A stretch of 55,436 bases of DNA from a virus. The DNA lies in IMG/VR virus record IMGVR_UViG_3300005529_000045, positions 1 to 55,436 of that record. One strand, written 5' to 3'. The notes under the pieces are model-generated. The model was given only the letters and a program-made list of their open reading frames with translations. It was not told where the DNA came from and ran no database searches. A program made the position numbers and the translations under genes. Below are positions 1 through 55,436 of the stretch, in pieces; position 1 is the stretch's first letter; the number at the start of each line of letters is the position of its first letter.

Positions 1-120
1 GCGCCCGGGCGCAGCAGCTTTTCCGCCAAGGTGTTGACGGCGCCCTGGTCGATCGCCGACAGCGGCACGTCGCCCAAGATGCGCAGGATGCGATGCAGGC
101 GGTCCTTGTCGCCCTGGGCG
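1..120. repeat. Terminal direct repeat, left copy (circular overlap)
   Basis: Bases 1-120 are identical to 55317-55436, ending at the same base. The integrase reading frame runs through the join without a break. This is the usual mark of an assembled circular molecule, so the unique genome is about 55,316 bp. A real 120-bp terminal redundancy cannot be excluded from sequence alone. Confidence 0.95.
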
Positions 121-362
121 CGCGGCGCCGCCCTCAGGTAGGAATTGACCGCCGCCGCGAAGGGTCGAGCGCCACGACGTTCCCCGTGCCAGGCGTCGCG
201 CAGGAGCTGCGCCGCGAGCGTCGCGGCTTCTTCGGCGGCGAGGGCCGGGCTGTCGCTTTGAGCGCGCTTGCGTATTCGCTGTCGCGTGCCGTCGGGAAAT
301 TCGAGCGTGCCGGTGATCGTGAGGGCGCCGGTGTCCTTGCGGCGGGTGACCCGGAGGGGCAT
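1..362 (-). CDS. int: Tyrosine integrase, N-terminal part (continues at the window end)
   Basis: This is the 5' part of the integrase gene. It begins at ATG (complement of 360-362) with MPLRVTRRKDTGALTITG and runs off base 1. Across the 120-bp overlap it continues in frame into 54533-55436, giving one gene of 1146 nt (381 aa). The N-terminal stretch resembles the short beta-rich arm-binding domain of phage integrases, followed by the SAM-like core-binding domain (AVNSYLRAAPRAQGDKDRL). It is split only because the circle was opened here. Its first 229 bases are overlapped in another frame by the excisionase-like gene at 134-553. It is the last gene of the leftward operon. Confidence 0.93.
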   Translation of the reverse strand, partial: MPLRVTRRKDTGALTITGTLEFPDGTRQRIRKRAQSDSPALAAEEAATLAAQLLRDAWHGERRGARPFAAAVNSYLRAAPRAQGDKDRLHRILRILGDVPLSAIDQGAVNTLAEKLLRPG

Positions 363-553
363 GCGGCGGCTCCGTGGGGGCGCATCGCATCGAGCAGTGC
401 GCGGTAGGCGAGGGCGTCGAAGCGGATGATCCGGCTGCGCGGGGTGGCGCGCAACACCGGGATATGGCGGCGGTTGACAAACTCCCGGAGCCAGCGCTCG
501 GCAACCCCGAGCTCGGCCGCGACATCGGCGAGGGCGCGGGCGGCGTCAGGCAT
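134..553 (-). CDS. Helix-turn-helix excisionase-like DNA-binding protein
   Basis: This predicted 139-aa protein starts at MPDAARALADVAAELGV. The first 60 residues look like a MerR/excisionase-type winged helix: ELGVAERWLREFVNRRHIP, then a conserved SRIIRFDALAYRALLDAM. The tail is Ser/Arg/Pro-rich and overlaps the integrase start by 229 bases in another frame. I chose the ATG at 553 because the 33 codons upstream read like non-coding sequence. Lying just before int, it likely directs excision (inference). The long overlap could instead reflect a frame error near 360, in which case only about 64 residues are genuine. Confidence 0.6.
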   Translation of the reverse strand: MPDAARALADVAAELGVAERWLREFVNRRHIPVLRATPRSRIIRFDALAYRALLDAMRPHGAAACPSGSPAARTPAPSRSPARSNFPTARDSEYASALKATARPSPPKKPRRSRRSSCATPGTGNVVALDPSRRRSIPT

Positions 554-693
554 CGCGGTTGAAGTGACGGGACGCGACGAACGAGCCGCCCATCCGGCGG
601 CGGCACCAACGCGGCAGCCCCCACGCTCCCTGTCGTCGGCAGACCGGTGCAAATTGCACCATAAGCTTCAAGTGAAGCGGCGCGACGTGCTTT

Positions 694-1722
694 TCAGCGT
701 GCCAGATATCGTGCCACGCATATTCCGTCGAGGCAGGGGAGCCATTCGGCACCGGCCCAAGCATCACTTGGTCGTCGAGATTGCGTCTGCGGCCGAGCGC
801 CCGATCGGCCATGCCGCCCCGGCTGTTCGCCCCGTCGCGGCTCTGCGGCGTCACCCAACCCGCCACATATTGCACCGCCTGCTCGTTCAACGGCCGGGCG
901 TTCCGCTCCATCGTCTCCTGGCTGGCCTGCCCGTTCTTCCAGTCGCGCGCCGATGGTGTCGCCCAACCCGCCATGTGGTTGAGCGTCGCGTTCTTCGGGG
1001 CAATGGATAGCTCGCCTCGGCGATCCGCGTCCGTTTTCGTCGGCGTCGCCCAGCCAGCTACAGTCTGTAAATTCGGGGAAAACTTTGGGTTCTCCGATGC
1101 GCCGGTATGGTTGCCCGCGCGAGGCGACGGCCAGCCCGAGAGATACGCGGCGTCCTCCAAGCGGCTCTTGTGATTCATCATGCGAATTGGATTTCCCGAT
1201 GAATGACCGCTCTCCGCCGACCGTGGCGTCGGCCACCCAGAACAGCCGTTGCCGGATATGCGGCGCGCCGACGCTCGCAGCGCACAGATCGGCGGCCCCG
1301 AGGGCATATCCTGCTGCCTCCAGGTCAGCGCGTACTCCGGCGAGCCACTCGCGGCCAAGCGCGCCCGCAACCTGCTCTCCAAAGACCGTTGCAGGGCGGC
1401 GCTCGGCGATGAGGCGGTAAAAAGCGGGCCAGAGGTGTCGGTCGTCGGCATGGCCTTTTCGCTGTCCCGCGCTCGAAAGCGGCTGACAGGGACAGGAGCC
1501 GGTCCACACGGGTTCGTCATCCGGCCAGCCGGCGAGCCGGAGCGCGTAGGGCCAACCGCCGATCCCGGCGAAGAAATGGCATTGCCGGTATCCGGCGAGG
1601 TCGCCGGTGGCAACATCGGCGATGTCCCGCTCGTCAACGTCGCCGGCCGGCAGATGCCCGGCAGCGATAAGGTTTCGCAGCCACTCTGCGGCATAGGGGT
1701 CGATCTCGCTGTAGTAGACCAA
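694..1722 (-). CDS. DNA cytosine C5-methyltransferase (Dcm-like), 3' end atypical
   Basis: Transfers methyl groups to cytosine in DNA. Visible motifs are a FAGIGG SAM-binding motif I, the catalytic Pro-Cys in GSCPCQPLSSAGQRKG (motif IV), an E-Q-V motif VI equivalent (VFGEQVAG) and HIRQRLFWVA (motif VIII). The likely start is TTG at 1722, two bases after the HU-like gene's stop; no ATG or GTG fits. The region after motif VIII is low-complexity (GLGD-type repeats) and ends at ICVARYLAR without the usual motif X (GNA). The 3' end may therefore be eroded, or the true end may lie in another frame. A second long frame overlaps it (546-1694; see findings). Phages use such enzymes to escape restriction. 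Confidence 0.82.
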   Translation of the reverse strand: MVYYSEIDPYAAEWLRNLIAAGHLPAGDVDERDIADVATGDLAGYRQCHFFAGIGGWPYALRLAGWPDDEPVWTGSCPCQPLSSAGQRKGHADDRHLWPAFYRLIAERRPATVFGEQVAGALGREWLAGVRADLEAAGYALGAADLCAASVGAPHIRQRLFWVADATVGGERSFIGKSNSHDESQEPLGGRRVSLGLAVASRGQPYRRIGEPKVFPEFTDCSWLGDADENGRGSPRRAIHCPEERDAQPHGGLGDTIGARLEERAGQPGDDGAERPAVERAGGAICGGLGDAAEPRRGEQPGRHGRSGARPQTQSRRPSDAWAGAEWLPCLDGICVARYLAR

Positions 1723-1724
1723 GG

Positions 1725-2036
1725 CTACTCGGCCGCCTGTCGTGCCGCGGGCGGCCGGAGGGCGGCGAAGCGGCGCTTCATCGCGCTGCCGCCCTTGATC
1801 GTCAGCCGCCACAGCGGCGCGATCGTGATCGGCGCGCCGGTGCGCGGGTTGCGGCCGGGGCCGCCGGCGCGCCCGGCCCGGCGCAGCGTGCCGAGCTCGG
1901 GAAGCTTGACCTCGCCGCCGCCGTGCGCGACCTCGTCGGCGATCGCGGTGAACAATCCGTCGAGCGCCCGCTGACACAGCTCGCGCGAGCGGTCGGTCTC
2001 GCGCACCAGGATGTCGACCATTTCGGACTTCTTCAT
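1725..2036 (-). CDS. HU/IHF-family DNA-binding protein
   Basis: This 103-aa histone-like protein begins MKKSEMVDILVRETDRSRELC, the two-helix dimerisation part. The beta-arm region follows, with the family signature-like stretch GRAGGPGRNPRTGAPITI around residues 55-75. It bends DNA and could assist integration or replication complexes (inference). The gene is leftward and sits two bases upstream of the cytosine methylase start, so the two are probably translated together. Length is normal for HU, with a short basic C-terminal extension. Confidence 0.9.
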   Translation of the reverse strand: MKKSEMVDILVRETDRSRELCQRALDGLFTAIADEVAHGGGEVKLPELGTLRRAGRAGGPGRNPRTGAPITIAPLWRLTIKGGSAMKRRFAALRPPAARQAAE

Positions 2037-2065
2037 GTGCTGCTTCCTTTTGCCTTGAGGGGAAA

Positions 2066-2314
2066 TCAGCCCCGGCCCGGGGTGGGTGGGGTTGCGCCGG
2101 GCCGGGGCGCTGCGGTGCCGGATGCACCGAAGCGGGGTTGGGCGCGCATGCGCCGAATAAAGTGGGCGACGTGTCGCCGGGGGTCCTCCAACTGCAGCCG
2201 CCAGCAGAGGATTCCCCCGGGGCGGCCGTGGTAGACCATGAAGTCAACGTGGCCTAGCAACCGATGCGGTTGCATCGAGACGTAGAGGATTGGCCGGGGG
2301 CACCTTGTGTTCAT
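2066..2314 (-). CDS. Hypothetical protein, 82 aa
   Basis: I chose ATG at 2314, which overlaps the stop of the upstream gene as ATGA and gives MNTRCPRPILYVSMQPHRL. The middle is Trp/Arg-rich (GGILCWRLQLEDPRRHVAHF) and the last 25 residues are Pro/Gly-rich. I do not recognise the family. The tight coupling to the zinc protein gene at 2311-2844 argues that it is translated. Confidence 0.6.
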   Translation of the reverse strand: MNTRCPRPILYVSMQPHRLLGHVDFMVYHGRPGGILCWRLQLEDPRRHVAHFIRRMRAQPRFGASGTAAPRPGATPPTPGRG

Positions 2315-2844
2315 CGGTGTTCGGCGCCGGTGTCCGGGTGACTGGGCACCGGGGCTGTGGCCGGGCGGTTCGCCACCCCGAGGATCGGGATCACCGTTGT
2401 GCGGCTGCCGGAGAGGCGCCATGGCGCCGGCGGAATAGGCTTGGGCGCCGCGGGTGACGGACCGTCACCGTTGGGCGGCCATAAGCCCTGCTCCATCATC
2501 GCCAGGCGCATCTTGGCGTCGGGGGATTTGGCGACGAGCTGCGCCGCGAGCGCGTCGAGGTCGATATGGTAGCGGTCCTCGAAGGTGCCCTGGCCGGCCT
2601 CGTGCTGCTCCCGGTGGTGGTTGCGGCACAACGGGACGCCCCGCCAGTCCGGGGGCTTCAGTCCGGTGCCGCTGTCCGCCGCCGAGCGGATGTGGGCAAA
2701 GTCAACGAAGGGCGCATTGCAGACGCAGCAGCACAGCGATTTGACGAACCGGCGGTGCCGCAGCCACACCCGCTGCGGCCCCCGCTCGATCCCCGATCGG
2801 GGGCGCTGCCGCTTTGGCGGCAGGGGAACGGTGCGGCGGATCAT
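2311..2844 (-). CDS. DUF968/HNH-like zinc-binding protein
   Basis: This 177-aa protein starts at MIRRTVPLPPKRQRPRSG. Residues about 28-75 hold CCVCNAPF, a His in FAHIRSA, and VPLCRNHHREQHE, which is the Cys2...His...Cys-His-His pattern of phage DUF968 and HNH-nuclease-like proteins. It may bind or cleave DNA; the role is inferred from the metal-binding pattern only. The remainder has a helical stretch (LDALAAQLVAKSPDAKMRLAMM) and a Pro-rich tail. The gene ends in an ATGA overlap with the next leftward gene. Confidence 0.75.
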   Translation of the reverse strand: MIRRTVPLPPKRQRPRSGIERGPQRVWLRHRRFVKSLCCCVCNAPFVDFAHIRSAADSGTGLKPPDWRGVPLCRNHHREQHEAGQGTFEDRYHIDLDALAAQLVAKSPDAKMRLAMMEQGLWPPNGDGPSPAAPKPIPPAPWRLSGSRTTVIPILGVANRPATAPVPSHPDTGAEHR

Positions 2845-3060
2845 GCTGCCCGTCCTTCGCACACACGGCCTGATGGCACCCCTCCCGAAACCCGTAAAAT
2901 CTGTGATAATTTCGCTTGGTGCCGCGGAAGCGGGCTGCTTACATCGGCATTGCGCAGGCGCCGATCGAACACCCCGGGGGAAACCCGTCGACGGATGCCG
3001 GCGAAAGCGGGCGCAAGCCCGAGCCGGGATGGCGCCCCGGCTGGAGACGCGAGCAACGTC

Positions 3061-3090
3061 GAGAGCCCTGCCCCATGGCGGGGCTCTTTC
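3061..3090 (+). terminator. Stem-loop, possible Rho-independent terminator
   Basis: AGAGCCC (3062-3068) pairs with GGGCTCT (3081-3087), with further GC pairing inside and a short TTTC tail on the + strand. It lies just downstream of the leftward gene at 3104, so it could also reduce leftward read-through. The stretch 2845-3060 shows no convincing gene. Confidence 0.5.
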
Positions 3091-3103
3091 CGTTCCAACG
3101 CCA

Positions 3104-3316
3104 TCATGACGGTACCCTGCACGTGCAGAAGTCGCCGTCGTATGACCGGCAGTCGGCTTCATGCCGTGAGGGAGAGCCGCGCTGCCCGGTGATATGCCGG
3201 AACACCGGGCACACCTTGGCGGCGACCTCGGCCGGCCATTGCTCAGGCTCGGCTTTGGGGGTCGTCTCGGCGACGAAGGGGGCGAGGTCGAAATCCTTGC
3301 TCGGCAGCGATACAAT
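3104..3316 (-). CDS. Small Cys/His-rich phage protein, start unresolved
   Basis: The C-terminal part is protein-like and Cys/His-rich: VCPVFRHITGQRGSPSRHE, then ADCRSYDGDFCTCRVPS, preceded by an acidic LPSKDFDLAPFVAETTPK. No ATG, GTG or TTG lies in frame close to the beginning of this stretch. The given start (ATT) only marks the edge of the believable sequence. Earlier in-frame codons lie inside the opposite-strand membrane gene at 3326-3649. The CxC and H-x-C spacing suggests metal binding, but I cannot name a family. Confidence 0.5.
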   Translation of the reverse strand: MVSLPSKDFDLAPFVAETTPKAEPEQWPAEVAAKVCPVFRHITGQRGSPSRHEADCRSYDGDFCTCRVPS

Positions 3317-3319
3317 CGC
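3307..3319. promoter_or_regulatory. Palindromic operator, copy 1 (GCGATACAATCGC)
   Basis: GCGAT-ACA-ATCGC is an inverted repeat with 5-bp arms, ending 7 bases before the ATG of the + strand membrane gene. The same 13-mer occurs at 4427-4439, upstream of the lipoprotein gene. It contains TACAAT, a near-consensus -10. Confidence 0.55.
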
Positions 3320-3325
3320 CGGGAT

Positions 3326-3649
3326 ATGCCGCTGACGGAATCCCTCTACCTGCTGGCGATCGCCGCGCTCGGCGGGGTCGGATGGCTGTGGACCAGATTG
3401 GAGCGTGCGGAGTTTCAGGCCGTTTCGGGCGTCGTCTCCGTGCTCACAACGATCTCGGCCTTGGTCGTGCTTGGCCACGATATCGGCGTGGCGCACGCGC
3501 GCGCCGTGGTTCCCTGGGACCCCCAGGTCAATGCGGCGCTCGATGCGGTGACATGGGGGACCGTCCAGCTCTGGCTGCTGTGGATCGCGGCCCAAACGTA
3601 TCTTGGTGTTCTGTATCTGCTGTCTCATTACGGCCTACCTCGGCGATAA
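3326..3649 (+). CDS. Small three-span membrane protein
   Basis: This 107-aa protein starts at MPLTESLYLLAIAALGG. It has three hydrophobic segments, around residues 5-22, 36-56 and 75-97, joined by short polar loops, so it should sit in the inner membrane. It is a lone rightward gene among leftward genes, with a palindromic operator directly before its start. That position fits a lysogenically expressed or separately controlled accessory gene (inference). Size and topology would also fit a holin, but the lysis genes are 40 kb away. Its last 15 bases overlap the convergent gene 3635-3871. Confidence 0.72.
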   Translation: MPLTESLYLLAIAALGGVGWLWTRLERAEFQAVSGVVSVLTTISALVVLGHDIGVAHARAVVPWDPQVNAALDAVTWGTVQLWLLWIAAQTYLGVLYLLSHYGLPRR

Positions 3650-3871
3650 CCAGAAGGCGATGAGCGCCGCGGCGAAGATGCCCAGTTGCAGGAGGGCGCC
3701 GTAATCGGGCGGCCAAAGCTGCAAGCGAAGTTTGGGCGTCAGGCGCCAGGCTACGCTGGGGCGGCGGGTTACTGGCCGCGGCGCCGTGCGGACGCTGGCA
3801 CCGACCGCGATGCCGAGCGACAGCCCCGCCGCCAATCCTACGAGCACGTCGCCGAGCGTGTAGCCAGTCAT
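3635..3871 (-). CDS. Small two-span membrane protein
   Basis: The 78-aa product begins MTGYTLGDVLVGLAAGLSLG. One hydrophobic segment lies at about residues 6-25 and another at about 60-75 (LQLGIFAAALIAFWL), separated by an arginine-rich loop. The start overlaps the stop of the upstream gene by four bases (ATGA), so it belongs to the leftward operon. I do not recognise a family. Confidence 0.7.
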   Translation of the reverse strand: MTGYTLGDVLVGLAAGLSLGIAVGASVRTAPRPVTRRPSVAWRLTPKLRLQLWPPDYGALLQLGIFAAALIAFWLSPR

Positions 3872-4080
3872 GCCGCGGCCCATATCTCGACGGCGGCGCG
3901 ATAGGCCGCACCGGGATAGGCCGCTTCCGCGCAGCCGATGTGCATCGCCTCGGTGCCATAAGGGACCCGCCACATCAGCACCCGCTCGCCGTCCGCCACG
4001 GGGCGGCCGCAGGCGACGCAGCGGTGACGGGGCTTTCGGCCGCCCTGCCGGTAGCGGCCTTCCCAAGAGCGGGCGGTCAC
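3868..4080 (-). CDS. Small zinc-binding protein, 70 aa
   Basis: This starts at GTG, overlapping the stop of the gene upstream. It contains CVACGRPVADGERV and, about 25 residues on, MHIGCAEAAYPGAAYR, giving a C-x2-C...H-x2-C zinc site in a compact fold. Very similar small proteins are common in alphaproteobacterial prophages as far as I recall, with no assigned function. It is in the middle of a leftward run of overlapping genes. Confidence 0.75.
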   Translation of the reverse strand: MTARSWEGRYRQGGRKPRHRCVACGRPVADGERVLMWRVPYGTEAMHIGCAEAAYPGAAYRAAVEIWAAA

Positions 4081-4379
4081 GCTGCGCTACTCCGTAGCGC
4101 GCGCCCGAAGTGACGGGCCTTTTCGCGCGGACGCGGGTAGGTGAAATCAGCGATGATCGTTCCCGCGTCGTCGCTGTGGGCGTAGTGTTTTACCCACACC
4201 CGTTCGATGCGGCGGTCGCCGAACTCGTCATTGTTGGTGATGCTGGCTTCGATATCGAACTTGCGCCGGGCGGCGCTTTCCAGCGCGTAATCCTTCGCGT
4301 AGCCCGATCCATCGGCCCGATCGACGAATACCGTAAACGGCTTGTTCAACTCGACCGGCTCGCGCTTTCTCGTTGCCAT
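4077..4379 (-). CDS. Hypothetical protein, 100 aa
   Basis: This starts at MATRKREPVELNKPFTVFV (ATG at 4379). It is polar and looks like a compact alpha/beta protein (RIERVWVKHYAHSDDAGTII). It is the first gene of the leftward early operon, about 440 bases downstream of the predicted leftward promoter at 4824-4851. In lambda-like phages this position often holds regulators or anti-host proteins, but nothing in the sequence identifies a role. Confidence 0.68.
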   Translation of the reverse strand: MATRKREPVELNKPFTVFVDRADGSGYAKDYALESAARRKFDIEASITNNDEFGDRRIERVWVKHYAHSDDAGTIIADFTYPRPREKARHFGRALRSSAA

Positions 4380-4424
4380 CAGTCGATTCGCCTCTTTTTG
4401 GTGGGGGGAGAAAGAGGGAAGGGA

Positions 4425-4441
4425 CCGCGATACAATCGCGG
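4425..4441. promoter_or_regulatory. Palindromic operator, copy 2 (CCGCGAT-ACA-ATCGCGG)
   Basis: This is a perfect inverted repeat with 7-bp arms around ACA, lying between the divergent genes at 4379 (leftward) and 4473 (rightward). It shares the 13-mer core with 3307-3319. The core includes TACAAT, suitable as a -10 for the lipoprotein gene; I see no good -35. Binding of a repressor here would shut off the rightward gene. Confidence 0.6.
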
Positions 4442-4472
4442 CTTGAGAAACGGTTAAGGACGGGAGAGGGGG

Positions 4473-4772
4473 ATGCGCTTGGTCGCGCTGCTTGTCTGTG
4501 CGCTTGCCCTCGCAGGGTGCGCTTTGCCGGGTCAGACTGGCGCCGGCCCCGACTGTCGGGTCTGCCGGTTCACTGAGCTGCGACCCGGTATTTCGACGGT
4601 CACTGACGCAATAGCGCTGCTCGGCACGCCGAACGGCGTTGCGCAGTCCAGGGATGGAGGAAGCATCATGACGTGGGTCGAAGCCCCGGCGCCGGAGCAC
4701 ATGCTGACCGTGCTGCTGATCTTCGATGCCGGCGGCCGTTTTCAGCGAGTCGGTAGCCTCGTTCGAGTATGA
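4473..4772 (+). CDS. BamE/SmpA-like lipoprotein
   Basis: This 99-aa protein has an N-terminal lipoprotein signal, MRLVALLVCALALAGC, with lipobox LAGC at about residues 13-16. The mature part contains FTELRPGISTVTDAIALLG, followed by a strand ending in MTWV, the arrangement of BamE/SmpA domains (a helix-pair then a three-stranded sheet). It should be anchored in the outer membrane or periplasm. A good ribosome site (GGGAGAGGGGG) precedes the ATG. Transcribed against the leftward early operon in the immunity region, it is placed like a lysogenic-conversion gene. Superinfection exclusion or envelope alteration is a guess. Confidence 0.8.
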   Translation: MRLVALLVCALALAGCALPGQTGAGPDCRVCRFTELRPGISTVTDAIALLGTPNGVAQSRDGGSIMTWVEAPAPEHMLTVLLIFDAGGRFQRVGSLVRV

Positions 4773-4823
4773 GGCCGGGCCGGCGGTAATCTGCAACGGT
4801 GCCTCCCGTGGGGTACGGGCGGC

Positions 4824-4877
4824 ATCATACGTCTTATGCGTATATTGTCAACGTAAAAAACGTATGTATCGTGCGTA
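4824..4877 (-). promoter_or_regulatory. Left operator and leftward promoter (OL/PL-like)
   Basis: Two 15-bp operators, TACG-N7-CGTA (4828-4842) and AACG-N7-CGTA (4850-4864), lie 22 bp apart, with a weaker third (TATG-N7-CGTA, 4863-4877). On the minus strand a TTGACA -35 (4851-4846) and TATGAT -10 (4829-4824), 16 bp apart, overlap both. They mirror the right operator at 5663-5712. The promoter points to the operon starting at 4379. Confidence 0.75.
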
Positions 4878-4882
4878 CAGAA

Positions 4883-5611
4883 TTAGACCCGCACGCGGGT
4901 CATCGAGACGATCAGGTGGACGGAGTTCACCTCGTTGGAGGGATACTCGAGCTCCTCCGGCGGATTGTGCTGGCGACAGATGACCGCGCGCGCGGTCCGT
5001 CGCACTAGCTCTTTAACGAAGCCCTGACCATTTTGCAGTTGAATGACCACGTCGTCGCCCGGAGCGACGGGGCGCACTGGATCGACATAGACCAGCTCAC
5101 CCGGTTTGAACCGCGGCACCATCGAGGTTCCGTGCACATAGACGGCGTAGGCGTCTTTTACGGTCAACAGTTCGATAGGGCGATACGTAAGGGAGAGCAC
5201 TTCAGCACCGTTCCCAAAAAAATATTCGTCGCCGCCGCCGCGGGCCTCCCCCAGCAAAGGCAGGTCGCGCATTCCAAAGGGTGCCACTCCGGTTGCCGCC
5301 ATTTCAACGGTGGCGTTTAAACCGGGTCGCGCCGGGTTTTGTCTGCGTTCTGCTACTCTCGCGCTCGCAGGCGTTAACACTGGGTTAACTCCCGTCAACG
5401 AAAACACCTCCTCTCGGGCGATTGGCGGCTCTCCCTTGCCGACCAAGACGCGTTCGAGCCGCTCCGCCAGCCCGTAATCGATCCACTCGCGATCTTTTGC
5501 GACATAGGGCTGGAGGCTTGATGCTCCGGCATAGCCGATTGCTTTTGCCGCTTTCGCCATGGACAACCTCGCGCGGCTCAGCATCTCGCGCAGCCGATCG
5601 CCCGCGCTCAT
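4883..5611 (-). CDS. CI-like phage repressor with S24 (LexA-type) peptidase domain
   Basis: This 242-aa protein starts at MSAGDRLREMLSRARLSM. The N-terminal 55 residues form a helix-turn-helix-like domain (AAKAIGYAGASSLQPYV). A linker is followed by an S24 peptidase fold: possible self-cleavage region LLGEARGGG (residues 119-127), nucleophile Ser163 in GTSMVPRF and Lys200 in GQGFVKEL. It should hold lysogeny by binding the operators on both sides and be inactivated by RecA-stimulated self-cleavage after DNA damage. The Ala-Arg at the presumed cleavage point differs from the usual Ala-Gly or Cys-Gly. The long frame upstream of this start is promoter DNA. Confidence 0.9.
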   Translation of the reverse strand: MSAGDRLREMLSRARLSMAKAAKAIGYAGASSLQPYVAKDREWIDYGLAERLERVLVGKGEPPIAREEVFSLTGVNPVLTPASARVAERRQNPARPGLNATVEMAATGVAPFGMRDLPLLGEARGGGDEYFFGNGAEVLSLTYRPIELLTVKDAYAVYVHGTSMVPRFKPGELVYVDPVRPVAPGDDVVIQLQNGQGFVKELVRRTARAVICRQHNPPEELEYPSNEVNSVHLIVSMTRVRV

Positions 5612-5662
5612 CGCCGGGTCCGGTCTCGGTCTCCCATCGACGAAATTAGGGGGCAGGTTCTT

Positions 5663-5712
5663 TACGTTTTCCACGTTGACAACGTACGTAATTAGCGTAT
5701 ATAGCCGACGTA
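5663..5712 (+). promoter_or_regulatory. Right operator and rightward promoter (OR/PR-like)
   Basis: Operators TACG-N7-CGTT (5663-5677) and TACG-N7-CGTA (5685-5699) are 22 bp apart, and a weaker TATA-N7-CGTA lies at 5698-5712. A consensus -35 TTGACA (5676-5681) and -10 TATATA (5698-5703), 16 bp apart, overlap them. The expected transcription start is within a few bases of the Cro-like ATG at 5712, so that message may be leaderless. Confidence 0.78.
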
Positions 5713-5948
5713 TGACGCAGGCCGAATATCTGATCGGCCGCTTCGGCGGCATCTCGGCAATGGCGCGGTCGCTTGGATTAAGCCCGACTGTGGTGCAGGG
5801 CTGGAAGATGCGCGGCCATGTGCCGGGTAAACGGTTGCCGACCATCTTGCAGGCGGGAGAGGGCCTCTCGCCGCCGCTTGAGGACAGCGAATTTTTCCGC
5901 GCACGCGGCGGCGAGCCGCACGACAGCTCAACCGCTGCCGCGGCGTAA
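5712..5948 (+). CDS. Cro-like / YdaS-type helix-turn-helix protein
   Basis: This 78-aa protein begins MTQAEYLIGRFGGISAMA. Residues about 12-45 form a short helix-turn-helix (ISAMARSLGLSPTVVQGWKM) ending in RGHVPGKRLPTILQ, the layout of YdaS/Cro-like regulators. Divergent from the repressor and preceded directly by the right operator, it is the first gene of the rightward early operon. It probably competes with the repressor for the same sites. No ribosome site is visible before the ATG, which fits a leaderless message. Confidence 0.85.
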   Translation: MTQAEYLIGRFGGISAMARSLGLSPTVVQGWKMRGHVPGKRLPTILQAGEGLSPPLEDSEFFRARGGEPHDSSTAAAA

Positions 5949-6039
5949 AGGCGCTGATGCGCATGTCGTGCTCCTTCCGGCCATACGTGTTTAGCATAAA
6001 CGCGGCGCAATGCGTGATCGCGTTCGCCGAGGCCGCGTG

Positions 6040-6264
6040 ATGGCCGAACCCCTCAGCCATAACCACGAGCGCAGGCTCGCCGCGCTGGAGCAATCTCCGC
6101 CCCTCACCGCCGAGCAGCGCCTCGAATGCCTGCGCCTCGCCATCGGCGTGTATGGCGCCCCGGACGCCCGCAGTAATGGCCCGTGGGGACCGGAGGGCAT
6201 CGTCAACGCCGCGCGCCAGTTTGAGGCGTACGTGCGCGGCGAGCCGGGCGACGGGGCCGCATGA
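6040..6264 (+). CDS. Small helical protein, paralogue A
   Basis: This 74-aa protein starts at MAEPLSHNHERRLAALEQ. The core PPLTAEQRLECLRLAIGVYG and the later GIVNAARQFEAYVRGEP are repeated closely in the next gene, so the two form a tandem duplicated pair. It is mostly helical and charged, with no cysteine motif. It ends in an ATGA overlap with its paralogue. The function is unknown. As one of the first rightward early genes it is likely made soon after induction or infection. Confidence 0.7.
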   Translation: MAEPLSHNHERRLAALEQSPPLTAEQRLECLRLAIGVYGAPDARSNGPWGPEGIVNAARQFEAYVRGEPGDGAA

Positions 6265-6437
6265 TGGCGACGCCGCCCCTCACCGCCGAACAACGCCTCG
6301 AATGCCTGCGGCTGGCGGTCGCTGCCTTTGCGCAGCGACAAGCACCCGGCACGGGAACGTCAGCCGAAGGGATCATCGCCGCGGCGCAGCAGTTCGAGAG
6401 TTACGTGCGCGGCAGACCCGAGGCACCCGGATGTTAG
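6261..6437 (+). CDS. Small helical protein, paralogue B (58 aa)
   Basis: This short gene begins MMATPPLTAEQRLECLRLAV and contains GIIAAAQQFESYVRGRPE, matching paralogue A along its whole length apart from A's first dozen residues. The two genes overlap by four bases (ATGA), so they are probably translated together. The conserved ends and diverged middle show an old duplication kept under protein-level selection (inference). The stop overlaps that of the convergent gene at 6434. Confidence 0.68.
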   Translation: MMATPPLTAEQRLECLRLAVAAFAQRQAPGTGTSAEGIIAAAQQFESYVRGRPEAPGC

Positions 6438-6631
6438 CGCACCGGACGCAGTCCTTTCGCCGCCTGCAGGCACGCTGCGTAGGCATCGAGGATTTCAGCC
6501 CTGGTCTTTTTCCATGGGTTGCCGAGGCTGGTGGCGTTGCCGTAGCCGGTCCAATCCTCGGCGCCGGCGATTTGCACCAAGAGCGCGTATGCGACCGCTT
6601 CGGGCGTTTGCGCGGTATCTGCCATTTCCAT
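6434..6631 (-). CDS. Hypothetical protein, 65 aa
   Basis: This starts at MEMADTAQTPEAVAYALLVQ behind a clear GAGGAG ribosome site. It contains GNPWKKTRAEILDAYAACLQ, a helical stretch after a Trp-containing turn. Small proteins of this type are familiar to me from alphaproteobacterial prophages but have no function assigned. It is leftward within the rightward early region, together with the gene at 6686-6820. Confidence 0.75.
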   Translation of the reverse strand: MEMADTAQTPEAVAYALLVQIAGAEDWTGYGNATSLGNPWKKTRAEILDAYAACLQAAKGLRPVR

Positions 6632-6685
6632 TCTCCTCTCGTCATCGAACAGCCGCCAGCGGGTGTCCGGGTTGCGACGCCGGCC

Positions 6686-6820
6686 TCAGGCGAAGTCAAA
6701 GACGAGCTGACGGGGATGCGAGCGCCAGTGCTCCCGCACCCGCTCTCGCCGTCCCAGCCGCGTGCGGTCGTAAGCCCGCACGTGCACGTCTTTGACCCGC
6801 TCGATGGAGTTGCTGTCCAT
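6686..6820 (-). CDS. Small basic protein, 44 aa
   Basis: ATG at 6820, MDSNSIERVKDVHVRAYDRT, then an arginine-rich helix (RLGRRERVREHWRSHPRQL) and the end VFDFA. A ribosome site AGAGGA lies eight bases before the ATG. It precedes the gene at 6631 by 54 bases in the same direction, so the two are probably co-transcribed leftward. The Arg-rich middle could bind nucleic acid, but no family is recognised. Confidence 0.6.
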   Translation of the reverse strand: MDSNSIERVKDVHVRAYDRTRLGRRERVREHWRSHPRQLVFDFA

Positions 6821-7205
6821 CGAGTGGTCCTCTTTTCGCTCCGCGACGGGTGTAAGCCCGTCCCTCCGCAGCGCGTGTTGTCTCGCTGCGCGCAGCGCGT
6901 GAGGCTCGGCGCCGAGCCGAGGGGATCGAAAGACCTGCTGGCGGCTGCTGCATGCAGCTTACGGGCGGCGCCGCAAAACCAAGTTGCACAACGTCTTAGC
7001 GAGCACCGTCCCCGCGGTGATTCGCCAGCAGCCGAGCTGGGCCGCCATCCCGTCCCTGGGGTGGCGTGCCGGGTCAACGGTTCGGTTGATTTCGCCATTT
7101 TGCTGAATTTCCCGAAAATTGCTGCCCCTACAGTGGTTTGCGGGAATGTCCGGTCGCGCGGAAATCCGCGCGCGCGGACAACTAACCTTTTGCCCCCGTT
7201 GGAGA
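6821..7205. other. Non-coding stretch rich in inverted repeats
   Basis: I see no convincing gene. It holds several strong hairpins: GACGGG-6-CCCGTC (6845-6862), the 16-base palindrome GGCTCGGCGCCGAGCC (6903-6918), GCTGCATGCAGC (6947-6958), TCAAC-6-GTTGA near 7073-7088, and a nested structure at 7149-7179 (GTCCG...CGGAC around CGCGCGGA/TCCGCGCG). It lies between divergent gene groups, so promoters for both directions, or a structured RNA, may be here. Confidence 0.5.
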
Positions 7206-7556
7206 ATGCCGCGTTTCACGGCTGAGGCCGTGATCGCCGATATCTCCGACGAGGTGCGGCAGGCTGTCGCAGCCTCCCCCGGCGACAGCGTCACCGCAAA
7301 GCTGCGGGTGACCGCCCGTGCTTTGCGCCTGCGGATCAGTCGTGTGCGCGACTGGTATTACGGGGAGGTACGGCGTGTCGAAGCCCAGGAAGCCGATCAA
7401 ATCCGCTACTACGCGGCCGAGCTCAAGGCCAAGTTGCGGGGTCTGGAAGCTCGGCGCGAAAGCCTGCGCGCCCGCACTCGCGCGGCTGGCATCGCTCCTC
7501 GGCGGACTGTCCATCGCCCTGATGGACCTCGCCGAACGGCTCGAGCCCGAACCTGA
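7206..7556 (+). CDS. Hypothetical early protein; 3' end possibly frameshifted
   Basis: ATG at 7206 after GGAG gives MPRFTAEAVIADISDEVRQA, then RLRISRVRDWYYGEVRRVEA and a helical QIRYYAAELKAKLRGLEARR. This looks like a small regulator family that pairs a helix-turn-helix-like region (residues about 35-55) with a coiled tail. After about residue 88 this frame becomes Arg/Thr-rich and poor. The neighbouring frame reads naturally instead (LARLASLLGGLSIALMDLAE) up to a stop at 7621-7623 that overlaps the next gene as ATGA. The real protein may therefore end at 7623 after a frameshift near 7460-7500. Confidence 0.6.
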   Translation: MPRFTAEAVIADISDEVRQAVAASPGDSVTAKLRVTARALRLRISRVRDWYYGEVRRVEAQEADQIRYYAAELKAKLRGLEARRESLRARTRAAGIAPRRTVHRPDGPRRTARART

Positions 7557-7619
7557 TCTTACCCTCTCGCAGGACGATACCGCCGTCCTGATGCGGCTCG
7601 GTTTCGAGCCGGTCGGGTC

Positions 7620-8069
7620 ATGACCGGGCGCCTCGCGAATTTGTCGGAGATCGAGCGGGCGCGGCGGCTCGACGCCGCGGTCCAGGCGCGCCATGCGGGC
7701 GCCCTTCACCAGGGAGAACAGCTTCGCCGCGGGGATGACCCGCCGGCAGAGACGCCGAGTGCGGGGGATACGGGCCTCGGCTCTCAGGGGACCGGCGCGG
7801 CGCCCCGCGGCGATCCGCCCGGCGATCCGCTCCCGCCCGATAGCGCGGAAGAGCGGCCGGAACCCGATTACCCCGTCGTCACGATCGCGATCGGCGGCCC
7901 CGCGGCGTCGGGGAAATCGGTGCTGGCGCACGTGATCCGCAGCGCCTTGGCGCGCGAGGGCGTCGCCTTCGAGGGGCCACCCGGATTGCCGACGCGCAAC
8001 TGGCACCGGGCGCTGCTGACCCTCGGCCGCCGCGGCCTCTCGGTCGTCATCACCGAAAGGGATTGCTGA
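7620..8069 (+). CDS. P-loop-containing protein, 149 aa
   Basis: The first half (residues 1-80) is a polar, low-complexity region. The second half starts TIAIGGPAASGKSVLAHVI (about residues 88-106), with a Walker A GPAASGKS. A strand LSVVITERDC lies at the end. This is about the size of the first half of a small NTP-binding domain. No Walker B is obvious, so ATP or GTP binding is likely but a full enzyme is doubtful. It overlaps both neighbours (ATGA before, TGATG after). Confidence 0.72.
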   Translation: MTGRLANLSEIERARRLDAAVQARHAGALHQGEQLRRGDDPPAETPSAGDTGLGSQGTGAAPRGDPPGDPLPPDSAEERPEPDYPVVTIAIGGPAASGKSVLAHVIRSALAREGVAFEGPPGLPTRNWHRALLTLGRRGLSVVITERDC

Positions 8070-8323
8070 TGCCGTTCGACGCCGCGATCTGGGAGCCGGC
8101 CCCCTCGCCGCAGCAGGTGCGGCGGCGCCGGCGCGCAACAGCGCTGCGGCTGGGCCTCCTGACCGCTTCCGTCGCCGCGGCGGTGTGGGCGGCGCTCGAC
8201 GCCGCGACCGGCGCGGGGCTCACGGCCGGCGAAATCGAGGCGATCGTCACGTTCGCCTACGGCGTCGGCTGCGGCGCCTGGCTGGCGCTGTTGCTCGATG
8301 CCCGGAGCGGCGGGCGGCCATGA
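8069..8323 (+). CDS. Two-span membrane protein, 84 aa
   Basis: ATG at 8069 overlaps the previous stop, giving MPFDAAIWEPAPSPQQVRRR. A basic cytoplasmic start precedes a hydrophobic segment at about residues 25-48 and a second at about 62-80 (FAYGVGCGAWLALLL). An inner-membrane location is expected. The function is unknown. It sits in a chain of overlapping early genes. Confidence 0.65.
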   Translation: MPFDAAIWEPAPSPQQVRRRRRATALRLGLLTASVAAAVWAALDAATGAGLTAGEIEAIVTFAYGVGCGAWLALLLDARSGGRP

Positions 8324-8333
8324 GCGGGCGGCC

Positions 8334-8570
8334 GTGAGCGACAGGCCCTATCTGCTGCTGCGCCGCGACAAGCCGCAGATGTGGTTTGCGACGGCCGCGG
8401 AGGCGCAGCGCTTTTACGACCAATTGCGCGCCAACAACTACCGCCAGGCGCAGGGCGCGGCCGTGTTCGGCCCCAACCGCTCGGTCTGGTACGCCGCACC
8501 CGGGCGCCATGCGCCGTGGCTCCGGGACGACGAGCGCCGCCGGCGCGAGGCGGGGGCCGCAAAGCGGTGA
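8334..8570 (+). CDS. Hypothetical protein, 78 aa
   Basis: GTG start at 8334 (VSDRPYLLLRRDKPQMWF). An ATG at 8320 stops after five codons, so it cannot be used. The centre (FATAAEAQRFYDQLRANNYR, then FGPNRSVWYAAPG) looks like a small alpha/beta domain, with a basic C-terminus. No family is recognised. It is part of the early operon. Confidence 0.6.
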   Translation: MSDRPYLLLRRDKPQMWFATAAEAQRFYDQLRANNYRQAQGAAVFGPNRSVWYAAPGRHAPWLRDDERRRREAGAAKR

Positions 8571-8584
8571 GGCGGCGGCCTGAC

Positions 8585-8809
8585 ATGAGCGACCCGATCC
8601 TCCCTGACGGCATCCGGGTCGGCGCCGGTCGCGGCGAAGGGGAGCGCGGGGTCGTGCGGCTCGACCTCGCGGCGTCCGACCGCATCGCGCTCGCCGCCGT
8701 GTTGGAGCCGCGCCAGGCGCGGGCCCTGGCGGCCCTCCTGGTGCGCCAGGCCGACGCCGTCGAGGCCGCCGAGCGGGCGCGCGGCCCGCTGCTCGGGGTG
8801 GTGCCGTGA
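8585..8809 (+). CDS. Hypothetical protein, 74 aa
   Basis: ATG at 8585: MSDPILPDGIRVGAGRGEGE, then VVRLDLAASDRIALAAVLEP and a long Ala/Leu-rich helix (ARALAALLVRQADAVEAAE). A small helical protein of unknown role. A 23-codon frame from GTG 8806 to the next ATG at 8874 is linked by overlaps on both sides. It may only serve translational coupling and is not called separately. Confidence 0.6.
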   Translation: MSDPILPDGIRVGAGRGEGERGVVRLDLAASDRIALAAVLEPRQARALAALLVRQADAVEAAERARGPLLGVVP

Positions 8810-8873
8810 CGGCGCTCGGCCACCCGGTTGGGGGGGGCGGCGCCGGCACGGCGACATCAAGCGGCGCCGGCCG

Positions 8874-9542
8874 ATGACAGCACCGCTCCTCGGCGAGCCG
8901 TCGCCAAAACGCAAATCCGCCAGCCACGGCGAGGCGGGCTACGCGCGCAACGCCCGCGACGCGTATTTCACGGAGCCGTGGGTGACGCGGGCGCTGTTGA
9001 AGGCCGCCGATTTGTCACTACCGCCGAGCTGGTCCCTGGCGGATTGCCTGGTCTGGGAGCCGGCGTGCGGGGACGGCCGCATGGCGGCCGAAATCGCCAA
9101 AACCGGTCACCCGGTCTTGTGCTCCGACATCCACGATTACGGTTTTCCGGGCACCGCGATCCTCGACTTCATCCGCGACCCGGCGCCGGCTGAATGGGCG
9201 AGTCCCACCGGTGTCGCCGCGGCGATCGTCACCAACCCGCCGTTCGACCTGGCGCCGGACTTCATCCACCGCGGCCTCGCGCTGACGCAGCCGAACCGCG
9301 GCAAGGTCGCGATCCTCCAGCGCCATGAATTCGATGCGCCGCGCGCGAACTGGCCGCTCTTCCAACCGCCATTCGCGGCCAAGTTGATCCTCCACAAGCG
9401 GCCGCGCTGGTCAACCGAGGACAAGGCCAGCCCGCGTTTTCCCTATGCCTGGTACCTGTGGGACTGGCGGCATCGGGGCGACCCCATCATCCGCTGGCTC
9501 GGCGATCCGGACGGCCCGGCCGGGCAGGGGGCGCTGCTGTGA
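8874..9542 (+). CDS. Class I SAM-dependent methyltransferase, adenine-type
   Basis: This 222-aa enzyme has motif I-like LVWEPACGDGRMAAEIAK (about residues 62-80) and the catalytic NPPF motif IV in AAIVTNPPFDLAPDFI (about 121-136). That combination is typical of DNA N6-adenine methylases of phages. The N-terminus contains YFTEPWVTRALL, a common segment before motif I in this group. A His-Glu-Phe and Lys-Arg-Pro-containing C-terminal half probably shapes the DNA-binding side. It is directly coupled to a second methylase (9539). Together they likely modify phage DNA against restriction. Confidence 0.85.
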   Translation: MTAPLLGEPSPKRKSASHGEAGYARNARDAYFTEPWVTRALLKAADLSLPPSWSLADCLVWEPACGDGRMAAEIAKTGHPVLCSDIHDYGFPGTAILDFIRDPAPAEWASPTGVAAAIVTNPPFDLAPDFIHRGLALTQPNRGKVAILQRHEFDAPRANWPLFQPPFAAKLILHKRPRWSTEDKASPRFPYAWYLWDWRHRGDPIIRWLGDPDGPAGQGALL

Positions 9543-10240
9543 GCCGCATCGAGCATATCGGCGATGCGGTGCTTTATCTCGGCGACTGCCGAGAGATTGC
9601 TCCGGGGCTGTCGGCAGATGCGGTGATTTCCGATCCGCCTTATGGGAGCAAAGTCGAGTATGCTCACTCGAATAAGAGGCGGTTCTACAAGGGCAAAAGC
9701 CAAACCTCGATCGAATCGCGGCGCGAACAGCCGGTCATGGTCGGGGGCTATAATAGCGGCGTCGAATTCGATCCTGCGCCTTGGTTAAAATACGATAATA
9801 TAATTCTTTGGGGCGCCGACCATTTCTGCCGGCTACTGCCGCCGGGGCGGTTTCTAGCCTGGAATAAGCTGGGCGATTGGGAGCCGTTCGATCAGTTCAG
9901 CGATGTTGAGTTCGCGTGGCATAGCCGCCGCGGCGCAGCGCGCGTCTTCTCGCATCGGTGGAAATGGATATTCAGCGATAGAACCAGCGAAGACGGGCTG
10001 AGAGAACATCCGACGCAAAAACCCGTCGAGCTTATGCTGTGGTGCATCCGGCAGGCCGGCATGCCTGAGCGCATTCTTGATCCCTACATGGGCAGCGGCA
10101 CAACCGGTGTTGCCGCCCTACGTCTCGGCCGCAAGTTCATTGGCATCGAGATCGAAGAGCGCTGGTTTGATGTCGCATGCCGCCGCATCGAAGCGGAAGC
10201 GCGACAGGGGAAGCTTGATCTCGCGGAGCCGGCGGCATGA
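9539..10240 (+). CDS. Site-specific DNA methyltransferase (N6-adenine/N4-cytosine, beta-type)
   Basis: The start is GTG 9539, overlapping the previous stop: VSRIEHIGDAVLYLGDCRE. Motif IV AVISDPPYGSKV comes first (about residues 28-39) and the SAM-binding motif I ILDPYMGSGTTGVAALRLG comes near the end (about 180-198). That is the beta-class order of DNA amino-methyltransferases. HPTQKPVELM just before motif I is the usual motif X-like segment. At 233 aa it is a compact, complete enzyme. Its base composition is a little less GC-rich than its neighbours around 9760-9990. Confidence 0.92.
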   Translation: MSRIEHIGDAVLYLGDCREIAPGLSADAVISDPPYGSKVEYAHSNKRRFYKGKSQTSIESRREQPVMVGGYNSGVEFDPAPWLKYDNIILWGADHFCRLLPPGRFLAWNKLGDWEPFDQFSDVEFAWHSRRGAARVFSHRWKWIFSDRTSEDGLREHPTQKPVELMLWCIRQAGMPERILDPYMGSGTTGVAALRLGRKFIGIEIEERWFDVACRRIEAEARQGKLDLAEPAA

Positions 10241-10662
10241 GCGCGCTCGAAACCGTCATTCGGGTCTATCGCGGCTCGGACGGCGAGGCGACGAAGGCGC
10301 TCTATGAGCGGCTGACGGGATTGGGGCCGCTCGGCATCGTCGCGACCAACCTGTTCCGCGCGCAGAAGAATTCGGAGCGCGCCAAGGCCTATCGCGGGCG
10401 GGCGATCGGCAATCTCTGCGCGGCGCTGGCCGAGCACGGGTTGCCCGATGCGGGCGCCTGGGGGTGGGGCGAGGACGACAAGCAGCCCTATCACCGCCAC
10501 GTTCTCTACATCGACCTGCCGACCGGGCAGGTGAGCTTCCACACCGGCGCGCGCGGCGACGGCCCCGACTATCCCCGTGCCTGGGACGGCGTCCCCGGCC
10601 AAAGCGCGGACCGCATCATCCGCTGGTGCGCGCGGCTGCTCGACCATGCGGAGCCGGCATGA
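10237..10662 (+). CDS. Hypothetical phage protein, 141 aa
   Basis: MSALETVIRVYRGSDGEATK begins a protein with a helical first half (KALYERLTGLGPLGIVATNL, then AQKNSERAKAYR). A Trp-rich middle (GAWGWGEDDKQPYHRHVLYI) and GQVSFHTGARGDGPDYPRAW follow. I recognise the sequence type from phages of this group but not a function. It ends in ATGA overlapping the TSCPD gene. Confidence 0.72.
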   Translation: MSALETVIRVYRGSDGEATKALYERLTGLGPLGIVATNLFRAQKNSERAKAYRGRAIGNLCAALAEHGLPDAGAWGWGEDDKQPYHRHVLYIDLPTGQVSFHTGARGDGPDYPRAWDGVPGQSADRIIRWCARLLDHAEPA

Positions 10663-10991
10663 CGGAGCGCATCCCGTTGCCCAACCGCCGCGAGGCCTTC
10701 ACCTGCCAAATCCGGGGCGGCTACGACGCCGCGCTCGGGTTCGACAGCGAGGGGCGCCCGAAGGAAATCTTCCTGTCCGGCGCGAAGGACGGCACCGACA
10801 TGGCGGCGATCCTCGCCGATACCTCGGTCGTCGTGTCGATCGCCCTGCAGCACGGCATCCCGGCGGCCGAACTCGCCCGCTCGATCGCGCGCGAACCGGC
10901 GCTGCCGGACGGCGCGGCGACGCGGGCGGCATCCGTCATCGGAGCGGCCCTCGACCTCTTGGTGCAATACGAACGGGAGGACTGGCGGTGA
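10659..10991 (+). CDS. TSCPD-domain protein (ribonucleotide-reductase-associated type)
   Basis: This 110-aa protein starts at MTERIPLPNRREAFTCQIRG. It shows PNRR, a strand pair, EIFLSGAKDGTDMAAIL and SVVVSIALQHGIPAAELARS. This is the pattern of the TSCPD domain found at the end of B12-dependent ribonucleotide reductases and as a stand-alone protein in many alphaproteobacterial prophages. The classical T-S-C-P-D residues are not seen, so the assignment rests on the overall pattern. A role next to nucleotide metabolism is inferred. Confidence 0.72.
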   Translation: MTERIPLPNRREAFTCQIRGGYDAALGFDSEGRPKEIFLSGAKDGTDMAAILADTSVVVSIALQHGIPAAELARSIAREPALPDGAATRAASVIGAALDLLVQYEREDWR

Positions 10992-11257
10992 AACCCGGTG
11001 CCCTGACAGCCGAGCGCCGGGCGACGCACGGCGACTGGAAGACGACGGCGCGCGCCGCCAACCGGTTGAAGCTGGCGCTCCGGGAAAGCCTCGTCGAGAG
11101 CGCCCAGCCGACCAAGCTCAATGCGCAGCAGCTCGAAGCGCTCGACATGATCCTCGGGAAGATCGCCCGCATCGTCTCGGGCGACCCGAACCATCCCGAC
11201 CATTGGGATGACATCGCGGGTTACGCGCTGCTCGGGCGCGGCGGAGAGGCGCCATGA
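10988..11257 (+). CDS. DUF6378-like hypothetical protein, 89 aa
   Basis: GTG start overlapping the previous stop: VKPGALTAERRATHGDWKTT. It continues AARAANRLKLALRE, LNAQQLEALDMILGKIARIV and GDPNHPDHWDDIAGYALLG. The last segment (DHWDDIAGYA) is the hallmark of a small phage family labelled DUF6378 as I recall. No enzymatic motif is seen. It is coupled on both sides. Confidence 0.72.
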   Translation: MKPGALTAERRATHGDWKTTARAANRLKLALRESLVESAQPTKLNAQQLEALDMILGKIARIVSGDPNHPDHWDDIAGYALLGRGGEAP

Positions 11258-11598
11258 TCCGCTGCACGATCGAGCTCCTGCCGGGCGGGGATGAGGCGCG
11301 CGCCCGCATCGTCGGGCTCATCGAGATTGCCAATATCGGGGTCAACGCGGTCAATCTCGGTCAATACGCGGTCGTCCTGAAGAAATCGCCGCCGTTCCGC
11401 GGCGCCTTGCGGCGGGCCTGGCGCGCGGGAAAAGTGACGGCGGACGATGCTGCGCTGAACAGCGGCGCGCTGCCGGGCGAGGATGACGAGGCGATCGTCG
11501 CCCGTGTCCAGGGCCATCACCGCACCCGCCGCGGCGTCTACGACCTGCTCTATCGGGCGCTCCGGGCCTGCGGGCTCGAGGAGCGCAACCCGGGATGA
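11254..11598 (+). CDS. Conserved hypothetical phage protein, 114 aa
   Basis: MIRCTIELLPGGDEARARIV is followed by GLIEIANIGVNAVNLGQYAV and a C-terminal RRGVYDLLYRALRACGLEE. I know this three-part pattern from many alphaproteobacterial phages, without a function. It is a compact beta-rich N-terminus with a helical C-terminus. It overlaps its neighbours by ATGA on both sides. Confidence 0.75.
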   Translation: MIRCTIELLPGGDEARARIVGLIEIANIGVNAVNLGQYAVVLKKSPPFRGALRRAWRAGKVTADDAALNSGALPGEDDEAIVARVQGHHRTRRGVYDLLYRALRACGLEERNPG

Positions 11599-12113
11599 GC
11601 GACAGATTTCCCGTCCTTAACTCGGGTGGCGCTGAAATCCCCTGGTCGCTGATCGCGCCCCATGAGGCGCAGGCACAGAAAAACCACGACCAGTCGCTGA
11701 GTCGTCTTGCCGCCCGTGGAGGGCTGTCGTGGTGCGAAATGGCGGCCGTGCTCGACGATCGCTCCTGGCGCGCCATGCCCGATGGCGACAGCTTCGCCGC
11801 CGTCCTCTCGCGCCTGGTCGAAAACGAACTCCAGCAGCGAGCGGCGCAGCAAAAACCTATTATCGACCACTTTGTCGCCGGCGTAGCCGCGGAGGCGGAA
11901 CACCAACGCGTGCGGTGGGGCGAAGCGCACGACCGCAATAAATCGGCCGAAGACTGGTTTTGGCTAATCGGCTATCTCGCCGGCAAAGCCTTGCGGGCGA
12001 GCATAGAAGGTGACCGCGACAAAGCCCTGCATCACACGATCAGCGCCGCGGCGGCGCTGTCGCAGTGGCATGCGGCGATCCTGGGTGATGAGCCGCGGGG
12101 CAACCCGCGATGA
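11595..12113 (+). CDS. Hypothetical protein, 172 aa
   Basis: Starts MSDRFPVLNSGGAEIPWSLI. The second half holds EHQRVRWGEAHDRNKSAEDW, then FWLIGYLAGKALRA and DKALHHTISAAAALSQWHAA. This all-helical block has conserved Trp, His and Asp residues and recurs in prophages. The helix layout recalls MazG-like pyrophosphohydrolases, but the acidic catalytic motif is not evident, so I leave it unassigned. It is the last gene of this rightward block before the inserted toxin-antitoxin pair. Confidence 0.7.
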   Translation: MSDRFPVLNSGGAEIPWSLIAPHEAQAQKNHDQSLSRLAARGGLSWCEMAAVLDDRSWRAMPDGDSFAAVLSRLVENELQQRAAQQKPIIDHFVAGVAAEAEHQRVRWGEAHDRNKSAEDWFWLIGYLAGKALRASIEGDRDKALHHTISAAAALSQWHAAILGDEPRGNPR

Positions 12114-12118
12114 CGGCG

Positions 12119-12559
12119 CTACTCGCTCTCGACGAGCGCGTCGATCGGCACGCCGAGGGCGGCGGCGAGGCGGCCCAATGTGTCGATGCTGCCTTGGCGT
12201 TTCCCCGTCTCGATCTGGGCGATCATGTCGCGCGTGACATTGGCTGCCGCGGCGAGGGCCTGCTGGGTCAGGCCCCGGTGCTCGCGCCAGGCGCGCAGCC
12301 GGTGCGTGCCGGCGATCTCGGCCATGAATACCGCCAGCGGGGTCGTCGCCTCACGGCCCGGCGGGAGCGCGGCTTCATAGGCCGCCTGTTCGGCGCGCCC
12401 CTCGGCGAGTGCCAGGCGGTCGGCTTCCTCTTCCGCCAGTTCGTCGAGCGCATTGCGCACGGCCGTGAGCGCCGCCGCGAGCGCATTCCAGTCGCCGCGG
12501 TCGAGGACGACCTCGTCGGCGGTCTCGTGTTTCGGCGTCGGCAGGGTGATCGTCGTCAT
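12119..12559 (-). CDS. XRE-family antitoxin
   Basis: This 146-aa protein has an N-terminal region like small antitoxins (residues 1-65: VLDRGDWNALAAALTAVRNA, Glu-rich) and a C-terminal XRE helix-turn-helix. The latter reads LRAWREHRGLTQQALAAAAN, VTRDMIAQIETGKRQG and LGRLAAALGVPIDALV. It lies 12 bases after the toxin gene, in toxin-first order as in higBA. It should neutralise the toxin and, through its helix-turn-helix, repress the pair at the double operator 12842-12890. Confidence 0.85.
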   Translation of the reverse strand: MTTITLPTPKHETADEVVLDRGDWNALAAALTAVRNALDELAEEEADRLALAEGRAEQAAYEAALPPGREATTPLAVFMAEIAGTHRLRAWREHRGLTQQALAAAANVTRDMIAQIETGKRQGSIDTLGRLAAALGVPIDALVESE

Positions 12560-12571
12560 CGTCTCTCTCCG

Positions 12572-12832
12572 TCAGCGCTTGTAGACATCGCCGCGGGTGC
12601 GGATCGTTTCAACCGCGATCCGCCCCGCCTTGGCGTCGGGGGTGAACAGCACCCGGTATTCCGCGACCTTGAGCCGGAACGTGCCGGGTTCGCCGCGCAC
12701 CGGCTCGATGTCGAGCGAGGGGTCGCGCGGGTTCTGCGCCAATTTGTCGAGCGCCGCGGCGAGCTTCGCCTTGTCGGCAGGCGTGCGCTTGTCGAGGTAG
12801 CGGCGGGCCGGGCGGCTCAGGTCGATCTCCAT
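12572..12832 (-). CDS. RelE/HigB-type toxin
   Basis: An 86-aa toxin from MEIDLSRPARRYLDKRTPAD. It shows the RelE/ParE plan: two helices (ADKAKLAAALDKLAQNP), then PVRGEPGTFRLKVAEYRVLF and AVETIRTRGDVYKR, whose arginines and terminal Tyr-Lys-Arg fit ribosome-dependent mRNA interferases. A GTG at 12856 could add eight residues but lies inside the operator, so I prefer the ATG at 12832. With the following antitoxin it forms a leftward pair inside the rightward operon. It may stabilise the prophage or exclude other phages (inference). Confidence 0.85.
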   Translation of the reverse strand: MEIDLSRPARRYLDKRTPADKAKLAAALDKLAQNPRDPSLDIEPVRGEPGTFRLKVAEYRVLFTPDAKAGRIAVETIRTRGDVYKR

Positions 12833-12841
12833 GCCGCTATT

Positions 12842-12890
12842 GTGACTGATCGTCACGAATGGTGCAAGCGAAATAGTGACCTATCGTCAC
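12842..12890. promoter_or_regulatory. Double operator of the toxin-antitoxin pair
   Basis: GTGACTGATCGTCAC (12842-12856) and GTGACCTATCGTCAC (12876-12890) are two copies of GTGAC-N5-GTCAC, 34 bp apart centre to centre. They lie between the leftward toxin start and the rightward gene at 12914. Autorepression by the antitoxin is the expected use. The rightward early transcript also passes here. Confidence 0.75.
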
Positions 12891-12913
12891 AATTTTGTGC
12901 GCCGGGGTGCGCC

Positions 12914-13120
12914 ATGAGCGACTCGATCGAAGCGCAGCTCGCCGCATTTGATGCGGCCAATGCTGACGAGGTCGGTCGCAGACGCCGCGCGCTCGTCCGC
13001 CGCCTGCGCGGCTATATCCGCGACGGCTGGGTCACCTACGACCCTGACAAAGTCCAACTGACGGCGATCGGCGCCGCCATTGAGCGTGCCGGCCTATATG
13101 GCTGGGGCGGCAGCGCATGA
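12914..13120 (+). CDS. Hypothetical protein, 68 aa
   Basis: MSDSIEAQLAAFDAANADEV is followed by an Arg-rich helix RRRRALVRRLRGYIRDGW and VTYDPDKVQLTAIGAAIERA. Small and helical with a strongly basic patch, so nucleic-acid contact is possible. No family is recognised. It resumes the rightward operon after the toxin-antitoxin pair and overlaps the next gene. Confidence 0.62.
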   Translation: MSDSIEAQLAAFDAANADEVGRRRRALVRRLRGYIRDGWVTYDPDKVQLTAIGAAIERAGLYGWGGSA

Positions 13121-13383
13121 GCCACTCGCGCAGCACCCATCGCGGCGCAAGATGGGCGGGGCAGGGAGAAGCCGTCGTCGCGGCGGCGCAGGACCGGCGT
13201 AAGCCGCCCGATGCCGGGGCGGCGGGCGACGACCTGACGACACTGGCCGGCGCGCTCCGCGCGAAACAGCGGATCGAGCGCTATTGGCGGGAGCGCGGGC
13301 GGGTTGTCCGCTGCACGGTCGCCAAGGGGTTTCTCGGCCTCTTCGAGCTGCGCTCGGACGCGCCGGGGACGCCCTGCCGATGA
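13117..13383 (+). CDS. Hypothetical protein, 88 aa
   Basis: MSHSRSTHRGARWAGQGEAV starts a basic, probably unstructured first half. The second half contains ALRAKQRIERYWRERGRVVR and TVAKGFLGLFELRSDAPG, which reads like a small helix-strand domain. I recall similar ends in other alphaproteobacterial phage proteins but no function. Coupled to both neighbours by ATGA overlaps. Confidence 0.62.
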   Translation: MSHSRSTHRGARWAGQGEAVVAAAQDRRKPPDAGAAGDDLTTLAGALRAKQRIERYWRERGRVVRCTVAKGFLGLFELRSDAPGTPCR

Positions 13384-13715
13384 AGACCGGCTATTTCTGG
13401 ACCACGGGCTCGATCGGCACGTTGATTGCGCTCGCGCGGCGGGGCGAACCCTGGGACTTCATCGCCGCCCAATACTATCCCGATGCGGCAAAGCGGCGGT
13501 CGACGGTCTGCGAAATCTTCCGCCGTTACGCGACCCGGGATGACGTTGCGGCGCGGTCGGCGGCGATCCGCACCCGCAACTGGAACCGCGTGCCCGGCCT
13601 CTCGGCGCGTGCCGACCGGCGGCGCCGGGCGCGCCTGCGGCAGCAGAAACAACCCGACGAGGCCGTGACGCTCCCCGAGCTGCGCAGCCCGTTCGCAGGG
13701 AATTGCTTCCAATGA
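13380..13715 (+). CDS. Hypothetical protein, probable DNA-binding, 111 aa
   Basis: MKTGYFWTTGSIGTLIALAR, then GEPWDFIAAQYYPDAAKRR and STVCEIFRRYATRDDVAARS. The segment WDFIAAQYYPDAAKRRSTVCEIFRRY resembles a helix-turn-helix that reads sparse target sites. It is followed by a very basic tail (ARADRRRRARLRQQKQP). A regulator or DNA-packing accessory is possible, but this is inference from pattern only. ATGA overlap with the next gene. Confidence 0.6.
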   Translation: MKTGYFWTTGSIGTLIALARRGEPWDFIAAQYYPDAAKRRSTVCEIFRRYATRDDVAARSAAIRTRNWNRVPGLSARADRRRRARLRQQKQPDEAVTLPELRSPFAGNCFQ

Positions 13716-13909
13716 CCAAGTGCCACGCCAAGCGGTGCGAGCAAGTCCCGCCCGACGGCAAGCCGTTCTGCGCCCGCCATTGGGCGAGTGTACCGCAGCG
13801 GCTCAAGAGCGAGTGGTATCACCGCGACAAGACGGTCGATCCCACGCTTTTGTTGGACCGTATCGCCGATGGGATCGAGCGGGCCGAATTCGGCGAGCGG
13901 CTCCTCTGA
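13712..13909 (+). CDS. Small Cys/His protein, 65 aa
   Basis: MTKCHAKRCEQVPPDGKPFC starts with C-x4-C...C-x2-H (KPFCARHW), a likely single zinc site within the first 25 residues. Then follow LKSEWYHRDKTVDPTLLLDR and a helical end. Sequences of this kind (PFCARHW) are common as tiny phage proteins. No known activity. Its stop overlaps the next start as TGATG. Confidence 0.7.
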   Translation: MTKCHAKRCEQVPPDGKPFCARHWASVPQRLKSEWYHRDKTVDPTLLLDRIADGIERAEFGERLL

Positions 13910-14691
13910 TGTGCGCGAGCCTTTGTCTCTCGCGCTGGGAACAGGTCGAGACCATCGCTGTCGGCGACCGCCTCTTGGTGTCGCTCGGCGGCGGGTTGTG
14001 GCGCGAGGCCGAATGCGTCGGTTTTTCGGGCGAGGGTGATCACCCGCAAATCACCCGCGATCACCCGAATTCAGCGGGTGATCACCGGGTGATTGCAGGT
14101 GATTTTGAGGTGATCGCAAACGTTTCGCGGCCCTCGTCGCCGCATGCCGCGGCACAGCGCCGTTACAAGGCGAAATGCAAGGCGCTCGGCCGGCCTTACG
14201 GCACGTTGCGGCAGCCCGCAGCCGCGGCTGGCGAGCGGGTGAGGACGGGTGATTTGGCCGCCGCGCCCCAAGAAGAAGAAAGAGAGGAGACTCTCTCTCT
14301 TGCTTACGACGCGCGCGCGAGCGGGCCGCCGCCCTTCCTGCGCAAGGAACGCTGGTGCAGCAGCGTCGTCGGGCGCGCCGCCCAGGCTGGCATGCTGTCG
14401 ACTGACCGCGCCGCCGCGCTCTACCGCGAGCTGATGGCGCTGCGGCCGGACCCGACGATCCCGAATTGGGGGCTGTCGCGGCGGGCCAACGACGAACTCG
14501 ATGCCCTCGACCGGCAGCTGAGAGCGCGCGTGCCGCCGCAGCCGACATTGGCGCTGCCGCCGGTGCTGGTGGCCGCCGCCGAACCGGAGACAGGGCCGCC
14601 GGCGGCGCCACGAAGTCCTGGGCGCGGTCCCGGCCGCTTCATCGCCGGCCGCTGGTACCCGGACGCCGCATTTGCACGCGAGGCAGGATGA
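13909..14691 (+). CDS. Possible replication-initiation protein carrying iterons
   Basis: This 260-aa protein starts MCASLCLSRWEQVETIAVGD. An N-terminal domain of about 40 residues is followed by a region encoded by the repeat cluster (DHP, DHR and VIAGDF-type repeats, residues about 43-70). Then comes a basic linker (RRYKAKCKALGRPYGTLR) and a C-terminal domain with PPFLRKERWCSSVVGRAAQA and LSTDRAAALYRELMALRPD. Iterons inside an initiator gene recall lambda O or plasmid initiators, but I do not recognise the protein itself. The initiator role is inferred from the repeats and from the position between early genes and terminase. Confidence 0.55.
   Translation: MCASLCLSRWEQVETIAVGDRLLVSLGGGLWREAECVGFSGEGDHPQITRDHPNSAGDHRVIAGDFEVIANVSRPSSPHAAAQRRYKAKCKALGRPYGTLRQPAAAAGERVRTGDLAAAPQEEEREETLSLAYDARASGPPPFLRKERWCSSVVGRAAQAGMLSTDRAAALYRELMALRPDPTIPNWGLSRRANDELDALDRQLRARVPPQPTLALPPVLVAAAEPETGPPAAPRSPGRGPGRFIAGRWYPDAAFAREAG
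14034..14253. repeat. Iteron-like cluster, candidate replication origin
   Basis: At least eight copies of GGTGAT (or ATCACC) fall within 14034-14114: GGGTGATCACCC, ATCACCCG twice, CGGGTGAT twice, GGTGATCACC, CAGGTGAT and GAGGTGAT. One more CGGGTGAT lies at 14246-14253. Spacing is about 10-11 bp in several places, and both orientations occur. A purine-rich to pyrimidine-rich inverted stretch (about 14268-14302) follows. The cluster lies in a coding frame. Confidence 0.6.
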
Positions 14692-15242
14692 GCGAGAAGA
14701 CGCCGATCGATATCGAAGCCCTGGTGCAATGGGCCATCGCGCACAGCGTCGCGCCGCGATTGACCGTCGCGAGCCCGCGGGAATTGATGTTCAACCACGG
14801 CTACACGGCGGTGCCAAAGGGTTTCCACGGCGTCTTCGCCGGCGCGATGGCGCGGGTCGAGGGCGGCCGGCTGGCGACCGATATCGACGCCGAGCGTGTG
14901 TTGGCCGCGATCGACCGGCTCGACCCGTTCACGCGGTCGATCGTCCTGGTCAACGCCAAGACCGGGCGGCGGCCGGACTGGATGGAGGGGGTCGAGCCGA
15001 AGCGTATCGCGAAGCGGGTGTACCAGAAGCGCCGCGGCAAGAAGCGGCACCGGCCATCGACGGTCATCGTGTGGGATGTCGAGCCCGCGGCGATTTGCGC
15101 GGCGCGCGAGCTCTACGGGCGCTGGCACAGCGCCCTGACGGGTCTGGCGCGGACCCTGTCCGACCAGCTGATCGCGTGGCAGGTCAACGGGTTGAATGCG
15201 CCGGCGGCGCCCTGGGATCGGGCGCTCGAAAAAGCCGCTTGA
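14688..15242 (+). CDS. Hypothetical protein, 184 aa
   Basis: MSEKTPIDIEALVQWAIAHS is followed by a globular first half (SPRELMFNHGYTAVPKGFHG). A very basic middle (EPKRIAKRVYQKRRGKKRHR, residues about 105-124) and a helical end ICAARELYGRWHSALTGLAR complete it. The basic segment suggests nucleic-acid binding. Its place as the last gene before the HNH-terminase block would suit a late-gene activator or antiterminator, but no known family is visible, so this stays a guess. Confidence 0.62.
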   Translation: MSEKTPIDIEALVQWAIAHSVAPRLTVASPRELMFNHGYTAVPKGFHGVFAGAMARVEGGRLATDIDAERVLAAIDRLDPFTRSIVLVNAKTGRRPDWMEGVEPKRIAKRVYQKRRGKKRHRPSTVIVWDVEPAAICAARELYGRWHSALTGLARTLSDQLIAWQVNGLNAPAAPWDRALEKAA

Positions 15243-15346
15243 CAGGGGGAAAACGCTCCTCACACTTCGGTGCACGAAACGTTGCGGCCCCGGCGATCCC
15301 GCCCAGGGCCGCTTTGTATTTCCAGACCATCCCCGGAGATTGAACC

Positions 15347-15727
15347 ATGCGACCCCAGCCGGGGAAAGCCCGGCTTCGGACATTGCGTCCGCGCATCGAG
15401 ACAATCGACACGCGGAGCGCAAAGGTTCCCGAGAAGGTCGTCGACCCGCACTACCTCAGCCCGGAGCACAGACGCTGGCGCAGCGAGGTGATCCGGCGGG
15501 CCGGCGGACGGTGCGAATTCCCGGGATGCGGCCGGGCCGAACCCCGGATGTTCGCTGACCATATCCGCGAGCTGAAAGACGGCGGCAGTCCACTCGACCC
15601 GGCGAACGGCCAGTGCCTCTGCGGTGCTTGCCATTCGCGCAAGACTATCGCGGCGCGGGAACTGCGGCTGTCGATGCCGGCAGGCACCCCGTCCGGTCAT
15701 GGCGGCAGGGGCCCCAGGGGGGTCTAA
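15347..15727 (+). CDS. HNH endonuclease
   Basis: This 126-aa protein starts MRPQPGKARLRTLRPRIETI. The HNH fold is clear: RAGGRCEFPGCGRAEP (first Cys pair, about residues 48-63), then FADHIRELKDGGSPLDPANG (catalytic His with the D-H pair) and CLCGACHSRKT (second Cys pair and final His). Beside the terminase genes such nucleases often take part in cos cleavage or DNA packaging, as in HK97. GGAG lies before the ATG. Confidence 0.9.
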   Translation: MRPQPGKARLRTLRPRIETIDTRSAKVPEKVVDPHYLSPEHRRWRSEVIRRAGGRCEFPGCGRAEPRMFADHIRELKDGGSPLDPANGQCLCGACHSRKTIAARELRLSMPAGTPSGHGGRGPRGV

Positions 15728-15771
15728 AGTCGGGCATGTTCCCGCCCAGCTACCGCTTGGGAGTCACGCGT

Positions 15772-15786
15772 GCGAAAAATTTTCGC
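15772..15786. repeat. Palindrome upstream of the terminase genes
   Basis: GCGAAAA-A-TTTTCGC has perfect 7-bp arms and is AT-rich in a GC-rich setting, 50 bases before the small terminase start. It may belong to a cos/pac or promoter region. Only its position supports this. Confidence 0.35.
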
Positions 15787-15836
15787 CGCCGAAGATTTGA
15801 AACCCGGCGCTTGAATATCGGAAATCAAAGAAGCCC

Positions 15837-16439
15837 ATGGAACAGCCGCAGTCCCGCCGCGGCGGCCGTCGTCCCGGCGCGGGCCGCAAGCCGAAGGGCT
15901 ACGTCAAGCCGTCCGCCCTCTCTGAGCTGAACAAGGTCAGCGCCCTTGCAACCGAGCCGCCGGAGGAAATCGACGGGGTTGCCCAGCGGTACGCGCGGGA
16001 CGCGGTCGAAGCGCTCGTGAAGCTGCTGTTCTACGGGTCGAGCGAGGCGGCCAAGATCACCGCGGCAAAGGAAATCCTCGACCGCGGTTATGGCAAGCCG
16101 GCGGTCGAGATCGGCGGCGATGCAGCGGTGATGCTGCCCTTCATGGCGGCACCCTCGGCGCCGAGCGTCAGTTCCGATATCCGATCGGAAGCCCGGAAAT
16201 ACGCCAAGCTCGCTATCGAAGTCTTGCGCAAAATTGCGGCTGACGGGTCGAGCGAGACGGCAATCGCCGCCGCATCAAAAGCTCTCCTCGACCGCGGGCT
16301 CGGCACCGTGGGCAAGGCACGGATGCCGGACGAGCAACGGGATCGCCCCTTGGGCAAGAAGGAAGAGGCAGCGCGAGCTGCCGAGGCCGCAGCAACCGGC
16401 CGTTACGCAACCCCGCCGGCACCCCGGCTGATGAACTGA
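15837..16439 (+). CDS. terS: Terminase small subunit
   Basis: This 200-aa protein starts MEQPQSRRGGRRPGAGRKPK, the basic GGRRPGAGRKP lead typical of phage small terminases. Two internally related helical segments follow (KITAAKEILDRGYGKPAVEI at about residues 77-96 and TAIAAASKALLDRGLGTVGK at about 140-159). This looks like a duplicated DNA-recognition unit. It binds the packaging site and hands DNA to the large subunit encoded seven bases downstream. The C-terminal 35 residues are Ala/Arg-rich and probably flexible. Confidence 0.85.
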   Translation: MEQPQSRRGGRRPGAGRKPKGYVKPSALSELNKVSALATEPPEEIDGVAQRYARDAVEALVKLLFYGSSEAAKITAAKEILDRGYGKPAVEIGGDAAVMLPFMAAPSAPSVSSDIRSEARKYAKLAIEVLRKIAADGSSETAIAAASKALLDRGLGTVGKARMPDEQRDRPLGKKEEAARAAEAAATGRYATPPAPRLMN

Positions 16440-16446
16440 GAGCCGC

Positions 16447-18174
16447 ATGACCCCGCAGTGGACGACCGCTTGCCCTGATTGGGCCGAGCGGATCGTCGCC
16501 GAAAAATCGCTGATCCCGTTCGCGCCGCTTTTCCCCGGGGAAGCGGCGGCGGCGCTTGACGTGTTCAAGACGCTGCGGATCGTCGATGCCGCGGGGAAGC
16601 CGACCTTCGGGGAGGCAGCAAGGCCCTGGATTTTGGATTTCGTCTCGGCCGTGTTTGGCGCCTATGACGCCGAGACGGGACGCCGGCTGATCCAGCACTT
16701 CCTGTTGCTGATCAGCAAGAAGAACGGCAAATCCACTCTGGCCGCCGGGATCATGGTGACGGCGCTGATCCGCAATTGGCGCGAATCGGGCGAGTTTTAT
16801 ATCCTGGCGCCGACCAAGGAGACGGCCGACAATTCCTATAAGCCGGCTTGCGACATGGTCCTCGCCGATCCGGAGCTGCGGGTGATCCTGAAGCCCTCGG
16901 CCGGGCGCGTCATCGAGCACCGCAACACCGGAGCCTTCCTCAAGGTGGTTGCGGCCGACAGCGAAACCGTCTCGGGCAAGAAGACGATCGGCCTCCTCGT
17001 CGACGAGCTCTGGCTGTTCGGGAAGCGCGCGGCCGCGGCCAACATCCTGCTCGAAGCCGAAGGCGGCCTCGCGTCGCGCCCGGAAGGGTTCGTGATCTAT
17101 CTCTCAACCCAATCGGACGAGAAGCCGGCCGGCGTCTTCGCGCAGCAGCTCGAGGAGTTCCGGGATATCCGCGATGGGAAGGTCGAGGAGCCGAGCAAGT
17201 TGCCGGTGATCTACGAATTCCCGGAGCCGCTGCTCAAGGACGAGGCGTATCTGAGGCCCGAGAACTGGTACGTCACCAACCCCAACCTCGGGGCATCCGT
17301 CAGCGAACGGTGGATTGCGACAAAACTGGCCGAGGCGGAGCGTGCCGGCCGGGCGAATGTGGTGGGGCTCTGTGCGAAGCACCTCAACGTCCAGGTCGGG
17401 ACGGCGATCCGCATCGACGGCTGGGCCGGGGCGCTCGTCTGGGATCGCGGCATCGACAAGACGCTGACCTTGGAGACGCTGCTGCAGCGCAGCGAGGTCG
17501 TCACGGTCGGGATTGACGGCGGTGGCCTTGACGACCTGCTCGGGATCGCCGTGGTCGGGCGGGAGAAGGGCACGAAACGGTGGCTTTGCTGGGCGCACGC
17601 GCTGATCTCGGACATCGGCATCGAGCGGCGCAAGGCGAACATCGTCGATTACGACAAGTTCGAAGCGCAGGGTGACCTGACGAAATTCGTCTACCTGCCG
17701 CCCGAGCAATTGGCGGGAGCCCAGATCCTCGCGCCCAACATCCAATACATCGTCGATCTGGTCGAGAAGGTCAGGGGCACCGGACTTCTCGCCTCCGTCG
17801 GGGTGGACGCCGCAGGAATTGGCGCGATTGTCGATGCGCTTGAGGCGATCGGGGTGTCGCAGGAGGCGGACCAACTCACGGGCATACCGCAGGGCATCCG
17901 CCTGATGGGCGCCATCAAGACGGTCGAAATCAAGCTCGCCGGCTACGGCTTCCTGCACCCCGGGGCAGACATGCTCGCATGGTGCGTCGGGAACCTGAAG
18001 GTCGTGCCGACCCCGACGGCGATGCGCGTTGCCCGGGACGAGGCCGGCTTCGGCAAGATCGACCCCGCGATCGCGATGTTCAACGCCGCGGCGTTGATGA
18101 GCCTCAACCCCGAGCCGCGCGGCAGGTCGATCTGGGATCGACCCGAATTGTGGGCCGAGGTCAACGTCGCCTGA
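16447..18174 (+). CDS. terL: Terminase large subunit (packaging ATPase-nuclease)
   Basis: This 575-aa enzyme is full length for HK97-type large terminases. Walker A-like SKKNGKST lies at residues 90-97, Walker B IGLLVDELWL ends in Asp-Glu at 186-187, and APTKETA at 121-127 is the family's early motif. The C-terminal nuclease domain shows VTVGIDGGGLDDLLGI (metal-binding Asp, about residue 355) and SVGVDAAGIGAIVDAL (about 450). It pumps DNA into the prohead and cuts it. Its stop overlaps the portal start (TGATG). Confidence 0.95.
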   Translation: MTPQWTTACPDWAERIVAEKSLIPFAPLFPGEAAAALDVFKTLRIVDAAGKPTFGEAARPWILDFVSAVFGAYDAETGRRLIQHFLLLISKKNGKSTLAAGIMVTALIRNWRESGEFYILAPTKETADNSYKPACDMVLADPELRVILKPSAGRVIEHRNTGAFLKVVAADSETVSGKKTIGLLVDELWLFGKRAAAANILLEAEGGLASRPEGFVIYLSTQSDEKPAGVFAQQLEEFRDIRDGKVEEPSKLPVIYEFPEPLLKDEAYLRPENWYVTNPNLGASVSERWIATKLAEAERAGRANVVGLCAKHLNVQVGTAIRIDGWAGALVWDRGIDKTLTLETLLQRSEVVTVGIDGGGLDDLLGIAVVGREKGTKRWLCWAHALISDIGIERRKANIVDYDKFEAQGDLTKFVYLPPEQLAGAQILAPNIQYIVDLVEKVRGTGLLASVGVDAAGIGAIVDALEAIGVSQEADQLTGIPQGIRLMGAIKTVEIKLAGYGFLHPGADMLAWCVGNLKVVPTPTAMRVARDEAGFGKIDPAIAMFNAAALMSLNPEPRGRSIWDRPELWAEVNVA

Positions 18175-19577
18175 TGTTCGACGGCCTGTTGTCGTTCGGG
18201 CGGAACGCGCCGCCGCGGGAACGCATCGAGCCGACGTTTTCCGCGTCGTCGCCCGAGAACCCGTCAACCAATCTCGCCGACCCGGCCTCCTGGCTCTACG
18301 ACTGGGCGAGCGGGGGCCTACCGACCTCGTTCGGGCCGCACGTCTCCGAGCGCACCGCAATGGCGTGCTCAGCGGTCTACCGCAGCGTGTCTTTGCTGTC
18401 GGGGATCATCGCCAGCCTGCCGCTCAAGGTCTACAGGCGCACGCCCGATGGGCGCGAAGAGGTGCCGGACCATCCGCTGGCCACCTTGTTGCAGGTTGCT
18501 CCCTATCCAGGCCAGGCGATGACCGCGTTTGTCTGGCGGGAACTCTGGGGCGTCAACGAGCTGCTGTGGGGCAACCACTATTCAGTCAAACGGTACAACG
18601 GCTCCGGCAAGTTGATCGGGTTCGAGGCGGCCCTTCCCTGGGAGACCGAGGTCTACAAGCTCGACGGGCGCAACAAGTACCGCTTCTTCTGGCCTTACGG
18701 CACGGTCGAGCGCCCCACAAACGAAGGGCTGACCGAATGGCTTGACCAGGACGATGTCCTGCACATCCCGGGCCTCGGGTTCAACGGTATCATCGGGGTA
18801 TCGCGCATCCGGGCAAATGCTCGCAGCTCTGTTGCGCTGTCGATGATGCTCCTGGAGCAAATCGGGCGCGTGCACGAAAACGCGGCAAAGCCATCGGGTC
18901 TCGCGACTCCACCCAAAGGCATTTCACCGGAGGGCTTCAAAAGATTCGTCGCGCAGTTCAGCGAGACGAATACCGGCCGCAGCAACGCCGGCAAGGTCAT
19001 TTTTGGCGACGAAGGGACGAGCTTCACGCCGTTCCAGATGACGCCCGAGGACCTGCATACGATCGAGCTGATGCGGTACGGCGTCGCCGACATCTCGCGG
19101 TTCTTTGGTGTGCCGCTGCATCTGCTGAACGAGACCGACAAATCCACATCGTGGGGGTCGGGCCTCAGTGAGCAGACGCTCGCCTTCCTGATCTACAGTG
19201 TCGAGCCCGACCTCGGCCGGATCGAGGCCGAGATGAACTACAAGCTTTTCACCCGCCCCGATGGACGGCGAGCGGACTATTACATCGAGTTTGATCGGGA
19301 CGGCCTCCTCGCAATGGATCCGGTCAAGGCGGCGCAGATCGCGCAAACCGAAATTGCGAGCGGCACGCTGCTGATCAACGAGCGCCGGCGCCACAAGAAC
19401 CGGCCGCCGGTCGAGAATGGCGACGAGCCGCTCATCAACTCGACCAACGTCCCGTTGAGCAAAATCTTCGAGCCGGGCGCGCAGCCGCGTCAGGACCCGA
19501 TCCAGGCCGATCCGCTGGCGCCAAAACCCGACGTGGGCGCGCCGGAACCGGATGGTGGCGGCCAGGCCACGACCTAG
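18174..19577 (+). CDS. Portal protein (HK97 family)
   Basis: This 467-aa protein starts MFDGLLSFGRNAPPRERIEP. The portal signature includes AVYRSVSLLSGIIASLPLKV (about residues 64-83), HPLATLLQVAPYPGQAMTAF, DVLHIPGLGFNGIIGVSRIR and FGVPLHLLNETDKSTSWGSG, which are core elements of HK97-type portals. It forms the twelve-subunit ring at the capsid vertex, through which terminase drives DNA. The C-terminal 40 residues are Pro-rich. Overlap with terL shows translational coupling. Confidence 0.95.
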   Translation: MFDGLLSFGRNAPPRERIEPTFSASSPENPSTNLADPASWLYDWASGGLPTSFGPHVSERTAMACSAVYRSVSLLSGIIASLPLKVYRRTPDGREEVPDHPLATLLQVAPYPGQAMTAFVWRELWGVNELLWGNHYSVKRYNGSGKLIGFEAALPWETEVYKLDGRNKYRFFWPYGTVERPTNEGLTEWLDQDDVLHIPGLGFNGIIGVSRIRANARSSVALSMMLLEQIGRVHENAAKPSGLATPPKGISPEGFKRFVAQFSETNTGRSNAGKVIFGDEGTSFTPFQMTPEDLHTIELMRYGVADISRFFGVPLHLLNETDKSTSWGSGLSEQTLAFLIYSVEPDLGRIEAEMNYKLFTRPDGRRADYYIEFDRDGLLAMDPVKAAQIAQTEIASGTLLINERRRHKNRPPVENGDEPLINSTNVPLSKIFEPGAQPRQDPIQADPLAPKPDVGAPEPDGGGQATT

Positions 19578-19590
19578 GGGGCAACTCCGG

Positions 19591-20826
19591 ATGCGACGCT
19601 ATGAAGCCCGCGAAGCGCGGTTCTCCAATCGCGCGCTCAGCAATTATGCCGCCGCTGGCCTGCCGGAAACGTTCGGCATCCGCGCTTTTGGCGGCGAGAC
19701 TGAAATCCTGCTCTATGACGAGATCGGGTACTGGGGCGTCAACGCCAAGGATTTTGCGCTCGCGCTCGGCCAGGTCCCGGAAGGGATGCCCATCCACCTG
19801 CGGATCAATTCGCCGGGCGGCGACGTGTTCGATGGCCTGGCGATCTATAATGCCCTCATCGGCCGCAAATCGCAGCTGCGGATCACGATCGACGGCATCG
19901 CCGCATCGGCGGCCTCCTTTATCGCGATGGCCGGGTCGCGGGTCGAAATGCCGCCGCAGGCGATGCTGATGATCCACAACGCCTGGGGCGGTTGCATCGG
20001 CAACCGCAACGACATGATCGAGGTGGCGGCGGTCCTCGAAAAGATCGACGGCATGATTGCCGAGACCTATGCGGCCAAGAGCGGCGGCGATAAGGCCGCA
20101 CTCGCTGCCGCGATGGACGCCGAGACCTGGTACACGCCGGCGGAAGCGAAAGCGGCTGGCCTCTGCGACGCGATCCTCGGCGAAGATGCGCAGCAGGCGG
20201 CTCGTGTGGCCGCTCGCAGTCTCGGCCACCGTATCGCCGCGCTGTCGCGCCGGCCGCGTGCGGCAGACCAGGATTTGCCCGATTACGACCCTGACGGCGA
20301 TGGCGACAACGACGCCGAGGAGGCGCTCGGCCATATCAACACCGCCTGTGCCGTGCTGGCCTCGGCGATGGATTGCCTGACGGGCGGGGGCGGTGCGTCC
20401 GCGCGATTGCGCGCCGCAGCGACCGAAGCCGAGTGGGTCTGCGGCGCCGATGAAAAACTGCCGATTGACCAGTCGGACACGTGGGATGGTCCGGCCGCAG
20501 CGGAACGCATGCTCGACGCTGCCGGCTTTAATGGCAATTCGCCCGATCCCGCCAAGGCGAAGCGCGGGTTTCTTGCCTGGGATCACCACAACCCGAACCT
20601 CAAGGGCAGCTACAAGCTGCCCTTCGCCGATGTCGTCGGCGGGGAACTGAAGGCGGTGCGCGGCGGCATCGACGCCGCGGCGTCCCGGCTGCCGCAAACC
20701 GACATCCCGGCCGACGTGAAGCAACGGGCACGCGACGTGCTTGATGCCTACGAAAGCCGGATGCGGAAAGCGGCCGATCTGAAACAGCTCGCGGCCGCGC
20801 GCCAACGCCAGGCCGAAGCGGCTTAA
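19591..20826 (+). CDS. ClpP-like prohead protease with C-terminal extension
   Basis: I chose ATG 19591, which follows an AGGGGG ribosome site; an earlier in-frame ATG at 19552 lies inside the portal gene. Residues about 20-200 are a ClpP-type serine protease: IRAFGGETEILLYDEIGYWG, INSPGGDVFDGLAIYNAL, catalytic Ser in IDGIAASAASFIAMAG and His in QAMLMIHNAWGG. After an acidic linker (YDPDGDGDND) a second domain of about 180 residues follows (LPIDQSDTWDGPAAAERML, FLAWDHHNPNLKGSYKLPFA). The protease matures the head. The extra domain may be a scaffold or a substrate-like part. At 411 aa it is well above the usual size. Confidence 0.9.
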   Translation: MRRYEAREARFSNRALSNYAAAGLPETFGIRAFGGETEILLYDEIGYWGVNAKDFALALGQVPEGMPIHLRINSPGGDVFDGLAIYNALIGRKSQLRITIDGIAASAASFIAMAGSRVEMPPQAMLMIHNAWGGCIGNRNDMIEVAAVLEKIDGMIAETYAAKSGGDKAALAAAMDAETWYTPAEAKAAGLCDAILGEDAQQAARVAARSLGHRIAALSRRPRAADQDLPDYDPDGDGDNDAEEALGHINTACAVLASAMDCLTGGGGASARLRAAATEAEWVCGADEKLPIDQSDTWDGPAAAERMLDAAGFNGNSPDPAKAKRGFLAWDHHNPNLKGSYKLPFADVVGGELKAVRGGIDAAASRLPQTDIPADVKQRARDVLDAYESRMRKAADLKQLAAARQRQAEAA

Positions 20827-20892
20827 CCGAATGCCCTGACGGCGCGCGCAGGGCTCCCTCAATCCGCGCCACGTTCCATCACGGAGAGGTCG

Positions 20893-22125
20893 ATGAAGAG
20901 CAAAGAGCTGCGCGCGCAGCGCGCGAAGCTGGTCGAAGACGCGCGGGCATTTCTGGACGAGGGCACGCCCGAGGCGCTCGCCAAATTCAACGATATGCAT
21001 GACGAGGCCGACAAGCTGAAGGCGCAGATCGACGCGCTTGACGCGGCCGAAGCGCGTGAAGCGGCGACATACGAACAGCTTCGGGCGAGCGCGAGCCGGC
21101 AGCGCATCAGCCCCGACGAGGCGGCCAATCGCGAGCAGCTCGAAAGCTCGACGTTTATGACCTGGGTGCGGCGCGGCGCGGCCGGGCTTAACGACGAGCA
21201 GCGCGAGGTCTTCAATCGGCGCTTCCAGAACGCGCTTGGCACGACCCCGGACACCGCCGGCGGCTACACGGTCCCGCAGGGGCCGATGCAGAAGCTCGTC
21301 GATGCGCAGAAAGCCTATGGCGGGATGATGACGCCGGGCGTCGCGACCATTATCGATACCGACAATGGCGATGCCTTGCCCATCCCGACGGACAACGACA
21401 CGGCGAACGAGGGCGTCGAGCTGGCGGAGAACAGCCAGGTTACGACCCAGGATGTGACTTTCGGAGCCGTGACCCTGAACGGCTATACCTATACCTCAAA
21501 GCTCGTGCTGGTCAGCAACCAGCTGCTGCAAGACAGCGTGTTTGATCTCGAATCGTTTCTGATGGAAAAGCTCGGAGTGCGGATCGCGCGCGTCTTGAAC
21601 CGGCGCTTCACGACCGGCACCGGCGCCTCACAACCGACCGGCTTCATCACGGCAGCGGCGCTCGGCTATACCTGCGGCGGCTCGACGAGCTCCGGCGAGA
21701 CGACGGCCATTTCGAGCGACGATCTGATCGAGCTCGAGCACTCGGTCGATGCCGCGTACCGCCGGCCGAACGGGCGCTACATGATGAGCGACCCTGCCCT
21801 GAAGCAGATCAAGAAGCTGAAGGATGCAATGGGGCGCCCACTCTGGCTTCCGGGTTTGGCGGACAAGGAACCCGACACGATCAACAGCTATCCCTACACG
21901 ATCAACTTCAACATGGACGCGCCGGCCGCGAGCGCCAAACCCGTCGCCTTCGGCGATTTCAGTCTCTACTACATCCGCCGCATTTCCGGGACGCGGGTCC
22001 TGCGGCTGGTGGAGCGCTACGCCGATTTCAATCAGGTCGGCTTTGTTGCATTCCAGCGCTGGGACGGCAATCTGATCGACGCCGGCACGCATCCGGTCAA
22101 ATACTTGCAAAACTCCGCGACCTGA
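20893..22125 (+). CDS. Major capsid protein (HK97 fold)
   Basis: This 410-aa protein is normal for HK97-type capsid precursors. The first 85 residues are a charged coiled coil (AEDEADKLKAQIDALDAAEA-like), the delta-domain scaffold removed during maturation. The fold core shows GGYTVPQGPMQKLVDAQKAY, DVTFGAVTLNGYTYTSKLVL, VSNQLLQDSVFDLESFLMEK and LNRRFTTGTGASQPTGFITA. SLYYIRRISGTRVLRLVERY lies near the end. All are typical capsid elements. A GGAGAGG ribosome site precedes the ATG by a few bases. Confidence 0.96.
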   Translation: MKSKELRAQRAKLVEDARAFLDEGTPEALAKFNDMHDEADKLKAQIDALDAAEAREAATYEQLRASASRQRISPDEAANREQLESSTFMTWVRRGAAGLNDEQREVFNRRFQNALGTTPDTAGGYTVPQGPMQKLVDAQKAYGGMMTPGVATIIDTDNGDALPIPTDNDTANEGVELAENSQVTTQDVTFGAVTLNGYTYTSKLVLVSNQLLQDSVFDLESFLMEKLGVRIARVLNRRFTTGTGASQPTGFITAAALGYTCGGSTSSGETTAISSDDLIELEHSVDAAYRRPNGRYMMSDPALKQIKKLKDAMGRPLWLPGLADKEPDTINSYPYTINFNMDAPAASAKPVAFGDFSLYYIRRISGTRVLRLVERYADFNQVGFVAFQRWDGNLIDAGTHPVKYLQNSAT

Positions 22126-22208
22126 TCGCGGCTCTGCCTGCGCCCGCTGTCGAGTAGGCGAGCGCGCGGGCGTCCCTACCCTTGGCCCTTTCGACCAGGA
22201 GCATTCCG

Positions 22209-22652
22209 ATGCGCCAGTACGATTTGCACGACAACATCGTGCAGAAGATCACGATCCCGCTGCAGACCGTTGGTACGACCGGCACCGGCCGCACCGGCAA
22301 GGTTATCGATCGCTCCGGTTACCAGGGTGTCGAGCTCCTAGTCGAGTACGGCTCCGTTACGGCGACCAATGCGACCGCGACTGTTACGCTGCTCGAAGGC
22401 GATGTCACGGGCACGATGACCTCGGTCGCCGATGCCAGCATGATCCCCAACGCCAATGCCGAGTCCCTCGCGGGGCTTGCGGTGGCCGCTACGCGCACGT
22501 CTGGGGTCAGCAAGAACGTGGCGCACAAGATCGGCTATATCGGCCTGAAGCGCTACGTGTCGGCCAATATCAAATCGACCGTCTCGGCCGGCTTTCTCAT
22601 TGGCGCCAAGTTCCTGCTGGGCGACCCGAACAGCGCTCCGGTCGCGAGCTGA
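22209..22652 (+). CDS. Structural protein, probable head decoration or connector
   Basis: ATG 22209 follows AGGAG: MRQYDLHDNIVQKITIPLQT. The 147-aa product is beta-rich with many Thr, Val and Gly (GYQGVELLVEYGSVTATNAT; VTLLEGDVTGTMTSVADAS). It carries no enzymatic motif. Placement straight after the capsid gene suggests a capsid-decorating or head-associated protein. Its stop overlaps the start of the Rossmann-type enzyme. Confidence 0.72.
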   Translation: MRQYDLHDNIVQKITIPLQTVGTTGTGRTGKVIDRSGYQGVELLVEYGSVTATNATATVTLLEGDVTGTMTSVADASMIPNANAESLAGLAVAATRTSGVSKNVAHKIGYIGLKRYVSANIKSTVSAGFLIGAKFLLGDPNSAPVAS

Positions 22653-23389
22653 TGCTGCAAACCGTGGCGACGGTGCCGGCCCATGTCGTGATACTCGGGC
22701 TGGGGCCGTCGCTCGAGGCCTATCTCGACATCGTGAAGCGGCTGGGGTCTCGCCGCCGCTTCGCGGACGAGGTGTGGGCGATCAACGCGCTGGGCGACAT
22801 CCTCCAGTGCGACCGCGTCTTCCACATGGACGACGTGCGCATCCAAGAAATCCGTGCCGCCGCGAGGCCGCAGAGCAACATCGCAGCGATGCTGGAATGG
22901 CTGCGCAACCATCCGGGGCCGATCTACACAAGCCGGGTCCATAACGGTTACCCAGGCCTCGTCGAGTACCCGTTGGCAGAGGTCATCAACGATTGCGGCG
23001 TCGCCTACATCAACAACACTGCCGCCGCGGCGCTCGCCTTCGCCAATTATCTCGGGGTGAAAGAAATCACTTTCTTCGGCTGCGATTACACCTATCCAAA
23101 TGCTCACGATGCCGAGCGTGGGCGGGCCTGCCTCGAATTCCACATCGGCATCGCAAAGGCGCGCGGAACGAAGATCGGCTTGCCGGACCGCACGTCGCTG
23201 ATGGACGCGCTCTATTCGCAGCAGGACCGGCTCTATGGGTACGACACGCTCGACCTTGAGCTGTCGGAAGAGGACGGCCGGGTGCGCGTGTTGATGACGC
23301 CGCGCGGCGGTCTGCCGAGCGCCGATGAGATAGAACGTCGCTACGACCATTCGCGCCCCGTCAATCCCCTGCTCCGCGGAGCCGCCTGA
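22652..23389 (+). CDS. Rossmann-like enzyme resembling DUF115/MAF-type proteins
   Basis: This 245-aa protein has an N-terminal AHVVILGLGPSLEAYLDIVK (residues about 9-28), a glycine-rich nucleotide-binding turn as in DUF115 (flagellin glycosyltransferase-like, MptE-like) proteins. Further on come EVWAINALGDILQCDRVFHM, YINNTAAAALAFANYLGVKE and ITFFGCDYTYPNAHDAERGR. It is an unusual guest in a head gene cluster and overlaps both neighbours, so it is co-expressed with virion proteins. It may add a sugar or another group to capsid or phage DNA; that is inference. A non-catalytic structural use is also possible. Confidence 0.7.
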   Translation: MLQTVATVPAHVVILGLGPSLEAYLDIVKRLGSRRRFADEVWAINALGDILQCDRVFHMDDVRIQEIRAAARPQSNIAAMLEWLRNHPGPIYTSRVHNGYPGLVEYPLAEVINDCGVAYINNTAAAALAFANYLGVKEITFFGCDYTYPNAHDAERGRACLEFHIGIAKARGTKIGLPDRTSLMDALYSQQDRLYGYDTLDLELSEEDGRVRVLMTPRGGLPSADEIERRYDHSRPVNPLLRGAA

Positions 23390-23796
23390 TGTATCCGGGT
23401 CTTCAGTCGCTGGGCGATTTTGCGATCGGCGCGGCCGGCACGCAGGTCGGCAGCTGGGTCGCCGGGCTCGACGGGCTCACCGCCGTCAATCTGCTCGCGA
23501 AATTCGCCTACGGGTCCGGCGGCACGAAGACAACCGTCTATATCCAGACCTCGCTCGACGGCGGCGCGACTGTGGCTGACATTGCCGCGATCACTTTCAC
23601 CACCTCCGGTGCCTCCAAGATCGTCAACCTCTCAGGATTGACGCCGCACACGACCGAGGTCACGCCGACCGACGCCGCCCTCACGGATGATACCTGCGTC
23701 GACGGCGTTCTCGGCGACCGGCTACGCGCCAAAGTCGTTTCGACCGGCACCTATGCCGGGAACACCACCCTCAGCATCCGCGCCGGCGTGCGCTGA
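23389..23796 (+). CDS. Hypothetical virion protein, 135 aa
   Basis: MYPGLQSLGDFAIGAAGTQV leads a beta-rich, Thr/Gly-rich protein (KTTVYIQTSLDGGATVADIA, FTTSGASKIVNLSGL, NTTLSIRAGVR). The repeated short strands suggest a jelly-roll or immunoglobulin-like fold. It lies among head genes and overlaps the previous gene, so it is probably a minor head or decoration protein. No family is recognised. Confidence 0.68.
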   Translation: MYPGLQSLGDFAIGAAGTQVGSWVAGLDGLTAVNLLAKFAYGSGGTKTTVYIQTSLDGGATVADIAAITFTTSGASKIVNLSGLTPHTTEVTPTDAALTDDTCVDGVLGDRLRAKVVSTGTYAGNTTLSIRAGVR

Positions 23797-23820
23797 TCTG
23801 TCTATCGGGAGTAACGCGCC

Positions 23821-24417
23821 ATGACGACCCGCGATCCGCTGTACGCGGCGAGCAACTACGTCGAGCAGAACGGCACCCGCACCGTCATCGGTGGCGAGAT
23901 CGACATCGTCACTGGCGGGAAGCTCAAGATCAACGGGACCGACTTGACCTCGGCTGTTAATGCCGTCGCCAACGATGCGGCCCGCTATGTCGGGGCCGGC
24001 TCGACGAAAACCCTTACTGCGGCCAACAACAAGCAAGTGATCTTTCTTGACACCGCGACGGGATCGACCGTCACGTTGCCGGCCGCGAGTGGATCGGGTA
24101 ACCGGTTCCGTTTCGTCGTCACGGTCAAGGCCGCCTCCAACAGCCATGTGATCCAGGTCGCGAATGGCTCCGATTTCATGATCGGCAGCATTCACGGCAT
24201 CTCCGACGACCCGGCGACGGTCAAAGGGTGGATCGCCGCCAACAGCGGCACGGTCTCGACAAACAGCGATACGATCACACTCAACCGCTCGACGACGGGT
24301 TCGGTTTCCGTCGGCGAGATCATCGAGGTCGAGGACATCGCTGCGAACACCTGGCTGGTGACCGGCGCCATCACACAGAGCGGTACTGAAGCGACCCCGT
24401 TCAGCGCAGCGGTGTAA
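23821..24417 (+). CDS. Hypothetical virion protein, beta-rich, 198 aa
   Basis: MTTRDPLYAASNYVEQNGTR begins a protein with TVIGGEIDIVTGGKLKINGT, AGSTKTLTAANNKQVIFLDT and ATGSTVTLPAASGSGNRFRF. These stretches are common in phage decoration and fibre proteins with repeated beta-strands. It lies between head decoration-like genes and the connector. It could be a head fibre or capsid surface protein. No catalytic residues stand out. Confidence 0.7.
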   Translation: MTTRDPLYAASNYVEQNGTRTVIGGEIDIVTGGKLKINGTDLTSAVNAVANDAARYVGAGSTKTLTAANNKQVIFLDTATGSTVTLPAASGSGNRFRFVVTVKAASNSHVIQVANGSDFMIGSIHGISDDPATVKGWIAANSGTVSTNSDTITLNRSTTGSVSVGEIIEVEDIAANTWLVTGAITQSGTEATPFSAAV

Positions 24418-24439
24418 ACGGGCAGCTCCGTCGTTTTCC

Positions 24440-25096
24440 GTGCGTAACTACCTGATCACGAGCATCGTCACGCCTGCCGGCAGTGTTGATCTTATCGATG
24501 CGGCCGACGCCAAGGCTGAGCTGAAGATCGTCGACACCAGCGACGACACCCTCATCGCGCGCTTTATCACCGAAGCATCGACGATGGCCGCAAACTGGTG
24601 CAACCGCTCTTTTGTCGTGCAGACCTATCTCGATCAATGGCGGGTTGGCGAATGGGCGCGGTCGCATCGCCATTGGGGCGGCGCGCGCCAAATCAAACCG
24701 CTGCCGATGTCGAACGGACCCGTCATAGCGATCTCGGCCGTCGATCAGGACGCGACGCCGTTGACGGCTGGAACCGACTATGAGGCCGACCTCAGTGCGG
24801 GGCTGCTCTACCGGCTCGACGGTGACGGCAATGCCGCGTCCTGGTGGGGCGATCTGGTGACGGTGCAGTATTCCGCCGGGTACGACACGATCCCGGCCGA
24901 TGTGCAGGCGGCGGTCTTCCGTCTCGTGACGATGCGCTACAAGGGAAGGGGCCGCGACCCGATGCTGCGGGAGCGCGACCAAGGCGGCATGGTCGGGCGC
25001 GAAACCTACTGGATCGGCGCACCTCCGATGGACGGCAGCCTGCCGGCCGACATCGCGGCGATGCTGCGGCCCTATCGTGTTCCGATGGTCGCCTGA
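24440..25096 (+). CDS. Head-tail connector protein (gp6-like)
   Basis: GTG start at 24440: VRNYLITSIVTPAGSVDLID. The segments DAADAKAELKIVDTSDDTLI, ARFITEASTMAANWCNRSF and GDLVTVQYSAGYDTIPADVQ, then AAVFRLVTMRYKGRGRDPML, match phage head-tail connector/adaptor proteins of the gp6/YqbG type. Its 218 aa is normal. It docks below the portal to close the head and bind the tail. The N-terminal helical bundle and the central strand-loop region are both visible. Confidence 0.85.
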   Translation: MRNYLITSIVTPAGSVDLIDAADAKAELKIVDTSDDTLIARFITEASTMAANWCNRSFVVQTYLDQWRVGEWARSHRHWGGARQIKPLPMSNGPVIAISAVDQDATPLTAGTDYEADLSAGLLYRLDGDGNAASWWGDLVTVQYSAGYDTIPADVQAAVFRLVTMRYKGRGRDPMLRERDQGGMVGRETYWIGAPPMDGSLPADIAAMLRPYRVPMVA

Positions 25097-25098
25097 CG

Positions 25099-25566
25099 AT
25101 GGAAATCACCGCGATCGTCTCGGGCGAGCGCGATTTCGCGGCGCGCCTTGACCAGATGCCAGCGCGCGTGCGCGAGCGCCTTGTCACGGTGATCACGTCG
25201 TTGACGGCACGCCTCCTGGCGGCTGTGCAGCAAAACGAGCCGCAAAGGACGGGGGCGCTGCGCAGCGAAACCCAAATGCGCGTCGATGTGACGGACGATG
25301 TGGTGCGCGGGCGTGTCTTTGTCGCGGCCCCCTCGGCGCGGGAGCATGCCAAGGCTGCCGCGTTGGAATACGGTGCCCATGGCATGGTTGCCGTGCGAGC
25401 CTACCAGCGGCAGGGACATACGCCGTTCGGCATGGCCGCCGCCCAGGTTGTCGCGGCTTACCGCCGCCAGGCGAATATCGTCGCCGATCGGTTCGAGCGC
25501 ACCGCACTCGACGCGATGCGCGGCACGATCAAGGCTGAAATCACCGAAGCGCTCGAAAGCCTCTGA
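25099..25566 (+). CDS. HK97 gp10-like tail-completion/neck protein
   Basis: This 155-aa protein starts MEITAIVSGERDFAARLDQM. It contains QNEPQRTGALRSETQMRVDV and a conserved block with AALEYGAHGMVAVRAYQRQG. Those are the T-G-x-L and E-Y-G motifs of HK97 gp10-family proteins, which sit at the head-tail joint. A C-terminal helix ends the protein. It overlaps the tail terminator gene by one base. Confidence 0.85.
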   Translation: MEITAIVSGERDFAARLDQMPARVRERLVTVITSLTARLLAAVQQNEPQRTGALRSETQMRVDVTDDVVRGRVFVAAPSAREHAKAAALEYGAHGMVAVRAYQRQGHTPFGMAAAQVVAAYRRQANIVADRFERTALDAMRGTIKAEITEALESL

Positions 25567-26009
25567 TGAACCGGGAAGCGATCATGGCCGCGCTCTTCGC
25601 GCGGCTGCAAACGGTGTCGCAATTCGAGACGACGGGTCGCCGGGTGCAGTTTTGGAGCGATGTCCCGGCACAGCCGGCCTTGTTCCTGCGCCACGTGAAG
25701 GATGATTACCCGCCACGGCCGGAGGGCATACCTGCTCTCGTGACGATGCATGCCGAGGCGTGGATCTACTCGCGAGCCGGCGAAGACCCGCACGCGGTGC
25801 CGGAAACAGCGCTGAACCAACTGGTCGACGCGGTCGAGGCGGCGCTCGCGCCCGATGTCATCGTCCCGAATTTCTCGATCGAGAACGTGCAAACCCTGGG
25901 CGGCCTCGTCGAGCATTGCTGGATCGAGGACGAGGTGCTGTTCGATCCGGGGGATATCGACAAGCAGGCAAAGGCGGTCATTCCGATCGCGATGCTTGTG
26001 CCGCAATAA
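25566..26009 (+). CDS. Tail terminator-like protein
   Basis: MNREAIMAALFARLQTVSQF, then FETTGRRVQFWSDVPAQPAL, FLRHVKDDYPPRPEGIPAL and TMHAEAWIYSRAGEDPHAVP. This is an alpha/beta protein of 147 aa with the layout of phage tail terminator (gpU-like) proteins found between the gp10-like neck gene and the tube gene. It would cap the tail tube and fix its length with the tape measure. It is assigned mainly by order and general pattern. Confidence 0.75.
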   Translation: MNREAIMAALFARLQTVSQFETTGRRVQFWSDVPAQPALFLRHVKDDYPPRPEGIPALVTMHAEAWIYSRAGEDPHAVPETALNQLVDAVEAALAPDVIVPNFSIENVQTLGGLVEHCWIEDEVLFDPGDIDKQAKAVIPIAMLVPQ

Positions 26010-26021
26010 CGGAGACAAGGC

Positions 26022-26921
26022 ATGGACGACAACGAAGCCCAATTCGGGGCGGCAATAGACGCACCGAGGGAGCAGGTCGGCGAGACGCATGCAGCCGATG
26101 GCATTGAGCGCGAAGCGACGCTGGGTGCCGCTGAGCAGGCATCCCCGCGCCTCTCATCCGTCATCGACGAGTGGCTGGCGAAGTGGCGCCCCGAGAGCCC
26201 GGACCCGCACCATCCGGTGCAGTATCTCTCGGGCGCGTGGCACCATTTCACGGCAGCAGCGGAAGATCTGAAGGAGCGCCTCGCGAAGGGCGTCGTTCCG
26301 GTCCTCGTCGCCGTTGCGCTCCTCGCCGGTCTTGTCGGGCCGGTCATGGCGCAATCCGCAGGTTTGGCACTCCCGGCCACCCAGCAAAGCGTCCTGCAAT
26401 TGGGGGCGGGACAATTGCCCGTGGGGCAGGGCGTCGGGTCGAACCCATCGGCCGTCACGGTCGGCGGCGACGCGACGCTCAATGCCTCGGGGTCCTTGAT
26501 CGTCACAAAGACGAACGGCGCGAACCTCGGCACGGCAGCGATCGCGAACACCGGCACGTCGGGCGGCACCGTGCCGCTGTTGAACACGGCCAACACCTTC
26601 GCCGCGGGCGTCTTGCAGACCTTTGCCGGCCATGTCGCCTCGGGCGGTTCGTCGCCTTCGCTCTCCTCCTGCGGCACCTCGCCGGCGATCATCGGGGACG
26701 ACAAGGACGGCCAGGTAACGATGGGCACCGGCTCCCCGACCGGCTGCGTCATCACCTTTGCGTCGGCCTATACCGCGGCGCCGATCTGCACCGTTAGCTG
26801 GCTCGCGACGCCCCTTGCCTCGCAGAGCTACGCGGTCAGCAACACCGCGATCACGCTGACCCAGACCGGCACCTCGTCAAATAAGGTCGCCTATCACTGT
26901 AGTGCGCAAGCGGGCGGCTGA
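26022..26921 (+). CDS. Membrane-anchored or exported fibre-like protein, 299 aa
   Basis: The first 85 residues are acidic-to-neutral and look cytoplasmic (VIDEWLAKWRPESPDPHHPV). One strong hydrophobic segment follows at about residues 91-109 (VVPVLVAVALLAGLVGPVMA), then QSAGLALP, a possible signal-peptidase site. The rest is fibre-like (GGDATLNASGSLIVTKTNGA; GGTVPLLNTANTFAAGVLQT) and closes with a small domain seen at fibre ends (GCVITFASAYTAAPICTVSW). A membrane-passing fibre protein between tail terminator and tube genes is odd. It resembles the exported group at 37905-43829. The role is unknown. Confidence 0.65.
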   Translation: MDDNEAQFGAAIDAPREQVGETHAADGIEREATLGAAEQASPRLSSVIDEWLAKWRPESPDPHHPVQYLSGAWHHFTAAAEDLKERLAKGVVPVLVAVALLAGLVGPVMAQSAGLALPATQQSVLQLGAGQLPVGQGVGSNPSAVTVGGDATLNASGSLIVTKTNGANLGTAAIANTGTSGGTVPLLNTANTFAAGVLQTFAGHVASGGSSPSLSSCGTSPAIIGDDKDGQVTMGTGSPTGCVITFASAYTAAPICTVSWLATPLASQSYAVSNTAITLTQTGTSSNKVAYHCSAQAGG

Positions 26922-26972
26922 TCTCAAAACGCCCTTCAGGGCGCCACCTTCCTTTCGCGGGAGCTTAAAATC

Positions 26973-27731
26973 ATGCAGCTCGCCTTCGGCGCCGGTGCCC
27001 TGTGGGGCAACCGCACGGACGTCACGGGGTCGGGGATCGGTCCCGACCAGTTCGGCATCCTGCAGGATGTCTCGGTCGATTTCTCCTGGCGTACCGAGAA
27101 GCTTTACGGGTCGAAGCAATTCCCCGTGGATATTGCCCGGGGCGAAGGGGAGATTACGGGCAAGGCAAAGTTCGCGCGCATCTTCGGCGCGATCTATGGC
27201 GATTTGTTCTTCGGCCAGACCCCGATCACCGGGCAATTGACGGTCGCCCAGAACGAACCCCAGAACGTCCCCGCGGGGTCGCCCTACGCAGTGACAGTCA
27301 ACAACGCGGCAAATTATTCCGACGACCTCGGCGTCTACTACGCCAACACCGGGCTGCGCTTCACCCGAGTGTCTGCCGCGGCCTCAGCCGGGCAGTATTC
27401 GGTCAACACCGGTACCGGCGTCTACACCTTCTCGTCGGCCGACGCGAGCGCCGCAGTGTCGATCTCCTATCTCTGGAACAACGCCGCCGCCGGAAAGAAG
27501 CTCGCCGTCGCCAACCAATTCCAGGGCTACACGCCGACCTTCAAGGCGACCCTGTTCAATCAAAAAGCGACGCAAGGGGTGACGGCCGGGCTCGCGCTCG
27601 TGCTCAACGCCTGCGTCGCCGACAAATTGTCGATGCCGCTCTCGATCGGCCGCTACGTCATTCAGGAATTCGACTTCTCGGCCTTCGCCGACGCGGCAGA
27701 CAACATCTGCACGCTCTCAGTCAGCGAGTAA
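26973..27731 (+). CDS. Major tail tube protein
   Basis: This 252-aa protein starts MQLAFGAGALWGNRTDVTGS. It has VSVDFSWRTEKLYGSKQFPV and DIARGEGEITGKAKFARIFG, typical of tail tube proteins with the beta-sandwich tube fold. An inserted domain (about residues 90-170, YAVTVNNAANYSDDLGVYYA) probably projects outward as an immunoglobulin-like decoration. It stacks in rings to form the tail tube. GGGAGC precedes the ATG. It is directly followed by the chaperone pair, the usual order in long-tailed phages. Confidence 0.88.
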   Translation: MQLAFGAGALWGNRTDVTGSGIGPDQFGILQDVSVDFSWRTEKLYGSKQFPVDIARGEGEITGKAKFARIFGAIYGDLFFGQTPITGQLTVAQNEPQNVPAGSPYAVTVNNAANYSDDLGVYYANTGLRFTRVSAAASAGQYSVNTGTGVYTFSSADASAAVSISYLWNNAAAGKKLAVANQFQGYTPTFKATLFNQKATQGVTAGLALVLNACVADKLSMPLSIGRYVIQEFDFSAFADAADNICTLSVSE

Positions 27732-27752
27732 ACACAAGGACGCAAGGAACCC

Positions 27753-28115
27753 ATGGCGGAAACGATCACGTTGGGCGGCCGCAGCTTCGAGTTGCCGCGG
27801 CCGACAATCCCCTACCTTGTCGAGTTGGGGCAGATCCTCGACGACGAGAAGCCGGGGGTCGCGGGCATCGCCGAACGCAATGGGCGCATCGTCGGCGCTG
27901 CCCTGAAGCGCACCGGTGCGGAGTTCGATCCGGACACTGTCGAGGTGGGGTTCGACGAACTCAACGCGGCGATCGAGAAGATCATGCAGGTCGCGGGCTT
28001 TCAGTGGGGAAAAGCGCCGCCGGCGAACGCCGGCTATCAGAGCAGCTCGACGAGCTCATCGCCGCCCTCGCAACCGGCTGCGGATACGTCTGGCCCCGAG
28101 ACTTCGCCGAGCTGA
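27753..28115 (+). CDS. Tail assembly chaperone, short form (gpG-like)
   Basis: This 120-aa form begins MAETITLGGRSFELPRPTIP and reads on past the slippery site into a Ser/Pro-rich tail (SSSTSSSPPSQPAADTSG). It is the unshifted product. Together with the shifted form it binds the tape measure and tube subunits during tail assembly. The low-complexity ending after residue 87 is what is expected when the real protein continues in another frame. Confidence 0.85.
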   Translation: MAETITLGGRSFELPRPTIPYLVELGQILDDEKPGVAGIAERNGRIVGAALKRTGAEFDPDTVEVGFDELNAAIEKIMQVAGFQWGKAPPANAGYQSSSTSSSPPSQPAADTSGPETSPS

Positions 28116-28408
28116 CAGTCAGAGACTGCGAGCGGGTTTTCCGGTACTGGGAAACGCATCCTCCGACCTACCAGCTGGTCGGGCTGATCGCCCGAATGCT
28201 CGGGTGGAAAGGGCCGCAGGAAGAAGAAAACCCCGACCTCGACAAGATCGAGGCCGAATTCGCAAAAATGGGGCTGCCGGTCGTCCGCAACGCCGACATC
28301 GGGCCGCCGAAGGCGATCCTCGATTTCGATAATGACGACGAGCTCGCCGAACGAAATAAGCAGCGGATCGTCGAGATCGCGAAGCGGGGAGCTTCAGGTA
28401 GGGGCTGA
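27753..28408 (+). CDS. Tail assembly chaperone, -1 frameshift product (gpG-T-like)
   Basis: Made when ribosomes slip one base back on GGGAAAA (28007-28013), read G-GGA-AAA in the first frame. After Lys87 translation continues from 28013 as SAAGERRLSEQLDELIAALA. It then runs ATGCGYVWPRDFAELTVRDC to the stop at 28408, giving 218 aa. The second part shows normal codon use and a globular helical pattern (ERVFRYWETHPPTYQLVGLI) and has no good start of its own. This is the same arrangement as lambda G/GT. Confidence 0.88.
28007..28013 (+). promoter_or_regulatory. Programmed -1 frameshift site GGGAAAA
   Basis: Canonical X-XXY-YYZ heptamer in the correct phase (G28007, GGA 28008-28010, AAA 28011-28013), located where the two chaperone frames meet. 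GC-rich sequence after it could form a stimulating hairpin. Confidence 0.88.
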
Positions 28409-28600
28409 GGCCTTGATCGCTCTCTCGATCCGCTGGGCCGCACTCCCAATCGTCGCCAGAATCAGCGACAGGACACAAACTACGATCAGCACGGCGCCGA
28501 GAATTTCGACAAGAGCGCTGCTCGCGAAGAACATCGCGATCCCGGCCAAACCGGAAATCAGCGCCAGAACAGCGCCCACGACCTTCGCCGCTTCCATCAT
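28394..28600 (-). CDS. Antisense-strand small membrane protein, 68 aa
   Basis: MMEAAKVVGAVLALISGLAG, then IAMFFASSALVEILGAVLIV and VCVLSLILATIGSAAQRIER: two hydrophobic segments (about residues 7-27 and 32-54) and a basic end. GGGGGAG lies directly before the double ATG. It is the only leftward frame in the otherwise rightward late operon, placed between the chaperone and tape-measure genes. It is either a separately expressed membrane gene or an unusually protein-like shadow of non-coding DNA. The rightward strand has no gene in 28409-28646. Confidence 0.5.
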   Translation of the reverse strand: MMEAAKVVGAVLALISGLAGIAMFFASSALVEILGAVLIVVCVLSLILATIGSAAQRIERAIKASAPT

Positions 28601-28646
28601 CTCCCCCGAGTGTTAATCGCGTCTTGCGGGACCGGAGTATAGTCCA

Positions 28647-31600
28647 ATAGCCGACAACCTGACACTGACGATCGGTGCCGATTCGGCGCAATTGCGGGCG
28701 CAGCTCGCGGTGGCGCAGTCGGAACTCCGCGCGTTCTCGCGGGAGATGAACAACGCTGCGAATGCGGTGCGTCGGTCGGGCAGCGATTTATCCTTTGCCC
28801 AGGCATCCCAAGCGGCGGCGAACGTCAATCGGTTGACAACCGAAGTCTCGCGGCTGAAGCGGGAGATGAGTGAGGGAGGCGAAGCTCTTCGCGGCATGGA
28901 AGCCCTGGGAGAGGGCGCCGAGAAGGTCTTGACGACCGTCACCTCAATGCGCGGGGCCTTCCGCGAGCTCGGCGAGGCGATCGGCATCGCGCTCGCGGTC
29001 GAAAAAATCGGCGAGTGGACCCGCGAAGCATCCGAGGCCGCCGAGGAGACGCGGAATTTCGCTGCCGCGGTCGGCATGACGGCCGAGCGGTACTCCGAGC
29101 TCCAGGGGGCGATGAAGCTCGCCGGCGGCAACGACGAGACCATGGCGCGCGCGCTGACCATGTTGCAGCAGCGCGCGCAGGAGGCCCTGAAGGCTGGAGG
29201 CGGTAAGGCGTTCGACGCCTTCATGGCGATCGGACTCAAGCCGGACGACCTCAAAAAATCATCAGACGAATTGCTCGGCATGCTTTCCGACGCATGGAAG
29301 CGGATGGGCGAAGGGCCGGCCCGCACGACCGCGTTCGGCGATATCTTCGGCGCGCGCCAACTCTCCAATATGGTCCACCTTCTCAATGCCGATGTTGAAG
29401 AATTAACTGCGCGGGCGCGGCAACTGAACCTTGCCCTGGGCGACCCGGCCCTAAAAACCCTCTCGGCCATGGCCGAGAAAAGCCATGAACTCGCTGGCGC
29501 ATGGGAAGGGCTGAAAAACACCGTCGCCACAACCTTCTCCGGCGCCGTCATCTCCGAAATGGAGTCGATGACGCACGCGATCGAGGGTTGGACGAAGGCA
29601 ATGCAGTCTGGGTTTGTGCCGCCGTCCGGCTCCGGGCTTGGCGGGTACCTGACGGGCAAAGGCGGCTATGTCGATCCGACAACCGGCGCCTGGATACCGG
29701 AGGGACTCGGCGCCGCATCAAGTCCCCCAGCGCGCGTCACGCCGATGCAACGATGGCGCGAGCTGAGCGGGCGAACGATGCTCCCTGGCGGCGCGCTATC
29801 GGGCGAGTCGACCGGCGACTCAGTCGATGCCGTTGTCTCTAGGATGGTCAGCGCAGCGGGTGAGAAATTCGACCGCGCGTGCGCCGAACTGGTGAACGGC
29901 GCCCTCGCGAGCGCCGGCCTGCCGACTTCGGGCAGCAACCTTGCGTCCAGTTTCCGCAACTATGGGCGCGGTGTGTTACCCTCGGACGTGCGGCGCGGTG
30001 ACATCTTCTATACAGGGCCATCGGGTTGGGGCGACACCGGCCATGTCGGCGTGACGCTCGGCTCCGTGGTCAACGGCCGTGTCCAGGTCATGTCGAGCCA
30101 CATGCAGGGCTCCCCGGACAACCCGGCCGGGGTCGAATGGCGCAACGCCGCCAATCTGCAATTCCGCCGGCCAGCTTATCCGGGATCGTTCGGCGCGGGA
30201 GACATCCCGGATTGGTCTGCCGCCAACAAGGCGATGCTCGCGAAGTTCGATGAGCAGATTGCGCAGGCACGAGAGAAGGCCAGTCAGGGCGACCGCAAAT
30301 CCCTCGACGACCTGAAGCGCCTGCAAGACGAAAAGATGAAGTACGAGGCCATGGGCCTCGATGACCGCAATGCCTACCTGCGGGCGCACGCGCCGGAGGA
30401 GACCGCCGAGCGGATCAAATCCGCCGAGTCGGCAAATCGCGAACTGACCGCGCTCAATCTGCAGTATTACGACGCGGACACCCGCAACAAGATCGCGAGC
30501 CTGCGAGAACAGCAGGCGGCAACCCAGGATTACGCCAAGAAGATCGCGCTGCAGCAGGAAATCATCTCGACTCTCCAGCAGCGCCAGTCTGGCCGGCCGA
30601 TCGGCCCCGGCATTGGCGACAATGCCGTCGCCGAAGCGCAGCGGCAACTGGCCGCCCTTCGGCGCGAGCAGTCGGCCGAAGGCGTCCGGATGGCCGGACA
30701 GGACTATTCCGCCCTGCGGCAAAGCGATGAAACGCGGCTGCGCGGAGCAAGCGCGGCTTATGGCGTCCTGGTCGATGCCCACGCGATGGTCCAAGCGGAC
30801 GCTCTAAAGGTCGAACTCGCGCTTGCCCAGCAATTTGGTCAGGCTGAGTTGGCGGCGGCCGAACATGCGCGCGATGTCGCGACCGCAGCCGGCAATGAAG
30901 CGGAAATCCGGAAGGCCAATAACCAGGTTATCGAGCAGCAAGTCGCGAACCTGACGCGCGTCGCGGAAATCCAGAAGAAGATAGCCGACGACGCCAAAAA
31001 GACCGCCGACGCGTGGGCTGAACCCTTCAAGCGGGCGATCGACCAAGTTGGCAGCGGTATCGAAGGCGCGCTGAAGGGCATCATTACCGCCCGCACGGCA
31101 CAAGAGCGCGGGCAGGCCTGGCAGGGCCTCAACAAGTCGATCGTCGGCACCGGGATAGATCTCGGAGGGTCGCTCCTCTCCAAGGGATCGGCGGCTTTGC
31201 TCGGCGCTCAGAACGGCCAGGGCATCGGCGATTTCCTGTCGGGGAAGCTTCTCGGCATGCTCGGTCTGGGCACCCAGACGCCGCAGATTGCATTGCAGAC
31301 CACGGCCAATGCTTTGCTGGCGGAGATCGCTGCGAACACAGCCGCAACCGCAGTCACGAGCGCCGCCGGTAGCGGCACCAGCGCTCTGAGCGCTGCCGGC
31401 AGCCTGGGCGGCGTCGCCAGCGGCGCGAACTCGCTCGGCCTCTTCGGCTGGATCGGTAGCCTTTTCGGCGGGGGCGGCGGAGCGTCGTCGGCCGTGACCG
31501 CGGCGGCTGTGCTATCCCGCGGCGGCATCATCCCAAGAGCCGCCGGCGGCTGGATCGTCCCCGCGGCTGCCGGTGGATGGTCCTTGCCGTCCTCCTTCGG

Positions 31601-31847
31601 TTCCGATCGGGTGCTCTCTGCGCTCACCCCCGGGGAGATGGTCCTCCCGACGAAGATATCGAACTGGGTGCAGAAAGCAGCAGGCGCATCTATAGGCGGC
31701 GGTGGAGATGTACACGTCCACGTCGGCGCCGGCGCCACGATCTTCGATGGCCCGAGCTTCTCCCGATACATGCAGCGCGAGGGCCGGGAGGCAATTGAGA
31801 CGACGGTGCGGCGGTTGCTGCGCGGTCCTGTTGCGGCGTGGAGATAG
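28647..31847 (+). CDS. Tape measure protein with internal peptidase-like domain
   Basis: About 1066 aa. The family start (ADNLTLTIGADSAQLRAQLA) is present, but its first codon is ATA at 28647 rather than ATG, with GGAG nine bases before it. The next usual codon in frame is TTG at 28692. Residues about 20-120 are coiled coil. A cysteine-peptidase-like (CHAP/NlpC) domain lies around 29850-30180 (FDRACAELVNGALASAGLPT; GDTGHVGVTLGSVVNGRVQV). A long helical region follows, then Gly/Ala-rich hydrophobic segments. It sets tail length and helps DNA cross the cell wall. Confidence 0.9.
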   Translation: MADNLTLTIGADSAQLRAQLAVAQSELRAFSREMNNAANAVRRSGSDLSFAQASQAAANVNRLTTEVSRLKREMSEGGEALRGMEALGEGAEKVLTTVTSMRGAFRELGEAIGIALAVEKIGEWTREASEAAEETRNFAAAVGMTAERYSELQGAMKLAGGNDETMARALTMLQQRAQEALKAGGGKAFDAFMAIGLKPDDLKKSSDELLGMLSDAWKRMGEGPARTTAFGDIFGARQLSNMVHLLNADVEELTARARQLNLALGDPALKTLSAMAEKSHELAGAWEGLKNTVATTFSGAVISEMESMTHAIEGWTKAMQSGFVPPSGSGLGGYLTGKGGYVDPTTGAWIPEGLGAASSPPARVTPMQRWRELSGRTMLPGGALSGESTGDSVDAVVSRMVSAAGEKFDRACAELVNGALASAGLPTSGSNLASSFRNYGRGVLPSDVRRGDIFYTGPSGWGDTGHVGVTLGSVVNGRVQVMSSHMQGSPDNPAGVEWRNAANLQFRRPAYPGSFGAGDIPDWSAANKAMLAKFDEQIAQAREKASQGDRKSLDDLKRLQDEKMKYEAMGLDDRNAYLRAHAPEETAERIKSAESANRELTALNLQYYDADTRNKIASLREQQAATQDYAKKIALQQEIISTLQQRQSGRPIGPGIGDNAVAEAQRQLAALRREQSAEGVRMAGQDYSALRQSDETRLRGASAAYGVLVDAHAMVQADALKVELALAQQFGQAELAAAEHARDVATAAGNEAEIRKANNQVIEQQVANLTRVAEIQKKIADDAKKTADAWAEPFKRAIDQVGSGIEGALKGIITARTAQERGQAWQGLNKSIVGTGIDLGGSLLSKGSAALLGAQNGQGIGDFLSGKLLGMLGLGTQTPQIALQTTANALLAEIAANTAATAVTSAAGSGTSALSAAGSLGGVASGANSLGLFGWIGSLFGGGGGASSAVTAAAVLSRGGIIPRAAGGWIVPAAAGGWSLPSSFGSDRVLSALTPGEMVLPTKISNWVQKAAGASIGGGGDVHVHVGAGATIFDGPSFSRYMQREGREAIETTVRRLLRGPVAAWR

Positions 31848-31854
31848 GGTCAAA

Positions 31855-32037
31855 ATGCTGAGTGGCGACAGAAGGGCCGCTGCGCTGACACCTGATGAAA
31901 CGGTATTGCCGCCCTTCGTCGCGGCGATCCTGCGCGCGGTGTTTGGGAAGCGGCCGCTACCGGTGCGTCCAACCGCGGACGACCTGATCGTCAAAGACCG
32001 CAGCAAACGGGCACGGCAAGCCCGGGGGCGGGAATAA
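31855..32037 (+). CDS. Small hypothetical protein, 60 aa
   Basis: ATG at 31855, eight bases after the tape measure stop: MLSGDRRAAALTPDETVLPP. It has a short hydrophobic-amphipathic stretch (FVAAILRAVFG) and a very basic tail (RSKRARQARGRE). No family is recognised. It lies between the tape measure and the cysteine-cluster protein, so it is likely a small tail accessory protein. Confidence 0.5.
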   Translation: MLSGDRRAAALTPDETVLPPFVAAILRAVFGKRPLPVRPTADDLIVKDRSKRARQARGRE

Positions 32038-32038
32038 A

Positions 32039-32503
32039 ATGCCCGTCTCCTGCGGCTCCTGCACCCTGTGCTGCACCCTCCTTGAGGTGTCGGAAATCGG
32101 GAAGGCGCGTCTCGCTCCCTGCCCGAAGCTCCGCCAGGGTGTGCCGGGCTGCTCGGTCTACAATTCTCGTCCCGGTGCATGCCGTGGGTTCGCGTGCCTC
32201 TGGCTCGAGTCGCAATCACGCGCGAACCCGTCCGACCATATGGGACTGGAGATGCGCCCCGATGTGTCGCACGTCGTGATGGGGCCGCCGCGCCTGCCCG
32301 ACCGGACCCGCCTCTATGTGCATGTCGACCCGGCCTTCCCGGATGCGTGGAAGAAGGGTCGCGTCGGGGAATACCTGCGCTGGCTTGTCGATGAGCGGGG
32401 GATCGAATTACACGTCTTCATCGGCGAGGAGGAAAAGCGGATCAAGGGCGAGTTGATGCTGACCGGCACCGCGCAGGAATTTGCCGAATTGGATGCCGCC
32501 TAA
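32039..32503 (+). CDS. YkgJ-type cysteine-cluster protein
   Basis: This 154-aa protein starts MPVSCGSCTLCCTLLEVSEI. The C-x2-C-x2-CC cluster at residues 5-12, further Cys at APCPKLRQGVPGCSVYNSRP, and CRGFACLWL match the YkgJ (zinc or iron-sulfur cluster) family. Such small proteins are found between tape measure and tail-tip genes in several alphaproteobacterial phages as I recall. The role is unknown; a metal-binding tail-assembly factor is a guess. It ends three bases before the DUF2460 gene. Confidence 0.78.
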   Translation: MPVSCGSCTLCCTLLEVSEIGKARLAPCPKLRQGVPGCSVYNSRPGACRGFACLWLESQSRANPSDHMGLEMRPDVSHVVMGPPRLPDRTRLYVHVDPAFPDAWKKGRVGEYLRWLVDERGIELHVFIGEEEKRIKGELMLTGTAQEFAELDAA

Positions 32504-32506
32504 ATC

Positions 32507-33187
32507 ATGGCGTTTTCGTTGCCGGTCTGGCCGCTCGGCACGAGCAATGTCGGCTGGCCGGTCACCAAATCTCCGCGGTTCGCGACGCGCACCCAGAAGG
32601 CGGTGTCGGGGCGGCAGTTGCGGATCGCCGATCAGCAGAACCCGATCTGGATGTTCACGCTGCCGGTCAAGGTGCTGCGGGACGACAACGATGTTCGCGC
32701 CGGCGCCGGATTGGGGCCTGGCATTGGCTTCAACGAGCTTCGGCAGCTCGCGAGCTTTTTTGCCGGGCTGAAGGGCAGCCTCGGAAATTTTCTCTATTCC
32801 GATCCGACCGACAATGTGGTGGTGGGCCAAGGCCTCGCCGGCGGTGACGGAACGACGGTCAATTTCCCGTTTCTGCGGCAACTCTACAGCGGCGGATTTT
32901 CCGAGCCGATTGTCGCGGCGATCACAGACGGATCGGCGCCGCTCAACGTCTATCTCAATGATGTTGTGCAACCGCCGTCGAATTACGGGTTTTCGTCGGC
33001 GCTCGGACTGACTGGGGTCGCCGACACGATCGTCTTCAACAGTGCTCCCGGCAACGGCGTCGCCGTGGCGGCGGACTTTTCATACTTCTTCCTGTGCCAC
33101 TTCACCGACGACAGCATGGATTTGGAAAACTTTCTCTACCAGCTGTGGCAGGCGAAAGAGGTGAAGTTCGAGAGTGTGCTGATTTGA
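32507..33187 (+). CDS. DUF2460 tail-tip protein (GTA gp12-like)
   Basis: This 226-aa protein opens MAFSLPVWPLGTSNVGWPVT. It includes AVSGRQLRIADQQNPIWMFT, GFNELRQLASFFAGLKGSLG and NFLYSDPTDNVVVGQGLAGG, the central motif of DUF2460. In Rhodobacter gene transfer agents this family is a distal tail protein at the tube end. Its final segment (NFLYQLWQAKEVKFESVLI) is also typical. It overlaps the next gene's TTG start. Confidence 0.92.
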   Translation: MAFSLPVWPLGTSNVGWPVTKSPRFATRTQKAVSGRQLRIADQQNPIWMFTLPVKVLRDDNDVRAGAGLGPGIGFNELRQLASFFAGLKGSLGNFLYSDPTDNVVVGQGLAGGDGTTVNFPFLRQLYSGGFSEPIVAAITDGSAPLNVYLNDVVQPPSNYGFSSALGLTGVADTIVFNSAPGNGVAVAADFSYFFLCHFTDDSMDLENFLYQLWQAKEVKFESVLI

Positions 33188-34119
33188 GACCGTGTCCCGC
33201 GGCGCTTTCGGCCTTTCTGGCCGGATTTAATTTTGAGGTCGCGATCGTCGACCTCTACACATTCCAGCTATCAGGCGGGGAATACCTGCGATTTTCCGGC
33301 GGCAATGGCGCCTTGGTGGTGCCGTCGTCGGCTTTTGCCGATCCGAACAGCGTCAATTATGGGGCGCAGCAGCTTTTCGCGCTGGGGCCGCGCTTTGGTC
33401 GGTCGAAGACCTCGACCAAAATCGGGGTCGAGCCGGCCGAATTGGACATCGACATTCTCGCCGGTGGCTCCGACCAGGTCGGCGGATTGACCTTTGCCGA
33501 TGCGGTGCGGGTCGGGGTGTTCGACGGCGCGACCGTCGAATTGGACCGGTATTTCGCGCAGCCAAACGGCTCGGCCCTAGGCTGCCTAACGTGGTTTTAC
33601 GGGCGGGTCGCCGAGACCGATATCGGCCGATCGAAGATCGCGATGAAGGTGAAATCGCTGATGAATTTGCTGGCGGTCCAGCAGATGCCGCGGCGGCTGT
33701 TCCAGGCGTCGTGCGGTTTCGTGTTCGGCGACCGGATGTGCGGCTACAACCGGGTGACCGGGGTGGCGGCCGACGGGACAACCGGAGGGCCGGCGCAGAT
33801 CACGATCACCGCCGCCTCGGGGTCAAGCCAGTCCGGCCTCGTCTGCGCGACCTCGGTGTCGAACGACTACCTGGACGGCACCGTCACCGGCCTCACCGGG
33901 GAGAATGCCGGGTTCAGCCGCACCGTCGCGTGGCTGCCGGCCGGCGGCCTCGGGATCGGCCTCATCTACCCATGGCTGTTTCCGGTCGCGATCGGCGACA
34001 CCTTTACCGTGCTGCCGGGCTGCGACCACACGACGGGATCGGGCGGCTGCGCCGGGCGCAACAACCTGCCGCGGTTTGGTGGCATGCCCTATGTGCCGCC
34101 ACCGGAAGCGGCGTTCTAA
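33184..34119 (+). CDS. DUF2163 / BR0599-family tail protein (GTA gp13-like)
   Basis: TTG start inside the previous stop (TTGA): LRPCPAALSAFLAGFNFEVA. The N-terminal DUF2163 domain (residues about 10-190) shows VDLYTFQLSGGEYLRFSGG and FGRSKTSTKIGVEPAELDID. The C-terminal BR0599 domain has FGDRMCGYNRVTGV and GCDHTTGSGGCAGRNNLPRF with conserved cysteines, ending MPYVPP. This is the second of the four GTA-like tip genes. Its 311 aa is a normal length. Confidence 0.92.
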   Translation: MRPCPAALSAFLAGFNFEVAIVDLYTFQLSGGEYLRFSGGNGALVVPSSAFADPNSVNYGAQQLFALGPRFGRSKTSTKIGVEPAELDIDILAGGSDQVGGLTFADAVRVGVFDGATVELDRYFAQPNGSALGCLTWFYGRVAETDIGRSKIAMKVKSLMNLLAVQQMPRRLFQASCGFVFGDRMCGYNRVTGVAADGTTGGPAQITITAASGSSQSGLVCATSVSNDYLDGTVTGLTGENAGFSRTVAWLPAGGLGIGLIYPWLFPVAIGDTFTVLPGCDHTTGSGGCAGRNNLPRFGGMPYVPPPEAAF

Positions 34120-34129
34120 GGGGGCAAAA

Positions 34130-34366
34130 ATGGCGCCAGCAACTGAATTGCTTGCGAAGACGGGATTTCGGACTCCGGTAACGGAGAACTGCACTGTCCT
34201 GCTGACGCGCGATCACAGAGCCGGTCATGTTCCGACCGCGCGCGAAATGGAAAACGCGCAAGTTGTCGTCAATGTGCCCGATGACCGGCTCTATCTTTGC
34301 TGTAATGATGAAGTCATCTACTTCGACTTAGCGCGGCCCTCCGCGCCGAATGGGATTGCACCGTAA
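34130..34366 (+). CDS. Hypothetical protein, 78 aa
   Basis: ATG 34130 after GGGGGC: MAPATELLAKTGFRTPVTEN, with DRLYLCCNDEVIYFDLARPS. Its base composition is clearly less GC-rich than the flanking tail-tip genes. It separates DUF2163 from the next tip gene, a place where GTAs have no extra gene, so it looks like a small insertion. No family is recognised. Confidence 0.6.
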   Translation: MAPATELLAKTGFRTPVTENCTVLLTRDHRAGHVPTAREMENAQVVVNVPDDRLYLCCNDEVIYFDLARPSAPNGIAP

Positions 34367-34368
34367 AC

Positions 34369-34677
34369 GTGGCCGAAGCCGTCGCCATCCTGCAGGACCG
34401 CTCGATGCGCATCGCGCCGGGCGAGCGGGTGCGGAGCGACTGGATCGATATCGACCTCGTCGTGCTCGGCTGCCGCGACCGCATGGCGGTCGGCGATGTC
34501 GGCGACAAATGGCGCGAGATATTGCAGCGCGGCGACGATGCCGCATGGCCGCCGCCGCGCGGTCACTGGCGCGAGGACGGCCGGTTCGTGCTGACCGATG
34601 GGCGCCACGAATATATCGCGGCGCTGATGCACGGCCGCGAGAAGTTGTTTGCCGCCTGGGTCGAGGCGCGGCCGTGA
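34369..34677 (+). CDS. Hypothetical tail-tip accessory protein, 102 aa
   Basis: GTG 34369: VAEAVAILQDRSMRIAPGER, then VLGCRDRMAVGDVGDKWREI and LQRGDDAAWPPPRGHWREDG, ending ALMHGREKLFAAWVEARP. A compact alpha/beta protein with conserved Trp residues. Its stop overlaps the GTG start of the NlpC/P60 gene, so it is co-translated with the tip module. I do not recognise its family. Confidence 0.65.
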   Translation: MAEAVAILQDRSMRIAPGERVRSDWIDIDLVVLGCRDRMAVGDVGDKWREILQRGDDAAWPPPRGHWREDGRFVLTDGRHEYIAALMHGREKLFAAWVEARP

Positions 34678-35105
34678 CGGAGCGTGCCGCGGTCATTGTC
34701 GAGGCGAAATCCTGGATCGGCACGCCGTTCCACCACCAGGGGCGGATCAAGGGGAAAGCGGGCGGCGTCGATTGCCTGATGTTCCTCGCCGAGGTCTATG
34801 AGCGCGCTGGGGTCTGCGGCCATATCGAGCCGCCGTTCTATGTGCCCGACTGGCACATGCACCGCGATGCCGAGCGCTACATGGAAGGACTGCTCGGCTA
34901 TGCCCATGCGATCGACGGGCCGCCGGAACCGGGGGATATCGCGCTGTTCAAGTTCGGCCGCACCTTCTCGCACGGTGCGATCGTCATCGAGTGGCCGCGG
35001 ATCGTGCATGCCTATGCGTGGGCGAGACAGGTCACCCTGGGCGACGCGTCGATCGACGGGCGGCTGAGAGACAAAGACACCCGGTTTTTTACGCCGTTCC
35101 GATGA
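34674..35105 (+). CDS. NlpC/P60-family tail peptidase (GTA gp14-like)
   Basis: A 143-aa enzyme starting at GTG, VTERAAVIVEAKSWIGTPFH. The catalytic Cys is in KAGGVDCLMFLAEVYERAG (about residue 35) and His in GRTFSHGAIVIEWPRIVHAY (about residue 101). The spacing and the GTPFHHQG lead are as in the tail NlpC/P60 peptidases of GTAs and lambda K-like proteins. It cuts peptidoglycan crosslinks when DNA enters. It overlaps the large tip gene by four bases. Confidence 0.92.
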   Translation: MTERAAVIVEAKSWIGTPFHHQGRIKGKAGGVDCLMFLAEVYERAGVCGHIEPPFYVPDWHMHRDAERYMEGLLGYAHAIDGPPEPGDIALFKFGRTFSHGAIVIEWPRIVHAYAWARQVTLGDASIDGRLRDKDTRFFTPFR

Positions 35106-37381
35106 AGCTTTTGTCGCTCCTTTGGGCGCTGCTGCGGGACACGCACGGCGGTGGCGGCCCGTCGCCCTTCGTCAACGCGTTCTCCGGACCGAATGACGGG
35201 TCGCTGCGGTACAACACTTCGCAATTCGGCTCGCCGCTGTTCCTGGTCTACGGGACTCAGCGCGTCAGTGTGAACCTCCTCGAGGAGTTCAATTTCTCGG
35301 GATCGGGGTCGTCTGGGAAGGGCGGCAAGGGGCTGGGTTCATCGGGCGGCAAGAAGGGCGGCGCCAGCTACACGATCGATGTCGCATTCGGGGTTTGCCA
35401 GGGGCCGGCCACCTTCACCGGTGCCCCTGTCGGGTTTTCCGGCAACAACCGCGTCTGGGCCAATGGCGGGGTCGCCGGATCGGACCGGGTAGGTCTCAAC
35501 TTTTATGTCGGGACGGACGGCCAGACGGCAGACCCGGTGTTCGAGAGCTCGGACCCGAATACGCCCGTTATCGCCTATTCCGGCACCACCTATGTCACCG
35601 GCACGCCGATGCAGCTGGGATCGACCCCGGCGCTGCCGAACATCTCATTCGAGGTGTCGGGGATCGGCAGCGGGGCGTGGGTCACGGCGGGGTACAGCGG
35701 CTATGGCGGTGCGTCGCCGGCGCCGAGCGGCGGCGGGTGCGGGCCAGGGTTCCCGGGAGATGCCAATCCGGCCTTTATCATCACCGATCTTTTGACGAAC
35801 CCGCGCTATGGCGCGGGGTTTCCGATCGGCAATCTCGACGTGGCGGGATCGGTCGCCGATTACGGCAATTACTGCCAGGCGGCTCAGCTCGCGATGTCGC
35901 TGTTGCTCGACCGTCTCCAGCCCTGCGCGCGCTGGATCGAGGAGATTTGCGAACTCACCGTGTCGGCGCCGGTGTGGTCGGGTGCGCTGTTGAAGATCGT
36001 TCCGTACGGCGACCAGGCGCTCAGCCAGAACGGTGCGACGTGGTCGCCGAACCTGACCTGGGCCTATTCGCTGACCGACAGCGATTTTCTCGACTGGGGT
36101 GGCGATTCCGACCCGGTCATCTGCACCCGGAAAGACCCGGCGACGATGACCAATTGGCTCAGCCTCGAATACATGGACGCCAGCAACTCCTACAACCCTC
36201 AGATACTCCCGCAGTGGGACCAAGCCCTGATCGACCAGTTCGGCGTCCGCCTGGAGCCGCCTGTGCAGGGCCACGAATTCACCAACGCCACTTCGGCCAG
36301 CGTCTCGGCCCAACTGATGCTGCAGCGCAAGGCCTATATCCGCAACACGTACAAATTCAAGCTGGGCTTCCGCTTCTCCTTGTTGGAGCCGATGGACATC
36401 GTGCTCCTGACTGACGGCAATCTCGGCCTCGCGCAGCAGCCGGCCCGCGTTATCCAGATCGAGGAAGACGACAACAGCGAGTTGACGGTCACCGCCGAAG
36501 AAATCCCCGGCGTTATCGGGGCGGGCGGCCTGATCGCGCCGCAAGGCACCGGCACGGCAACCGTCTACACCCGGCTGACAAGCGCCGGGTCGATGGCGGC
36601 CGACATGCTCGCGGACCCCGGCACGGTCAACCCGCCGGTCATTTTCGAGCCGCCGTCGGCGCTGACCGGCGGCGCGCCGGAAGTCTGGGTCGTCGCGACC
36701 GGGGAGAGCACGACTTACGGCGGCTGCCTTGCCTATATCTCGCAGGACGGCAACACCTACGCGCCGATCGGCACGATCCTCGCGGGCGGCCGCCAGGGCG
36801 TCCTGACGGCCAACCTGCCGAGCCACGCGGACCCGGACACCGCCGACACCCTGTCGGTGGACCTGTCGATGTGCGCGGGATCGATGATTTCCGGCACACA
36901 AGCCGACGCCGACGGGTTGGTGACGCTCTGTTATGTGGACGGGGAATTGATCGCCTATGAGACGGCGACCCTTACCTCGGCCAGCCACTACAACCTGACC
37001 TATCTGCGGCGCGGGGCCTATGGGACGGCAATCCGGGCACACGCATCGGGGTCGCAATTCGCGCGGTGCTCGCCGACGGATCCCGCAGTCCTGCGGTACG
37101 CGTTCCCGGCCAGCTATATCGGCCGGACGCTCTATTTGAAGCTGCTGGCGTTCAACACGTTCGGGCTGGAACTCCAGACGCTGGACGAGGTCGAGCCGAC
37201 GATCTTTGCACTGACCGGAGCCGGCGCCGTCATTACGCCGAACAACCAGGTCATCACCAATATGCTCGACGGCGTGACGCCGGAAGACTGGGGCACCATC
37301 GGCACGCCCGTCATCGCGACCGCCGATTTCGGGGTCATCTCGCTCACGCCCGGTCTCGATATCGATCTCGGCACCGTCTGA
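35102..37381 (+). CDS. Large tail-tip / host-specificity protein (GTA gp15-like)
   Basis: This 759-aa protein starts MKLLSLLWALLRDTHGGGGP. It contains a Gly/Lys-rich loop (SGSSGKGGKGLGSSGGKKGG) and YTIDVAFGVCQGP. Then come NPAFIITDLLTNPRYGAGFP, the tip-attachment motif found in GTA gp15 and TIM-barrel tail proteins, and DPVICTRKDPATMTNWLSLE. The C-terminal part (DGELIAYETATLTSASHYNL, LTYLRRGAYGT) is the usual closing domain. It forms the tail hub that meets the cell surface. Confidence 0.92.
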   Translation: MKLLSLLWALLRDTHGGGGPSPFVNAFSGPNDGSLRYNTSQFGSPLFLVYGTQRVSVNLLEEFNFSGSGSSGKGGKGLGSSGGKKGGASYTIDVAFGVCQGPATFTGAPVGFSGNNRVWANGGVAGSDRVGLNFYVGTDGQTADPVFESSDPNTPVIAYSGTTYVTGTPMQLGSTPALPNISFEVSGIGSGAWVTAGYSGYGGASPAPSGGGCGPGFPGDANPAFIITDLLTNPRYGAGFPIGNLDVAGSVADYGNYCQAAQLAMSLLLDRLQPCARWIEEICELTVSAPVWSGALLKIVPYGDQALSQNGATWSPNLTWAYSLTDSDFLDWGGDSDPVICTRKDPATMTNWLSLEYMDASNSYNPQILPQWDQALIDQFGVRLEPPVQGHEFTNATSASVSAQLMLQRKAYIRNTYKFKLGFRFSLLEPMDIVLLTDGNLGLAQQPARVIQIEEDDNSELTVTAEEIPGVIGAGGLIAPQGTGTATVYTRLTSAGSMAADMLADPGTVNPPVIFEPPSALTGGAPEVWVVATGESTTYGGCLAYISQDGNTYAPIGTILAGGRQGVLTANLPSHADPDTADTLSVDLSMCAGSMISGTQADADGLVTLCYVDGELIAYETATLTSASHYNLTYLRRGAYGTAIRAHASGSQFARCSPTDPAVLRYAFPASYIGRTLYLKLLAFNTFGLELQTLDEVEPTIFALTGAGAVITPNNQVITNMLDGVTPEDWGTIGTPVIATADFGVISLTPGLDIDLGTV

Positions 37382-37390
37382 GGAACAGCC

Positions 37391-37900
37391 GTGGCAGAAA
37401 CCCAGGTCCAGCATGCGCGCGGGACATCGGCCCAGTTCGGCTCCTACACGGGGCCGGCCGGCGAAATCAACGTCAACATCGACGACTATTCGCTGCGGGT
37501 GCAGGACGGCTCGACGATCGGCGGCTGGCCGCTGCGGACCGTCGCCTCGGCCGGCCGGAGCTACAACAACAGCGCCACATCGGGCAGCACGATCACGCCG
37601 ACGGCGCATTCCGGCGGGATCATTTTCGACTTGGGCGGCCCACTGGCGGCACTGACGATCAATTCTCCGGGCAGTCCGAACGACGGGGATGATTTCGAGG
37701 TCGTGACGACGCAGCCGATCGCGGCGGTGACATTCGCCGGCGCCGGCGGGGCAACGGTCAAGGGCGGCACGTTCGGCCTGGGGCCGAACTCGTGCATCCG
37801 GTTCTTCTACCGCGCGGCCAATACGACCTGGTACCGGGGCTTGGCGAGCGGGCTTCTGGGCTTCGACCAGGCCCAGATCATGCAGAATTTGGGAGTTTGA
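37391..37900 (+). CDS. Tail fibre-associated protein, 169 aa
   Basis: GTG start after AGGAAC: VAETQVQHARGTSAQFGSYT. The first part (GPAGEINVNIDDYSLRVQDG; STIGGWPLRTV) is the known phage motif that begins many fibre proteins (the GxxGE...D...LRVHDG pattern). A beta-rich region and an end AQIMQNLGV follow, which also ends many fibre repeats. It is probably the hub-proximal fibre piece or a stand-alone decoration. It lacks the signal peptide that the next four genes carry. Confidence 0.78.
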   Translation: MAETQVQHARGTSAQFGSYTGPAGEINVNIDDYSLRVQDGSTIGGWPLRTVASAGRSYNNSATSGSTITPTAHSGGIIFDLGGPLAALTINSPGSPNDGDDFEVVTTQPIAAVTFAGAGGATVKGGTFGLGPNSCIRFFYRAANTTWYRGLASGLLGFDQAQIMQNLGV

Positions 37901-37904
37901 CCCG

Positions 37905-38390
37905 ATGTTGAAACGGCTTCTCGGAGCGGCCGGCCTCGCGTGGCTGCTGGGCACGGCAGCGGCGCTCGCAGCGCCGACGCCGAATTCCGCGATCATGCCG
38001 CAGACGCCGAAAGAGGCGCTGGGAACCGTCACCAACGCCTCGGGCACGACCCCGCAGACGCTCTATGCGGCCGGGACGAACGGCAGCAAGGTGGTCGGTA
38101 TCAGCTGCTCCAATACCGACACGTCGAGCTATACGCTGCAGCTCTTCCTGCGCACCGCCGCGACGAACTACGTCCTGACCTCGGCGACAATCGCCGTTTC
38201 GGCCGGCAATGTCGCCGCGACGGCGCCCCTCGCGCTGTTGAGCAGCTCGACGATCCCGGGGATTGCGACCGATGCAGCGGGGCAGCCCTATCTCTATCTC
38301 AATTCCGGCGACAGCCTGATGATCGGGACGACGGTGACCGTCACATCGGGCAAGCAGATCGCCTGCGAAGCGACGATCGGCGACTTCTGA
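37905..38390 (+). CDS. Exported fibre-like protein 1, 161 aa
   Basis: A clear Sec signal peptide is present: MLKRLLGAAGLAWLLGTAAA with cleavage expected after LAA (about residue 23). The mature part is beta-rich (TLYAAGTNGSKVVGISCSNT; LQLFLRTAATNYVLTSATIA) with two cysteines that could pair in the periplasm. It is the first of four adjacent genes with signal peptides. Either these proteins are exported or the leaders have another use in assembly. The stop overlaps the next ATG. Confidence 0.7.
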   Translation: MLKRLLGAAGLAWLLGTAAALAAPTPNSAIMPQTPKEALGTVTNASGTTPQTLYAAGTNGSKVVGISCSNTDTSSYTLQLFLRTAATNYVLTSATIAVSAGNVAATAPLALLSSSTIPGIATDAAGQPYLYLNSGDSLMIGTTVTVTSGKQIACEATIGDF

Positions 38391-39679
38391 TGCGCCGTTT
38401 CGGGTTGAACGCCGTCGCATTCGCGGCGGCGATGCTGGCGGCCGCCCCGGTCCTGGCACAGATGCCGGGGGCGACGGAGCCGCGACCGCGGCTTGTCCCT
38501 GGAGGGGTGCTGACCTCGCCGGTGTTGAGCGGCACCGTCAAGTTCTCCGGCATCACCGGCTCGACGCAATGCCTCCAGGCGAATTCGAGCGGCGTCGTCT
38601 CGGGTTCCGGGGGGTCCTGCGGCGGAACGCCGGCGGGGTCGACCGGCGCGATCCAGTACAACACCGGCAGCGCCTTTGGGGGCGCCGTCGTCTCCGGCCT
38701 GGTTAAGGGCAACGGGACGAGCGCGCCGAGCGCGGCGACATCGGGCACCGATTACGCTCCCGCCACGAGCGGCAGCGCGATCCTGAAGGGCAACGGATCG
38801 GGAGGATTTTCGAGCGCCGCATCGGGGACGGACTACGCCCCGGCCACAAGTGGCAGCGCGATCTTAAAAGGCAACGGCTCCGGCGGGTTTTCCAGCGCCG
38901 CCAGCGGAACCGACTACGCACCCGCGACGAGCGGGTCGTCGATCCTGAAGGGAAATGGCTCAGGCGGTTTTTCCAACGCCGCATCGGGCACCGACTATGC
39001 CCCCGCAACAAGCGGAAGCGCGATCCTCAAGGGCAATGGGTCCGGCGGGTTTTCCAACGCCGCGAGCGGCACCGACTATGCACCCGCCACGAGCGGTTCT
39101 GCCATCCTGAAAGGCAATGGCTCAGGCGGGTTTTCGAGTGCCGCGAGCGGTACTGATTATGCGCCGGCGACCTCCGGCTCTGCGATCCTGAAAGGCAACG
39201 GTAGCGGCGGCTTCTCCAGCGCCGTGAGCGGCACCGACTACGCCGCAGCGCCCCTGATGGCAGTGTTGTCGAGCGACGCACCGGGCTTCACCAGTAACAC
39301 GACACTCGGGACAGTCGGTTTGTCGGCCTCGCTCGTCGCCGGCAAGACCTATGTGTGCGACGCGACCCTCCTGGTGTCATCGAGCTCCGGCGGAGCTCAG
39401 GCCGAGCTCGCGACGAGCGACACGCTGACCACGACCGCGATCGGCTATGTCGTCAACCTCTTCGTCAACACGGCGTCGTCGTCCAAGTTTTCGACGGTCC
39501 AGTCAGCGCTCGCGAGCGCCGTCGGCGTCACGGCGCAGGTCAATTCGATCGAGATACACGCCGGCATCGTCGTCAACGCGGCCGGCACCCTCCAGGTTGA
39601 GGCCGCCCAAAATTCATCGAATGCGGCGACCACGACAATCAAGGCGGGGTCGCAACTGAAGTGCCAGCCGACAAGCTGA
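38390..39679 (+). CDS. Exported fibre-like protein 2 with 27-residue repeats, 429 aa
   Basis: Signal peptide MRRFGLNAVAFAAAMLAAAP ending VLA-Q (about residue 24). A linker (GAIQYNTGSAFGGAVVSGLV) leads into six tandem copies of a 27-residue unit, SGTDYAPATSGSAILKGNGS plus GGFSSAA, then a partial seventh. The C-terminal 150 residues are a beta-rich head (GKTYVCDATLLVSSSSGGAQ; VNSIEIHAGIVVNAAGTLQV). The repeats probably make a trimeric beta-helical or collagen-like shaft. The first and last parts have ordinary fibre character, but a phage fibre with a signal peptide is unusual. Confidence 0.72.
   Translation: MRRFGLNAVAFAAAMLAAAPVLAQMPGATEPRPRLVPGGVLTSPVLSGTVKFSGITGSTQCLQANSSGVVSGSGGSCGGTPAGSTGAIQYNTGSAFGGAVVSGLVKGNGTSAPSAATSGTDYAPATSGSAILKGNGSGGFSSAASGTDYAPATSGSAILKGNGSGGFSSAASGTDYAPATSGSSILKGNGSGGFSNAASGTDYAPATSGSAILKGNGSGGFSNAASGTDYAPATSGSAILKGNGSGGFSSAASGTDYAPATSGSAILKGNGSGGFSSAVSGTDYAAAPLMAVLSSDAPGFTSNTTLGTVGLSASLVAGKTYVCDATLLVSSSSGGAQAELATSDTLTTTAIGYVVNLFVNTASSSKFSTVQSALASAVGVTAQVNSIEIHAGIVVNAAGTLQVEAAQNSSNAATTTIKAGSQLKCQPTS
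38741..39226 (+). repeat. Six tandem 81-bp coding repeats
   Basis: Six in-frame copies of an 81-bp unit (27 codons) encode nearly identical protein, while third positions differ freely between copies (for example TCG against AGC for Ser). The copies are therefore old and kept by selection on the protein, not recent slippage products. Confidence 0.9.
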
Positions 39680-39696
39680 GCGGAGACACCTGATCG

Positions 39697-42600
39697 ATGC
39701 GATGGCTGTTTAAGGCGGCGCTCGGCGCCGCAGCGGTTGCGGCTGCCTGGGTCCCGGCTGCCTATGCGGGGTCAGGCAATTGCGGGCAGGCGTTTGTCGC
39801 GCCCTCGCAATCGTCGGTGTCCCCTGCTGCGGGCAACGACGGCACGACTTATTCGCCGGCGAGCGTCTCCGGCTCATCCCTGACCGTCAACCTGCCGACC
39901 ATCGGCACCGTGGCGGTCGGCTGGACTGTCTGCGCGACGAGCGATGCAAACAAGGCTTCGGTGCTGAGCGCGCCGCTGCTCGCGGCCCCAGGTGCGCCGA
40001 CGCTCGGCACGGCAAACGGCGGCACGCTCACCTCGCGCACCGAATATTACAAGGTCACCTATGTAAACCTCGCCGGCGAGACGCTCGCATCGAGCGAGGC
40101 GTCGGTGGCGGTCGGGGCCAACCAGGTGGCGACACTTGCCTCGCCCGGCAGTCTCGGCAATGCGACCGGCTACAACGTCTATGCCGCATCGAGTTCGGGC
40201 GCGGAGACGAAGCAGAATGCGTCCCCGATCGCGCTCAACAATAACTGGACGGAGCCGACGAGCGGGCTTGTTTCTGGCGCTTCCCCGCCCGGCACCGGGA
40301 CGGCACCATCCGCTTACATCCTCGGCGGGGGGCAATCCCTTGCCACCCTGACAGTCGGCCAGGGCGGCAATTACCAGTTCGCGCAGCTCCTGGCCGATGG
40401 CACAAATTACCGCGTGACCAGTGCCTATTTGCAGACCCTGGCGACAAATGGCGCGAGCCCTGTCTTCCCGGCGCGATGGGTCTACCCCGGCGGCCCCGGC
40501 TACCAGGCGACCCAGAACGACAACGGCAACGTCATCTCTTCGGCGCTGACTTCGGGCGGACTCACGGTCACGTTGCCGTCGGCATCCTCGATCGCTGCGG
40601 GGTGGTCCGTCGGCTTGGCCGCCGACGCCAATATGCCGCTAACAGTGCAGACCGGCGGCGCGGCCACGATCCGGCTGCAGGGCGGCAGCACGGTGTCGAG
40701 CTGGAAAATCTCGAATTCCAGCTACTTCCTGACGCAACTGCAATTCGACGGCGCGACCTTCCGCGTGCAGGGGCAGCAGGGCTTATCCTCCGCGGTACGG
40801 ACGATTACCGGGACGGCGTCGGACACGCTGCTGTCGACCGACGCCACGGTCCACTGGGCCGATCCAACCCGCACGACGAACGCGACGGAGACGCTGCCGG
40901 CCTGTCCCTCGGGAATCGACCAGAACCAGCGCACGATCAGCGACGATGTGGGCATCGCCGGCACCTACCTGATCGCGCTTACCGCACCTTCCGGCACGAC
41001 GATCAATAAGCAGCCCGTCTTCTACTTGAATTGGAACGGTGGCTCGGTCACGATCCAGTGCGACGGGGTCTCCAACTACACAGTCTCGAACACAAACCTC
41101 GGCACCGCGAACGTTACCTCGGTCGCACAGCCGAGCGTCGGCCCCAATAGCACCGACGCCGTGACGATGATCGGCCTCGGTAACGGCAACACGCCGACGC
41201 GCGCGAGTCTGTCGGACCTGCAATCACCTCTGTCCCGTACGGCGTGGGGCCTCTATACCGCGACGATCTCCAAGGCCTTTGTCCCGAGCTATTACCCCCA
41301 GCCGATCGACGCCGCAAACGCCGACGTGCTCAATGTCTGCACGTTTGCGAGCCTCACCTTGTCGGGTGCGGTCAGCGGCACGAGCGCCACCTTTACGACC
41401 GCGAGCCAGTACCCGACCGGGGTTTACAACGCGACGCTCGGCGGCGGCACGAGCTACGGCACAATCCAGCTTACCCGCGGCAGCACGGCCGGGACGTTCG
41501 CGGCGAGCGAATCGATCCCCGCCGGGACCGCAATCCGCCTGACGCCGGTCGGTCCGGCTACGGTGCAGATCAACGGCGCGACGAGCGCGTCCACCTCGGC
41601 GGCCTTGGCATCGCCGAACACGATGCCGAGTGGCACCTACGATGTGTCGGGCGAGGGAATAACCGCCGGCACGACGATGACCGTGACCAATGGCAGCGCC
41701 ACGGTGACGTTCTCCTCGGCTCAGACGCTCGCCAACAGCGCCGACCTTCGTTATGCCGACCTCGCCTGCATTTTCGATGTAAGCGGGATCGGCTACGTCG
41801 AACCCTACCGAATTCAGGCATCGCAGAACAACGTGACGCTCGATTTCGGCGACACGTCGAGCCTCATCGGGAATTACACAACCTATGCCGGCGAAATGCT
41901 GGCGATCGACACCGGCGAGACCGCCTCGATCGTGCGCCTCGGCGCGGGGCTCTATGGCGTTACCGCCGTCTCCTCGCCGACCGCGGAAATCGGTTCGCGC
42001 CCGGCGGTTGCGGTCACGACGACCCCATTCTCCGCCCCCGCCGGCGGGGCGAATATGACCTACAGCAACAACACCGGCGGCAACAATACGATCTATTTGC
42101 AAGGCCAGGACCTCAACAAGCCTTATTTCTACTGGTCGTTTTCCGCCTATACGACGCTCGACCCGGGCGCCAACGGCACGATCTATGGTCTCGCGCAAGG
42201 GCAGACCAAGACCCTCGCCAAGTACCAGATGGCGGAAGTCATCCAGATATCGCCGGGCGGCGTCTATTACGTGATGCCGTTCGAGCCGGCGCCGCTCGAC
42301 CCCGTATGGGGAACCACGTCTCCGGCGGTCGAGACGACGACCAGCACCTCATACGTCATGGCGGGTTTAGCGCAGTCCTTTACACCGGGGAAAACCGGTC
42401 GCATCGCGCTCAAGCTGCAAACGGCACTGAAGACCGATACGAGCGGCGATGGGTGTTCAATCCAATGGGTTTATGGGACCGGCGCCGCGCCGAGCAACGG
42501 CGGGTCGGTGACGGGCACCGTGATCGGTCAGCCTGTCACGTACGATGCGATGGCGACTGCTTTGAAGGGATATCCGGTTGCTGTTGAGGCGCTGATTACC

Positions 42601-42711
42601 TCCGGTCTGACGCTCGGCACGACCTATTGGGCGGATGTGCAAATCAAGACCGTGACGGGAGGCACCTGCTCGATCAACACCAATTCCGTCATGATCCGGG
42701 AGAGCAATTGA
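39697..42711 (+). CDS. Large exported fibre/spike-like protein, 1004 aa
   Basis: Signal peptide MRWLFKAALGAAAVAAAWVP ending AYA-G (about residue 24). The mature protein is long and beta-rich with repeated Thr/Ser/Gly stretches (GTLTSRTEYYKVTYVNLAGE; SLTVNLPTIGTVAVGWTVCA). Two related segments contain NGNTPTRASLSDLQ- and VSGTSATFTTA-type sequences like fibre modules. The carboxyl end (GKTGRIALKLQTALKTDTSG) looks like a small carbohydrate-binding-type domain. It may be a receptor-binding spike or an exported surface protein. No enzyme motif is evident. Confidence 0.72.
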   Translation: MRWLFKAALGAAAVAAAWVPAAYAGSGNCGQAFVAPSQSSVSPAAGNDGTTYSPASVSGSSLTVNLPTIGTVAVGWTVCATSDANKASVLSAPLLAAPGAPTLGTANGGTLTSRTEYYKVTYVNLAGETLASSEASVAVGANQVATLASPGSLGNATGYNVYAASSSGAETKQNASPIALNNNWTEPTSGLVSGASPPGTGTAPSAYILGGGQSLATLTVGQGGNYQFAQLLADGTNYRVTSAYLQTLATNGASPVFPARWVYPGGPGYQATQNDNGNVISSALTSGGLTVTLPSASSIAAGWSVGLAADANMPLTVQTGGAATIRLQGGSTVSSWKISNSSYFLTQLQFDGATFRVQGQQGLSSAVRTITGTASDTLLSTDATVHWADPTRTTNATETLPACPSGIDQNQRTISDDVGIAGTYLIALTAPSGTTINKQPVFYLNWNGGSVTIQCDGVSNYTVSNTNLGTANVTSVAQPSVGPNSTDAVTMIGLGNGNTPTRASLSDLQSPLSRTAWGLYTATISKAFVPSYYPQPIDAANADVLNVCTFASLTLSGAVSGTSATFTTASQYPTGVYNATLGGGTSYGTIQLTRGSTAGTFAASESIPAGTAIRLTPVGPATVQINGATSASTSAALASPNTMPSGTYDVSGEGITAGTTMTVTNGSATVTFSSAQTLANSADLRYADLACIFDVSGIGYVEPYRIQASQNNVTLDFGDTSSLIGNYTTYAGEMLAIDTGETASIVRLGAGLYGVTAVSSPTAEIGSRPAVAVTTTPFSAPAGGANMTYSNNTGGNNTIYLQGQDLNKPYFYWSFSAYTTLDPGANGTIYGLAQGQTKTLAKYQMAEVIQISPGGVYYVMPFEPAPLDPVWGTTSPAVETTTSTSYVMAGLAQSFTPGKTGRIALKLQTALKTDTSGDGCSIQWVYGTGAAPSNGGSVTGTVIGQPVTYDAMATALKGYPVAVEALITSGLTLGTTYWADVQIKTVTGGTCSINTNSVMIRESN

Positions 42712-43829
42712 TGCGGCGCGCAATTCTCGGGTTGCTGCTGGACGCCTTGTGTCTTACGGGCGTCCATGCGGCGGAGCCGCTCTATGGCATCCCGCGGCGG
42801 GTGTACGACGCCCGGGTCATGCTGCTGGGGTATTCGATCCCGGAATACATGGTCGCGGCACCGGCACTGACCGCCCTTAAAAATGGCATCATCTCGGGGT
42901 CGGTCTCCCCCGTGGTGCGATCCGCCGAGGTCATCAACAATGCGGTCAGCGGCTCCTTCGCTTGCGGCGAAAACGGCGCGATCCTGTCGGGCCAGTCAAA
43001 CTACTGGGCGCTTTACAATGGCGGTTCCCCGACGGCCGGTCCCTATCTGACCAGCGCCTTGAGCGAGATTGCCGCTCGGCTCGCCACCAGCGTGACCCAC
43101 CCGACGCCCGACCCTCCAACGGCATTCCTGGCGGGCCTTGGCGGGGAGGACGCGCGCTACTATCACCAGATCGGGTCGCAGGTCGCGACGCAATACACTG
43201 TGTGCATGGAATATATCATCGCGCAGGTGGAGGCGGCGCTCGGCGGATCGGGGCCGGTGCCGTTCTATTTCGACGTGATCCAGCGCTACGGGGCCAACAT
43301 TAGCACCGATGGCAGCTTCGGCGGCCTCGATGCGATCCGGGCGCAGCAGCTGACCAACGTCATGGCCTATGCCAACGTATACCCGCTGCCGGAAGTCTAC
43401 GATTACGGGATGATTTCGACCTCCGGACACCCGGACCTGAATTTTCAGGCGTCCTGGGGCTCCCGGTGGGCGGCCGCCATTGCCAAGCACCAATATGGCG
43501 GTACGAACAGCTTTCTCGGGCCGACGATCTCAACCTGCACGTCGTCGGGATCGACGATCAGCGTCGCGATCGCGCCGGAAAGCGGCGACACTCTGGCGAC
43601 GCCGAGCTCTGCTTTAGGGCCATGGGGCTTCGCGTTTTACGACGGGACAACCCCGCTCAACGCGACCTGGATCGGCTGGAACGGCAACACCGCACAGTGG
43701 AATGCCGGCGAGTCGAACGTCGCGGCGCTGCATTGCAAATACATCAGCGACTGGGGACCGGGCTTTGATCCGACCCGCGTCGTTTCGGGGGTGACATCGA
43801 CGATGCCGCTCCGCCAGAAGCAATTCTGA
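42711..43829 (+). CDS. Exported SGNH/GDSL-esterase-like protein, 372 aa
   Basis: Signal peptide MRRAILGLLLDALCLTGVHA, cleavage before AEPLYG. The mature part shows VMLLGYSIPEYMVAAPALTA early. Later come GLGGEDARYYHQIGSQVATQ and a C-terminal GHPDLNFQASWGSRWAAAIA, which has the position and look of block V (Asp-x-x-His-like) of SGNH hydrolases and sialate O-acetylesterase-type fibres. The catalytic Ser is not certain. If active, it would remove acetyl or similar groups from a surface glycan. A small beta domain follows at the end. Confidence 0.6.
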   Translation: MRRAILGLLLDALCLTGVHAAEPLYGIPRRVYDARVMLLGYSIPEYMVAAPALTALKNGIISGSVSPVVRSAEVINNAVSGSFACGENGAILSGQSNYWALYNGGSPTAGPYLTSALSEIAARLATSVTHPTPDPPTAFLAGLGGEDARYYHQIGSQVATQYTVCMEYIIAQVEAALGGSGPVPFYFDVIQRYGANISTDGSFGGLDAIRAQQLTNVMAYANVYPLPEVYDYGMISTSGHPDLNFQASWGSRWAAAIAKHQYGGTNSFLGPTISTCTSSGSTISVAIAPESGDTLATPSSALGPWGFAFYDGTTPLNATWIGWNGNTAQWNAGESNVAALHCKYISDWGPGFDPTRVVSGVTSTMPLRQKQF

Positions 43830-44377
43830 TGAGCGGCAATCCCTCGGAAATCGCCGCGCTCGTCGCAGATCTCCGCAGCCAGCTGGCTGCCGCAAAGGCG
43901 GCGCAGAGCGAGGTGGAGGCCGAGCGGGACCGCTTGCGCCACGCGAATACGGATTTATCGCGGCAGCTGGACGATGCCCGCAGGGTGCCGCCCCCGGCAC
44001 AGACCAATGCGGCTCTCGATACCGCGCGAGCCGAGGTCGATCGGCTGCGCGCCCAGGTTGCCGATTTGTCGGACCGGATCGGCCGTCAGCCCTCTCCCGA
44101 TGCGGCGCTCCAGGCCCGCATCGTCGAATTGGAAGCGCTCTGTCTCGCCGATCCGCCGGCGGGGAGCGGCATTGTCAAGGTTCAGCGCTACATGACCAGC
44201 GACGGGCGCAAGCACAAATTGCTGCCGGATGCGCAGCACCACGCGGCGAAACTCGGGATCATGGCCGATCTTGGTCTCGATGAGCGCACCGCCGAGGGAC
44301 TGATTGCGCGCAAGGATCGGCTGGCCGCACATCTTGCGATGCTGGCAGATCCTACTGCGGCGGCGGCTGGGGGATAG
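43829..44377 (+). CDS. Coiled-coil protein, 182 aa
   Basis: Starts MSGNPSEIAALVADLRSQLA. Residues about 5-55 and 65-105 form strong coiled coils (AAAKAAQSEVEAERDRLRHA). The C-terminal half is globular: KVQRYMTSDGRKHKLLPDAQ, LGIMADLGLDERTAEGLIAR. It overlaps the end of the esterase-like gene by one base. It may be a fibre-assembly chaperone or a lysis-region accessory protein. There is no signal peptide, in contrast to the four preceding genes. Confidence 0.62.
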   Translation: MSGNPSEIAALVADLRSQLAAAKAAQSEVEAERDRLRHANTDLSRQLDDARRVPPPAQTNAALDTARAEVDRLRAQVADLSDRIGRQPSPDAALQARIVELEALCLADPPAGSGIVKVQRYMTSDGRKHKLLPDAQHHAAKLGIMADLGLDERTAEGLIARKDRLAAHLAMLADPTAAAAGG

Positions 44378-44380
44378 CGC

Positions 44381-44716
44381 ATGCCGGACGAAGACGGCGG
44401 CCTCCTGAAGACTGCCCGCTACGTGCCCGAGGTGCATCTCGGGCACCTACTGCAGATAGCGGCGACGGTAGCGGCAGCCGTGGGTACGGCCGGCGGTATC
44501 TATTTCGGGATCATCGCCCACCTCGCCGACAACGATCGCCGCATCGCGGTGCATGACCAGCGGCTTGTGGCGGTCGAGGCCTATGTCACCCGCGTCGACG
44601 ACGCGGAAAAAACCTTGGCGAATTCGACGGCCGCGAAACTCGACTCGATCCAATCCTCGCTGGCCGATCTGCGGGTGCTCGTCGCGGGGCTGGGCCATGA
44701 CGCGCCGCGCCGTTGA
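44381..44716 (+). CDS. Inner-membrane spanin-like protein (Rz-like), 111 aa
   Basis: MPDEDGGLLKTARYVPEVHL precedes one transmembrane segment (about residues 22-46, LQIAATVAAAVGTAGGIYFG). A charged helical part follows (LADNDRRIAVHDQRLVAVEA; KTLANSTAAKLDSIQSSLAD). The next gene, a lipoprotein, starts inside its last 20 bases in another frame, the hallmark nested layout of Rz/Rz1 spanins. The pair would join inner and outer membranes at the end of lysis. The assignment rests on topology and overlap. Confidence 0.68.
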   Translation: MPDEDGGLLKTARYVPEVHLGHLLQIAATVAAAVGTAGGIYFGIIAHLADNDRRIAVHDQRLVAVEAYVTRVDDAEKTLANSTAAKLDSIQSSLADLRVLVAGLGHDAPRR

Positions 44717-44978
44717 ACTCCTGCTGCTGACGCTCGGCGTCGCGTCCTGCGCCGTATTGCAGGGACCGGCGCCGGCGCAGATCCCGGCGTCATTGGTCGT
44801 GCCCCCGAGGGACCATTACCGGACGGAACCGCGGCCGGCGCGGCATGACCGGCCAAAGCCCGCCGCCCGATCCGATGACATCAGCGACCGGCAGGCCGTA
44901 ATCGACCAGCAGCTCGACGCGATCAGCGCACAAATCAAAGAAATCCGGGACCGGCTGAAGCCGCCGCAAGACCAATAA
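44697..44978 (+). CDS. Outer-membrane spanin-like lipoprotein (Rz1-like), 93 aa
   Basis: MTRRAVELLLLTLGVASC is a lipoprotein signal with lipobox V-A-S-C (about residues 15-18). The mature part is Pro-rich (GPAPAQIPASLVVPPRDHYR), as is usual for o-spanins, then helical with Asp/Arg (ISDRQAVIDQQLDAISAQIK). Its start lies inside the preceding membrane gene. Partnership with that gene in outer-membrane disruption is inferred. Confidence 0.68.
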   Translation: MTRRAVELLLLTLGVASCAVLQGPAPAQIPASLVVPPRDHYRTEPRPARHDRPKPAARSDDISDRQAVIDQQLDAISAQIKEIRDRLKPPQDQ

Positions 44979-45047
44979 ATTCGTCGCCCACGATTTAAGC
45001 GCAAAGGACAGCGCCACTGCGGCGCCTCGCCACTCAGGAGAGATTTG

Positions 45048-45842
45048 ATGACGGCAATTATCGGCTTCGACGCCGATCAAGACTGCTCGCGTGTTGCGGC
45101 CCTCCTGAAAGAACGGGGCGGCGGCTTCATTGCCCGATACCTGAAAAACCTCAGCCTCGCCGAGGCGGGAGCGATCCTGCACGCAGGGCTCGAGATCCTG
45201 CTGATCTTCGAGACGACGGCCGAGCGGGCGTTGGACGGCGCCGGGGCCGGTGCAGCGGATGGTGCCAAAGCGCGGAATATGGCGGCGGCGCTCGGCGCAC
45301 CGCAGGGCGTCGCGATCGTCGCAACCGTCGATTTCGACGCGACCGAGGCGCAGGAGCCGACCGTCCTCACCTATCTCCGCGGGTTCAAGGCCGGGCTCGC
45401 CGGCCAGGCGAAGCTGATGGTCTACGCCAATGGCGCGATCTGCGCCGCGGCGCTTGATGGCAGGGTTGCCGATTACACCTGGCTCGCCGGCGGCTCCGGC
45501 ATGCGCGGCACGCAGGCATTCAAGGCATCGGGCCGCGCCACGATCATCCAGGATGTCGGGGACAAGCGCGGCCTCGACCTCGGCATCTCGATCGACAGCG
45601 ACGTGGCCTACACCGAGGATTTCGGCGGCTGGTCGCTGACGCCGGCGGCATCGGTGGCGTCCCCGCCTCCAGCCGCATCGACGATCGCAATCCCGGCCGC
45701 CCGTGACCTCCAGGCCGCCCTTGTCGCAGAGGGGCGCGACCTCGGCAACAGCGGTCCCAACGGCGACGGCGTCGATGACGATTGGGGTCCGCTCAGCCAA
45801 GCCGCGCTCGCGGCCCATTACGGCGCGCGATCGAGCGCCTGA
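45048..45842 (+). CDS. Endolysin, DUF1906-type glycoside-hydrolase-like
   Basis: This 264-aa protein starts MTAIIGFDADQDCSRVAALL. The first 200 residues form a TIM-barrel-like domain of the DUF1906 (Rv2525c-like) group: FIARYLKNLSLAEAGAILHA, ILLIFETTAERALD, VAIVATVDFDAT with the acidic residues of the active site, and LMVYANGAICAAAL. After a Pro/Ala linker a short peptidoglycan-binding-like unit follows (ARDLQAALVAEGRDLGNSGP; DDDWGPLSQAALAAHYG). It is expected to cut the cell wall for lysis. It lacks a signal peptide, so the holin must release it. Confidence 0.85.
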   Translation: MTAIIGFDADQDCSRVAALLKERGGGFIARYLKNLSLAEAGAILHAGLEILLIFETTAERALDGAGAGAADGAKARNMAAALGAPQGVAIVATVDFDATEAQEPTVLTYLRGFKAGLAGQAKLMVYANGAICAAALDGRVADYTWLAGGSGMRGTQAFKASGRATIIQDVGDKRGLDLGISIDSDVAYTEDFGGWSLTPAASVASPPPAASTIAIPAARDLQAALVAEGRDLGNSGPNGDGVDDDWGPLSQAALAAHYGARSSA

Positions 45843-45917
45843 CGCACTTTCCATCTCTCGGCGTTGCCGGTCTCTCAGGGGCCGGGAGCCATTCCACCTC
45901 AATCCGCAGGGGTAACC

Positions 45918-46349
45918 ATGCCCATCGATATCTCGCCCGTCGTCAATGCGGGCATCCTCCTCGCCATGGCGGCCGTGTCCGCCTATGGCGTGCCGCTGCT
46001 GCGCAAGGCCGGCGAAAAGGCCGGGATCGACCTCTCGGTCGCAAAGCAGCAGGCCCTGCAACAGGCCCTCGACAAGGCCTGCCAGGCGGGCGCTGTCGCG
46101 ATGGAAAGCGAGGCGGCACAAAAAGGCTGGGACCACATCGATGTGCGCAACGGCGCAACCTCGGTGGCGCTCTCCTACCTCGTCCAGCGCTTCCCCGACA
46201 CGTTGAAGCTGGCCGGCGTCGAGGACGTGAATGCTCCCGGCGCGCTTGCGAGCTTGCGCCAGGCGATCCAGCGCACCTTGCCGACGGCGATGGCGCCGAT
46301 CGCCGCGTCGCCGGCGACGACCAACGGCCCGCCCGCCGCCGCCGCATAG
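45918..46349 (+). CDS. Holin, LLH-type
   Basis: MPIDISPVVNAGILLAMAAV begins a protein with one N-terminal transmembrane segment (residues about 8-27). A helical tail follows (AKQQALQQALDKACQAGAVA; GWDHIDVRNGATSVALSYLV, then QRFPDTLKLAGV). That is the pattern of the LLH-family phage holins of alphaproteobacteria. Its length, 143 aa, is normal. It should control the timing of membrane opening. The start at 45918 follows GCAGGGG, a reasonable ribosome site. Confidence 0.8.
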   Translation: MPIDISPVVNAGILLAMAAVSAYGVPLLRKAGEKAGIDLSVAKQQALQQALDKACQAGAVAMESEAAQKGWDHIDVRNGATSVALSYLVQRFPDTLKLAGVEDVNAPGALASLRQAIQRTLPTAMAPIAASPATTNGPPAAAA

Positions 46350-46356
46350 CCGTCGG

Positions 46357-46398
46357 TGTTCATTTTTGCCGCCTCAAACGTGGTGGAGAAAATGAACA
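46357..46398. repeat. Inverted repeat with 10-bp arms
   Basis: TGTTCATTTT (46357-46366) and AAAATGAACA (46389-46398) are exact inverted repeats 22 bp apart, in the 108-bp gap between the holin and lipoprotein genes. This may be an RNA hairpin or a protein site. There is no U-tract in the right position for a simple terminator. Confidence 0.6.
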
Positions 46399-46457
46399 TC
46401 CCGTACTGAACTTCCGGGGCCGGGTCACCGGCCTCTCATCCCGAAAGGACATCATTG

Positions 46458-46895
46458 ATGATTAAGACAACCCGCATCGCGGGCGCGCTGGCGCTCGGCC
46501 TGTCGCTGGCCGGCTGCGGCTCGGCGCCAACCCCCTCGGCACAGACGATCGGCGAAGCGCTGGCGGCCACCCAGCCCGGCCAATTTGTGCTGACCTGGGC
46601 GAGGGGGCTGGCGGCGAACGCCAAGGCCTCGCTCGCCAAACTCACTGCTGGGGGCGGCCTCAGCCAAAGCGATATCGCGAACCTCTGTGCGATGGACAAC
46701 ACGGCGCACTCGGCCGTGCAGCTCGTCGAGCTGATCCCGGTCATCCCGGCGACCGTGGCGCCGCTCGACAACGCGGCGCACGCGGCGATCCAGGGCGCCT
46801 GCCAGGTGGCCCAGGGCGGTGCGTTGCCGTCCCTCGCCGACCTGTCGTCGATCGCGGGCGAGGCGCAGGCGCTGATCGGCGACCTGAAGCTTTGA
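46458..46895 (+). CDS. Lipoprotein, 145 aa
   Basis: MIKTTRIAGALALGLSLAGC has a classic lipobox (LAGC, residues about 17-20). The mature part is Ala-rich and helical (TIGEALAATQPGQFVLTWAR; GLSQSDIANLCAMDNTAHSA). I recall similar lipoproteins next to holin genes in related phages. It might act in lysis control or be a lysogenic surface protein. Its stop overlaps the TTG start of the next gene. Confidence 0.7.
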   Translation: MIKTTRIAGALALGLSLAGCGSAPTPSAQTIGEALAATQPGQFVLTWARGLAANAKASLAKLTAGGGLSQSDIANLCAMDNTAHSAVQLVELIPVIPATVAPLDNAAHAAIQGACQVAQGGALPSLADLSSIAGEAQALIGDLKL

Positions 46896-47374
46896 TCCGT
46901 CTTCAATTCGTCGCCGAGCGCGATCTCGGCTCGGCGGCGATCGGCTGGTTTTCCGCGGGTCACCTGTCGCATGTCGACGCGGTGCTGCCGGACGGCCGGC
47001 TGTTCGGCGCACGCTCCGATCATGCGGGCGGCGTGCCTCCCGGCGTCTGGGAGCGGCCCCCGGGGTACGCCCGCTTTGCGCGCCGGGTCATCGCCACGAT
47101 CCCGGCGAGGCCCGCGGCCAAAATCCGCTGGCGGTGCTTTCTCGAGGAGCAAAGGGCCAAGCCCTACGACCGGCTCGCGATCCTTGCTTTTGCGGTCAAC
47201 CGCGACTGGCGCGAGGACGATTCGTGGATTTGCTCCGAGTTGCAGGCGCGCGCCCTCGAATACGCCGACATCGTGCCGCCCCTCTACCTCGCCTGCAACA
47301 AGATCACCCCGGTAGCGCTGGCGCTCGCTGTCAGTGCCCTGCCGGGGGTGCGGATTGTCGAGGCGATGCCGTGA
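46892..47374 (+). CDS. Papain-like (YiiX/NlpC-type) enzyme, 160 aa
   Basis: TTG start inside the previous stop: LIRLQFVAERDLGSAAIGWF. It contains SAGHLSHVDAVLPDGRLFGA (candidate catalytic His, about residue 27) and, late, REDDSWICSELQARALEYAD (candidate Cys, about residue 115). This is the permuted order of YiiX/YycO-type papain-fold proteins. The substrate could be a peptide or lipid linked to the cell wall. It is grouped with the lysis genes, so help in wall breakdown is plausible but unproven. Confidence 0.7.
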   Translation: MIRLQFVAERDLGSAAIGWFSAGHLSHVDAVLPDGRLFGARSDHAGGVPPGVWERPPGYARFARRVIATIPARPAAKIRWRCFLEEQRAKPYDRLAILAFAVNRDWREDDSWICSELQARALEYADIVPPLYLACNKITPVALALAVSALPGVRIVEAMP

Positions 47375-47583
47375 AGCCGCCCCAATGCCCCGGCCCCGAG
47401 CGGGCGACGGAGTGCGACAACCCCGGATGCCGCAGGGGAGGGTGTCAGGGGCGGCTGCCGCGCGCCGAGGCGAGGTCCTGCGGCTGGCGGCTGTCCCAGG
47501 AGCCAGAAGGCGTTTGCGAGCGCTGCGGGGGCCGCTGGCGTGACTACCAGCGACCGCGCGAATGCCGTGAGCCGATGCGATGA
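47371..47583 (+). CDS. Cys-rich small protein, 70 aa
   Basis: GTG start in the previous stop: VKPPQCPGPERATECDNPGC, then RRGGCQGRLPRAEARSCGWR and EGVCERCGGRWRDYQ. Seven or more cysteines in pairs (including C-E-R-C) suggest one or two zinc ribbons. It is highly basic, so it may bind nucleic acid. No family is recognised. It overlaps the next gene by ATGA. Confidence 0.62.
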   Translation: MKPPQCPGPERATECDNPGCRRGGCQGRLPRAEARSCGWRLSQEPEGVCERCGGRWRDYQRPRECREPMR

Positions 47584-47762
47584 CACCTGAGATTGCCGAA
47601 GCCATCGAGGCCGCGTGCTCTGTCGGGATCAAGACCGACATCCACACGGTCGGTAATGCCGCGCGGCGCGTGCCGCCGGCGACGATGCGCGCCCGCATCA
47701 AGGAATTCCTCCGCAATGTGCCGGAGGACATCAGCGTCCGCGAATTGCTGGACGAGCTATAG
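47580..47762 (+). CDS. Small helical protein, 60 aa
   Basis: MTPEIAEAIEAACSVGIKTD, then IHTVGNAARRVPPATMRARI and KEFLRNVPEDISVRELLDEL: two or three amphipathic helices. No motif is recognised. It is coupled to the Cys-rich gene by ATGA and is followed after nine bases by the next gene's strong ribosome site. Confidence 0.62.
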   Translation: MTPEIAEAIEAACSVGIKTDIHTVGNAARRVPPATMRARIKEFLRNVPEDISVRELLDEL

Positions 47763-47771
47763 GAGGTAAAA

Positions 47772-48002
47772 GTGGCTGTCAGAGCGAAGTTTCAGGTCGT
47801 CAGCATCACCGAGCACCACGGCAATGCTTCGAAGACCGTGCGGCTTGAGCCGCGGTACGATCACACGATCCCGGAAGATCAGCGGTTCTACGACGCCACG
47901 CCGTGGGGCCATTTCGAGATGATGATCAACAACCCGGCGGCGGCAGACCAGCTTAAAAACGGCACCGTCTTTTACATCGACCTGACGCCGGCGACTGAAT
48001 AA
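47772..48002 (+). CDS. Hypothetical protein, 76 aa
   Basis: GTG start behind an excellent ribosome site (AGGAGGTAAAA). VAVRAKFQVVSITEHHGNAS is followed by KTVRLEPRYDHTIPEDQRFY and DQLKNGTVFYIDLTPATE. It reads as a small beta-barrel. I have seen this type (RAKF.V.S...H) as the last gene of late operons in related phages, without a known role. The late operon ends after it. Confidence 0.75.
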   Translation: MAVRAKFQVVSITEHHGNASKTVRLEPRYDHTIPEDQRFYDATPWGHFEMMINNPAAADQLKNGTVFYIDLTPATE

Positions 48003-48433
48003 GCGCCGCGAGCATTCCCCCTAACGAGGCCGGCCGGGAGCGATCCCGCGTCCGGCCCTTCGCGGTGCAAGCCTGACGATCGAGACGTGCTTCGATCAGA
48101 CCAGCGATGGGGGACGCGGATGTAGATCGCGAAGTCGCGTAGCCGCGACCGGGCAACAGGCCCGGCATGCCGCCCATTGCGCGGCGGGATGTCATTCATA
48201 TTCAGGCCGGCCGGACACAACCCGCGCCGGCCTTTTGATATTCTCTGGACTGGGGACGATGGGAGCGAAAAAGGCGGCGCCCGCCCCGTGGTCGCAAAAA
48301 TCCCGCAGAAAACCTCACGCTTTCTGCATAATGGATCGTCCCTATATATACACTGTTGATAATTTGTCGGGATGCTGGCACAGACGCTGTCCGTTAGCGT
48401 CCGCTGGGCAGCGGTGCCCACCAGGAGGAACCG
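48003..48433. other. Intergenic region: end of late operon and start of accessory region
   Basis: No convincing gene. It holds a GC-rich hairpin at about 48025-48055 (GGCCGG...CCGGCC), the strong terminator at 48204-48236, then an AT-rich island (48320-48366, CCTATATATACACTGTTGATAATTTG-like pieces) that probably contains a promoter. A hairpin GACGCT-7-AGCGTC (48383-48401) lies just before the next gene. Confidence 0.5.
48204..48236 (+). terminator. Rho-independent terminator of the late operon
   Basis: AGGCCGGC (48204-48211) pairs perfectly with GCCGGCCT (48226-48233) over a 14-nt loop, followed by TTTT. This is strong and correctly placed after the last late gene. Confidence 0.85.
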
Positions 48434-48625
48434 ATGGCCGAGATACGCACTAATGCGGCGCTATTACGCGCACTCAGCATCGCGTCTGCAACGCCCCCGA
48501 CGCCCGAGGAAATGCACCGGCAACGCGTGTCGTTCGTTATGGGTATCGTCAAGGGTGATAGCGGTATTACGCGCGCCCAGATCGAGGAAGTATTGTCCAG
48601 GCAGGACGGCAAGCGCCCAGCGTAG
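48434..48625 (+). CDS. Small accessory protein, 63 aa
   Basis: Preceded by a near-perfect ribosome site (AGGAGGAACCG). MAEIRTNAALLRALSIASAT, then PPTPEEMHRQRVSFVMGIVK and SGITRAQIEEVLSRQDGKRP. The middle and C-terminal helix look like a short regulator or antitoxin-like protein. Base composition is less GC-rich than in the late operon. The family is unknown. Confidence 0.7.
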   Translation: MAEIRTNAALLRALSIASATPPTPEEMHRQRVSFVMGIVKGDSGITRAQIEEVLSRQDGKRPA

Positions 48626-48634
48626 CGCTATGCG

Positions 48635-48793
48635 ATGATCTTGTTTGAGCTTACACAGAACGAGCAACACGCCGCATATCAAGCCCTAGAGATAGCGAAC
48701 GGCAATCGCCAATATGATTTTATTCATTCATTGGTGATTGCCGCGCTTGCGTTGAAGCGCACATTTCCGGAATTATGTAGGAGACTCACCTAA
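48635..48793 (+). CDS. Small hypothetical protein, 52 aa
   Basis: ATG 48635, ten bases after the preceding gene: MILFELTQNEQHAAYQALEI, then ANGNRQYDFIHSLVIAALAL and KRTFPELCRRLT. It is AT-richer than the phage average. No strong ribosome site is seen, so the call rests on reading quality and the tight position between genes. Confidence 0.5.
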   Translation: MILFELTQNEQHAAYQALEIANGNRQYDFIHSLVIAALALKRTFPELCRRLT

Positions 48794-48794
48794 C

Positions 48795-48995
48795 TCAATG
48801 AAGCGGCCAGGAACGCTCCGATTGCAGCGCCGTGATGGCGCGCATAATCCGCATCCAGACAAGCTGCCCGTCGCGGTCGCCGCGCTCTAGCATCAGGTCA
48901 GCTTTCCGCGCAGCTTCGATTTCGGCATCCGGCCCGTGCTGACTTATCAGCAGATTGGCGGCGCGCCAGATATCTAGCTCGGAGAGCAGGGCCAT
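48795..48995 (-). CDS. Conserved small hypothetical protein, 66 aa
   Basis: MALLSELDIWRAANLLISQH, then GPDAEIEAARKADLMLERGD and RDGQLVWMRIMRAITALQSE. I recognise this as a very widespread small protein of alphaproteobacteria (DIWRAA..L...GADAE..AA..AD....GD..G...W..I..AI), with no known function. It is mostly helical. It is leftward, divergent from the small membrane gene at 49011. Confidence 0.85.
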   Translation of the reverse strand: MALLSELDIWRAANLLISQHGPDAEIEAARKADLMLERGDRDGQLVWMRIMRAITALQSERSWPLH

Positions 48996-49010
48996 GCATT
49001 ACAATAACCC

Positions 49011-49151
49011 ATGCTCCGGTTCGTCTTCCTGATCTTCCTCGCCGTGATAGTCTTTTACGGCTCGTCCCTGATCGGCGTGCTGATCGCCGGCGAGTGGATG
49101 GCGCGGCGCGGCACCTATGACGGCAACTGCGGGCGCTACCCTGACTGCTGA
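49011..49151 (+). CDS. Tiny membrane protein, 46 aa
   Basis: MLRFVFLIFLAVIVFYGSSL, then IGVLIAGEWMARRGTYDGNC and GRYPDC. One transmembrane segment takes up residues about 3-27. The short Cys-containing tail would face outside or inside depending on orientation. It is 15 bases from the divergent gene's ATG, so the two share a promoter region. The stretch 49152-49394 has a TATAAT at 49180-49185 but no gene I can support. Confidence 0.6.
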   Translation: MLRFVFLIFLAVIVFYGSSLIGVLIAGEWMARRGTYDGNCGRYPDC

Positions 49152-49394
49152 TCGGGTGATTTGCTTCCCAGCGCTGCTGTATAATTGCACCCAGCAGCGC
49201 GAACGGCCGATCCTAGGAAGGCAATTCGCACCGCATGTAGCGCCCCGACCTGTCGCCGCCGCTGAATATGGTGGCGGCGGATTTGACAGAGGCCGCTGCA
49301 TCTGGTCTGTTGCTGACGGCGATTCGTCTTTCCGATCTCTGATCCCGAAGCTGGCCCCGAACGGGCGGGGCAATGCCCCGGGAAAGGAGGTCCG

Positions 49395-49565
49395 ATGGAC
49401 CTTCGCCAAGAAACCGAGGGTGCTGCGAATGACAACGAGCCGGAGGAAAACCCGATCGTTGAGGTTCGAGAATACCTGAGGTGCAGGCTTCTGCGCTGGG
49501 AAACAGTGCGGCAGCACACACGGAAATGGCCCCGCTGGGGCGAGGCCAAATCCAAGGACGAGTAG
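49395..49565 (+). CDS. Small charged protein, 56 aa
   Basis: Excellent ribosome site (AAAGGAGG) six bases before the ATG: MDLRQETEGAANDNEPEENP, then IVEVREYLRCRLLRWETVRQ and HTRKWPRWGEAKSKDE. An acidic start and a basic, Trp-containing helix. It is followed by a strong terminator, so it forms a short separate transcript, typical of an independently expressed accessory gene. No family is known. Confidence 0.72.
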   Translation: MDLRQETEGAANDNEPEENPIVEVREYLRCRLLRWETVRQHTRKWPRWGEAKSKDE

Positions 49566-49580
49566 CACTTTTCGAGACAG

Positions 49581-49612
49581 GCGGGCGTCCTTCGGGGCGC
49601 CCGCTCTGTTTG
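49581..49612 (+). terminator. Rho-independent terminator
   Basis: GCGGGCG (49581-49587) pairs with CGCCCGC (49598-49604) around TCCTTCGGGG, followed by TCTGTTT. It ends the transcript of the gene at 49395. Confidence 0.8.
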
Positions 49613-49642
49613 TGGCCTAAAACGCCACTCCGGGTCAAGCAA

Positions 49643-49677
49643 CACTTTGTACAAAGTGCGCTGACTTTGTACAAAGT
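49643..49677. promoter_or_regulatory. Twin palindromic operators ACTTTGTACAAAGT
   Basis: Two perfect palindromes, CACTTTGTACAAAGTG (49643-49658) and ACTTTGTACAAAGT (49664-49677), have centres 20 bp apart, two helical turns. The second ends six bases before the ATG of the ribbon-helix-helix-like gene, so a bound dimer pair would block transcription or translation of it. Confidence 0.82.
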
Positions 49678-49683
49678 GGGGCG

Positions 49684-49941
49684 ATGCCGCGCACCGGACG
49701 CCCGACGACCACAGGCTCGCGATTAAATCTTGACGAACCGTTAAGGAGCGAGTTCGCGGACTACCTCGCGGCCAAGGATGACGCGTCGCCTAAAACCGTC
49801 ATTCATCGTGCGATTCGCGCCTACATGGATGCGGACCTAAAGGCGAATGCCGGGATACGCGAACGTTATGAGCAGTTACGGAGCGCGCGCCGGGAAGGCC
49901 GTAATGGGTTGCGCGTCGTGCGCCCTGAGAAAACCTGTTGA
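49684..49941 (+). CDS. Ribbon-helix-helix-like DNA-binding protein, 85 aa
   Basis: MPRTGRPTTTGSRLNLDEPL gives a short N-terminal strand (TTTGSRLNLDEPLRSEF). It is followed by two helices (DYLAAKDDASPKTVIHRAIR, AYMDADLKANAGIRERYEQL), the fold of Arc/CopG-type repressors, with a basic C-terminal end. The twin palindromes directly upstream are the likely self-regulatory sites. It could also control other phage genes; I found no other exact copy of the palindrome while reading. Confidence 0.72.
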   Translation: MPRTGRPTTTGSRLNLDEPLRSEFADYLAAKDDASPKTVIHRAIRAYMDADLKANAGIRERYEQLRSARREGRNGLRVVRPEKTC

Positions 49942-49967
49942 AGCGCGGGCGCGCTGTCATCGAATCG

Positions 49968-50423
49968 CTAGACAGCCAACTCCCACCAGTTGAACCGCCG
50001 CCGCCCCGGCTCATTCCCCGGCACGCCGCGCACCATGCCGCGCTTGCTGTAGTAGTTCAGCAGCGCCCGCGTCCGCCGGTTGTAGAGATTGACCTGTGCC
50101 GGGTCGGCAGAGTTGATGCCGCGGCGCTGCATTAGATGCAGGGCGAGTTCCGGCGTCGTGACCGGTCCGCCAACCTCGCGCATCTTGTCGAGGATGATGC
50201 GGACGAACTCGCCCCGGAAGGAAATGGCGTCGGGCGGCACTGGCGTCTTCGGGCGGATGCCGGCCACGTCGTACTCGGGATCGAAGATGCGTATCGAGGC
50301 ATCGACATGGCTTAGGTCGATAAGTAGTTGCCGCAATTCGGAGCGAAGTGCTGCAATCCGCCCGGTCAATTCCGCGCGTTTCGCCACTAAGCCTGAAAGC
50401 GTATGGCCGCGATCCTCTGTCAT
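49968..50423 (-). CDS. Companion protein of IS1595-type transposase, 151 aa
   Basis: I start it at MTEDRGHTLSGLVAKRAELT (ATG 50423). It has a coiled region, IAALRSELRQLLIDLSHVDA, then RGEFVRIILDKMREVGGPVT and TPELALHLMQRRGINSADPA, a winged-helix-like part, and ends FNWWELAV. Proteins of this pattern often sit beside IS1595-type transposases in alphaproteobacteria as I recall. Its ATG overlaps the transposase stop, so the two are co-translated. It may guide or limit the transposase, or the pair may have been taken over for another task. Confidence 0.72.
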   Translation of the reverse strand: MTEDRGHTLSGLVAKRAELTGRIAALRSELRQLLIDLSHVDASIRIFDPEYDVAGIRPKTPVPPDAISFRGEFVRIILDKMREVGGPVTTPELALHLMQRRGINSADPAQVNLYNRRTRALLNYYSKRGMVRGVPGNEPGRRRFNWWELAV

Positions 50424-51403
50424 GCTGCTGCGCTCCGGTTCCAATAGCCGCGCCAGACTTGGCTTTTCGGATGCCGCAGCGCGGCGCCGGCCATCCATCG
50501 GCATTGGGTTCCGTTCGGCACGCGGCGGTTGTCTTCTCGCCAGGCCATTTCGTTTGCGTACTGGTACAGGTAGCGCCCGCTGATCCGATGATGGACGCCA
50601 TACTCGGCGCGCCGCAGCCGGGAGAAAAAGCTTTCGGCCTGGTTCACGTTGGCGCCGTCTTCGGCGACATACTCGACGCTGTGATTGACGCGACGCGTAT
50701 CAAAGGAAGCGTGCAGCGCATCCCAATTCGCGCTTTCGTCCGCCATGACGATGGTGCCCGAGGCGACACAGGCGCGGATCAGCGGCACCGCTGCGCTCTC
50801 GCGCGGCACGATGAATGTCAGGGTCCGGCCGCCAATCTCGCGCGCGACAACGACAACCTGCCGCTTGCCGGTCTGCTCTTCGGCAAGGCGACGGTCTTTC
50901 CGGTCTTCCTTGCGGTTTTCCGGCTTAACGTGGCCTCCAGCATACATGCCATCAACGTGCACTTCCCCGGAGAGCTCGGGTGCATCCGGGTTTTGGACCT
51001 CAGCGCCGACAGCCTCGCGGAGCTTGTGCGAAAGCACGAATGCCGTCTTGTACTGGCAATCGAGGTCGCGGCTTAGTTGCAGCGCCGAGTGACCCTTGGC
51101 GCCGTTCACGAAGATCGCGATGGCAAGCAGATAATCCCGGATTGGGCGCTTCCGGTCGGCGAAGATCGTGCCGGCCGTCACGCTGAACATGTACCGGCAT
51201 TCCTTCGCGCCGCATTTCCAGAGGTTCCGCGTCGTGATCGCCGACAGCCGAGTGCATCCGCAGCGGGGGCAGTACGGTTGCCCGTCGTTGTCGGCCCAGC
51301 GGATCGCGACGAACTTGGCGTGCGCTTCCTCGTCCGACATACGCGCGACGGACGCTAGCGAGAGCGTCCTTGCGGCTGCGGAGAGAAGGAAATGTTGCGA
51401 CAC
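50420..51403 (-). CDS. IS1595-family (ISXO2-like) transposase
   Basis: I prefer the GTG at 51403 (VSQHFLLSAAARTLSLASVA), which matches the usual start of this family; an ATG at 51430 would add nine residues. The N-terminal zinc ribbon is CPRCGCTRLSAITTRNLWKC. The core follows: FSVTAGTIFADRKRPIRDYL, SALQLSRDLDCQYKTAFVLS, catalytic Asp in GEVHVDGMYAGGHV, a second in IVMADESANWD, and the Asn region GANVNQAESFFSRLRRAEYG. It is complete in length (327 aa). I see no terminal inverted repeats around the gene pair. Confidence 0.88.
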   Translation of the reverse strand: MSQHFLLSAAARTLSLASVARMSDEEAHAKFVAIRWADNDGQPYCPRCGCTRLSAITTRNLWKCGAKECRYMFSVTAGTIFADRKRPIRDYLLAIAIFVNGAKGHSALQLSRDLDCQYKTAFVLSHKLREAVGAEVQNPDAPELSGEVHVDGMYAGGHVKPENRKEDRKDRRLAEEQTGKRQVVVVAREIGGRTLTFIVPRESAAVPLIRACVASGTIVMADESANWDALHASFDTRRVNHSVEYVAEDGANVNQAESFFSRLRRAEYGVHHRISGRYLYQYANEMAWREDNRRVPNGTQCRWMAGAALRHPKSQVWRGYWNRSAAA

Positions 51404-51414
51404 GCCACGGCATC

Positions 51415-51505
51415 CCGTGATAGATATCACGGAATATCGTGATTTTGCGCCCTCGCGTCAATCAGAAAATCACGGCTTCCCGTGATTATCTCCATGTGAT
51501 ACCGT
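51415..51505. promoter_or_regulatory. Multi-site operator built from CCGTGAT half-sites
   Basis: CCGTGATAGATATCACGG (51415-51432), CGTGAT (51438-51443), AATCACGGCTTCCCGTGATT (51468-51487), then GTGATACCGTGA (about 51496-51507). At least five half-sites lie within 95 bp between the divergent transposase and DUF6471-like genes. Cooperative binding by one regulator is likely, possibly the 51516 product. Confidence 0.75.
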
Positions 51506-51515
51506 GACGGCCACG

Positions 51516-51749
51516 ATGAAGACGGCGGCCGATTGGAAGGCCCAAGCCAAGCAGCTTATCCGCGCCGAGTTGAAGCGGCGCGACCTCAGCTATGCCGACC
51601 TAGCCTCTCGCATGGAGGCTATCGGGCTGAAGGTCAACGACCGGACCCTCGCCAACAAGATCGCCACGGGCGGCTTCTCAGCCGTGTTCTTCCTCCAGGT
51701 CATGGAGGCGATCGGGGCGAAGAATCTCCAAATCGACAGCGGAGATTGA
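51516..51749 (+). CDS. DUF6471-like small regulatory protein, 77 aa
   Basis: MKTAADWKAQAKQLIRAELK is followed by RRDLSYADLASRMEAIGLKV, NDRTLANKIATGGFSAVFFL and QVMEAIGAKNLQIDSGD. That is the DUF6471 pattern, which resembles a Cro-type helix-turn-helix (LSYADLASRM...LANKI). An upstream GTG at 51504 could add four residues. The multi-site operator immediately upstream fits autoregulation and control of the divergent transposase. Confidence 0.8.
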   Translation: MKTAADWKAQAKQLIRAELKRRDLSYADLASRMEAIGLKVNDRTLANKIATGGFSAVFFLQVMEAIGAKNLQIDSGD

Positions 51750-51856
51750 TGCGCAACACCAGCAACCGATCGCGCGCTTCGTTGTTTGTTCTCACAACAT
51801 ATGGCTTGCATCCTGTGGGTTAGCGGTGGACAAGTAGGAATCGACTCGCGCGGCAC

Positions 51857-52648
51857 ATGGTCATGCCCCTTCGGAGCGCCTTGGCAGAACGTTCGGCGCG
51901 GGCCACTGTGCGCGGCCCGATGCCCCCGCGCTCGCCATATCAACGCCCCCCGAAAATACAGGCGGCGTCGCTCAAAGAGCTTCTGGCGGAAAGTGGCCGG
52001 CCGGGCTTGGCGGAGCGCCAGTTTGATCTATTGCGCCGACCCGGCAGGGAGGGCGGGAAGGACGATGTTCGCATCTTCCTATCTGGGGACCGCGCGCTGT
52101 TGACCCGCAAATGCGTCTCGATAGTCGGCACCCGCGAAGTTAGCCCGGAAGGATGGCAGCGGGCAGCGCAACTCGCCCGCCGGCTCGCCAGCTATGGCGT
52201 GGTTGTCGTTAGTGGGTTGGCAAAGGGTGTAGACACGGCCGCGCTGGACAGCGCCATCAAATCCGGCGGTAGCACCATTGCTGTCATCGGCACTCCTCTG
52301 TCCAAAGCCTACCCCGCAGAGAACTGGGGCTTGCAGGAGGAGATTTGGCGACATCACCTCCTGATGACTCCGTTTGCCGAAGGCGAGACGGTATTCAGGT
52401 CGAACTTCCCAAAACGCAATCGCGTTATGGCCGCCATCTCCGATGCAACGGTAATCATCGAGGCTTCCGATACCTCCGGCTCGCTACATCAGGCGGCAGA
52501 ATGTCAACGCCTCGGCAGGTGGCTCTTCATCGCTAAATCGGTTGCGGATGATCCTACGCTGAAATGGCCCGCTTCGTTTTTGAGTAAACCAAAGACGGCT
52601 GTTCTAATGGATACGCCAGCGCTGATGAGCACTATTTATGATGTCTGA
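51857..52648 (+). CDS. DprA/Smf-like Rossmann protein
   Basis: A 263-aa protein. The N-terminal 80 residues are basic and variable. The DprA core follows: CVSIVGTREVSPEGW (GTR at about 91-93), GVVVVSGLAKGVDTAALDSA (SG-x-A-x-G-D motif at about 119-128) and STIAVIGTPLSKAYPAENWG. Then FPKRNRVMAAISDATVIIEA and TSGSLHQAAECQRLGRWLFI. These are the ssDNA- and RecA-linked DprA signatures. The C-terminal winged helix of chromosomal DprA is missing. Its last 11 bases overlap the phosphoribosyltransferase gene. Earlier and later starts are possible (51863, 51920). Confidence 0.88.
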   Translation: MVMPLRSALAERSARATVRGPMPPRSPYQRPPKIQAASLKELLAESGRPGLAERQFDLLRRPGREGGKDDVRIFLSGDRALLTRKCVSIVGTREVSPEGWQRAAQLARRLASYGVVVVSGLAKGVDTAALDSAIKSGGSTIAVIGTPLSKAYPAENWGLQEEIWRHHLLMTPFAEGETVFRSNFPKRNRVMAAISDATVIIEASDTSGSLHQAAECQRLGRWLFIAKSVADDPTLKWPASFLSKPKTAVLMDTPALMSTIYDV

Positions 52649-53324
52649 TACAATACAGACGCACTCGTTCTTGTATTATCTTACGGAAGTGGACGGCATC
52701 TCCTGGCGCAGTCAGGATTATATGACGAATAAGATGGTGCACGCTGTAAAAGGGGATGCCATCAAAGGGTACTTCGATGTTAGCGTTAACGCTAAGGGAC
52801 GTCGATACAGACAAGAAAACATTGATGAGTTCATCGCTATTATGATGAATACTGTGGCTGGAAAGCTACGGACGCTGATAAATAGCGAATTTTCTCTCGT
52901 GCCAATACCAAATTCCGAGGTGACGCCGGGCACGAAAGATGAATTCCGAACCCTTTCGCACGCGCGGAGAATTGCAAAAATTATTGGGACGAGGGCGCAA
53001 GCCGTGCCCGCTCTGCGGTGGAAGCAGCCAAAAGCATCGGCGCGGCGAGGAGGGACCCGCGATCCTCAGGTTCTCTTCGACAACCTCACGGTTGTCGACG
53101 ACCTTAAAGCGCCAGTGATCCTTTTTGATGACGTGATAACGACCGGCGCGCAAATGATCGCGTCCTGTCGTAGGCTCAAAAGTGTGGGGATTCAGCCCGC
53201 GGCTGGGATTGTCGTCGGTCGCGCAACGAAACACCAGTGGCCGAGCATGATCGGGTGGCAGGAAGAAGAGGTGGATTTTGCCGAACACCCGCTCATCTGG
53301 GATGACCTGTTCCGCGATTGCTAG
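52638..53324 (+). CDS. ComF-like phosphoribosyltransferase
   Basis: This 228-aa protein has the PRPP-binding motif APVILFDDVITTGAQ (about residues 158-172) and the ComF-type approach region FSLVPIPNSEVTPGTKDEFR with a later IIGTRAQAVPALRWKQPKAS. The N-terminal 75 residues (HSFLYYLTEVDGISWRSQDY; AIKGYFDVSVNAKGRRYRQE) are extra. Base composition is much lower in GC than the rest of the genome. It overlaps the DprA-like gene by 11 bases, so they are translated together. Its enzymatic partner or substrate is unknown. Confidence 0.85.
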   Translation: MMSDTIQTHSFLYYLTEVDGISWRSQDYMTNKMVHAVKGDAIKGYFDVSVNAKGRRYRQENIDEFIAIMMNTVAGKLRTLINSEFSLVPIPNSEVTPGTKDEFRTLSHARRIAKIIGTRAQAVPALRWKQPKASARRGGTRDPQVLFDNLTVVDDLKAPVILFDDVITTGAQMIASCRRLKSVGIQPAAGIVVGRATKHQWPSMIGWQEEEVDFAEHPLIWDDLFRDC

Positions 53325-53377
53325 GTGAGACAACTACATAATTCCGCACATTTCTATCTCAGACGATCATTCAAGCG

Positions 53378-55436: not shown

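What the first reader, a model, noticed from the sequence alone, without database searches (positions are those of the whole stretch)
37905..43829. Four consecutive fibre-like genes all begin with classical Sec signal peptides
Genes at 37905, 38390, 39697 and 42711 each start with a basic n-region, a hydrophobic core and an A-x-A type cleavage site (LAA, VLA, AYA, HA). Phage tail fibres are normally assembled in the cytoplasm and lack such leaders. Their position right after the tail-tip module argues for a receptor-binding role, but the leaders argue for export. Possibilities: proteins displayed on or secreted from the infected cell (surface masking, decoy, glycan editing), or a tail part built from the periplasm side at lysis.
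Basis: partly seen in the sequence, partly recalled or inferred. Interest (0 to 1): 0.74.

Follow-up and report, generated by a model that had tools for sequence, protein, structure and literature searches.

The report
Exported tail-fibre-like genes in a phage
A bacterial virus carries four fibre- or enzyme-like genes right after its tail tip, all starting with export signals; such signal-led fibre genes recur in unrelated phages, suggesting some phages send part of their host-recognition kit through the cell membrane, although where these proteins end up is unknown.

Summary
Four abutting genes (37905-43829) start with Sec leaders; three are clear, the fourth is weaker (Asp in its core). They follow the tail tip and a leaderless gene with a Major-tropism-determinant N-terminal domain (Mtd_N), and precede the lysis genes in one nearly gapless array.

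It is not unique. In 12 of 18 relatives with a readable gene after Mtd_N, that gene is leader-led, against a 5.6% background. Of 80 viral contigs carrying the shaft repeat of the second protein, 70 are leaderless and 10 (9 distinct) leader-led. Unrelated phages have runs of three to five leader-led genes, some in clear structural operons.

Mature parts resemble the distal half of tail fibres, or esterases. In two sister phages the first protein exists without a leader, its homology starting at the predicted cut.

Best reading: accessory fibre-type receptor-binding or glycan-modifying proteins, exported by Sec, acting outside the cell after lysis. Whether they dock on the tail or work free is open. 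Closest known cases are exported neighbours of receptor-binding genes (lambda Lom, T5 Llp, Cor), which are not fibre-like. No report of this arrangement was found in the searched library.

The parts
35102..37381 (+). tail-tip (GTA/J-like hub) protein, short C-terminal form
   Evidence: PF13550 1.1e-20, PF23666 3.8e-14, phrog_1101 9e-82
37391..37900 (+). leaderless Mtd_N-domain protein, likely tail-attached receptor-binding or adaptor protein
   Evidence: PF18454 4.9e-6; phrog_9648 tail protein; 34-56% identical in relatives
37905..37970 (+). Sec signal peptide of protein 1 (22 aa)
   Evidence: score 6.33
37905..38390 (+). protein 1, exported small protein; leaderless homologues in L016 and L087
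   Evidence: alignment A4; gene contexts
38390..38458 (+). Sec signal peptide of protein 2 (23 aa)
   Evidence: score 6.73
38390..39679 (+). protein 2, exported shaft-repeat fibre protein
   Evidence: 80 viral loci share the shaft repeat
38696..39250 (+). shaft repeat region (unit of about 27 aa, SGTDYAPATSGSAILKGNGSGGFSSAA)
   Evidence: sequence; motif start
39697..39768 (+). Sec signal peptide of protein 3 (24 aa)
   Evidence: score 6.53
39697..42711 (+). protein 3, exported multi-domain fibre-like protein
   Evidence: residues 242-357 match leaderless Mtd_N proteins of L033 and L007 and genes of the L020 run; residues 881-1002 match L014 and L012
42711..42770 (+). probable Sec signal peptide of protein 4 (20 aa, Asp in core)
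   Evidence: score 3.91
42711..43829 (+). protein 4, probable exported SGNH/SASA-type carbohydrate esterase
   Evidence: residues 136-370 match L097 at 2.4e-9; L097 carries PF03629 SASA at 7e-11; no direct Pfam hit
43829..44377 (+). coiled-coil protein, start of lysis-side genes
44381..44716 (+). holin-like small protein that follows the slot in relatives
   Evidence: weak matches in L012, L038, L013, L020, L002
45048..45842 (+). endolysin-like glycoside hydrolase
   Evidence: PF08924 2.5e-17; phrog_13480 endolysin

Best explanation
Genes 37905-43829 are an accessory set of receptor-binding or glycan-modifying fibre-type proteins carrying working Sec signal peptides. They are translated late, in one operon with the tail and lysis genes (inferred from layout). 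They cross the inner membrane, lose the leader, fold in the periplasm (inferred), and meet the finished particles only when the cell lyses. They then act outside the cell: most likely by docking on the tail next to the leaderless Mtd_N protein, otherwise as free adhesins or esterases on the surfaces of debris and neighbouring cells. Shown: leader-like N-termini, array position, recurrence, fibre or esterase homology, leaderless homologues. Inferred: export, timing, site of action, docking.
For: (1) Three strong leaders and one weaker in a row. (2) Recurrence: of 18 relatives with a readable gene after Mtd_N, 12 have a leader-led gene there (L007, L008, L013, L022, L028, L033, L034, L035, L037, L039, L041, L044), against 5.6% of 1706 genes. 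(3) Leader sequences differ between relatives while the signal features stay, including a lengthened n-region in L028, which fits export better than a docking peptide. (4) Mature parts match distal tail-fibre ends: L007 to phrog_11393 positions 269-538 of 538, L041 to phrog_4492 785-1094 of 1096, L034 to phrog_5939 372-743 of 801. (5) Protein-2 shaft: 70 leaderless and 10 leader-led among 80 viral loci; leader-led genes lie in structural operons of L173, L172 and L110, with runs of three in L173, three in L158 and five in L180. (6) L180 has a leader followed at once by an Mtd_N domain (PF18454 2.9e-4, below Pfam's cut-off), so a virion-type N-terminus can itself be leader-led. (7) Protein 1 is leaderless in L016 and L087, homology starting at the predicted cut; if both forms do one job, it must lie where cytoplasmic and periplasmic pools meet, after lysis. 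(8) Starts overlap or abut upstream stops and no sigma-70-like promoter was found. (9) Esterase domains recur on leader-led proteins: L172 GDSL 2.8e-13, L044 GDSL weak, protein 4.
Against: No export, cleavage or virion data. The protein 4 leader is weak. The slot is empty in L017, L091 and L094 although Mtd_N is present, so the set is dispensable. No docking domain was recognised in the window proteins, and five of nine leader-led shaft proteins lack room for the anchor seen in leaderless ones, which favours free action. Leader-led and leaderless protein 1 may have diverged in function. Structure models were unusable. The promoter scan covers one promoter type only.
Confidence: 0.45

Rival explanations
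1. The proteins are soluble exported factors, not virion parts: receptor decoys or glycan-editing enzymes that stop progeny from sticking to debris or block superinfection, working like T5 Llp or Cor but built from fibre ends.
For: The leader stands in place of the virion-anchoring half in several relatives; exported receptor-masking proteins next to receptor-binding genes are known: Llp lies directly downstream of pb5 (PMC9586334) and Cor masks FhuA (PMC13164509); the slot is dispensable; esterase domains.
Against: Protein 1 also exists leaderless at the same place, hard to square with a purely periplasmic role before lysis; L180 keeps an Mtd_N domain after the leader; Llp and Cor are small lipoproteins, these are not.
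Confidence: 0.33
2. Lysogenic conversion genes (lom-like morons): expressed from the prophage to alter the host surface or adhesion.
For: Lambda lom sits between J and the tail fibres, has a signal peptide and is expressed in lysogeny (PMC12309495); relatives of the tail tip occur in bacterial genome contigs; presence of the slot genes varies.
Against: No own promoter seen and no gap: genes overlap or abut the Mtd_N and lysis-side genes, so late lytic expression is more likely; mature parts are fibre-like, not a beta-barrel.
Confidence: 0.13
3. The hydrophobic N-termini are not export signals but fibre docking peptides, or chance.
For: No experimental cleavage; the protein 4 leader has an Asp in the core.
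Against: Basic n-region, core and A-x-A site recur on some 20 varied mature sequences with little sequence conservation; shuffles reach these scores in 1-2% for three of four; the leaderless homologue starts at the cut.
Confidence: 0.06

Closest known systems
Lambda Lom (J-lom-stf region)
   Same: Signal-peptide gene right after the tail-tip gene, next to fibre genes (PMC12309495)
   Different: Lom is a beta-barrel outer-membrane protein; here several fibre- or esterase-like proteins in a row, no barrel recognised
T5 Llp and T1/phi80/N15 Cor superinfection-exclusion lipoproteins
   Same: Exported protein; Llp is encoded directly next to the receptor-binding protein (PMC9586334, PMC13164509)
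   Different: Those are small lipidated proteins; these have non-lipid leaders and fibre domains
Leaderless tail fibres and minor tail proteins with the same shaft or distal domains
   Same: Shared shaft repeat and distal domains
   Different: Those start with other, often virion-anchoring, N-terminal regions and no signal peptide; here a leader stands at that end
Bordetella phage BPP-1 Mtd
   Same: The upstream gene shares the Mtd N-terminal domain
   Different: Only the N-terminal domain matches; no diversity-generating retroelement was looked for; the Mtd_N gene itself has no leader

Membership tests
Sec/SPI-exported proteins | basic n-region, hydrophobic core, A-x-A cut | tested here: met
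   Three clear, fourth borderline, home-made scorer only
Sec/SPI-exported proteins | actual translocation and cleavage | not testable with these tools
   Needs experiment
Virion tail fibres / receptor-binding proteins | fibre shaft or distal domains | tested here: met
   Met for protein 2 (shaft), partly for protein 3; leader-led genes of relatives match tail-fibre PHROGs
Virion tail fibres / receptor-binding proteins | virion-anchoring N-terminal domain | tested here: not met
   None recognised in the four proteins; short pre-shaft region in five of nine leader-led relatives; but L180 has one
Virion tail fibres / receptor-binding proteins | presence in purified virions | not testable with these tools
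   Needs proteomics
Llp/Cor superinfection-exclusion proteins | small lipoprotein with lipobox | tested here: not met
   No lipobox in the four proteins; sizes 161-1004 aa
Lom-type lysogenic conversion proteins | outer-membrane beta-barrel related to Lom/Ail | tested here: not met
   No Pfam or PHROG hit of that kind
Lom-type lysogenic conversion proteins | expression in the lysogen | not testable with these tools
   Only the layout was read: no gap and no sigma-70-like promoter
SGNH/SASA esterases (protein 4) | family profile match | tested here: inconclusive
   No direct Pfam hit; match to a SASA-domain protein at 2.4e-9; Ser and His motifs seen by eye, the Asp three before His not seen

The most novel reading that the evidence does not exclude
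A minority class of tailed phages, including this one, builds part of its adsorption apparatus outside the cytoplasm: fibres are exported by the host Sec system, fold in the periplasm, and are added to tails only at lysis.
Probability: 0.3. Interest if true: 0.88.

Novelty: new variant of a known kind. Interest (0 to 1): 0.62.

Why it matters
Tail fibres are taken to be assembled wholly in the cytoplasm. A recurrent class of leader-led fibre genes in structural operons of unrelated phages would mean a second route for host-recognition proteins, or a large class of exported fibre-derived decoys and enzymes. Either would change how receptor-binding proteins are annotated and how host range is predicted. 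One virion-proteomics experiment would decide much of it.

Tried and rejected
Direct relatives of proteins 1, 3 and 4 in viral contigs from single sequences: none. DNA-level match in cultured phages: none. A wider alphaproteobacterial tail-tip survey with PF13550 gave mostly GTA-type loci followed by leaderless genes, so the trait is not general to that tail-tip superfamily. AlphaFold of protein 1 (pLDDT 44) and protein 4 (pLDDT 36) was unusable and no fold search was made. A disulfide argument from cysteine counts is weak (1.02 against 0.75 per 100 aa; 16 of 20 counts even, three of them zero) and is not relied on. Literature: no report of leader-led tail fibres in ten searches of the open library, which does not show that none exists. 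A first impression that close relatives lack the module (L002-L005) was revised once more relatives were found.

Full report
OBSERVATION. The window is a whole IMG/VR virus record of 55,436 bases, 65.5% GC. They abut each other and their neighbours, with gaps between -1 and 17 bases. A home-made leader scorer (n-region charge, core hydrophobicity, cut site) gives 6.33, 6.73, 6.53 and 3.91. At 5.5 or more only the first three of 76 called window genes pass; shuffled N-termini pass in 1.3% of trials. The fourth, MRRAILGLLLDALCLTGVHA|A, scores low because of the Asp in its core; I count it as probable. SignalP was not available.

WHERE IT SITS. Upstream is a tail tip related to the GTA/J hub family, then a leaderless 169-aa protein with the Major-tropism-determinant N-terminal domain, PF18454. 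Downstream are a coiled-coil protein, a holin-like protein, an endolysin-like glycoside hydrolase and a lipoprotein. No sigma-70-like promoter was found from 36900 to 47500. The layout suggests late expression with tail and lysis genes; this is inference.

RELATIVES WITH THE SAME TAIL TIP. Profile scans gave 45 loci and an Mtd_N scan added more. They fall into two main kinds. In one, the second tail-tip gene is 343-348 aa, has an extra C-terminal stretch and runs straight into the lysis-side genes (for example L002-L006, L011, L012, L014, L024, L029, L031, L032, L038, L043). In the other, that gene is 281-286 aa and an Mtd_N gene follows. The two look like alternatives, which suggests that the Mtd_N gene, with or without its followers, takes over the receptor-binding end (inference). 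Of 18 relatives with a readable gene after Mtd_N, 12 have a leader-led gene there, two have a leaderless relative of protein 1 (L016, L087), three go straight to the holin-like gene (L017, L091, L094), and L095 has another small gene. The background over 1706 genes in the held loci is 5.6%. Related phages are not independent, so no p-value is given. Two loci without Mtd_N (L015, L020) also have leader-led genes after the tip, at least two in L020. L091, whose slot is empty, has a leader-led fibre-like gene after the lysis genes.

WHAT THE MATURE PROTEINS ARE. In relatives, leader-led proteins match the distal parts of known tail-fibre families: L007 to phrog_11393 (269-538 of 538), L041 to phrog_4492 (785-1094 of 1096), L034 to phrog_5939 (372-743 of 801). 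The homologues examined in cultured or deposited phages have no leader. Protein 3 shares a domain with leaderless Mtd_N proteins of L033 and L007 and with genes of the L020 run, so modules move between the two kinds. Protein 4 matches a SASA-domain esterase of an alphaproteobacterial genome; leader-led esterases also occur in L172 (GDSL, 2.8e-13) and weakly in L044.

BEYOND THIS CLADE. The shaft repeat of protein 2 was found in 80 viral loci of 31-68% GC. Seventy are leaderless and ten (nine distinct) start with a leader scoring 6.1 or more; the highest score among the others is 5.46, with alternative starts allowed. The leader-led genes lie among clear structural genes in L173 (terminase, connector, then three leader-led genes in a row, then capsid), L172 (protease, portal) and L110 (capsid). 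L158 has three in a row and L180 five. In L180 one leader is followed at once by an Mtd_N domain (2.9e-4, under the Pfam cut-off). In five of nine leader-led proteins the shaft starts 18-41 residues after the cut, shorter than in any of 34 distinct leaderless proteins (minimum 56); in the others it does not. So 'leader in place of anchor' is common, not universal.

KEY COMPARISON. Protein 1 of the window is 50% identical to leaderless proteins in L016 and L087 at the same place after Mtd_N; the alignment begins at the predicted cut. If both forms do the same job, that job lies where cytoplasmic and periplasmic proteins meet, which is after lysis. This is an inference and assumes shared function.

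MECHANISM. I therefore favour late-made, Sec-exported fibre or esterase proteins that mature in the periplasm and act outside the cell after lysis, docking on the tail being somewhat more likely than free action. The free-factor reading (decoy or glycan editing, Llp/Cor-like in effect) is close behind. Lom-type lysogenic conversion is less likely because of the gapless array. Chance or non-export is unlikely.

KNOWN SYSTEMS. Exported proteins next to receptor-binding genes are known: Lom (PMC12309495), Llp directly downstream of pb5 (PMC9586334) and Cor (PMC13164509). None is fibre-like, to my knowledge. Hence 'new variant of a known kind'. In the open-library searches made here I found no account of leader-led tail-fibre clusters.

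LIMITS. No wet data, no SignalP, no usable structure models, many contigs are fragments, and the gene calls are my own.

Noticed in passing
L012:6301-6966, L041:5489-6169, L017:3647-4333 and about 14 more loci: A second conserved exported family (some lipoprotein-type) of about 221-230 aa with conserved cysteines sits just before the tape-measure gene; absent from the window. No convincing Pfam family.
   Followed up: partly
L002-L006, L011, L012 and most relatives: The tail-tip protein is split into two genes (about 450 and 280-350 aa) in most relatives but is one gene in the window, L010 and L021; in L005 about 700 bases separate the halves.
   Followed up: no
window and relatives: Length of the tail-tip C-terminal part (343-348 against 281-286 aa) and presence of an Mtd_N gene look like alternatives, suggesting exchangeable receptor-binding ends.
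   Followed up: partly
L096:5764-11595: Mtd_N-like proteins alternate with other repeated fibre-like proteins on a 231 kb viral contig.
   Followed up: no
53489-53842: Short protein with HPFINGNGR, which looks like the Fic/Doc motif, near the right end.
   Followed up: no
50420-51340 and 54533-55435, minus strand: A zinc-ribbon transposase-like protein and an integrase-like protein, by eye only, suggesting a temperate phage.
   Followed up: no
L044:13305-15155: Leader with twin Arg (possible Tat signal) on a fibre-like protein with a GDSL-type end.
   Followed up: no
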